From NCBI GenBank assembly GCA_025451535.1, contig JANWKE010000079.1, positions 1-37,457 of the forward strand: DNA of 37,457 bases. Direction: 5' to 3'. Origin of the DNA: Verrucomicrobiia bacterium (GTDB lineage: Bacteria; Verrucomicrobiota; Verrucomicrobiia; Limisphaerales; UBA11358). The notes under the pieces are model-generated. The model was not told the DNA's origin and did no database searches. It was given only the letters and a program-made list of their open reading frames with translations. Shown here piece after piece: positions 1 through 37,457 of the stretch; within the stretch, counting starts at the first letter, position 1; each line of letters begins with the position of its first letter. Made by a program: the position numbers and the translations under genes.

Positions 1-170
1 AAGAGATAAGCGCTGAAAGCATCTAAGTGCCAAGCTCCTCCCAAGATAATGTCTCCCGGAGCGCAAGCTCCCTAAAGACCACGGGCAGACCACCCGTTTG
101 ATAGGCCAGAGGTGTAAGCGTCGTGAGACGTTTAGCTGACTGGTACTAATCGGTAGTGCGTCTTGATCGA
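1..170 (+). rRNA. rrl: 23S ribosomal RNA, 3' end (partial)
   Basis: This is the last part of a large-subunit rRNA gene, cut by the window edge. The conserved 3' region is readable: 'agcgctgaaagcatctaagt' at about 10-29, the 'tgataggccagaggtgtaag' stretch near 100-118, and 'gactggtactaatcggt' at 138-154, all typical of domain VI. The exact 3' end is estimated at about 170 from where the closing helix should finish. A 5S gene follows after a spacer of about 250 nt, which is the normal order of a bacterial rRNA operon. No tRNA is visible in that spacer. Confidence 0.95.
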
Positions 171-360
171 TTATTTTTCGAATGGTGACTGGTTATCTGT
201 ACATTGTTTCATCGGGCAACCGATTTCAACGATTCTGCATTTAACACATCACGCATCGAAGATAGCGATTTCAACTCGCGAATTGTAAGTGCACCGTGTT
301 CCCTGTGTGTAGTTTTCAGAGAATCGCCGAATCCGCTTCGGCAACGCTCTTTTGAAATTT

Positions 361-411
361 AGTCAGACGAAGTCGGTATCGGCTCGGCCTTTCGACTTCT
401 GCCTTCTGACT
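361..411 (+). repeat. Hairpin just upstream of 5S rRNA
   Basis: A two-part stem is visible: 'agtcaga' (361-367) pairs with 'tctgact' (405-411), and 'gaagtcg' (369-375) pairs with 'cgacttc' (393-399). It ends about 9 nt before the 5S gene. It could be an rRNA-processing stem or a copy of a dispersed 'cgacttctgccttctgac' type repeat. The pairing is seen; the role is inferred. Confidence 0.5.
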
Positions 412-419
412 TCAGTTTT

Positions 420-530
420 TGGTGGCCATAAAGCTGTGGTCCGACCCGATCCCATTCCGAACTCGGCCGTCAAACGCAGTATTGCCGATGGTAGTAGTCC
501 TATAGGTTCTGCGAGAGTAGGTTGCCGCCA
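420..530 (+). rRNA. rrf: 5S ribosomal RNA
   Basis: The 5' arm 'ggtggccata' and the 3' arm 'ggttgccgcc' form the closing helix I. Between them are the conserved 'acccgatcccattccgaact' (443-462) and 'gcgagagtagg' (511-521) segments of bacterial 5S rRNA. The length of about 111 nt fits. Ends are set from the helix and may be off by a few bases. It is co-oriented with the 23S end and is followed directly by a terminator, so it is the last gene of the rRNA operon. Confidence 0.95.
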
Positions 531-540
531 GTCTTTCAAT

Positions 541-577
541 AAAAAAGCCGGAGAAACTTCTTCTCCGGCTTTTTTTA
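541..577 (+). terminator. Rho-independent terminator of the rRNA operon
   Basis: A perfect 15-bp stem pairs 'aaaaaagccggagaa' (541-555) with 'ttctccggctttttt' (561-575) around a 5-nt loop. The G/C-rich core is followed by a T run. It lies 10 nt after 5S rRNA. The A-run on the left makes it potentially bidirectional. Confidence 0.93.
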
Positions 578-713
578 TTCAAGTGCCTGAAAGCAGCCGG
601 ATTACGCGCCGTTGAGACAGCCAATTTGGCCCGTTAACTGCTCACTTCATCACGAATTCGGATTCTAGAAAATGCCTGATATTTTCGTTTTTCTGGGTCG
701 CCGTGTGGGAAAA

Positions 714-3700
714 ATGAATTTCATTTCTTTCCTGGGAGCATTCCTGTTGCTTGCCCCCCAACCTTTGGCTGCCCAGGAATCAAATCCACCGCCCGTCATC
801 AGCCCAAACCTGATCACCAATCTCGTCCAGTTTTGGGCCCTCCCGCCCAACGAAAAAAACCGGCTGCATCGTATTCGGCTGGAGTTGCTGATTTATTACT
901 CCAACCCCGAGTGGACTGTCTTCTGGGGACGCTCGGGTGACCTGGACACGTTCCTGCCATTGCGCGACCTCCCGCAAACCCTCCACTCCGGGGATATCGT
1001 CCGGTTCGACGGATTGATCCTGCCGGTCGACCAGAAATTCATTTGGGACAAGACTTCAGTCAGTGTCGTTTCGACGTCCAACCCATTGCCCTGTATTTCC
1101 GTGGAGGGAAAATTCCTCGAGGATACCAATTTGGCCGCTCATTTTATCGAGACCAGGGCGCTGGTCGATTCGCAGGTGACCACGGTTCCGCACGTATTAA
1201 GGCTGAGGTTGCTGGAGGGAAATCTCAGCGTGTCCGCGTTTCTGACCTTGAATGATCCGGGGCAGGCTCAAACCGATCTGTCCGGCAAGTATGTCCGGAT
1301 CAAGGGAGTTTACATGTCCAACTCGGACTCTGCCGAGAAAGGCGCTGACGCTGTATTGTGGACGCCTGGATTAAATTGTGTCGAAGTCTGCGGCTCGTTG
1401 GACACCGATTCACAGTTTTCCCGGCCGATCGTCTCTTCGGAAAACTTCAGAACCGCTGATCCCGATACTCCTGTTCGAGTCGCGGGTGTCGTGCGCAGTC
1501 AACAACCTGGCCAGGCGGTGACCATTTGGGACGACACCGGGCAGATTCGCATCCTGAGCAAGCAACAGTATCCGTTGGAACTGGGTGACCGTATTGAAGC
1601 GATCGGTTATCCGGCATTTCAAGGAATTGACCGGGTCTTGCAGGGCGGACTGTTTCGCCTGAGCACGGGAAAAGCGGCCGGCAACAATGCCATTCCTCCG
1701 GGCCGGTCCCCGTTGCGTCTGGCAGATCAGGTTCGCCGCCTCGACCGGGAAAGCATCAGCAAACAGGCCTCGGTCAGCCTTGAAGGAGTGGTCACCCGGG
1801 TCGATGCCCGAAGACATTTCATTTTCATTTTGGACAGCAGCGGTGGCATCCGGGTGATGCAGTCACGATTTCCGGACGGAAGACCTGTTCGGACCGGTAT
1901 GATCGTCAAGGTGGATGGTGTGGTTACGATGGGCGAATTTGCGCCCGCGATCACCAATGCCATTATAAGCCAGACCGGGACCACGAGTCTGCCGGACGCT
2001 CCCCTGATCAGTCTCGAAGAGGCCATGACCGGTACGGAAGACGGCCGCTGGATTCAGATGCGCGGGTATGTTCGCAAGTCCGATAAGGAAACCAATTCCA
2101 TCCAGTTGGAGCTCGTCGCGCCCGGCGGTGAATTCACCGCGCGGATCCCCAAGGTTAACACGTTGAGCCATCTTGATGGCTCGGTGGTATTAGTTCGTGG
2201 CGTTTGTGTGGCGATGGCGAACTCCCGCCGGCAATTGACCGGCATTCAGATCTGGTCGCCCGAGGTCGGCGACGTCCAGACCGAACAATCCGCCCCCAGC
2301 GATCTGTTTGCCCAGCCGCTGCGCTCCCTGGCGAGTCTGCGACAATTTAACGTGTTCAACACGCTGAATGAACGGGTGCGCACCCGCGGTACCGTCACGC
2401 TGCAAGTGCCGGGAAGCTACCTGTACGTGCAGGATGGCGACAATAGCGTGCTGGCCCTGAGCGATCAAACCAATCTGCTGCGCCTGGGGGATCGGGTTGA
2501 AGTCGTCGGTTTTCCCGGCAACGAGAACAGGAATTTCTTATTGCGGGAAGCCGCCTATCGCGAGGTCGGACCCGGTTCCGAACCGGTTCCCGTGCAACTG
2601 CCCATCCAGCAGTCCTTCGACGAAGATTTGGATGGCCGACTCGTGCGCGCCGAAGGTGTGTTGTTTGATACGTCGGAGAAACCCGAGGAGACTCGTCTGA
2701 TGATTCAAACGAAGGGCGTGATCTTCGAAGCGAAACTTGACCAGTCCGGTAAACTTGCCGCGAAAAAACTGGCCTTGGGTGCCAAATTAGCGCTGACCGG
2801 AGTTTATCGACTGCAACGGGATGAGTATGGCATTCCCCGCTCATTCCTGCTGAACTTGCGCGACAGGAATGATATCCGCGTTTTGCAGCCGCCACCGTGG
2901 TGGACGCTTCCCCGCCTTTTATTGGTACTGGCCGGCGTCGTGCTGGTTTCGCTATTCGCTCTATTGTGGACGCTGGCAACCCGGCGCAAAAACAACCAGC
3001 TTCGGCACGCCCAGACGGAATTGAAAGCGGCCCATGACAAATTGGAGGAACGTGTTCAGGAACGCACGCGCAACCTGCAGGAGGCCAACGAAGCACTGCG
3101 ACGTTCCGAGGAACGTTTCGTCAAGGCATTCCGGGCCAGCCCGGTTCCTTTGTTGTTACAGAACGTGAGCGACCAGCAGTGCGTGGATGTCAATGAAAGC
3201 TTCCTTCAATTGACCGGCTACACACGCGAAGAGGTTTTGGGACAGGCTCCCGCTGGATTGAAACTTTTTTCCAAACTGGAAACCGAAGGGGAAATGCGCG
3301 ACGCACTTTCGGCCAAGCACCCGGTTCGCAATTTGCAGACCGAACTGAATACGCGGGAAGGCAAAACCCTGACCGTGCTGATTTCCGCAGAAACGTTTGA
3401 GTTGGAAAGCCGGCCGCATTGTTTGGTGTCCATTCAGGACATCACCGAACGGGTTAACGTCGAAAACCAGTTGCGTCAGGCCCAGAAAATGGAGGTGGTC
3501 GGCCAGATTGCGGCGGGCGTCGCTCACGATTTCAACAACATCCTGACCGTCATCCAAGGTCACGCCGAAGTGCAGTTGAGCATGGGGGATTTGGATGAAT
3601 CACTCGCGGAATCCCTGCGTGAAATTTCCAGCGCCGCCACGCGGGCGGCGTCGCTGACCCGCCAGTTGCTGGCCTTCAGCCGCAAACAGATGTTGCAACG

Positions 3701-4622
3701 TCGCCCGCTGGATGTGGCGGAGGCGTTGAACAATCTCGGCAAGATGCTGCCCCGAATCATCGGTGAACACATTAATTTGCGCATCCAATGCGCGGAAAAT
3801 CTTCCGCCGGTATTCGCCGACGCTATCAATTTCGAGCAGATCGTCATCAATCTCGCCGTGAATGCGCGCGATGCCATGCCACGGGGCGGCCCACTTACCA
3901 TCACCACCGAGCTGGCGGTGACTGACGCGAAATACAAGGAGCGGGAGCCGGACGCCATGGTCGGTACATTCGTGCGGCTGAGTGTTGCCGACGAAGGCAG
4001 CGGCATGGACGAAACGGTACGCAGCAAGATCTTTGAGCCGTTCTTTACCACCAAGGGCGTAGGGAAGGGGACCGGCATGGGTTTGGCCACGGTCTATGGC
4101 ATCGTCAAGCAGCATCAAGGATGGATTGAGGTTACATCCCGGCCGGGTGCCGGTTCGGTGTTCAAAGTCTTTCTGCCCGTGGCGGATCAGGAAGCGCAAA
4201 AAACGCTTGAATCTAAAACCAGTTTGATTCGGGCAGCTGACGATCAAGCGCGCACCATTTTTCTCGTTGAGGATGAAACCTCTTTACGCGAGATGGCTTC
4301 CAAAATTTTGAAGCGGCTCGGATACCGGGTCGTTACGGCCGGAAACGGGCCGGAAGCGCTGGCGCTTTGGTCGCAACACCGCGGCAAAATTGATTTACTG
4401 CTGACGGACATGGTAATGCCCGGTGGCATGACCGGACGGGAACTGGCCGATTGCCTGCTGCGCGAAGCCCCAGGAATGCCTGTCATTTATTCCACCGGCT
4501 ACAGCATGGATTTGATTGATTCCGACACCAACTTCGGTACGCAGGCCGAGTGCTTGTTCAAACCTTACGACGCCTCGGCCCTGGCTAATGCGGTCAACAA
4601 AGTCTTTGCCAACGGCAATTGA
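714..4622 (+). CDS. Hybrid sensor histidine kinase with OB-fold-like periplasmic sensor, PAS and receiver domains
   Basis: This is a membrane-bound two-component hybrid kinase of about 1302 residues. I prefer the ATG at 714 over the in-frame ATG at 672: it is preceded by 'gtgtggga' and gives a clean signal peptide (MNFISFLGAFLLLAPQ). The N-terminal 730 residues are predicted to be periplasmic and contain several similar beta-rich modules (V-R-G-V-V, then L-x-L-G-D-R-V-E-V-x-G) that resemble OB folds. One transmembrane helix lies at about 734-757. A coiled coil, a PAS domain (about 800-910), HisKA with phospho-acceptor His938 (VAHDFNN), an HATPase domain (GTGMGLATVYGIV) and a C-terminal receiver with Asp1232 (LLLTDMVMP) follow. 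No separate response regulator or output gene is adjacent, so the target is unknown. The ligand is also unknown. Family assignment is secure; the OB-fold reading is inference. Confidence 0.92.
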   Translation: MNFISFLGAFLLLAPQPLAAQESNPPPVISPNLITNLVQFWALPPNEKNRLHRIRLELLIYYSNPEWTVFWGRSGDLDTFLPLRDLPQTLHSGDIVRFDGLILPVDQKFIWDKTSVSVVSTSNPLPCISVEGKFLEDTNLAAHFIETRALVDSQVTTVPHVLRLRLLEGNLSVSAFLTLNDPGQAQTDLSGKYVRIKGVYMSNSDSAEKGADAVLWTPGLNCVEVCGSLDTDSQFSRPIVSSENFRTADPDTPVRVAGVVRSQQPGQAVTIWDDTGQIRILSKQQYPLELGDRIEAIGYPAFQGIDRVLQGGLFRLSTGKAAGNNAIPPGRSPLRLADQVRRLDRESISKQASVSLEGVVTRVDARRHFIFILDSSGGIRVMQSRFPDGRPVRTGMIVKVDGVVTMGEFAPAITNAIISQTGTTSLPDAPLISLEEAMTGTEDGRWIQMRGYVRKSDKETNSIQLELVAPGGEFTARIPKVNTLSHLDGSVVLVRGVCVAMANSRRQLTGIQIWSPEVGDVQTEQSAPSDLFAQPLRSLASLRQFNVFNTLNERVRTRGTVTLQVPGSYLYVQDGDNSVLALSDQTNLLRLGDRVEVVGFPGNENRNFLLREAAYREVGPGSEPVPVQLPIQQSFDEDLDGRLVRAEGVLFDTSEKPEETRLMIQTKGVIFEAKLDQSGKLAAKKLALGAKLALTGVYRLQRDEYGIPRSFLLNLRDRNDIRVLQPPPWWTLPRLLLVLAGVVLVSLFALLWTLATRRKNNQLRHAQTELKAAHDKLEERVQERTRNLQEANEALRRSEERFVKAFRASPVPLLLQNVSDQQCVDVNESFLQLTGYTREEVLGQAPAGLKLFSKLETEGEMRDALSAKHPVRNLQTELNTREGKTLTVLISAETFELESRPHCLVSIQDITERVNVENQLRQAQKMEVVGQIAAGVAHDFNNILTVIQGHAEVQLSMGDLDESLAESLREISSAATRAASLTRQLLAFSRKQMLQRRPLDVAEALNNLGKMLPRIIGEHINLRIQCAENLPPVFADAINFEQIVINLAVNARDAMPRGGPLTITTELAVTDAKYKEREPDAMVGTFVRLSVADEGSGMDETVRSKIFEPFFTTKGVGKGTGMGLATVYGIVKQHQGWIEVTSRPGAGSVFKVFLPVADQEAQKTLESKTSLIRAADDQARTIFLVEDETSLREMASKILKRLGYRVVTAGNGPEALALWSQHRGKIDLLLTDMVMPGGMTGRELADCLLREAPGMPVIYSTGYSMDLIDSDTNFGTQAECLFKPYDASALANAVNKVFANGN

Positions 4623-4823
4623 CCGGTTGAACCGAAACGCCGCTTCTTCAAAAAAATCGGGGAATCGCTTCCGGCTATTTTGCTTTCAAGTGGCACGGCG
4701 ACTGCGATTCCTGCCGGCGGCGGCTCATCGTGCAAAGCTTAAAAGTTGATTGCCATATGAAGTTGGTTCAGCTTTTGAACGCCGGACCGCTTTGCGCCAT
4801 CTCAAAGGAAAGGACAACAACGT

Positions 4824-5339
4824 ATGCAACGACCGGCTTCTGTGACTGTGTTCGGAATCATGAATTTTGTATTCGCCGCGTTCGGCGTCATCGGGCTGAT
4901 GGCCTCGTTCAGCCTGTTCCGCCGGCCGGCTGATTCGAATAACCCGATTATCCAGTTCATCACTGCAAGTCCGGACTATGCCGTCTGGTTGACAATTTGC
5001 ATTGCGCTGGGAGTATTAAGTTGCGCGGCCTTGCTGACCGCGGGCGTGGGCTTGTTGGGCCTGAAGCCTTGGGCACGTCACCTCGCCATTGCTTACGCGA
5101 TTTATGCCATCGTGTTTTGTCTTGGCGCGCTGCTCATCAATCTCATTTTTATGGATCAACCCATGCTCGGACCAGCCCGGCAGCAGCGGGCCTTTGAAAC
5201 CGTCGGGACCATCGGCGGGCCGGTTAGCGGAACCATTGGAGAACTTTTTTGGCTGCTCCATCCCATCGTGTTGCTCGTCTTTATGACCCGTCCGAAAGCG
5301 GTGGCAGCGTTTCGTCGGCCCCCTCCGTCTCAAATATAA
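4824..5339 (+). CDS. Small integral membrane protein, function unknown
   Basis: The product has 171 residues and is mostly hydrophobic, with about four membrane-spanning segments: near residues 8-26 (VFGIMNFVFAAFGVIGLMAS), 50-80, 85-110 and 140-155. The start ATG is supported by the purine-rich 'aaaggaaagga' just upstream. It has no catalytic motif that I recognise. It lies 200 nt after the hybrid kinase on the same strand and converges on the GH2 gene. That spacing does not clearly support an operon with the kinase. The protein resembles the many uncharacterised four-helix proteins of soil bacteria; I would call it hypothetical. Confidence 0.75.
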   Translation: MQRPASVTVFGIMNFVFAAFGVIGLMASFSLFRRPADSNNPIIQFITASPDYAVWLTICIALGVLSCAALLTAGVGLLGLKPWARHLAIAYAIYAIVFCLGALLINLIFMDQPMLGPARQQRAFETVGTIGGPVSGTIGELFWLLHPIVLLVFMTRPKAVAAFRRPPPSQI

Positions 5340-5406
5340 AGACGCCCTTGCGCACGCTGAAGATTTTGCACCCTTTGTGTCCGGGCAAGGAGCCATGTGG
5401 CCCCGT

Positions 5407-7482
5407 TTATTCATGTTCCGCGGGATTTGGCGGAACAAATCGTGGTTGCCCGACTGTCCACGTACAGGTGTCGCTCAATTTCTTTCCGTCGCGTTCCGCC
5501 GTGGCGATGACCTGATTTTCGCCAGGGTTTAATTTCACGTTCCTCCACACAAATACGCAATTCATACTGTTTCGGTGATACCCCTCCGGTTTTCCGTTCA
5601 GCAGCAATTCCACCGTTCTGGCATTGGAATAGATTTTCACGTCCGTGACGGCGTTCGTGCGTTCGGTGAACCGCCGGTCAGTGATGTACAATACCGGTTC
5701 CTCCGACCAATTGGCCTTGTAAAAATAAAAGGCGTCCTTCCTGGTTTTGCGGTCATAGGTTACCAGACCCTTGTCGTTGCGGCCGGGCACGCTGCCTTCG
5801 TGGCGTGTGCTGACGGCAAAATCGAACATATTCCAGACGAACGTGCCCCAGACATACGGCTTCGATTTCATGACCGGCCATACGGTTTCGTGCACCATCG
5901 CCTGCCATTCCTCCGGATGCCATGGGCCGCCGGGGTTCGGTTGGGCCGGGTTTTGTTCATGCTGCCCCGGATTTGCGCCGGCGCCGTATTCGCTCACGCA
6001 AAAGCCACCGTGCTGGCTGTCGTAACGATGTTTATCCAGCAGTTTGGCAATATCGCTTGTGGTTCCCCAGCCGCTATACCAGCCGGGGTATATGTTCCAG
6101 CCGAGCAGGTCAGGAATCTTGTTCATTTGCGGAAATTTATCCGTGCAAGTGGCGCCGATGGTCGGGCGCGTCGGGTCTTCGCTGTGCGCGAGGTTGTTCA
6201 AATCCTGCAACTCGCGTTCCGGGTCCGGAGTCTTGCCCAAGCCGATTTCGTTGAACAGGCTCCAGGTGAAAATCGAAGGGTGATTGATGTTTTGCCGGAT
6301 CAGATCCAGCAACTGGCCGCGCGAAGTTTCGGCAAATCGCGCCGAGGCATTGATTTCATTGACCTGCGGAATTTCCGCCCAGACCAGAATGCCCGCCTTG
6401 TCGCACAGGCTGTAAAAATAATCACTGTGTTCGTAATGCGCACAGCGGACAACCGTGGCGCCGATTTCCTGGATGAGCCGCATGTCCTCGTCCATGTCCG
6501 CGTCGGAAATCGCCCAGCCCTTGTTCCATCGGTCCTGATGCCGGTCCACGCCGTGCAGGGCGTATGGCTTGCCGTTGAGGAAAAATCCCTTGTCCGGGTC
6601 CACCCGGTAAAATCGCAGACCGAGTGGTTGCCCGACCGTATCTACGATGCCGTTGGTTGAACGCAGTTCAACCACTGCCCGGTAAAGATAGGGGTCCAAA
6701 CGTCCATTCCACAGATGCGGGTGCGTCAACTCCATGCGCAGCCAGTATGGCGCTGTCGTATTCGGCGCCAAAACCACCGGTTGTCTGGTTTCGACGACCT
6801 TTTTTCCTTTCGCGTCGAACACGGCCGTGACCAATGTCAGCGGTTGGCTGTTCCGCGTGCCGTTGGAAATCTGCGCGGTCACATCAATTACGGCTCTTTT
6901 CTTCGTGACACTCGTTTGCCTCCAAATGACGCCGGGTGAGCCGTGGTCGGTGAGGGTGAAGTTTTCCTCCGCGGTTTCGATCAAATGCACCGGTCGATAG
7001 ATGCCGCCGTAAACCGAAAAATCGCCGCTCAGCGGTGCGATGTCCGGTTCCCAGGAATTGCTGACGCGCACGGCAATCAGATTGGTGCCGCTGGCCGCCA
7101 GGTGCCCGGTGATTTCAAAACAGAACGCGCCGAACCCGCCGCGATGCTCGCCGAGAAAATCGCCGTTCACATAAACGTCGGCGAAAAGGCTCGCGGCTTC
7201 GAACCGCAGAAAGTAGCGTTGGCCGGCCTGCGGTTTAAGATCCAGCTCGCGCCGGTACCAGCCCGGCCCGCGGTAATAGTCTTTGCCCTGTTGCGCTGCT
7301 TCCCAGCCCCAGTTGTGCGGAATGGAAACGGTTTGCCAGTTGGTGTCGCTCAGGTTTACGGCCTCTGCGCCCAGGATGTCGCCGGGTTTGAAACGCCAGT
7401 CCGAATCCAGCAGTGTGTCCTCCCGGGCCAACAAGTTGAACGCGAACCCAAGTGCGGAAACGAAAACAAAAAATCTGTGCAT
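5407..7482 (-). CDS. Glycoside hydrolase family 2 protein (beta-galactosidase/beta-glucuronidase-like), secreted
   Basis: The 691-residue product starts with a signal peptide (MHRFFVFVSALGFAFNLLA). It then has the GH2 sugar-binding jelly-roll domain (about 25-180, with WYRRELDL and FEAASLFADVYVNGDFLGEH), an immunoglobulin-like domain (about 185-290) and a TIM barrel (about 295-600). The acid/base Glu412 lies in FTWSLFNEIG and the nucleophile Glu498 in GFCVSEYGAG. Both are intact, so it should be active. GH2 covers beta-galactosidase, beta-glucuronidase and beta-mannosidase; the sequence alone does not fix the substrate. It starts 76 nt downstream of atpC on the same strand. Its function is unrelated, so readthrough from the atp operon is possible but not shown. 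Confidence 0.9.
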   Translation of the reverse strand: MHRFFVFVSALGFAFNLLAREDTLLDSDWRFKPGDILGAEAVNLSDTNWQTVSIPHNWGWEAAQQGKDYYRGPGWYRRELDLKPQAGQRYFLRFEAASLFADVYVNGDFLGEHRGGFGAFCFEITGHLAASGTNLIAVRVSNSWEPDIAPLSGDFSVYGGIYRPVHLIETAEENFTLTDHGSPGVIWRQTSVTKKRAVIDVTAQISNGTRNSQPLTLVTAVFDAKGKKVVETRQPVVLAPNTTAPYWLRMELTHPHLWNGRLDPYLYRAVVELRSTNGIVDTVGQPLGLRFYRVDPDKGFFLNGKPYALHGVDRHQDRWNKGWAISDADMDEDMRLIQEIGATVVRCAHYEHSDYFYSLCDKAGILVWAEIPQVNEINASARFAETSRGQLLDLIRQNINHPSIFTWSLFNEIGLGKTPDPERELQDLNNLAHSEDPTRPTIGATCTDKFPQMNKIPDLLGWNIYPGWYSGWGTTSDIAKLLDKHRYDSQHGGFCVSEYGAGANPGQHEQNPAQPNPGGPWHPEEWQAMVHETVWPVMKSKPYVWGTFVWNMFDFAVSTRHEGSVPGRNDKGLVTYDRKTRKDAFYFYKANWSEEPVLYITDRRFTERTNAVTDVKIYSNARTVELLLNGKPEGYHRNSMNCVFVWRNVKLNPGENQVIATAERDGKKLSDTCTWTVGQPRFVPPNPAEHE

Positions 7483-7558
7483 GGCGCAAAATCTTGCCGG
7501 TTATTCGCGACAAGGCAAATGGAATGTTGACCGGGGCCGCCTGTGCCCCGCGGCCATA

Positions 7559-7966
7559 TCAACCTCGCCGCCGTTTTATTTTGAGCTGCATGGTGGCGTG
7601 CGCGAGCGCGGCCTGAACGCGCGCGGCTTCCTCGTCGCTGATTTTCTCCGCCAGCCGCGCCTCGGCCCGGCGCAACGCCTCCTCGGCCCTGGCCTCGTCA
7701 ATGTTGTCCGCGTTAATGGCCATGTCGGTGAGGATGGCCACGCGGTCGCCGGTAACCTGCACGAAACCGTCGCCGACACAGATAAAAATGGTTTCCTTGC
7801 CTTTCTGCGCGACAATTTCACCCGCGACCAGTTGCGTCATCAACGGCATGTGTTGTGGCAGGATGCCCATCTCCCCTTCGCCGCCGGTGAGCGTAACCAT
7901 GTCCACGTCATCGGAGAAGATTTTCGCTTCCGGCGTGACAATTTCGAGTTTTATGGTTGCGGCCAT
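7559..7966 (-). CDS. atpC: F1Fo ATP synthase epsilon subunit
   Basis: The epsilon subunit belongs to the F1 central stalk. It couples rotation to catalysis and can inhibit ATP hydrolysis. The 135-residue product has the expected N-terminal beta-sandwich (KLEIVTPEAKIFSDDVDMVT, GGEGEMGILPQHMPLM) and the C-terminal helical hairpin rich in Ala, Glu and Arg (EEALRRAEARLAEK). The length is typical. It is the last atp gene, about 86 nt after atpD, with an inverted repeat in the gap. Confidence 0.95.
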   Translation of the reverse strand: MAATIKLEIVTPEAKIFSDDVDMVTLTGGEGEMGILPQHMPLMTQLVAGEIVAQKGKETIFICVGDGFVQVTGDRVAILTDMAINADNIDEARAEEALRRAEARLAEKISDEEAARVQAALAHATMQLKIKRRRG

Positions 7967-7980
7967 TGGGTTTGTAACTG

Positions 7981-8044
7981 GTAACGGGTTAAATCAATTA
8001 AATGAGTTTGGATTGGACGGCGAATCACTCATTTAACCGGTTAC
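7981..8044 (-). repeat. Inverted repeat between atpD and atpC
   Basis: 'gtaacgggttaaat' (7981-7994) pairs with 'atttaaccggttac' (8031-8044) with one mismatch. A shorter alternative pairs 'aaatgagt' (8000-8007) with 'actcattt' (8027-8034). There is no T run, so a simple terminator is unlikely. It could tune the beta:epsilon ratio by affecting RNA stability or ribosome access. The role is inferred. Confidence 0.6.
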
Positions 8045-8052
8045 TCATTCGA

Positions 8053-10402
<2,350 letters not shown>

Positions 10403-10408
10403 GTAAAA

Positions 10409-10990
10409 TTATTTTCTCCGGCAGGTTCTGACGGTCCTGACGCGATAGGGTGGTGCGGTTTCGCGAACGTGAAAACCAATCTCGCGCCGCTTTTCCGGCA
10501 ACGGCGGTTCAATCAATTGCCGGATCGCTTCAAATAAGTTGGCCATGGCCTCGTCATGTCCGCTGACACGATTTTCCAATTCGTTCAGCTTTTGCGCCAA
10601 TTCCTTGTGCGCAGCCAGTTGTTCGCGCATCAATACAAAGGCGCGCACCACGCGGACACTGGCTTCGACCGCCGTTTGACTGTTCAAAACACTGGCCAAC
10701 ATCAGTGCGCCATGCTCGGTGAAAACCACTGGCAAATGGCGATGTCCACCGTGCAAACTTGAGGTCGCAATTTGCGACCTCAAGTATGTAAGTTCTTGGT
10801 TTGTAAGTTCAAACGCAAAGTCATTGGGGAATCTTCCGGCGTTTCGTCGGAACTGTTCCTTCAGCCGTTTCGTGGTCACGCCATAAATCCGTGCCAAATC
10901 GAAATCCAGCATGACCCGCTGCCCGCGAATCAGATAAATCATATCTTCGATCCGTAGCACTGGCACGGTTTTGGTTTTGTAGCTGACCAT
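10409..10990 (-). CDS. ORF6N domain protein inserted in the atp operon
   Basis: The 193-residue product has an N-terminal ORF6N domain (about 8-95), a putative DNA-binding fold best known from phage antirepressor-like proteins. Visible family motifs are RGQRVMLDFDLARIYGV, FRRNAGRFPNDFAFELT, YLRSQIATSS and LPVVFTEHGALMLASVL. The second half is helical (MREQLAAHKELAQKLNELE) and probably dimerises. It is not a known ATP synthase part. It lies between atpA and atpG with 6-nt gaps on both sides, so it is expected to be co-transcribed with them. The segment coding for LRSQIATSS is a near-perfect palindrome at 10758-10784. Its role here is unknown: a chromosomal selfish or mobile gene, or a local regulator, are both possible. 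The family call is firm; any function is inference. Confidence 0.92.
   Translation of the reverse strand: MVSYKTKTVPVLRIEDMIYLIRGQRVMLDFDLARIYGVTTKRLKEQFRRNAGRFPNDFAFELTNQELTYLRSQIATSSLHGGHRHLPVVFTEHGALMLASVLNSQTAVEASVRVVRAFVLMREQLAAHKELAQKLNELENRVSGHDEAMANLFEAIRQLIEPPLPEKRREIGFHVRETAPPYRVRTVRTCRRK
10758..10784. repeat. 12-bp-arm palindrome inside the ORF6N gene
   Basis: 'cttgaggtcgca' (10758-10769) and 'tgcgacctcaag' (10773-10784) are perfect reverse complements around a 3-nt centre. On the coding strand the palindrome encodes the family motif LRSQIATS. It is long enough to form a cruciform or RNA hairpin, or to bind a dimeric protein. A 9-bp direct repeat, 'gaacttaca' in coding orientation, flanks it just upstream in the gene. 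Confidence 0.85.
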
Positions 10991-10996
10991 GAAAAT

Positions 10997-12529
10997 TTAG
11001 TGATACGTTTGCTTGAACTCGGTCACCGCCGCTTTCAACTCCGCCGCCAGGGCGTCGCTGATGGCCTTCTCGCTGCGGATCTTCGTCAACAAATCCGCTT
11101 TGCGCGTATTGAGGTAGTCGGTGAGTTTGGCCTGAAAATCCTTGATCTTCTCCACCGGCACGTCGTCCATGAAATTATTCTGCACCGTCCAAAGCACCGC
11201 CACCTGCGCCTCCACCGGCAGCGGATGGTATTGTTGCTGCTTGAAAACTTCCACGATGCGCTTGCCGCGCTCGAGTTGCGCCTGTGTCCGGGCGTCGAGG
11301 TCTGAACCAAACTGCGCAAACGCCGCCAGCTCGCGGAACTGCGCCAGGTCGCCCTTGATGCGGCCGGCGACCTGTTTCATCGCCTTGACCTGCGCCGCCG
11401 AGCCGACGCGGCTTACGGACAAACCGACGGAGATCGCCGGACGCACGCCTTGATAAAACAAATCCGTTTCCAGATAAATCTGCCCGTCGGTGATGGAAAT
11501 CACGTTGGTCGGAATGTAAGCCGAGACGTCGCCGGCCTGCGTCTCGATGATGGGCAGCGCGGTGAGCGAACCGTTGCCGTAATTTTCGGAAACGCGCGCA
11601 CTGCGTTCGAGCAGGCGGCTGTGCAGATAAAACACGTCGCCGGGATACGCCTCGCGGCCCGACGGGCGCTTGAGCACGAGCGAAACCTGCCGGTACGCGA
11701 CGGCGTGCTTCGACAAATCGTCGTAAATGATGAGCGCATCCATGCCGTTGTCCATGAACCATTCACCGATGGCCGCGCCGGCGAACGGCACGAGGTATTG
11801 GTTGGTGGCCGAATCGGAGGCCGAAGCGGTCACGACAATGGTGTAAGGCATTGCGCCCGCTTCCTCCAAAACCCCGATGACCCGCGCGATGTTCGACTGT
11901 TTCTGGCCAATGGCGACGTAAATGGAGTACAGCGGCCGGTAATTTTTATCACCCGTCTGCGCGGCGGCCTGATTAAGCCGCGCGTTATTGATAATGGTGT
12001 CCACGCCAATCGTCGTCTTGCCGGTTGAACGATCGCCGATGATCAACTCGCGCTGGCCGCGGCCGATGGGGATCATGGCATCAATGGCCATGATGCCGGT
12101 TTGGACCGGCTGGCTGACGGACTTGCGTTTAATGATGCCGGGCGCGATTTTTTCCACCGGATAAAATCCGCTTTCCTTGATGGCGCCCCTGCCGTCCAGC
12201 GGCTGGCCGAGCGCGTTGACAACGCGGCCGAGCAGGCCTTTGCCGACGGGCACCTGCAACAGCCGGCCCGTCGTGCGAACCTCGTCGCCTTCCTTGATTT
12301 CAGTGTAATCGCCGAGAATGATCGCACCGACCTCGGTTTCTTCCAGATTCAGCGCGATACCGGTGATGCCGTGGCCGAAGTCCAGCATCTCGTTGAGCAT
12401 CGCGTCGGTAAGGCCTTCAATTTTGGCCACGCCGTCGCCGATTTCGCGGACAACGCCGACGTTTTGTTTCGCCGTCGCGAGCTTCACGCCCGCAATTTGG
12501 GCTTCAATTTCCTGCAATAGATTGCTCAT
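10997..12529 (-). CDS. atpA: F1Fo ATP synthase alpha subunit
   Basis: The alpha subunit forms the F1 hexamer with beta and carries non-catalytic nucleotide sites. The 510-residue product shows the Walker A motif [11 protein letters not shown], Walker [18 protein letters not shown] and the signature [17 protein letters not shown]. The length is normal. A purine-rich 'ggaaaagaa' precedes the ATG. It begins 24 nt after atpH and ends 6 nt before the ORF6N start; in most operons atpG would follow here. Confidence 0.98.
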
Positions 12530-12553
12530 AAATGTTTCGTTCTTTTCCGCCGG

Positions 12554-12946
12554 TCAAAAACTTTGTTCCAATTTTTCCAGCCGCATCCGTACGCTGCCGT
12601 CGTAAAGGTCGCTGCCAACCTGGATGCGCAGCCCGCCAATCAGCGCCGGGTTCTGGCTGAACGTGATGTCGGCGCCGGAGCCGTAAATCTTTTTGATTTG
12701 ATTCGCCACGTCCGCCTGCAAATCGGCCGGCAACGGCGTGGCGCTTTCGACGCGCGCGGCGCGCTGTTCCAAATCCAGTTTCACCAGCCGGTGCAGGCGC
12801 GATAAAATTTCCACAAAGCCGTGCGGCTTTTTCGCCAGCAACAAAGTCACGGTCTGCCGGACGCGGTTATCGTCCAGCAAACCGTTCACCCGGCAACTGT
12901 GGAACAGCTGCCGGGCTTCGCGTTGCGCCAGTTTGGAGATTTTCAT
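12554..12946 (-). CDS. atpH: F1Fo ATP synthase delta subunit (OSCP-like), short
   Basis: The delta subunit links the F1 head to the peripheral stalk b subunits. The product has 130 residues; the family is usually about 175-180. The C-terminal half is recognisable (NPALIGGLRIQVGSDLYDGS, then VRMRLEKLEQ), matching the conserved I-G-G-x-x-x-x-x-G-D-x-x-x-D-G-S end. The N-terminal helical domain is shortened by roughly 45-50 residues. The position between atpF and atpA supports the assignment. A repeat element ends 8 nt before its start codon. I see no frameshifted upstream extension, because that stretch is repeat. The missing part may be a lineage trait. Confidence 0.88.
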   Translation of the reverse strand: MKISKLAQREARQLFHSCRVNGLLDDNRVRQTVTLLLAKKPHGFVEILSRLHRLVKLDLEQRAARVESATPLPADLQADVANQIKKIYGSGADITFSQNPALIGGLRIQVGSDLYDGSVRMRLEKLEQSF

Positions 12947-12954
12947 TCCTGCAT

Positions 12955-13008
12955 TTGGTAGGGACGCGCTGCCGCGCGTCCGGCCGACCGGCAGGTCGGC
13001 CCTACCAA
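12955..13008. repeat. Cloverleaf-like palindromic repeat between atpF and atpH
   Basis: An outer stem pairs 'ttggtaggg' (12955-12963) with 'ccctaccaa' (13000-13008). It encloses two further hairpins: 'acgcgc'/'gcgcgt' (12964-12979) and 'ggccgacc'/'ggtcggcc' (about 12982-13000). This resembles mobile REP/BIME-type elements. It sits in the 70-nt gap of an operon, directly before the atpH ribosome-binding region. Confidence 0.85.
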
Positions 13009-13016
13009 TGGTATTT

Positions 13017-13505
13017 TTACGCTGTCAATTGTCTTTCGGTTTCCTCCGCCAGCCGCCGTTGATCTTCCGGTGTTAAAATTTTGCCGGTGACCGTCGTGGT
13101 GGTCTGCACCACCAGGCGCCCAACCTCCCGTTTCAATTCGTCCAGCATCCGGTCGTGGTCCTGGGTGGCGGCTTCGCGCGCCTTGGCGATGATTTGTTCG
13201 GCGGCGGCGACGGCCTTTTGCGTCTCGACTTCGCGCACACGGGTCGCGGCGGCCCGTGCCTCCTCAATCATTTTGTCGGCGAGGTCACCGGCCTGGGACA
13301 ATACCGCCTGGCGGTCAGTCTCGGTCTTGGCGAGTTGCGCCTTGATCTTCTCGGCGTTGGCCAGGCTTTCGGCGATTTTCTGCCGGCGCGCTTCGAGCAT
13401 GGCGAAGACGGGTCGGTAGGCAAAACGCCACAAGAAGAACAGCACGACGGAAAAACTGATCGTCTGCGCGAGCAGGATCTTCCACTGGATTCCTAAAGCG
13501 TCCAT
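13017..13505 (-). CDS. atpF: F1Fo ATP synthase b subunit
   Basis: The b subunit forms the peripheral stalk that holds F1 against the membrane a-c complex. The 162-residue product has one N-terminal membrane helix (about 8-28, LLAQTISFSVVLFFLWRFAY) and a long charged, Ala-rich coiled coil (about 30-150). This is the standard architecture and length. It follows atpE by 7 nt. Only one b-type gene is present, so there is no b' paralogue. Confidence 0.95.
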   Translation of the reverse strand: MDALGIQWKILLAQTISFSVVLFFLWRFAYRPVFAMLEARRQKIAESLANAEKIKAQLAKTETDRQAVLSQAGDLADKMIEEARAAATRVREVETQKAVAAAEQIIAKAREAATQDHDRMLDELKREVGRLVVQTTTTVTGKILTPEDQRRLAEETERQLTA

Positions 13506-13512
13506 GGCGGGA

Positions 13513-13728
13513 TTATTTTACGACGAGCCACGCGATGACCGCCCAGCCTTCCGCCAGGGCGATGCCAACGAACATGAACGTCAGGATTTTACCGAACATT
13601 CCGGGATTGCGGCTCATGGCGATGACGCCACCGGCCGTGGCGATGCCGATGCCGATGGCCGCGCCGCCGAAGGCCAGGCCGATGTGAATGTTGCCGGCAA
13701 TGCTGCCGGCTGCTTGTGCGAGCATCAT
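13513..13728 (-). CDS. atpE: F1Fo ATP synthase c subunit (proteolipid ring)
   Basis: The c subunit forms the rotating membrane ring. The 71-residue product is a two-helix hairpin: a Gly/Ala-rich first helix (GLAFGGAAIGIGIATAGGV), the polar loop SRNPG, and a second helix with the ion-binding Glu in GIALAEGWAVIAWL. The Gln and Ser/Thr-Tyr ligands that mark Na+ rings are not evident, so H+ coupling is more likely. Two ATGs are adjacent; 'agaaagaga' upstream serves as the ribosome-binding site. Confidence 0.95.
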   Translation of the reverse strand: MMLAQAAGSIAGNIHIGLAFGGAAIGIGIATAGGVIAMSRNPGMFGKILTFMFVGIALAEGWAVIAWLVVK

Positions 13729-13795
13729 AATTTTCTCTTTCTGTTGGTTTTGGTTGACGCCCTGGCATTCTGCGCCGGAGCAAATTTAAAATTGT

Positions 13796-14749
13796 TCAAT
13801 GGCCGTTTTCCTCGGTGTGCGTGCACATCGTGCCGACGAACGCCACGACCAGCATGGCAAAGACAAACGCCTGCACGATGCAGACGAATGTCTCGTAAAA
13901 ATACATGAACGACGAAAGGACCAGGCTTAACAGTAGCGATTGGTTATGGAATATCATGTCCAGAATGCTTTCACCGGCGAAAATATTGCCGTAAAGGCGC
14001 ATGGCCAGCGCCACCGGCCGCGCGAAGCCGATGGAAAGCAATTCCATCGCCCCGATGAAAACAAACAACAGGAAAAAAAGGGGATAAGCCCACTTGTTCG
14101 TCTGCATCTTCACGCCGAAAATGTGTTTGATGAGCCCCCAAAACCCGTCGAAGCGCACCGCCCAGTAAAGGCTCATCACCAAAAAAATCCCGGCCATCGC
14201 CACGGTCAGGTTTGCATCGGTGGTCGGAGGGCGAAAGAACGGCGTGAACTGTCCGTTGTGATACGAGCCGATGCTGCCGACGCCCGGAACCAGATCCACC
14301 AGGTTCGAAACCACAATGAAAATGAAAAAAGTTGTTGCGAAGGGGAAAACCCAGCCTGCGACCCGTTTGTCGAGGATGTCGTTAATCAACCTTTCCCAGG
14401 CTTCAATGAGCGTCTCCATCAGGTTTTGTCCCCCGGACGGAATTTCCCTGATGCTTTTCCACGTCGTCACGCGAACAATAACAATGATGAGTGCCGCGAC
14501 AATCCACGTGCAAATCATCGAATTGGTCACCGGCAACCCCAGAACCGTGAACAGCACCGGCGGGGCGGCGGGCACAAGTTCCGAACCGGCTCCGGCCTTC
14601 CCGACCGGGGTCCCCTCGGCCGCCGGAGCACCGGAGGTCGGAGCTGAGGGCCCTGCCGCTGGCGGAGACGCCGGCTGCGCCTTCAAGCTCACCGCAAAAA
14701 CCGCGGCGAAGAATGCACAGGCCAATATGATTGTGCCGAATCGTTTCAC
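13796..14749 (-). CDS. atpB: F1Fo ATP synthase a subunit with N-terminal extension
   Basis: The a subunit forms the half-channels for ion flow against the c ring. The 317-residue product starts at a GTG, with 'aaggga' about 10 nt upstream. It opens with a signal-peptide-like segment (MKRFGTIILACAFFAAVFAV) followed by a Pro/Ala/Gly-rich stretch (about 25-65). The usual membrane core then follows. The essential Arg lies in ARPVALAMRLYGNIFAGE. The extension makes it longer than the roughly 230-270 residues common in the family. It is the first gene of the atp operon; no atpI is visible upstream. Confidence 0.95.
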   Translation of the reverse strand: MKRFGTIILACAFFAAVFAVSLKAQPASPPAAGPSAPTSGAPAAEGTPVGKAGAGSELVPAAPPVLFTVLGLPVTNSMICTWIVAALIIVIVRVTTWKSIREIPSGGQNLMETLIEAWERLINDILDKRVAGWVFPFATTFFIFIVVSNLVDLVPGVGSIGSYHNGQFTPFFRPPTTDANLTVAMAGIFLVMSLYWAVRFDGFWGLIKHIFGVKMQTNKWAYPLFFLLFVFIGAMELLSIGFARPVALAMRLYGNIFAGESILDMIFHNQSLLLSLVLSSFMYFYETFVCIVQAFVFAMLVVAFVGTMCTHTEENGH

Positions 14750-14759
14750 TTATATAAGT
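14748..14759. promoter_or_regulatory. Perfect 12-bp palindrome at the atpB start codon
   Basis: 'acttatataagt' is fully self-complementary and overlaps the GTG start of atpB. Its position suits an operator or a translation-controlling site, but chance is possible in this AT-rich patch. About 100 nt upstream (14859-14864 on the minus strand) is a TTGTCA that could be a -35, without a convincing -10. Confidence 0.35.
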
Positions 14760-14886
14760 CCCTTCAGTCCACACGGATTGCCTGTTTGGGCAAACCGGAT
14801 TGCGGGCCTGAAAGGCTGAAAAGATTGCCTGGTCGTGAAATAATTCACAAGCAATTTTTGACAAAATTTGGGCCGGGGTGGGAGGA

Positions 14887-15750
14887 TTAAAAGCATTCCT
14901 GGCGCAATGATTCCGGCGTTTTCCCGCTGGCGCGCAGCGTCCGCAAGCTCAGGGCGTCGTAACGCTTGGCCAGCCGCTCGCCGGTTTTGTCGCACATCAA
15001 GGGGCAGTGAAAAAAAGCAGGTGGGTTCAGGCCGAGCGCGCGGTAAAGCAAAATCTGCCGGGCCGTGCTCACCAGCAGGTCCGCCCCGCGCACCGCCTCG
15101 GCGATTTGCATCGCCGCGTCATCCACCACACAGGCCAATTGATACGCCGGAACATCGTCATGCCGCCAGACGACAAAATCACCAAAATGCCCGCCGGCGA
15201 CGAACTGCTGCGGCCCCAAATTCCCGTCGGTGAATGAAATGGTTGTACCGTCGGGAACACGGAAGCGCCAGTTGAAGCGGGTTGAAGGTTGAAGGTTGAG
15301 AGCTGAGGTTTCTTTATTCCGGCAGGTGCCGGGATAAATCGGTTCGTTGTCTTCGCCAAGATTCGGCGCGCTGGCGGCCTGCCGGACGTCCTTACGCGAA
15401 CACGTGCACGGATAAATGAACCCGCCGTGGCGCAATTTTTCCAGGGCCGCGCGATAAAGGTGAAATCGCCCGCTTTGATGGTAAGGCGCGAAGGGGCCGC
15501 CGCAATCCGGCCCTTCCTGACATTCAAAACCGAACCAGTGCAGGTCTTCGATCATTTGTGAAACGAACTCCAGCTTGAAGCGCGTGGAATCAATGTCTTC
15601 GTTCCGCAAAACCAGCGTGCCGCCATTCGCTCGTGCCCGTTCCTGCGCCGTCCAGAATGTCCGGGCGTGGCCCAGATGCAGATAGCCCGTCGGCGACGGC
15701 GCGAGTCGTCCGCGATATTGGCGATCGACGGGGGCGGATCCGGAATTCAT
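14887..15750 (-). CDS. gluQ: Glutamyl-Q tRNA(Asp) synthetase
   Basis: GluQ activates glutamate and attaches it to queuosine at position 34 of tRNA(Asp). The protein is a GluRS catalytic core without the anticodon-binding domain. From the ATG at 15750 it has 287 residues (an ATG at 15810 would give 307). Visible motifs are the HIGH-class PSPTGYLHLGHA, the Cys-rich zinc site (YPCTCSRKDV and YPGTCR), and KTGERLAKRYDA at the KMSKS position. A short stretch (SALNLQPSTRFN) in a variable loop is encoded by a repeat at 15271-15308. The 15750 start overlaps the upstream region of the divergent GH51 gene. A true GltX is also in the window, which supports the specialised role. Confidence 0.92.
   Translation of the reverse strand: MNSGSAPVDRQYRGRLAPSPTGYLHLGHARTFWTAQERARANGGTLVLRNEDIDSTRFKLEFVSQMIEDLHWFGFECQEGPDCGGPFAPYHQSGRFHLYRAALEKLRHGGFIYPCTCSRKDVRQAASAPNLGEDNEPIYPGTCRNKETSALNLQPSTRFNWRFRVPDGTTISFTDGNLGPQQFVAGGHFGDFVVWRHDDVPAYQLACVVDDAAMQIAEAVRGADLLVSTARQILLYRALGLNPPAFFHCPLMCDKTGERLAKRYDALSLRTLRASGKTPESLRQECF
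15271..15308. repeat. In-frame 'gttgaag' repeat inside gluQ
   Basis: The plus strand reads 'gttgaagcgggttgaaggtt' and continues 'gaaggttgagagctgagg', a run of gttgaag/gttgag units. The reverse complement has the same ctcaacc/cttcaac units as the segment in panE at 22049-22078. It adds about 12 residues in a loop between the zinc site and the next beta strand. Confidence 0.7.
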
Positions 15751-15862
15751 GCCGGGAATTAACAACGAAGGAGCCAGGGAACAAAGTTTTTTCCGTTTAC
15801 TGAAAATCAATGTCGCTCGGATTAATGATGGACTTTTGCCGCGAAAAATTCATTTTTTTGCC

Positions 15863-17989
15863 ATGCTTACGATTCATTTGCCTGGAAAGCAATTGTCCAC
15901 CCAACTTGCTCTATTGCTGGCCGTCATGGCCAGCCCGACCATCCCGCTGAACGCCCAAACCAATGCCGATTTTGGGGCGACCAACTCTGCCGAAGTTCAT
16001 TCGAATTCCATCCCTGTGTTGCAGATCAAGGCCGACCGGGTCACCGCCCGCGTCAGCCCGATGCTCTACGGTTTGATGACGGAGGAAATCAATTATTCGT
16101 ACGAAGGCGGGCTTTATGGCGAGCTGGTGCGGAACCGGACATTCCGGGCGAATCGGACCAATGCGATGTATTGGAGCGCCATGAACGGTTCGATCTCCCT
16201 CGACACGAACCAGCCGCTGAATTCGGCTCTGAACGTGAGCCTGAAACTGGATACGAGCAAGGCTTCGGAAAAGGCGCCGGTGAGCATCGCCAACGACGGT
16301 TTCTGGGGAATTCCTGTAAAACCGAACACGACCTATCGCGCGTCATTTTACGCCAAAGGCAAGCACTTCCGCGGTCCGCTGACCGTCAGCCTCGTCCATG
16401 TGGTTGACTCCCACAACGTGACCGTCAAACCACCAACGGGATTCCAGTTCTTTCCCGGCGAGGTGACCGAGTCCATCGCCAGCGCCACCGTCCCAAAAAT
16501 TTCCAGCGAATGGCAAAAGTATGAAGTCGTGCTGACAACTGGCGGCCTCGATTCCTCCAAAAACAACCGGCTGGTGATTTCCACGACGAAGCCGGGGACA
16601 TTTTTCAGCAGGCAGGGGACCGTCTGGTTCCAGCAGGTTTCACTGTTCCCGCCGACCTACCACGGCCGCCCGAACGGCAATCGGGTTGACCTTATGCAGT
16701 TGCTGGCCGACATGCACCCGGCGTTCCTGCGGTTTCCCGGCGGTAATTACCTCGAAGGCGAGTACCTCAACGAGCGCTTTGACTGGAAGAAAACCATCGG
16801 GGACGTTTCGCAGCGCCCCGGCCATCGCAGCCCGTGGGGCTACTGGTCCACGGATGGCATGGGGCTGCTGGAATTTCTCGAATGGTGCGAGGATTTGCAA
16901 ATGCAACCGGTGCTGGCAGTTTATGCAGGTTATTCGCTGCGCCACGATTACGTCAAACCCGGCCCCGACCTTGAGCCCTACGTTCAAGACGCGCTCGACG
17001 AAATTGAATATGTGACTGGCGGCCCGGACACGAAGTGGGGTGCGCAGCGCGCCAGGGACGGCCATCCCGCGCCATTTGTTTTGAATTACGCCGAAGTCGG
17101 CAATGAAGATTGGTTTGACCGGTCCGGCAGCTACGATGGACGGTTCACGCAATTTTACGATGCGATCAAGGCGAAATATCCCGACCTGCAGGTCATCGCC
17201 ACGGCGCGGGTGAAAAGCCGCGAGCCGGACTTGATGGACGAACATTATTACCGTTCGCAGGAGGAAATGGAGGCGCAGTCGCACCTGTATGACACGCGGC
17301 CGCGCGGCGGCAAGACCAGGGTCTTCGTCGGTGAATGGGCCACCCGCGTCGGCTCGCCCACACCCAACATGGCGGGCGCGCTGGGTGACGCCGCGTGGAT
17401 GTGCTGCATGGAGCGCAACTCCGACCTGGTGGTCATGTCGAGTTACGCACCGCTTTTCGTCAACGTGAGCGATCTCCAGCGGGGCGGTTCAATGCAATGG
17501 CGTAGCGACCTGATCGGTTATGATGCTCTCACCAGCTACGGCTCGCCATCCTACTACGCCCAAAAGATGTTCAGCACACACCATGGCGACGAGGTGCTGG
17601 CGACCGAGGCGCAGGGTATTCCGACCTACACCTGGCACCCGCCCGCTCGCCGTCGGAATGGCGTAGAGCCGGCGCCGCCGTCCGCTCTGGAAGTGCCGAC
17701 GCTGTTTTTTGACGCCACGCGGGACAGCGCGAGCGGCACGATTTATCTGAAAGTCGTAAGCCGCCTCAACACGCCGCAAACGGTGAAAATTGAAATCAAC
17801 GGTGTTTCTGCCGTTGAATCCGAAGGCACGTCAACCGTGATGCAGGCGGGCAGCCCGGACGACACTAATTCCCTGCAAGAACCGACAAAAATCGTTCCGA
17901 CTACCGAAACAGTTGACGGACTCGGCGCTGATTTTACCCGTGAATTCCCACGTTACTCCATCACAATTTTAGAGTTAAAGGCAAAATAA
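15863..17989 (+). CDS. GH51 alpha-L-arabinofuranosidase, secreted
   Basis: GH51 enzymes remove arabinofuranosyl side chains from plant polysaccharides such as arabinan and arabinoxylan. The start at 15863 gives 708 residues and a signal peptide (KQLSTQLALLLAVMASPTIP). An ATG at 15749 is in frame but would put 38 hydrophilic residues before it. A family-typical N-terminal segment (VSPMLYGLMTEEINYSYEGG) is followed by a carbohydrate-binding-like beta domain (about 110-260) and a TIM barrel. Acid/base Glu415 lies in EVGNEDWF and nucleophile Glu491 in FVGEWATR. The C-terminal beta domain is present. Together with the GH2 gene it suggests plant-polymer use. Confidence 0.93.
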   Translation: MLTIHLPGKQLSTQLALLLAVMASPTIPLNAQTNADFGATNSAEVHSNSIPVLQIKADRVTARVSPMLYGLMTEEINYSYEGGLYGELVRNRTFRANRTNAMYWSAMNGSISLDTNQPLNSALNVSLKLDTSKASEKAPVSIANDGFWGIPVKPNTTYRASFYAKGKHFRGPLTVSLVHVVDSHNVTVKPPTGFQFFPGEVTESIASATVPKISSEWQKYEVVLTTGGLDSSKNNRLVISTTKPGTFFSRQGTVWFQQVSLFPPTYHGRPNGNRVDLMQLLADMHPAFLRFPGGNYLEGEYLNERFDWKKTIGDVSQRPGHRSPWGYWSTDGMGLLEFLEWCEDLQMQPVLAVYAGYSLRHDYVKPGPDLEPYVQDALDEIEYVTGGPDTKWGAQRARDGHPAPFVLNYAEVGNEDWFDRSGSYDGRFTQFYDAIKAKYPDLQVIATARVKSREPDLMDEHYYRSQEEMEAQSHLYDTRPRGGKTRVFVGEWATRVGSPTPNMAGALGDAAWMCCMERNSDLVVMSSYAPLFVNVSDLQRGGSMQWRSDLIGYDALTSYGSPSYYAQKMFSTHHGDEVLATEAQGIPTYTWHPPARRRNGVEPAPPSALEVPTLFFDATRDSASGTIYLKVVSRLNTPQTVKIEINGVSAVESEGTSTVMQAGSPDDTNSLQEPTKIVPTTETVDGLGADFTREFPRYSITILELKAK

Positions 17990-17995
17990 TCTTTG

Positions 17996-18056
17996 TAGCA
18001 GCGGATCTGAGTCCGCTCTAAAAGAACCAAGCCGGCTTACGTCCGGCCACCCGCAA
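17996..18056. repeat. Two-hairpin repeat between convergent genes, copy 1
   Basis: It starts 'gtagcagcggatctgagtcc'. Hairpin 1 pairs 'agcgga' (18001-18006) with 'tccgct' (18013-18018); hairpin 2 pairs 'gccgg' (18032-18036) with 'ccggc' (18044-18048). It lies between the ends of GH51 (plus) and the RmlD-like gene (minus). A related copy lies at 34438-34500, also between convergent genes. Confidence 0.75.
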
Positions 18057-18968
18057 TCAAAATGGCTCAGCGGGATGTGCCGCCAGCCATGCGCCGAAGC
18101 CGGGCAGGGGTTTGGATAAAATCTGCTGGACCCTGGAAATATCCAATGAGGTATCTGGCGCTCGTGGCGGGCCGGGAAAATCCCCCGCCGAGCCGGGTTC
18201 AATGTTTGCCTTGAATTCGGGCCGGCGTTGGGCCAGAAGTTGCCCGATTTGCCAGCGCGACAGTTTTTCCGCCCCGGCCACGTGAAATAATCCGGCATGG
18301 TTTTGGGTTGCCAATTCCCAAACCGCGCGCGCCGTTTCGCCGGCGAAAATCGGGCAGCGAAATTCGTCCGTGAATAATTTCATTTTCCGCCCCGTTTTCC
18401 AGGCCAACCACAGCTGTTCGTTGAAGCCGCGATTGCCCGCAAGCGAAATACCGCCGTTGATGGAAGTGCGCACGACCAGATGCCGCGGATTTTTCAGGAT
18501 AATTTGTTCGGCGACAGCCTTGGTTTCGCCGTAAATGTGGATCGGCTTCACCGGGTCGGTCTCGGCATAATTTCCCTTCCGGCCGTCGAAAACCAGGTCC
18601 GTCGAAAAGAAAACGAACGGAACGTCCGCCGCCAGCTCCGCAAGCAATTCGGGGACTTCGACATTTACCCGCCGGGCGAGGGCGGGATCGGCCTGGGTTT
18701 CCGCAATGCCGCTCATGGCGGCACAGTGAATGACCAGTTGCGGCTGGTCTTTCCGGAACTCGCGGCGGACGGCGGCGAAATCGAGCAGTTCAAGCTGTAC
18801 GCGTGTCAATGCCCGCACTCGCCAGGTCGGCGCAAGTTCCGGCGCTGTCCGGACCAGGTAGTTTCCGATAAGTCCGTTCGCGCCGGTGAGCCAGACCAGG
18901 GATTTTGGGCCCGGGTTAGTCGACGAACCGTTTGGTGAGGTTGCCATAGGCATCAATCCGGCGGTCAC
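18057..18968 (-). CDS. RmlD-like NAD(P)-dependent sugar nucleotide reductase
   Basis: The 303-residue product is an extended short-chain dehydrogenase of the dTDP-4-dehydrorhamnose reductase type. The dinucleotide-binding motif TGANGLIG is at 28-35, the RmlD-like FFSTDLVFDG at 120-129, and the catalytic Tyr146/Lys150 in YGETK. No rmlA, rmlB or rmlC is nearby, so rhamnose synthesis is not supported by context. The annotated start overlaps the upstream nitrilase by about 50 nt; the ATG at 18947 would cut this to about 30. The overlap implies co-translation with the nitrilase. The true substrate is unknown. Confidence 0.85.
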   Translation of the reverse strand: MTAGLMPMATSPNGSSTNPGPKSLVWLTGANGLIGNYLVRTAPELAPTWRVRALTRVQLELLDFAAVRREFRKDQPQLVIHCAAMSGIAETQADPALARRVNVEVPELLAELAADVPFVFFSTDLVFDGRKGNYAETDPVKPIHIYGETKAVAEQIILKNPRHLVVRTSINGGISLAGNRGFNEQLWLAWKTGRKMKLFTDEFRCPIFAGETARAVWELATQNHAGLFHVAGAEKLSRWQIGQLLAQRRPEFKANIEPGSAGDFPGPPRAPDTSLDISRVQQILSKPLPGFGAWLAAHPAEPF

Positions 18969-19806
18969 GGAGGAAGGGCCAGTGGGTGCGCGTCACGTCC
19001 ACCTGGGCAAGGTCCACTGGCACAATCAAAACCTCCTCTTTCCGCGCACCGGCCCGGGCGAGCATTTCACCGGACGTGCCCGCCACGAAACTTTGTCCCC
19101 AGAACTCGATGCCCCGGCCCGCGAGTTTCTCGTGCCCGATGCGGTTCGGCACGGCGACATAACAGCCGTTGGCGATGGCATGGCTGCGCTGGATGGTTTC
19201 CCAGGCATGGTGCTGACCTGCGCCGTATTTTTTCTTTTCACCCGGATGCCAGCCAATCGCGGTCGGGTAAAATAAAATTTGCGCGCCCTGCAAGGCGGTC
19301 AGCCGCGCCGCTTCGGGGTACCATTGGTCCCAGCAGACGAGCACGCCGATTTTCGCATATTTCGTCCGCCATGCCTTGAAGCCGAGATCGCCGGGTGTGA
19401 AGTAAAATTTCTCATAATAGAGCGGGTCGTCGGGAATGTGCATCTTGCGATAGATGCCCAGCAAGGAGCCGTCGGCGTCAATGACGGCGGCGGTGTTGTG
19501 GTAAACGCCGGCCGCACGCTTCTCAAAAAGCGACACGACGACAACCGCGTTGTATTTTTTTGCGAATTTGCCAAAGGCGTCGGTGCTCGGACCGGGGATG
19601 GTTTCAGCCAGCTTGAAATTTTTATGATCTTCGCGCTGGCAGAAATACTGCGACCGGAACAATTCCTGGGTGCAGATGATTTGGGCGCCGCGCCGCGCCG
19701 CGCGTTCAGCCAGGGCCAGAGTTTGCTGGAGATTCGCGCCGGGGTCCGCCGAACAGGCAGTCTGCAGCAGGCCGATTTTTACGGCACTGGCGGAGAGCCG
19801 TTTCAT
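18916..19806 (-). CDS. aguB: N-carbamoylputrescine amidase-like nitrilase family protein
   Basis: The enzyme hydrolyses N-carbamoylputrescine to putrescine, the last step of the agmatine route. The 296-residue product has the catalytic triad Glu48 (CTQELF), Lys121 (YRKMHIPDD) and Cys158 (VLVCWDQWYPE). HIPDDPLYYEKFYFTPGD and the WHPGEK region match the AguB subfamily closely. Agmatine deiminase (aguA), its usual partner, is not in the window, so the step is assigned by family only. Its ATG follows the kinase stop codon with no gap (TGA directly before ATG), so translation is likely coupled to the kinase. Confidence 0.85.
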   Translation of the reverse strand: MKRLSASAVKIGLLQTACSADPGANLQQTLALAERAARRGAQIICTQELFRSQYFCQREDHKNFKLAETIPGPSTDAFGKFAKKYNAVVVVSLFEKRAAGVYHNTAAVIDADGSLLGIYRKMHIPDDPLYYEKFYFTPGDLGFKAWRTKYAKIGVLVCWDQWYPEAARLTALQGAQILFYPTAIGWHPGEKKKYGAGQHHAWETIQRSHAIANGCYVAVPNRIGHEKLAGRGIEFWGQSFVAGTSGEMLARAGARKEEVLIVPVDLAQVDVTRTHWPFLRDRRIDAYGNLTKRFVD

Positions 19807-20820
19807 TCATTTGGCGCGTTGCTTGAGCCGTGCGGATTCTTCGAGCATGGCGGTCTTGTTGTGCTTGTCCGCCGTGACGCTGCGCGGATCGGTCTGGTTG
19901 AAAAGTTCGCGGATGAATTTGCCGAGCGTTTCGTTCGTGGGACCATAGCCGCCGTGGTAGATGTAATACTCGAGGTCGTACATCAATTCATCGGCGGTCG
20001 CGTAGCGGCGCTTCAAATCGCGCGTCAGGCAATGTTGCAGAATGTCATTAAGCCCGTCATCGATGCGCTCGTCCAGGGTGCGGAAATCGGGGATGGGCTG
20101 ATTGATGATACGCTGGCGGGATTCCTCGGCCGTTGCCCCCTTGAAAATGTTTCGCCCCAGCAGCAAATGGGAAAGCACGACGCCGGTGGAAAACAGGTCG
20201 GAACGTTTGTCGGTGACCTGAAAATTAGCCTGTTCGGGGCTCATATAATCGGCTTTGCCCGCCACCACTTCGCCCTCCTGGTCGGTCAGAAAACCGCGCG
20301 CCTTGGCGATGCCAAAATCGGTCAATTTCACGTCGCCCTCGAACGCAATCATGATGTTTTTAAAGCTCACGTCGCGGTGAACAATGCCGAGCGGCTTGCC
20401 GTCCTTGTCGGTTTTGGCGTGTGCGTAGGCCAGCCCGCGCGCCACGCGGCTCGTGATGAACACGCCAAGTTCCTTGGACAGGGTGCGTTTTTTTTCCACC
20501 AGTTGACGGGTGAATTGCTCCAGATTCGCACCGCGGATCAATTCCATGCAGATGAAACAGGCGCCGTTGGCCTCGCCGAGATGGTAGGTCTGGACGATGT
20601 TCGTATGAATCAGGTCGGCGACCAGCTTGGCCTCGCCGATGAAATTCTCGATGAACATCTTCTGGCTGGCGAAATTGGGCCGGATAATCTTGATGGCCAC
20701 GCGCTTGGCAAAGTCGCGCGCGCCGTGCTGCTCGGCTTCGTAAACCACGCCCATGCCGCCTTCAAAAATTTTGCGGACCACGTCGTAGCTGAAATCGCTT
20801 TTGATCGTGAAGAGCGCCAC
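19807..20820 (-). CDS. Soluble eukaryotic-like Ser/Thr protein kinase
   Basis: The 337-residue product is a Hanks-type kinase: Gly-rich loop FEGGMGVVY (19-27), ATP-binding Lys44 (VAIKII), helix C Glu63, catalytic loop HRDVSFKNIM with Asp150 and Asn155, DFG at 168-170, and DYMSPEQ. All key residues are present. It has no transmembrane helix or extracellular sensor, unlike many PknB-type kinases, so it should be cytoplasmic. After the kinase domain there is only a short C-terminal tail of about 50 residues. It leads an operon with an amidase and a reductase. The substrate is not known; co-encoded partners are candidates. Confidence 0.93.
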   Translation of the reverse strand: MALFTIKSDFSYDVVRKIFEGGMGVVYEAEQHGARDFAKRVAIKIIRPNFASQKMFIENFIGEAKLVADLIHTNIVQTYHLGEANGACFICMELIRGANLEQFTRQLVEKKRTLSKELGVFITSRVARGLAYAHAKTDKDGKPLGIVHRDVSFKNIMIAFEGDVKLTDFGIAKARGFLTDQEGEVVAGKADYMSPEQANFQVTDKRSDLFSTGVVLSHLLLGRNIFKGATAEESRQRIINQPIPDFRTLDERIDDGLNDILQHCLTRDLKRRYATADELMYDLEYYIYHGGYGPTNETLGKFIRELFNQTDPRSVTADKHNKTAMLEESARLKQRAK

Positions 20821-20899
20821 GCAGCGGATGGTGGGAAAACCTTCGGCGAAGTCAAGTCCGGTACGCGATAAAAAACCGTGATTTTTTTACGTTTTTTGC

Positions 20900-20927
20900 T
20901 TGCACGCCGCGGGTGAAGGCCTTTAAT
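20900..20927 (+). promoter_or_regulatory. Candidate sigma-70-type promoter for HU
   Basis: TTGCAC (20900-20905), a 16-nt spacer and TTTAAT (20922-20927) precede the HU gene by about 70 nt. The spacing and positions are reasonable, with 5 or fewer mismatches in total. The kinase gene is divergent on the other side. This is a motif reading only. Confidence 0.45.
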
Positions 20928-20997
20928 TCGGCGCGAGTCGAATGACTTTTTAACGAAACCAGACAAATTAAAACAACAACCGAAGGACACCGACGAT

Positions 20998-21285
20998 ATG
21001 TCAAAAGCCCTCTCCAAATCCCAACTCGCCGCCGCAGTTGCCGAAAAGGCTGCTATTTCCAAGAAGCAAGCGGTGGAAATTCTCGATCACATTGCCGAAC
21101 TCGCGTACAAGCACGCGAAGGACACGTTCACGCTGCCCGGCATTGGCAAACTGGTGCTGCGTAACCGCGCCGCCCGCCTGGGCCGCAACCCCAAGACCGG
21201 CGAAACCATCCAGATTCCCGCCAAACGCGTCGTGAAATTCCGCGTCGCCAAGGCCGCGAAGGATGCCATCCTCGGTGCCAAGTAG
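20998..21285 (+). CDS. HU family DNA-binding protein
   Basis: HU is a small nucleoid protein that bends and protects DNA. The 95-residue product has the two N-terminal helices (LSKSQLAAAVAEKAAISKKQ, then AVEILDHIAEL) and the DNA-binding arm (RNRAARLGRNPKTGETIQIP). The family normally has about 90 residues. 'gaagga' lies 11 nt before the ATG. The stop is TAG, followed within about 16 nt by a strong terminator, so it is probably transcribed alone. It is highly enriched in Ala, Lys and Arg. Confidence 0.97.
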   Translation: MSKALSKSQLAAAVAEKAAISKKQAVEILDHIAELAYKHAKDTFTLPGIGKLVLRNRAARLGRNPKTGETIQIPAKRVVKFRVAKAAKDAILGAK

Positions 21286-21301
21286 TTTTCAGATTTCTAC
21301 G

Positions 21302-21332
21302 GGCGCTCCGATTGGTTCGGAGCGCCTTTTTT
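21302..21332 (+). terminator. Rho-independent terminator after HU
   Basis: 'ggcgctccg' (21302-21310) pairs with 'cggagcgcc' (21318-21326) around a 7-nt loop and is followed by six T (21327-21332). It lies 16 nt after the HU stop codon. Confidence 0.93.
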
Positions 21333-21338
21333 ATCATT

Positions 21339-21427
21339 TAGTCAGTAGTTAGTGGTCAGTAGCCAGTGGCAAAACCAATGAGTTTTTGCGTCTTATCCTG
21401 CTGACTGTTAACTACTAACTATTAACT
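21339..21427. repeat. Imperfect inverted repeat between HU and panE
   Basis: The left part 'agtcagtagttagtggtcag' and right part 'ctgactgttaactactaact' are imperfect reverse complements. This looks like a degenerate dispersed element. It occupies most of the gap after the HU terminator and before panE, whose ATG is at 21435. Confidence 0.55.
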
Positions 21428-21434
21428 TCCGGGG

Positions 21435-22394
21435 ATGAAGATTGCCGTGGTCGGCTGTGGGGCGCTGGGCAGTTTCTACGGCGCCAGGCTCTGCCGGAGC
21501 GGACAGGACGTGCATTTCCTGCTTCGCTCCGACTACGACGTCGTGCGCCGGAAAGGTGTGATTATCCGCAGCATTGACGGTGATTTTCACGTTCAACCCC
21601 GGTGCGCTCGGACGCCGGAGGAAATCGGCGCGTGTGATGTGGTCCTCATCGGGTTGAAGACCACCGCCAACGACCAGTTCCCGAAACTGCTCCCGCCGCT
21701 CGTCGGTCCGCGCACGGCCGTTGTCACACTCCAAAATGGGGTGGGCAACGAGGAACAATTGGCCGGCCTGTTCCCGCCGGAACAAATCCTGGGCGGTCTC
21801 TGCTTCGTCTGTCTCAACCGCGTCGAGCCGGGCGTCATCCACCACACGGCGCACGGAAAGGTCGTGCTCGGTGAATTTCAACGACCGCCGCAACCCCGCA
21901 CCCGCGAACTGGCCGCGCTTTTTCGCCAGGCGGGCGTTGCCTGTGACATTACCGAGAATCTCGCCTGCACGCATTGGGAGAAACTCGTCTGGAACATTCC
22001 CTTCAACGGCCTCGGTGTGGCCGGCACCGCCGGTTATGAAGCGCTGGTCTCTCAACCCGCAACCTTCAACTCTCAACCGGTCTTGACCACAGACATCCTG
22101 CTCGGCGAACCGCGCTGGGAAAAGCTCGTCCGCGAACTGATGCTCGAAGTCATTGCCGCCGCCAACGCGCTGGGTTTTGAGATTCCGCAATCGCTGGCGG
22201 AGGAAAACATCAACCGGACGCGCATTATGGGCGCTTACAAGGCGTCCACGCTTGTTGATTTCGAGCGCGGTCAGCCGTTGGAACTGGAGGGCATGTTCCT
22301 TGAACCGCTGCGCCAGGCGCAAACAGCCGGCGTGCCGGTGCCGCGTTTGGTCAGGCTCTGCGAAGTATTGCATCAACTGGATCCTTCCCGCTGA
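21435..22394 (+). CDS. panE: 2-dehydropantoate 2-reductase (ketopantoate reductase)
   Basis: The enzyme reduces ketopantoate to pantoate with NADPH in coenzyme A biosynthesis. The 319-residue product has the Rossmann motif GCGALG (7-12), LQNGVGNEE (99-107), the catalytic Lys183 in HWEKLVWN with Asn187, and the C-terminal helical domain. A short segment, SQPATFNSQP, lies at 206-215. It is encoded by a repeat that resembles the one in gluQ. The reading frame is kept. 'ccgggg' precedes the ATG by 2-7 nt, which is rather close for a Shine-Dalgarno. The next gene, gltX, starts 64 nt later. Confidence 0.93.
   Translation: MKIAVVGCGALGSFYGARLCRSGQDVHFLLRSDYDVVRRKGVIIRSIDGDFHVQPRCARTPEEIGACDVVLIGLKTTANDQFPKLLPPLVGPRTAVVTLQNGVGNEEQLAGLFPPEQILGGLCFVCLNRVEPGVIHHTAHGKVVLGEFQRPPQPRTRELAALFRQAGVACDITENLACTHWEKLVWNIPFNGLGVAGTAGYEALVSQPATFNSQPVLTTDILLGEPRWEKLVRELMLEVIAAANALGFEIPQSLAEENINRTRIMGAYKASTLVDFERGQPLELEGMFLEPLRQAQTAGVPVPRLVRLCEVLHQLDPSR
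22049..22078. repeat. In-frame 'ctcaacc/cttcaac' repeat inside panE
   Basis: The plus strand is 'ctctcaacccgcaaccttca' continuing 'actctcaacc'. It is related in unit composition (ctcaacc, cttcaac) to the reverse strand of the gluQ repeat at 15271-15308. It codes for about 10 residues in a loop region of PanE and keeps the frame. Confidence 0.65.
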
Positions 22395-22417
22395 GGTTGA
22401 GGGAGTCGTAGCATTTT

Positions 22418-22447
22418 ATCCGTGTTCATCCGTGTTCATCCGTGGTT
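22418..22447. repeat. Three 10-bp tandem units before gltX
   Basis: 'atccgtgttc' occurs at 22418-22427 and 22428-22437, and a variant 'atccgtggtt' follows at 22438-22447. The array ends 11 nt before the gltX start. It is short and likely a dispersed intergenic element, not a CRISPR array. Confidence 0.8.
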
Positions 22448-22458
22448 AAATCAAGCCC

Positions 22459-23805
22459 ATGAAACCGCGCGTTCGTTTTGCGCCGTCGCCGACCGGTTAC
22501 CTGCACATCGGTGGGGCGCGCACGGCCCTGTTCAACTGGCTTTACGCCCGCCACACCGGCGGCACCTTCATCCTCCGCATCGAGGACACTGACGCCGCGC
22601 GCAATTCGCAGGAGGCTGTGGACGTCATCCTGAACGGCCTGCGCTGGCTCGGCCTCGATTGGGACGAAGGCCCGCTCACGGGCGACGCCACCGGCGCCGG
22701 CAAAGGCGATCGCGGCCCGTATTTCCAAAGCCAGCGAAAGGAAAATTATCAGCGCCGCGTCGAAGCACTCCTGTCGCGCGATCTGGCTTATGAACACGAA
22801 GGTGCAGTGAAGTTCAAAATGACCCGCGAGCCGGTCACCATTCGCGATCTCGTCGTCGGCGAGGTTGTCCGCAAACTGACCGACCGCGAGGAGTCGGACC
22901 CCGACTTTGTGATTCTGCGCTCCGACGGCCAGCCGGTATTTCACCTGACCAACGTCGTGGACGACTTGGAGATGGGCATCACGCACGTCATCCGTGGCGA
23001 GGACCATTTGAGCAACACCGCCCGGCATATTGCGCTGTTCCGCGCCTTCGACGTGCATCCGCCGCATTACGCGCACATTCCGCTGATTCTGAACGCCGAC
23101 GGCACCAAGATGAGCAAACGCGATACCGGCGCGTCGTTGACGAATTATGTTGAGGAAGGATTTTTGCCGGAAGCCGTCGTGAATTATCTGTGCCTGCTTG
23201 GCTGGTCACCGAAGAACAACCGCGAAAAAATGGCGCTCGCCGAAACCATTGAAGCATTCGACCTGCCGCAAATCCTCCGGCACAACGCGCGATTCGACCA
23301 GGAGAAACTCCTTTGGTTGCAGGGCGAATACGCGCGCGAGTTGGGCGACGACCGCTTTTACGAACTGGCCGTTCACACTTTTGCCAAGGCCGGCATTGAC
23401 ACGAATAAATTTCCGTTGAGCTACGTCAAAGCTGCGCTCGACACCTGCAAAGGCAAATTCAAACTGTTCCGCGAGCTGCCCGGCTATGCGGGATTCTATT
23501 TCATCGATCAAATTGAATACGACGCCGAGGCAGCCAAAAAGGATTTCGTGCCCGAAAACAAGCCGCGTCTGGAAAAGCTCCGTGAGGCATTTGCGGTCGC
23601 GCCGAAGTTTGATGCTCCGACGCTCGAGGCTGCGCTCAAGGAGACCGCCAAGGTGTTGGGTGTAAAAGCCGGTGTGCTGGTGCATCCCTGCCGTCTGGCC
23701 GTCACCGGCAAAACCTCCGGCCCGAGCCTGTACCATCTGCTGGAAGTGCTGGGGAAGGAGAAGGTGATGCAGCGGATTGAGCTGGCTTTGGCAACTATGA
23801 GTTAA
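22459..23805 (+). CDS. gltX: Glutamyl-tRNA synthetase
   Basis: The enzyme charges tRNA(Glu) with glutamate. The 448-residue product has the class I HIGH-type motif APSPTGYLHIGGARTALFNW (8-27), the LRIEDTDAARNS segment and KMSKR at 217-221. The C-terminal anticodon-binding helical domain is present, though the protein is slightly shorter than the usual 465-490. It sits 64 nt after panE. The shorter gluQ in the window is the modification paralogue and lacks this C-terminal part. A discriminating versus non-discriminating type cannot be decided from the sequence alone. Confidence 0.96.
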   Translation: MKPRVRFAPSPTGYLHIGGARTALFNWLYARHTGGTFILRIEDTDAARNSQEAVDVILNGLRWLGLDWDEGPLTGDATGAGKGDRGPYFQSQRKENYQRRVEALLSRDLAYEHEGAVKFKMTREPVTIRDLVVGEVVRKLTDREESDPDFVILRSDGQPVFHLTNVVDDLEMGITHVIRGEDHLSNTARHIALFRAFDVHPPHYAHIPLILNADGTKMSKRDTGASLTNYVEEGFLPEAVVNYLCLLGWSPKNNREKMALAETIEAFDLPQILRHNARFDQEKLLWLQGEYARELGDDRFYELAVHTFAKAGIDTNKFPLSYVKAALDTCKGKFKLFRELPGYAGFYFIDQIEYDAEAAKKDFVPENKPRLEKLREAFAVAPKFDAPTLEAALKETAKVLGVKAGVLVHPCRLAVTGKTSGPSLYHLLEVLGKEKVMQRIELALATMS

Positions 23806-23817
23806 ATCGAAACATCT

Positions 23818-24303
23818 ATGGCACATCTTCACCGTTCAGTTGCATCATTAAGAATCTGTGGGGACAAGCTTGATCCTGATGAAATTTCTAGGCTGCTTGG
23901 CGGCACTCCGACTCTTAACTACCGTAAAGGTGAAATAAAGAAGTCGAAAATTAGAGACATCGTTCGGAAGTCTGGGGCTTGGATGCTTGCTGCAACTGAC
24001 CGTGAGCCTGAAAATTTGGATGCGCAGGTTGATGAGATATTGGGACAGTTGACGCAGGACCTGACCGTTTGGGCATCGCTGTCAAACGAGTACAGAATCG
24101 ATTTATTTTGCGGTTTTTTCATGGAACAAACCGACGAGGGAGTAGAAGCTTCGGCTAAAACTCTCAAAGCTTTGGGCGAACGTGGAATTAAATTTGGTGT
24201 TTGTATCTACGCACCTCACAAAGATGTCGAACATGACGATCCATGTCCTTGCGGCAGTGGGAAAAAATATGCCGAGTGCTGTGCCCCAAAGAAAGCATCT
24301 TAA
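23818..24303 (+). CDS. DUF4279-like protein with C-terminal SEC-C zinc motif
   Basis: The 161-residue product has an N-terminal alpha/beta region that resembles DUF4279 (SLRICGDKLDPDEISRLLGG, SGAWML, FCGFFMEQTDEGVE). It ends with a SEC-C zinc knuckle (DPCPCGSGKKYAECC, about 139-154). The SEC-C motif binds zinc and is found at the end of SecA and in many small unrelated proteins. The codons are clearly more AT-rich than in the neighbours (for example AAA, ATT, TTT), which suggests transfer. It starts 12 nt after gltX, but a shared transcript does not make it a translation factor. The function is unknown. Confidence 0.82.
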   Translation: MAHLHRSVASLRICGDKLDPDEISRLLGGTPTLNYRKGEIKKSKIRDIVRKSGAWMLAATDREPENLDAQVDEILGQLTQDLTVWASLSNEYRIDLFCGFFMEQTDEGVEASAKTLKALGERGIKFGVCIYAPHKDVEHDDPCPCGSGKKYAECCAPKKAS

Positions 24304-24729
24304 CATTCCTCCTGCCACGCCCCCGACCCTTTCCGTGGTGCTGCGCTTCCGTCTGCGTTTCACTTCGGCGCGACAAAGCTGCCTTCGCCTCCGTCCCCGC
24401 CGCCAATTAGTTTTAACATCCGCCCTCATCCCAACCTTCTCCCCCAGGAGAAGGAGTCGCCTTTGCACATTTTCTGATTTGCGGAAAACCGTCCAGCCAA
24501 TCCCGACGCACGACATTCCAAAAAACGAGGTGAATGATTCTCCCTCTCCTTGGGGAGAGGGCCGGGGTGAGGGAGGTCGTTACTACAAATTTCAGGTCTG
24601 TATTTCATCCGCACTGATCTGAGGCTAAAAACTCCTTCATTCGCTTCGCGTCCTTCGTGCGGGTTAGTTTTCCCTGCCTGTAGAGCGTCCGCCTTCGCGG
24701 CGCTAAGCAACAGCCACCGGTCATGCCGA
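24304..24729. other. Gene-free region with repeat element
   Basis: No coding region is supported here. The first about 120 nt show no pattern that I can identify. The middle contains a 151-bp inverted-repeat element (24423-24573). The last about 150 nt include 'cttcgcgtccttcgtgcggg' (24646-24665-like) and no clear promoter. It separates the convergent SEC-C and GYF genes. Confidence 0.6.
24423..24573. mobile_element. MITE-like element with 32-bp inverted ends
   Basis: The 32-bp left end (24423-24454, starting 'ccctcatcccaaccttct') and the right end (24542-24573, ending 'gggccggggtgaggg') are inverted copies that match at 26 of 32 positions by my count. Each end also forms its own hairpin (ccttctcc/ggagaagg and ccctctcc/ggagaggg). 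The 87-bp interior has no gene. It could be a non-autonomous mobile element or two nearby REP copies. Confidence 0.6.
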
Positions 24730-25554
24730 TCACGGTCCGGGCCACTCAGGCAGTTGATTGAGAAAGTCCGGATGAACACCCCTGACCCAGACGACGTTTT
24801 CTTTGTTCATTTTTGTAATCGCGACGGTTGAGGCCCGGACGCCGCCGTAGATCCAACTGAACAACAACACCGCCACACCCGTCAGCGCCATCCAGCCCGA
24901 TTCAATGACTGCCGCGCCAATCAAAAGCACAATTCCAACGAGCGTGCCCGTCCAACCGACGATCAGACCCGTTTTTCGCCGGGTCTGGTGTTGCTCGCAC
25001 AGGCCGATGTTCAGGACGGCTTTCTTACGGACGATTAAATAGACAATGAGAAGGATGAGTATGTTGCAGAGGAGCAGCAGCAGGTAAGCCGGGTGGGCCC
25101 AGTAAAGGATGCGTTTGAGCCGGAAACCGTTGGCGGGCGCGTTGCATTTGACGCAGCGGTCCGGAAACGGTGTTTCTGAGCGTGTGACCAGTCGCCGTCC
25201 CTGTCGCCACAGGCTGACCCCGGATGGCGCGGCCCCTTCGCTGAGGCGCTGAAGGAAAATGGGTTTGCATTGCGCGCAAACCCAGGAGTTGTTCAGCTTG
25301 ATGACCTCGCCCAACGGAAAAACCCGGCCGCATTCGGCGCAGACGATGCCGCCTTGTCCGCCGGGAAGGGGGGACGGCCCGTCAGCTCGCGCCGTATGCC
25401 ACGGTTGCCACCCGGCCATTCCTTCATGCCAAACCAAGGTGTCCCGGTTGATTTTTCCGGAACGAACCAGTTCATCCAATTGCGTTTCTGAGACGGGGCC
25501 CCTTTGCTGGTCCCCCACCGCATAATACCAGTTCACGTCCCAGTCTGTCGCCAA
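24730..25554 (-). CDS. GYF_2-domain membrane protein with zinc-ribbon-like Cys pairs
   Basis: The 274-residue product begins with a GYF_2-like domain (about 8-55, with WYYAVGDQQRGPVS and TLVWHEGMAGWQPW). Next come two CxxC pairs (CAEC and CAQC, about 72-95) that could bind one zinc, and a third pair CVKC. Three or four transmembrane segments follow (PAYLLLLLCNILILLIVYLI, LIVGWTGTLVGIVLLIGAAV and GWMALTGVAVLLFSWIYGGV). GYF domains normally bind proline-rich peptides; here the role is unknown. It is divergent from the CruF-like gene. Confidence 0.85.
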   Translation of the reverse strand: MATDWDVNWYYAVGDQQRGPVSETQLDELVRSGKINRDTLVWHEGMAGWQPWHTARADGPSPLPGGQGGIVCAECGRVFPLGEVIKLNNSWVCAQCKPIFLQRLSEGAAPSGVSLWRQGRRLVTRSETPFPDRCVKCNAPANGFRLKRILYWAHPAYLLLLLCNILILLIVYLIVRKKAVLNIGLCEQHQTRRKTGLIVGWTGTLVGIVLLIGAAVIESGWMALTGVAVLLFSWIYGGVRASTVAITKMNKENVVWVRGVHPDFLNQLPEWPGP

Positions 25555-25690
25555 GCCGGCAGCAATAACAATCTGAAAATTTTGCCCGATCCCGGGACTC
25601 GTTTACTCAGGAGGGCAGAGTGGCAAAATTTGCACCACGCGGGCGAATTGTTTCCATCATCCGCGCCTGTGAACCTGTCCATTCATAAGA

Positions 25691-25718
25691 TTGCGCACTC
25701 GCTTGTTTCAACTAGAAT
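25691..25718 (+). promoter_or_regulatory. Candidate promoter for the CruF-like gene
   Basis: TTGCGC (25691-25696), a 16-nt spacer and TAGAAT (25713-25718). The -10 box ends only 12 nt before the ATG at 25731, so the mRNA would have a very short leader. This is a motif reading only. Confidence 0.4.
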
Positions 25719-25730
25719 TACCCGACATAC

Positions 25731-26561
25731 ATGCCGCTCAGAAAAAAACGCAAGGTCTTTCCCGAAGCCATCGTCGCCCTGTGCCTTCACTGGCTGTTGA
25801 CCGTTGTATTCGCCGCCGTGTTTGTGCTCGTGGTGGTGATGCTGTTCAAGCCGTTGAAACTGCCCGGTAATCCCGGCTGGCCGGAACTCCTGCTGCTGGC
25901 GGCAGGGGTGGTCTGCACCATCACCGCGCTGGCGCAGCGGTTGCCGCTGCAAAATGTCCTCCTGTCGGTGTTCATCATCGCTGTGCTGGGCGGCGCGGTG
26001 CATGCCCTGGGCGCCATCACTGGCATCCCTTTCGGTCCGTTCGAATTTGGCGATGGCATCGGACCGCAGGTTTTCAAAACGTTGCCGTGGGCTGTGCCGT
26101 TAATCTGGATCCTGGCGGTCCTGAACGCGCGCGGCGTGGCACGTCTCGTCCTGCGTCCGTGGCGGAAGATCAATGCTTATGGTTTCTGGCTCATCGGGGT
26201 GACGGCGGGGCTGACGTTGCTCTTCGATTTCGCCCTGGAACCGTTTGCTTCGCGGGTGAAACATTACTGGTTGTGGACGCCGACAAAATTTCCGGTGACA
26301 TGGGAGGGTGTGCCGGTGTCGAACTTTTTGGCCTGGGCGGCGGTCTCAGTACTCATCTCGGTGGTCATTGCGCCCGCCTTGATCAACAAGCAGCCGGGCA
26401 AAAGAAACACTCCTGACTTCCATCCGTTCGCCATCTGGCTGGGCGCGGTTTTGTTGTTCGCAGCCGGCTGTGCGCAAAATGGACTTCTGCGTGCTGCCGT
26501 GGCGGATGGAATCATGGCAGCCATCGTCACCGTGTTAGCCCTGCGCGGCGGGACCTGGTAA
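25731..26561 (+). CDS. CruF-like carotenoid biosynthesis membrane protein
   Basis: The 276-residue product has about seven hydrophobic helices. It carries the family segments TGIPFGPFEFGDGIGPQVF (about 98-116), LPWAVPLIWILAVLNARG, DFALEPFA and PVSNFLAWA. These match the CruF/DUF422 family, whose members hydrate carotenoid ends (for example gamma-carotene 1',2'-hydratase or bisanhydrobacterioruberin hydratase). No other carotenoid gene is near, so pathway membership is by family only. It ends flush with the convergent CNNM gene: its stop TAA is at 26559-26561 and the CNNM stop begins at 26562. Confidence 0.82.
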   Translation: MPLRKKRKVFPEAIVALCLHWLLTVVFAAVFVLVVVMLFKPLKLPGNPGWPELLLLAAGVVCTITALAQRLPLQNVLLSVFIIAVLGGAVHALGAITGIPFGPFEFGDGIGPQVFKTLPWAVPLIWILAVLNARGVARLVLRPWRKINAYGFWLIGVTAGLTLLFDFALEPFASRVKHYWLWTPTKFPVTWEGVPVSNFLAWAAVSVLISVVIAPALINKQPGKRNTPDFHPFAIWLGAVLLFAAGCAQNGLLRAAVADGIMAAIVTVLALRGGTW

Positions 26562-27905
26562 TTACAACGGCAATCCGGGCTTTTTCAGAAATTCCGTTTC
26601 CACCGAGTGTTTGGTGATTTTCAGGCGCGCCACGCGTGGGCCGTCCATTTCCTCCACCCGCAACTCGTAAGGGCCGGCCCTCACGATGTCGCCGGCCTTG
26701 GGAAAGCCGCTGAGCTTGCGCGTCATCCAGCCGCTGGCGGTGGCGATGCCCTCCTCGTGCGGCGTTTCGCCGATGATTTTTTCCAGGCCATGCAACGGCA
26801 GGGTGCCGGCGGCTTCCCAGACATTTTCATCCACCCGCACCAGTTCCGGCTTTTCCTGGTCGAATTCGTCCTGAATCTGGCCGACAAGTTCTTCCAGCAC
26901 ATTCTCCAGCGTCACGATGCCAACGGTGCCGCCGTATTCATCCACGACGATGGCGAAGTGCAATTTTCGTTCAAGAAACAGCTGCAGCAGTTTTTCCAGC
27001 CGCCCGGTTTCAGGAACGTAAACCAGCTTGCGCGCCACCGGCAGCAAATCCGCCGCCGGCCGCGCCGGACCCCGCGCGGCCGGATAAAGGTCCTTGATGT
27101 GTACCACGCCACGCGTCTTGTCCAGGTTGCCGTTTTCGCAAAGCGGGAAGCGCGAGTAACGCGTTTCTTCCGCCAGCGCCAGGCAGTCGGCCAGCGTTGC
27201 ATTGGTATCGAAGGCGGTGATTTCGTGACGCGGTCGCATGACTTCGCGCACGATGCGATGCCGTAGATCCAGTGCGTTCAGAATGAGATCGCGGCCGCCC
27301 GCCGCGCTCCGGGTCGTGGCCAGCACGAGGCGCAATTCCTCCTCCGAAGGCGCGGTGCGCAGTTCCTCTGCGGAAAAGCCCAGCCGCCGCACCACCAGCT
27401 GGGACGAGTGTTGCAGCAGCCAGATGAACGGATAGGACAAGCGGTAAAACCAGTTCAATGGTCCGGCGACCCACAACGATGTCTGCAACGTGCGCCGGAT
27501 GGCAATCGCCTTGGGCACCAGCTCGCCGGCCACAATCAGCAAATAACAGTTCACGAAGAAGCCGACACCGATGGCGATGCCACGTTGGGCCTCCGCCGAA
27601 GTGATTTTGAGCAGGTCAAAGAGGGGAGCCAGCAAGTCGCGGAACACCGGTTCGATCACCACGCCGAGCGCCATGCTCACGAGCGTGATGCCGAATTGCG
27701 TCGTGCTGATATAGGTGTCGATGCGCGCGAGGATGTGCCGCGCCATTTTAGCGCGGCGATTGCCTTTGGCCGCCAGCGACGCCAGTTGCGTGTCCCGGAT
27801 GCGCACGAGGGCCAGTTCCGCCGCGACAAAAAAGGCGTTCAATAGCACGAGCACAACCACCAACAGCAGGTTCAAGCCGTTGTGGATCAGCGGGTCAGGA
27901 TTCAC
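26562..27905 (-). CDS. CNNM/CBS/CorC membrane protein (third of three)
   Basis: The 447-residue product has the DUF21/CNNM membrane domain (about 10-195), a CBS pair (about 215-335) with VVDEYGGTVGIVTLENVLEE, and a C-terminal CorC_HlyC domain (about 350-440). CNNM proteins are linked to Mg2+ or Co2+ efflux and are often mislabelled as hemolysins. It is the last of three consecutive paralogues and overlaps the second by 4 nt (27902-27905). The overlap points to one operon and coupled translation. Confidence 0.9.
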   Translation of the reverse strand: MNPDPLIHNGLNLLLVVVLVLLNAFFVAAELALVRIRDTQLASLAAKGNRRAKMARHILARIDTYISTTQFGITLVSMALGVVIEPVFRDLLAPLFDLLKITSAEAQRGIAIGVGFFVNCYLLIVAGELVPKAIAIRRTLQTSLWVAGPLNWFYRLSYPFIWLLQHSSQLVVRRLGFSAEELRTAPSEEELRLVLATTRSAAGGRDLILNALDLRHRIVREVMRPRHEITAFDTNATLADCLALAEETRYSRFPLCENGNLDKTRGVVHIKDLYPAARGPARPAADLLPVARKLVYVPETGRLEKLLQLFLERKLHFAIVVDEYGGTVGIVTLENVLEELVGQIQDEFDQEKPELVRVDENVWEAAGTLPLHGLEKIIGETPHEEGIATASGWMTRKLSGFPKAGDIVRAGPYELRVEEMDGPRVARLKITKHSVETEFLKKPGLPL

Positions 27906-28891
27906 AATTTCACCTCGCCGAACATGACTTTGAGGATGTCTTCCAACGTGACCACGCCCGATTCGTGCCGGTCGCGTCCCAATACGATGGCCAGCCGTTC
28001 ACCGGCGCGCTGCATCCGCCGCAGCGCGACTTCCAGGCGCGTGTCCTCGTCCAAAAACAACGCCGGGGTCATGTGGGCGGCGGCGGGCTTCTGCAAATCC
28101 AGATCATCACGGAACAGCAGCGACCCCAGGATCAACAATCCGGCAATGCGCCGTTGCCCGGCGCGGGTTTCCCAGACCGGCAGGCGCGAAAATTTGCGTT
28201 CGCGCGCGAGGGCCAGCGCAGGGCCGATGGGCGTCTGGGTTTCAACCGTCACCACCTGGGCCAGGGGCATGGCGATTTGCCGGACGGTGAAATTCTGCAA
28301 ATCGAGCACACGATTGATCATGGCGCGTTCGCCGGTCGTGAAGGCTTGCGCCGATTCCTGCATGACCGCGCGCATTTCTTCGCGATTGCCGAAGGGCCGG
28401 CCGGTAAAAGCGTGCCCGCCGGTCCAGCGCAGCACCCCCGCCGCCGTCGTTTCGACTACCGCGACCAGGGGACGCAGGACAAAATGAACGGGCCGGAAAA
28501 TCCGGGCCGCCGAAAGGCACAACTGGTTGGGATGCGCGCGAAACAGCATTTTGGGCAGCAGATCGAACAGCGCGTAGAACAAAAAAACGATTACGGCAAA
28601 GAGGCCGGTGATTAAAAGGTAACGTCCCGGGAACCGGTCGTGGAGATGGGCCACCACCCAGCCGAGGATGATGAAGTTGGCGAGGGTGTTGCCGACCAGA
28701 ATCGTCCAGAGAAAATTCTCCGGATGTTCGAGAAAATCGTGGAGCAGTTTGGCCGAGGGCCGGCCCGCGCGGGCCAGATGCCGCACCCGCAGCCGGTTCA
28801 GCGCAAACACGCCCGCCTCCATGCCCGACAAGAGAAACGACAGGGCCAGGCACGCCACCAGAAACAGCCCGGTTAGTATTGAGGTTTCCAT
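27902..28891 (-). CDS. CNNM/CBS membrane protein lacking CorC domain (second of three)
   Basis: The 329-residue product has the DUF21 membrane domain (about 1-185, starting METSILTGLFLVACLALSFL) and a CBS region ending in SGVVTLEDILKVMFGEVKL. It stops there: the CorC_HlyC domain of the two paralogues is missing. I see no frameshift: the next gene starts 4 nt before this stop. The CBS middle is divergent from its neighbours (LGRDRHESG in place of DEYGGT). It starts 2 nt after the end of the first paralogue. It may act as a partner or a regulatory subunit; this is inference. Confidence 0.88.
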   Translation of the reverse strand: METSILTGLFLVACLALSFLLSGMEAGVFALNRLRVRHLARAGRPSAKLLHDFLEHPENFLWTILVGNTLANFIILGWVVAHLHDRFPGRYLLITGLFAVIVFLFYALFDLLPKMLFRAHPNQLCLSAARIFRPVHFVLRPLVAVVETTAAGVLRWTGGHAFTGRPFGNREEMRAVMQESAQAFTTGERAMINRVLDLQNFTVRQIAMPLAQVVTVETQTPIGPALALARERKFSRLPVWETRAGQRRIAGLLILGSLLFRDDLDLQKPAAAHMTPALFLDEDTRLEVALRRMQRAGERLAIVLGRDRHESGVVTLEDILKVMFGEVKL

Positions 28892-28893
28892 TT

Positions 28894-30129
28894 CTATTTC
28901 ACGGTTTCCACCAGCAATTCCCGGACGCGCCGGTCGTCCACCACCTGTGCGGTCAGTTTCAGGCCATTGAACGTCGTGGATTCACCGGCATCAGGGACCA
29001 CCCCCAGCAAATGCACGAGCAACCCGCCCATCGTTTCGGCTTCGGCCACGACGCTCAGCGCGGGAAATTCACGGCGAAAATCGTCCAGCCGCATGGTGCC
29101 ATTCACCCGCCAGCGCCCGGGTGTCAGTTTTTCCATCACGAAGCCTTCCGGCTGCCGTACTTCGGCGCGGATTTTGCCGACGATCTGGCCCAGAATGTCT
29201 TCCATGGTCACGATGCCGGCCGTGCTGCCGAATTCATCCAACACCACGGCCAGGCCGCGCTGCTGTTTTTGCAGGCTTTGGAACAATTGCAGCAAATTCA
29301 TCGTCTCCGGCACGAACGACGGAAATTCAATCGCGTCGGCCAGATCAATCTTCGGGTCGAGCAGCAACGCGCGCGTGTTCAGAATTCCGACGATGGTGTC
29401 CGGTGTTTCGTCGTAGATCGGCAGGCGGCGGTGTTTGAATTTTCTCGCGGCGGCAATCATCGCTTCGACTGTCGCGTCGTCCGAAATGCACGCCATGCCG
29501 GTGCGTGGCCGCATCACGTCGCGCACCATGCGCTGATCCAGGCTGACGATCTGCAGGATGATTTCCTTTTCCGATTCGGCCAGCGTGCCCTGCTGGTACG
29601 CCATTTCGAGCAGTTCGTGATATTCCCCGTCAGTGAGCGCGGGCGTTGGTTTCACGAACTGGGGCGCAACCAGTTTCAAAATGAGCTCGTTAATTTTCTG
29701 CGCCGCGTAACTCAAGGGGGTGGTGGTCTTTTGGCAAAGCAGCAGCAGCCAGCCGATGCGCCGCGCCCAGCGTTCCGGCTGGCGCACGGCCAGCGTTTTG
29801 GGGACGACTTCGCAGCCGATGAGAATCAGGGCCAACAACAGGACCACCGTCAGCACGAACGGCCACCGGCCGTCAAACACCATCTGCAACGCCACCGCGA
29901 GCATGGCGGCATTGGCGAAGGTGTTACCGAGCGCCATGGTGGCCAGCAACTCCTGCGGCTGTTCGAGCAGCCGCGCCAAGACGGCGCCGGCCCGCGGATG
30001 GTGTTCCGCCAGTTGACGCGCCTGCCATTTGCTGAGGGAAAGCAACGCCGCCTCGGCCAGCGCGAAAAAGAAACTCGCGCCGGCAGAAATCGAGATCACC
30101 ACCACCGCCGTCACCACCGCGGGCTCCAT
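28894..30129 (-). CDS. CNNM/CBS/CorC membrane protein (first of three)
   Basis: The 411-residue product has the DUF21 membrane domain (about 5-190), a CBS pair (about 200-330) with VLDEFGSTAGIVTMEDILGQ, and a CorC_HlyC domain (about 340-405). It is the complete paralogue in the tandem set. It is the first gene of the three and has a TAG stop. Mg2+ or Co2+ transport is the family-level prediction. Confidence 0.9.
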   Translation of the reverse strand: MEPAVVTAVVVISISAGASFFFALAEAALLSLSKWQARQLAEHHPRAGAVLARLLEQPQELLATMALGNTFANAAMLAVALQMVFDGRWPFVLTVVLLLALILIGCEVVPKTLAVRQPERWARRIGWLLLLCQKTTTPLSYAAQKINELILKLVAPQFVKPTPALTDGEYHELLEMAYQQGTLAESEKEIILQIVSLDQRMVRDVMRPRTGMACISDDATVEAMIAAARKFKHRRLPIYDETPDTIVGILNTRALLLDPKIDLADAIEFPSFVPETMNLLQLFQSLQKQQRGLAVVLDEFGSTAGIVTMEDILGQIVGKIRAEVRQPEGFVMEKLTPGRWRVNGTMRLDDFRREFPALSVVAEAETMGGLLVHLLGVVPDAGESTTFNGLKLTAQVVDDRRVRELLVETVK

Positions 30130-30181
30130 AGGGACAATCTAAAGCGAAAAGGCCGAACGTTAAAGCGTTAAAGGGTTGAAA

Positions 30182-30217
30182 CGTTGAAGCGTGGGAATGG
30201 GCGTCTCCGCTTCAACG
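30182..30217. repeat. Hairpin repeat before the CNNM operon
   Basis: 'cgttgaagcg' (30182-30191) pairs with 'cgcttcaacg' (30208-30217) around a 16-nt loop. The adjacent 'gttaaagcgttaaagggttg' at about 30159-30178 adds further related units. The gttgaag unit is shared with the gluQ repeat. It ends just before the acpS stop codon at 30220. Confidence 0.7.
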
Positions 30218-30219
30218 CA

Positions 30220-30597
30220 TCACGCTTCCAAGACGGCCATGGCCGCGGCGTAATTCGCGGTATGGCTCAAGCTGACCAGCAACCGTTTCGCCCCACGGGA
30301 GGCAGACAATTGTTCACCCTTGCCATGCAACACCACCAATGGTTCGCCGGATTCTCTGCGCCGGATTTCCATGTCCTGCCAGCCGAGCGCCGCGCCAATG
30401 CCGGTGCCGAACGCCTTGGAGATGGCTTCCTTGGCCGCGAACCGCGCCGCCAGGAACGGGGCGGGGTTCTTGTGCGACCGGCAATACGCGATTTCATCCG
30501 GCAGCAAAATCCGGTTCACAAAGCGCTCGCCGAATTTCTCGTAGGACGCGGCGATGCGCGCCACCTCGATAATGTCGATGCCAACGCCCAGGATCAT
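30220..30597 (-). CDS. acpS: Holo-[acyl-carrier-protein] synthase
   Basis: AcpS transfers 4'-phosphopantetheine from CoA to the acyl carrier protein. The 125-residue product has the two signature motifs GVGIDIIEVARI with metal ligand Asp8 and FAAKEAISKAFGTG with Glu57. The length is typical. It is preceded by pdxJ on the same strand with about 60 nt between them; pdxJ-acpS order is common in bacteria. The C-terminus is intact up to MAVLEA. Confidence 0.95.
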   Translation of the reverse strand: MILGVGIDIIEVARIAASYEKFGERFVNRILLPDEIAYCRSHKNPAPFLAARFAAKEAISKAFGTGIGAALGWQDMEIRRRESGEPLVVLHGKGEQLSASRGAKRLLVSLSHTANYAAAMAVLEA

Positions 30598-30656
30598 TTG
30601 GATTTACGATTTACGATTTGCGCCTGGCCCGCAAGGAAACTCGCGGGCAGGAATGC

Positions 30657-31436
30657 TTATCCGCGATAATCTTTCATCAAACGCAACATGTCTTTGACAG
30701 CGGATTCCAGCCCGACCAGAACTGCCCGGCTGACAATGCTGTGGCCGATGTTCAATTCCACCAGATGCGGGGCGGCAAACAAGGTGGGCAGATTTTCGTA
30801 GTTCAACCCGTGTCCGGCGTTCACCTTCAATCCGAGTGCATGCGCCTGTTTGGCGCCCGAAATCAAACGCTGTAATTCGGGTAAATCGGTGGGGCGAGCG
30901 TCCTCGCGAGCCGGCTCGTCAGTAGCCTCGACCCACCGATGGAATTCCTCCGCGAACTGGCCGGTGTGCAATTCCACAAACTGGCTGCCAACCCGCGCGC
31001 TGGCTTCGATCTGCTTTTCATCAGGTGCGATGAACAAACTTACCTCAATGCCGGCGTCGTTCATTTTCTGGCGCGTTTCGGTCAGGGAACTTTCCGCGCC
31101 GGCCACCTCCAGCCCGCCCTCGGTCGTAACTTCCGTCCGCCGCTCCGGCACGATACAGACAATGTCCGGCTTCAATTTCAGCGCAATGGTGATGATTTCC
31201 GGTACGTTGGCCATTTCGAGGTTCAAGCGGGTTTTGACCGTTTCGCGCAGTTTCCAGATGTCACGATCCTGCATGTGCCGGCGGTCTTCGCGCAGGTGCG
31301 CGGTGATGCCGTGCGCGCCGGCGGCTTCGCAAATCCGCGCGGCGGCGACGGGATCCGGCTCGCCGAATCCGCGTCCACGATAACGCGCTTCGCGAACCGT
31401 CGCCACGTGATCAATGTTAACGCCCAGTTTGAGCAT
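30657..31436 (-). CDS. pdxJ: Pyridoxine 5'-phosphate synthase
   Basis: PdxJ makes pyridoxine 5'-phosphate from 1-deoxyxylulose 5-phosphate and 3-amino-1-hydroxyacetone phosphate. The 259-residue product has the signature [15 protein letters not shown] (about 3-17), [26 protein letters not shown] and [14 protein letters not shown]. Residues about 166-184 (with [15 protein letters not shown]) are encoded by a palindromic repeat and make it longer than the usual 235-245. The insertion falls in a helix-loop region, not in the active site. It is likely co-transcribed with acpS. Confidence 0.94.
30885..30940. repeat. In-frame palindromic repeat inside pdxJ
   Basis: The ends 'atcggtggg' (30885-30893) and 'cccaccgat' (30932-30940) are perfect inverted copies. 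The interior contains 'gcgagcgtcctcgcgagcc', a further hairpin-like segment. The element codes for roughly 18 residues of PdxJ that are not part of the usual family length. It is unlike the gluQ/panE unit, so it is a separate repeat family. Confidence 0.75.
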
Positions 31437-31507
31437 AAAATCAACTTGCGGCCGCGGTAAGGGTACCGCAAAACGTTTCCTGTGCCAAAAGCGCTGTCGA
31501 TTGGCAA

Positions 31508-32017
31508 ATGCAATTACATTCTAATTGCCCCGCGGTACCGAATCCGGTTTTCTTTGGCGTGCCGAACGTCCGCCTGTTTTTCAAATACTGGTTGCCGGTA
31601 GTAGTCTGGATGGCGGTGATTTTCACCGCCTCCGGCGACACGCATTCCTACGAACATTCGTCGCGACTCATTGCGCCGTTGTTATACTGGCTGTTTCCAC
31701 ATATCCCGGCAAACACGGTTGACTGGGTTGTCTTCATCGCCCGCAAATGCGCGCATCTGGCCGAGTATTCCGTGTTTGCGTTGCTGCTCTGGCGCGCGTT
31801 TCGCCGCCCACAAAGAAACTATCCGCGTCCATGGAACTGGCGTGAAGTGGGGTGGGTGCTGCTGATCGTGGCATTGTACGCGGCGACCGACGAGTTTCAT
31901 CAAATTTTCGTGGCGACACGCACGCCTGCCGTGCATGATGTTGTCATTGACACCCTTGGTGGGGCGGCAGGTTTGTTCGCACTTTGGCTTATTGGCTGCT
32001 GGCAAAAACGCTGGTAA
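31508..32017 (+). CDS. VanZ-like membrane protein
   Basis: The 169-residue product has about four transmembrane segments and the VanZ-like signature: [30 protein letters not shown] and [20 protein letters not shown], then DTLGGAAG. VanZ proteins occur in many bacteria and are not by themselves a resistance marker. The start is uncertain: an in-frame GTG at 31559 would start just before the first membrane helix. A 19-bp dyad overlaps the ATG. The gene ends 9 nt before comEC, likely in one operon. Confidence 0.87.
31510..31528. promoter_or_regulatory. Dyad at the VanZ start region
   Basis: 'gcaatta' (31510-31516) and 'taattgc' (31522-31528) form a perfect dyad around 5 nt. It lies between the divergent pdxJ and VanZ genes, so it could be an operator if translation starts at the downstream GTG. 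No evidence beyond position. Confidence 0.3.
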
Positions 32018-32026
32018 TCTTATGAC

Positions 32027-34441
32027 GTGAGACGTCCGCTGGTCAGCGTCGTTTCGTGCTACACCGTTGGTCTGCTGCTCGCCGAAATTTTTCATCCGCC
32101 ACTCGGCGTGCTGTTTGCCATCACCTTTGTCGTTCTCGTCCTCGGTTTTGCCCTCGAAAAATTCCGTCCCTGGCTGATCTGGCTGCTGATTGCGCTGATT
32201 GGTTGGACGAATCTCGCCGACCGTACCACCGTCATTTCGCCGCATGACCTGCGTGCGTTGCTCGGCCATGACACCGCCATCGTGGCCGTGCGCGGCACTT
32301 TGCTGGAAACCCCGCACGTTAAAATCGTCGAACGCGACAACCAGGAAATCGAACACTCGTTGGCCCGGGTCAGAGTTGCCGGACTGCATCGGGAAGAAAG
32401 CTGGCAGCCGGCCACTGGCGAAATCATCGTTACCACGCCCGCCCCGTTGCCCGCCAATTTCTTTGCCGGCCAGCCGGTGGAAGTCACGGGCGTCATGGCC
32501 CGGCCGCCGTCGCCGCTGGCCGAGGGACTTTTTGATTATCGCAACTATCTCGAAACCCGCGGAATCTATTACCAACTCAGGACCGGCTCCACCAACGACT
32601 GGCAATTACGGGCGCCGGTGTTGGCCAATCCACCGTCGACTGACCGGTTTTTAAACTGGTCGAAGCAAACCCTCGCGCTGGGGCTGCCGGTTGAAGACGA
32701 ACCGCTGCGCCTGCTTTGGGCCATGACCCTCGGCTGGCGAACGGCCTTCACCGGCGACATCAGCGAACCGTTCCTGCGCGCCGGCACAATGCACTTGTTC
32801 GCCATTGATGGACTGCGTATTGCCCTGATTTCCGGAATGCTCGTGGCGTTGCTTCGTGTGCTGCAGGTTTCCCGTGGCTGGTGTGGTGTCGTGGCCATTC
32901 CAGTCATCTGGTTTTACACCGCGGCGACCGGCTGGGAATCCTCCGCCATCCGCGCTTCGGTGATGATGACCATCGTGCTGGGCGGCTGGGCGTTGAAACG
33001 GCCCGGCGACACGATTAATTCACTTGCCGCGGCGGCATTCCTCATTTTGTTGTGGGAACCGCGGCAGCTTTTTGAAGCCAGCTTCCAACTTTCGTTTTTT
33101 GTTGTGCTCATCATCGCGCTGATGTTGGTGCCGTTGAACCGGCTCGTTGACCGGTGGTTGCGACACGATCCGCTCTTGCCGGAGGAACTGCTTCCACGCT
33201 GGCGGCGCGCGGCCACCACGACCTTACGGATGCTGGGGCGTTATTGCGCGCTTTCGTTCGCGGCCTAGGCCGGCTCCCTCCCGCTCGCGGCAAAATATTT
33301 TCATCTGTTCAGTCCGGTCTCGACCCTCGCCAACATGGTCGCCGTGCCGCTGGGCACCCTGGCCCTGATGAGCAATCTCGGTGCGCTTCTCTGCGGTACC
33401 TGGCTGCCCTGGGTAACGGGATTGTTCAACCATAGTGCGTGGTTTTTCATGGTGGCGATGACGTGGGTCAGCGAAGTTTCCACCAAAATTCCGGGCGCTT
33501 TCTTCTACGTACCCGAACCGTCGTGGTGGGAAATCGGGCTTTATTATACCTTGCTGGTCGGTGGGTTGAGCGGCTGGTTATGGGCGCCAGGACGAAGGAT
33601 TTGGAGCGCGGCGGCCCTGGTTTTGATCGTCGCCGGTTATGTCTGGCACTGGCAAACTACGCGCGACGAAATCAAACTGACCGTCCTGCCGCTCAACGGC
33701 GGTCATTCGGTGTTTGTGGACGCGCCGGGGCGGAAAAATGACTGGCTGGTGGATTGCGGGAACGACAAGGCCGTCGAGTTCACCCTCAAGAATTTTCTCC
33801 GTGGGCAAGGCGTGAACCGGATTCAACGCCTGGTTTTGACCCACGGCGATTTAAAAGCCATCGGTGGCGTGGAACAACTCGACCAGCTTTTCGGCGTCAG
33901 CGAACTTTGGACCAGTCCCGCGAAGTTTCGCTCGACGGCCTACCGCGACGCCGTCTCCGAATTTGAAAAACCACCGGCCCGGCACAAAATTTTCAATTGT
34001 GGCGATGCCGCCGGCCGCTGGCGGGTGTTACATCCGGCCACCCGGGATAATTTCCCGCGCGCAGACGACAATGCGCTGGTATTGTCCGGTGATTTTTCCG
34101 GTGTAAAAATCCTTCTTCTGTCCGACCTGGGACGCCACGGTCAAAGTTCCTTGCTGGCACGCACCAACGATTTGCACGTGGACATCGTGATTGCCGGGTT
34201 GCCGAACGCTGACGAGCCGCTCGCCGACGAATTGCTGGAAGCGATTCAACCGAAGGTGATTGTGGTTGCCGATTCGGAATTTCCTGCGCCGCGCCGCGCC
34301 GCCCATGAGTTGAAGGAACGGTTGGCCGGACGCAACGCGCCGGCGATTTATACGCGCACTGCCGGGGCGGTGACGATTCTGGCGCGCCCGAACAATTGGG
34401 AGTTACGGACGATGGATGGGCAGAAATTGACCTCTCCGTAG
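32027..34441 (+). pseudogene. comEC: ComEC/Rec2 DNA-uptake channel, interrupted by an in-frame TAG
   Basis: ComEC is the inner-membrane channel for transforming DNA. The reading frame runs from GTG at 32027 to TAG at 33266-33268, then continues in the same frame to TAG at 34439-34441; together about 804 codons, a normal ComEC length. The first part has the N-terminal OB-like/DUF4131 region and the Competence membrane domain (MHLFAIDGLRIALISGMLVA). The second part has the remaining helices and a beta-lactamase-like domain (LPLNGGHSVFVDAPG, LVLTHGDLKAIGGVEQL). The metal-binding HxHxDH is degraded. The flanking family pattern is S-x-A-A-W-x-G-S-x-P, so TAG may replace TGG (Trp). Possible causes are a nonsense mutation, an assembly error or suppression. 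Confidence 0.85.
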
Positions 34442-34500
34442 CAGCGGGTGTGAATCCGCTCATGCTTTGCACGAAAAATTAGGGCCGGTTCACGTCGGTC
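34438..34500. repeat. Two-hairpin repeat between convergent genes, copy 2
   Basis: It starts 'gtagcagcgggtgtgaatcc' and has the same two-part layout as 17996-18056: an agcgg/ccgct hairpin, then a gccgg...cgtcgg segment. It overlaps the ends of comEC and folB. It supplies the TAG of comEC and lies around the TGA of folB. Confidence 0.7.
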
Positions 34501-34849
34501 GCCACCTTTTTTTGGCGGTGACCACCGAAACATGCCGTGCCTGTGGGATCGGAAATTTTTTGACCTCGACCATGACACTTTGCGGTTTGAATTCAGCCAG
34601 AATCATATCGGCGAGATCGACGGCCAGTTTTTCGATGAGCTTCCACTCGCGCCCGTCGCCGAACTTCAACAGCCGTTGCGAGACCGCGAAATAATCAATC
34701 GTGTCGGCGATACCGTCGGATTTCGCCGCCTTTGAAAAAACGCAATCCATTTCCACCGTCAGCAACAAACGTTGCGGCCGGGTGCGTTCCTCGTCCGGCA
34801 CGCCGACGTGGTAAGAAACTTCGAGATCAACAATGGAGATTCGGGACAT
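34490..34849 (-). CDS. folB: Dihydroneopterin aldolase
   Basis: FolB cleaves 7,8-dihydroneopterin in folate synthesis. The 119-residue product has the family start SRISIVDLEVSYHVGVPDEE with a conserved Glu, and the catalytic Lys region VEVKKFPIPQARHVSV. The length is typical. Its ATG directly follows the stop of the HAD-Nudix gene with no gap (TAA then ATG on the minus strand). No other folate gene is in the window. The C-terminus runs into a repeat element. Confidence 0.93.
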   Translation of the reverse strand: MSRISIVDLEVSYHVGVPDEERTRPQRLLLTVEMDCVFSKAAKSDGIADTIDYFAVSQRLLKFGDGREWKLIEKLAVDLADMILAEFKPQSVMVEVKKFPIPQARHVSVVTAKKRWRPT

Positions 34850-35986
34850 TTATGATTTACGATTTATGTTATTTGATTTGGCGGAACGCGAGAGGCCGGA
34901 TGTGACATGCGAGCCGCTGGTACTTCCCTTTAATATTGCTTCCAGCAGGATTCTGGTGGGTGTGTTCAGGGGCATTTTCAGCGTCCCGGCGGTGCTGATC
35001 CAGCGGAATTCGCGCGCTTCGTCGTTTAATGTCACAACCGGTTTGCCGGCGCAACGGCAGGTGTAATTCAGCAGCACGAAATGTGCGTCGCGATAAAACT
35101 CTTTTGAGTGGATGCAATCCTGCACGAGCACGAACCGGATGTCCGTGACGTCGAGTCCGGTTTCCTCCTTGATTTCACGGCGCAACGCGTCCACCGACGC
35201 CTCGCCCCACTTGATTTTGCCGCCGGGAATGCCCCAGAGATTCGACCATTTGTGCGTGCGAATCATCAATACCTCGTCCGCATCATTGAAGATCAGCCCG
35301 CCGACGGTGGCCAGCGGCGGATGAATTTCCTCAAATTTTTCCGTTTCCGGCTTCAGGCGCATATCGTCCTGCTCCAAAATGTGGCGCAATTCGCCGAGAT
35401 GTTCGACAATCACATCCGGTTTCACCTCGCGCAGTTGTTCCAGCGTGTTGTAACCCGTCAGTACCGCACAGGAATGGATGCCGCCATATCGAGCGGTTTC
35501 AATGTCGTGCTGCATGTCGCCGATGAAAAGTGTTTCATCGGGCACCAGTCGATTTTCAGCAAGGATTTCGTGGATTTTTTCCCGCTTGTCCAAAACACCG
35601 GTGTAAGGCCGGTCCAGGAAGCCATCGAAACCGGTCACGCGGCTTTGAATCGAAAAATGGTCGTGATGGATGGTGCTCAACACAAAGGTGCGCACATGGC
35701 GGGCACGGCAAAATTCAAGGAAATCGCGCGCGTACGGCAGTTCCGCCACCGAATCCTGAATTTCACGGTAATGGCTGTGGAACCAGTCTTCCAGTTGTGG
35801 CAACGGCACGTGCGGCGTGTGGCGATGGTAAAAATTCGTGAACGGCAGGGAAAATTCCGCGCGGAATTCCTCCAGCGACATTTCCGGGCGGTCGGCCCGG
35901 CCGAGAACGAAGTTGGTCGCCTTCCAGACGGCGGGCAGATCGTCCACCAGCGTGCCCGACCAGTCGAAGATGATATTGCGAATCAC
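34850..35986 (-). CDS. HAD hydrolase-Nudix hydrolase fusion
   Basis: The 378-residue product joins two enzymes. The N-terminal part (about 1-210) is a HAD phosphatase with motif I FDWSGTLVD (Asp8; the usual second Asp is Ser10), motif II (VLSTIHHD), Lys in LDKREKIHEIL and motif IV IGDMQHDIETA. The C-terminal part (about 225-350) is a Nudix hydrolase with an intact Nudix box (G-x5-E-x7-R-E-x2-E-E-x-G-L, about 254-276). Both may act on phosphates or nucleoside diphosphates. Missing Asp10 means catalysis differs from the classic HAD scheme, as in phosphonatases. The frame is continuous with no sign of a broken junction. It abuts folB with no gap. Confidence 0.9.
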   Translation of the reverse strand: MIRNIIFDWSGTLVDDLPAVWKATNFVLGRADRPEMSLEEFRAEFSLPFTNFYHRHTPHVPLPQLEDWFHSHYREIQDSVAELPYARDFLEFCRARHVRTFVLSTIHHDHFSIQSRVTGFDGFLDRPYTGVLDKREKIHEILAENRLVPDETLFIGDMQHDIETARYGGIHSCAVLTGYNTLEQLREVKPDVIVEHLGELRHILEQDDMRLKPETEKFEEIHPPLATVGGLIFNDADEVLMIRTHKWSNLWGIPGGKIKWGEASVDALRREIKEETGLDVTDIRFVLVQDCIHSKEFYRDAHFVLLNYTCRCAGKPVVTLNDEAREFRWISTAGTLKMPLNTPTRILLEAILKGSTSGSHVTSGLSRSAKSNNINRKS

Positions 35987-36057
35987 ACCGACAGTCTAAC
36001 GCAGGGAAAAATTGAGGCAACAGAATCAGGGGTCCTCATCGTATGGCACGCGTCAGG

Positions 36058-36085
36058 TTGCATAACCAGGTAGTCGGGTTATAAT
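36058..36085 (+). promoter_or_regulatory. Strong candidate promoter for the prepilin-like gene
   Basis: TTGCAT (36058-36063), a 16-nt spacer and a perfect TATAAT (36080-36085). The -10 overlaps the first candidate ATG at 36084, so the in-frame ATG at 36096 is the more likely start and the leader would be only a few nt. Confidence 0.55.
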
Positions 36086-36095
36086 GCCGATAAGC

Positions 36096-36983
36096 ATGGG
36101 CCGAGCGATTTCCAGTTTCCGGCTTTTATCAACCCGCCTGCCGTTCCCGGGTGGTTTCACGTTAATCGAACTCCTCGTGGTGATTGCCATCATTGCGATT
36201 CTGGCGGCCCTGTTGTTGCCAGTGTTGGGCCAGGCGAAACTCAGAGCGCGGGGAATTCAGTGCATGTCCAATCATCGGCAATTGTGCCTGGCCTGGCGGA
36301 TGTATTCGGATGACAACCAGGACCAGTTGTTGTTTTCCAGTGAAGACCCATATAACCCGCCGACCGCCGCTCAAGCGTGGATTACCGGCACGCTAGATTT
36401 TGACCCTGCGAACCCGGTGAACTGGGATCCCCTGCTTACCATCGAGCAGAGTCCGATGTGGTCCTATTGCGGCCATAATCTGGCGATTTGGAAGTGCCCG
36501 GCGGACACCTCGTTTGTGGTAGTCAATGGACAGCAAAAACCGCGCGTTCGGAGCATGTCCATGAATGTTTATCTCGGCGGTTGGGGCGGCACTTATGGCA
36601 ATTGGGACCTGGTGATGGGTTCCGTCTGGAGTGATTTCAAAATTTATCGAAAACAGACCGAATTAGCCGACCCCGGTCCCTCCCGCGTTTTTGTGTTTCT
36701 CGACATGCGCCAGGACAGTATTGACATGGGAAACTTTGCCGCCGACATGGCCGGTTGGCCCGATCGACCGGCCAGCTACGGATTTTTCGATTTGCCGGGT
36801 TCATACCATGGACGCGCGGGCGGTTTTTCGTTCGCCGACGGTCATGCGGAAATACACGCCTGGCGCGACGATCGTACCATGCCGCCACTGGTGCCCGAAG
36901 GTTCCGTTAAGGACTCGTTCGCTTCGCCCAATAATCCCGACGTCGCCTGGTTGCAGCAACATGCCACCCGGCCCAAGCAATAA
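36096..36983 (+). CDS. Prepilin-type pseudopilin with H-X9-DG-like C-terminus
   Basis: The product (295 residues from the ATG at 36096) has a type IV prepilin N-terminus: [20 protein letters not shown] with the cleavage Gly before FTLIE and Glu5. A hydrophobic helix follows. The C-terminal region contains [14 protein letters not shown], which resembles the H-X9-DG end of the large Verrucomicrobia/Planctomycetes prepilin family. The body is rich in W, Y and D and looks extracellular. It is probably secreted through a type II-like system and assembled or released; no such machinery is in the window. Confidence 0.9.
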
Positions 36984-37040
36984 ACCTCTGCTTGTCGCAA
37001 CGGCTGAATTCGGTTAATTCCATCCGCCACGTTTGGCTCC

Positions 37041-37421
37041 ATGCTCATCGCCTTTCATAAGCCATTTGGCGTTATCTCGCAGTTCACCAGTGACGGCTCG
37101 CCCAATCGCACGCTGGCCGAATTCGCTTTCCCCAAAAACGTTTATCCCGTGGGCCGGCTTGACGCGGATTCGGAAGGCCTGTTGCTCTTGAGTGATGAGA
37201 CCGAATGGAACGAACGCCTGCTGCATCCGCATCATGCCCATGAACGCGAATACTGGGCGCAAGTCGAAAAAATTCCGTCGCCGGAAAGTTTGAAGAAATT
37301 GGAAAAGGGCGTGGTGATTCAAGGCCGGAAAACCTTGCCGTGCCGCGCGCGGGTGCTGGAGCCCCAGCCGGAGGTAATCTCGACTTCCGTAGCGGCGTGG
37401 GCGGCGAGCCGCCCCCAGTAG
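37041..37421 (+). CDS. RluE/RsuA-family pseudouridine synthase, C-terminally shortened
   Basis: This enzyme class converts uridine to pseudouridine in 23S or 16S rRNA. The 126-residue product has the start LIAFHKPFGVISQFT, the catalytic Asp41 in VGRLDADSEGLLLLSDE, and EYWAQVEKIPSPESLKKLEK. RluE-type proteins normally run to about 180 residues and continue with a PPIR...W and a G-R-N-R-Q-V-R-R-M segment. Here a TAG at 37419-37421 lies in a repeat with 'gtagcggcgtgggcggcgag', and the protein ends before that. Further in-frame codons run to the window end. It may be a decayed gene, or it may continue beyond the window in another frame. Confidence 0.75.
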   Translation: MLIAFHKPFGVISQFTSDGSPNRTLAEFAFPKNVYPVGRLDADSEGLLLLSDETEWNERLLHPHHAHEREYWAQVEKIPSPESLKKLEKGVVIQGRKTLPCRARVLEPQPEVISTSVAAWAASRPQ

Positions 37422-37457
37422 CAGCCCCGGCCAGCAAGTGGGGCGCTCCCAGAACCC

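Follow-up and report, generated by a model that had tools for sequence, protein, structure and literature searches.

On the dihydroneopterin triphosphate route to folate, a pyrophosphatase and then a phosphatase are required before dihydroneopterin aldolase, FolB, can act (PMC1971073). Nudix enzymes are already known for the first of these steps, and FolQ was discovered via its clustering with folate genes; for dihydroneopterin monophosphate, a 2007 paper invoked a non-specific phosphatase (PMC1971073), and a 2026 review of the bacterial pterin pathway still marks the step "unidentified phosphatase" (PMC13259868). A comparable orphan phosphatase, of riboflavin synthesis, was assigned by assay in 2025 (PMC12051542). 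Searches of open-access literature found neither a report of this HAD-Nudix fusion or of the HAD-FolB fusion nor a HAD protein assigned to dihydroneopterin monophosphate. Here we describe a gene of a soil-type verrucomicrobial bacterium in which a HAD and a Nudix domain are joined directly upstream of folB, and which offers a specific, testable role for a phosphatase step that has long been without a gene.

A HAD-Nudix gene and its junction with folB

The window (the whole stretch of DNA that was analysed, 37,457 nucleotides) contains the following features.

34850..35986 (-): HAD-Nudix fusion gene, 378 aa, GTG start, TAA stop
35372..35986 (-): HAD domain, residues 1-205, core and C1-type helical cap (Pfam HAD_2, VIA-align)
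35939..35965 (-): HAD motif I DWSGTLVDD, residues 8-16 (from the sequence; invariant in 97/97)
35585..35587 (-): codon of HAD motif III Lys134, invariant
35504..35521 (-): HAD motif IV GDMQHD, residues 156-161 (G, D, M, H and D invariant)
34940..35317 (-): Nudix domain, residues 224-349 (Pfam NUDIX 8.5e-22, Nudix fold matches)
35153..35221 (-): Nudix box GKIKWGEASVDALRREIKEETGL, residues 256-278, fitting Gx5Ex7REUxEExGU
34853..34927 (-): C-terminal tail, residues 354-378, predicted disordered, unconserved (pLDDT, orthologue ends)
34490..34849 (-): folB, dihydroneopterin aldolase, immediately downstream of the fusion on the same strand

Pfam finds HAD_2 (residues 5-175, E 2e-14) and NUDIX (residues 226-333, E 8.5e-22) in one unbroken reading frame, which bears out the initial annotation of a HAD-Nudix fusion with a serine for the second aspartate of motif I. 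The AlphaFold model of the fusion has a mean pLDDT of 88.7 with both domains confident; the tail falls to 38-47 from about residue 358 onward, and in most orthologues the chain ends near residue 355. The junction with folB described in the annotation is equally real: there is zero gap between the stop codon of the fusion (34850-34852) and the folB ATG (34847-34849), and the folB product matches Pfam FolB at 4.7e-24 and reaches 71.6 bits with TIGR00525 (cut-off 72.15).

The stop codon and tail of the fusion gene are supplied by an AT-rich repeat, TTATGATTTACGATTTATG, at 34850-34868, degenerate copies of which occur elsewhere in the window, for example at 30597-30622. Two further observations concern other parts of the window. 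The ATP synthase operon contains an ORF6N-domain gene (10409-10990, -; Pfam 3.5e-34), which separates the apparent atpG (9518-10402) and atpA (10997-12529). A ComEC-like gene seemingly occupies two frames on the plus strand, 32027-33268 with the membrane Competence part and 33335-34441 with the metallo-beta-lactamase part, reflecting either a frameshift or two genes.

Active sites and family assignment

In full context, motif I of the HAD half reads F-D8-W-S10-G-T12-L-V-D-D, with Ser10 encoded by the TCG codon at 35957-35959. Residue conservation was counted over 97 distinct orthologue sequences, among which there is no variation at D8, W9, S10, G11, T12, L13, V14, D15 and D16, nor at K134, G156, D157, M158, H160 and D161, while residue 104 of motif II is Ser or Thr in all 97. 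The Nudix box is intact (G256-x5-E262-x7-R270-E271-x-x-E274-E275), and E262, R270, E271, E274 and E275 do not vary in these sequences either. Since the catalytic residues never change, both active sites are under strong constraint.

The HAD_2 fold together with D8, S/T104, K134 and D157/D161 agrees with HAD subfamily IA, from which the protein departs at the second motif I aspartate, replaced by Ser10 in 97/97 orthologues. This aspartate is the usual general acid/base of HAD phosphatases. Because the serine is invariant it does not represent a random loss, and D-W-S-G-T is also present in HAD-FolB and stand-alone HAD orthologues, with Ser10 in every form inspected; one of the checks in these other architectures was preselected on the motif, whereas the 97-sequence alignment was not. 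One possibility is that the proton might come from another residue or from the substrate itself. A HAD with an invariant serine at the general-acid position should be of interest to mechanistic enzymologists.

In VIA-align, whose listing covered the HAD half only, this half matches 3sd7 with a Z of 24.5 and an rmsd of 2.3 over 203 residues. Its scores stay below the equivalog cut-offs for phosphoglycolate phosphatase (TIGR01449, 50.3 of 180 bits; PRK13222, 50.5 of 225). Phosphonoacetaldehyde hydrolase (phosphonatase, PhnX) has DWAGT as its motif I; a phosphonatase reading based on this likeness was rejected because the aligned orthologues share no conserved Schiff-base lysine in the cap.

For the Nudix half, MutT, NudI and ADP-ribose types all outrank NudB among family models and solved structures, and NudI (3oga_B) gives a Foldseek TM-score of 0.82 by target. 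The Nudix box Gx5Ex7REUxEExGU of NudB/FolQ is present; with 27.8 bits against the NCBIfam NF006961 cut-off of 103, the fusion is therefore not filed as a NudB equivalog. The other Nudix genes of the genome include a YfcD/isomerase-like gene (L002), a MutT (L003) and a NudE-like gene (L005), and two proteins (L004 and L006) for which NudB is the single NCBIfam model matched at the applied threshold, with 33.6 and 29 bits of the 103 required. The expectation that nudB is otherwise absent stands in so far as the remaining Nudix proteins of the genome all stay below 103 bits (best 33.6), and is weakened by the low score of the fusion itself, because of which NudB activity is not assignable to any Nudix protein by sequence alone. 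Among the Nudix genes of the genome, linkage to folB was found for the fusion only.

Conservation of the fusion and its linkage to folB

The scan of the collection covered close relatives, with one genome per species, and gave 269 candidate relatives. Orthologues at 51-89% identity span the whole chain across the order, so that the fusion is not due to chance. It is present in 53 of the 59 closest genomes, its own included; one (G050) has the HAD half only and five others lack the fusion, three of these five being about 80% complete and also without folB. Among the best 80 of the 269 loci, all Limisphaerales-type, domain profiles place HAD and Nudix in frame in every case, and 70 of the 79 with room on the contig have folB directly downstream in the same orientation, its start at most 437 bp past the end of the Nudix domain. 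In the remaining loci of this set folB is 1.4 kb off (one) or not found in the flank examined (eight), and in one the contig ends. The predicted neighbourhood of fusion and folB thus holds in other genomes, and the HAD half is even fused to FolB in some, so that both adjacency and fusion tie the protein to a folate gene.

In a search of 288 genomes spread over the phylum, further families of the class yielded the full fusion at 44-54% identity (L117-L126). The same HAD half (35-48% identity) and FolB form one chain, with HAD_2 and FolB confirmed by Pfam, in genus g26 (L127-L141 and L145; genomes of 2.2-3.5 Mb), which is probably the gut genus Akkermansia, and also in g65 of family f26 (L156, L157). 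Stand-alone HAD genes adjoin folB at L152-L155, L158 and L159 and lie away from it in family f27; folB is likewise not adjacent in the g58 genomes G236 and G309. In this phylum sample, FolB is present in 44/44 HAD-positive genomes. As a control, 17 folB loci of HAD-less class members contain no relative of the HAD within 6 kb of folB, and one of them (L180) has a single weak Nudix match about 4 kb away. Remote matches in the phylum comprise a Nudix only (G247) and a HAD with motif DWNGT (G280), with folB on other contigs in both. No orthologue was found in the viral contigs searched, and the plasmid search gave weak partial matches at most.

Some relatives show further arrangements. Two g26 genomes (G171, G254), one of them a single 100%-complete contig, contain neither the HAD nor any FolB, and G171 retains FolE2. 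In the f27 protein at L188:1417-2385 (-), a cpYpsA (SLOG family) domain precedes FolB in one chain, and L189, L191 and L192 resemble this fusion by frame length.

The tree of the HAD half requires several architecture changes. The Nudix-less L159 is nested in the Limisphaerales fusion clade, L153-L155 group with the fusions L124/L125, and 18% of bootstrap trees recover a single origin of both HAD-FolB groups, which possibly reflect separate events. The Nudix half was lost several times with the HAD-FolB linkage retained. Given these changes FolB is the firmer partner of the HAD, and the Nudix domain the looser one.

Proposed role in folate synthesis and comparison with known systems

The genome of the window contains FolE2, FolB (in the window) and FolK; FolE was not found in it. 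Of 28 genomes tested, 27 have FolE2 and the remaining one has FolE. Dihydroneopterin triphosphate is therefore expected to form, which calls for pyrophosphatase and phosphatase activities ahead of FolB. The earlier premise of a Nudix step followed by a phosphatase is in line with the described pathway (PMC1971073) and with the presence of folE2, folB and folK.

The fusion is likely a bifunctional enzyme, a pyrophosphatase of dihydroneopterin triphosphate and a phosphatase of the monophosphate, that supplies FolB; comparative genomics supports this two-step reading. The Nudix half would remove pyrophosphate from 7,8-dihydroneopterin triphosphate, the FolE2 product, the HAD half would take the last phosphate off dihydroneopterin monophosphate through Asp8, and dihydroneopterin would be handed to FolB, the product of the next gene; we infer both substrates, the order of the steps and any channelling. 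The genomic evidence argues strongly, for data of this kind, for the HAD step, as fusion and adjacency to the next enzyme arose at least partly in independent events, and is good but indirect for the Nudix step. Because the HAD stays with FolB after loss of the Nudix half, its assignment is the better supported one, and because relatives keep it beside or joined to FolB it is a strong candidate for the phosphatase of folate synthesis. A domain fused to the preceding enzyme type in some bacteria and to the following one in others is evidence of the sort that names genes.

With somewhat less confidence, we also favour the view that D-W-S-G-T / GDMxHD proteins form a distinct HAD subfamily devoted to dephosphorylating dihydroneopterin monophosphate. 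In Verrucomicrobiae this subfamily would accompany FolB, joined to a Nudix pyrophosphatase in some lineages and to FolB itself in others, and would work with serine replacing the usual general acid. Antibacterials target folate synthesis, and the gut genus Akkermansia probably carries the HAD-FolB fusion. Against the folate assignment, family models recognise neither half as an enzyme of this pathway (27.8 of 103 bits with NudB), Ser10 replaces the usual aspartate, and folB is not adjacent in 9/79 loci, in G236 and G309 and in f27.

Other divisions of labour have to be weighed. The HAD may be the folate phosphatase and the Nudix half serve elsewhere, for example in cleaning oxidised or pterin-like nucleotides or as a regulatory pterin sensor, with another Nudix protein performing the NudB step. 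The repeated loss of the Nudix half from a retained HAD-FolB linkage points this way, as do its nearest solved relatives, which are generic MutT/NudI proteins and rank well above NudB, and the weakly NudB-like L004 and L006, either of which could be the pyrophosphatase instead. However, about 97 orthologues show no variation in the Nudix box and at many further positions, and consecutive steps best account for the fusion to the HAD and the linkage to folB, so that we regard a separate Nudix role as unlikely. Slightly less probable still is that the HAD acts after the aldolase, with FolB cleaving dihydroneopterin monophosphate and the HAD dephosphorylating the by-product glycolaldehyde phosphate, a small, phosphoglycolate-like compound. 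The nearest named HAD models are indeed phosphoglycolate phosphatases, though far below cut-off, an archaeal enzyme is annotated "dihydroneopterin monophosphate aldolase" (PMC5041015), and a HAD-FolB fusion is compatible with either order. Yet the FolB domain is ordinary by Pfam, in a family known to use dihydroneopterin, and the HAD is joined to the very Nudix domain that would produce the monophosphate.

The serine raises the question whether the HAD half is a phosphatase at all. It occurs in every orthologue, and phosphonoacetaldehyde hydrolase, a HAD with a non-Asp residue at this position (DxAGT), is not known as a phosphatase; the domain might then be dead or a slow phosphoenzyme and serve mainly as a scaffold for FolB and Nudix. 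The invariance of D8, T12, K134, D157 and D161 would be unexpected in a dead domain, and the HAD is kept alone in family f27, which makes a scaffold role improbable, the least favoured of these readings.

Compared with described proteins, the bifunctional enzyme proposed here combines familiar folds in a new setting. With phosphoglycolate phosphatase-like HADs of subfamily IA (3sd7 and 2ah5; Z 24.5 and 23.6) the HAD half shares the C1-cap fold and motifs II-IV, but it has D-W-S-G-T where they have DxDGT, is 20-22% identical to them and scores far below the equivalog cut-offs of that family. PhnX has a motif I of similar type and a fold match (2iof, Z 19.5), whereas the conserved lysines of the fusion are just K134, K246 and K257, none in the cap, and the genomic context differs. 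A Haloarcula hispanica plasmid protein (WP_023843022.1; L230:1949-3193, +) also carries HAD then Nudix in one chain; its HAD is of another class (Hydrolase_6, HAD-IIA) and its gene lies beside the D-xylose dehydrogenase gene gfo6 rather than folB, and it was set aside as a separate architecture. NudB/FolQ (NF006961, PDB 2o1c) has the Nudix fold, the box and the proposed reaction in common with the fusion, which differs in its low score against that family (27.8 of 103 bits) and in having its Nudix domain joined to a HAD domain.
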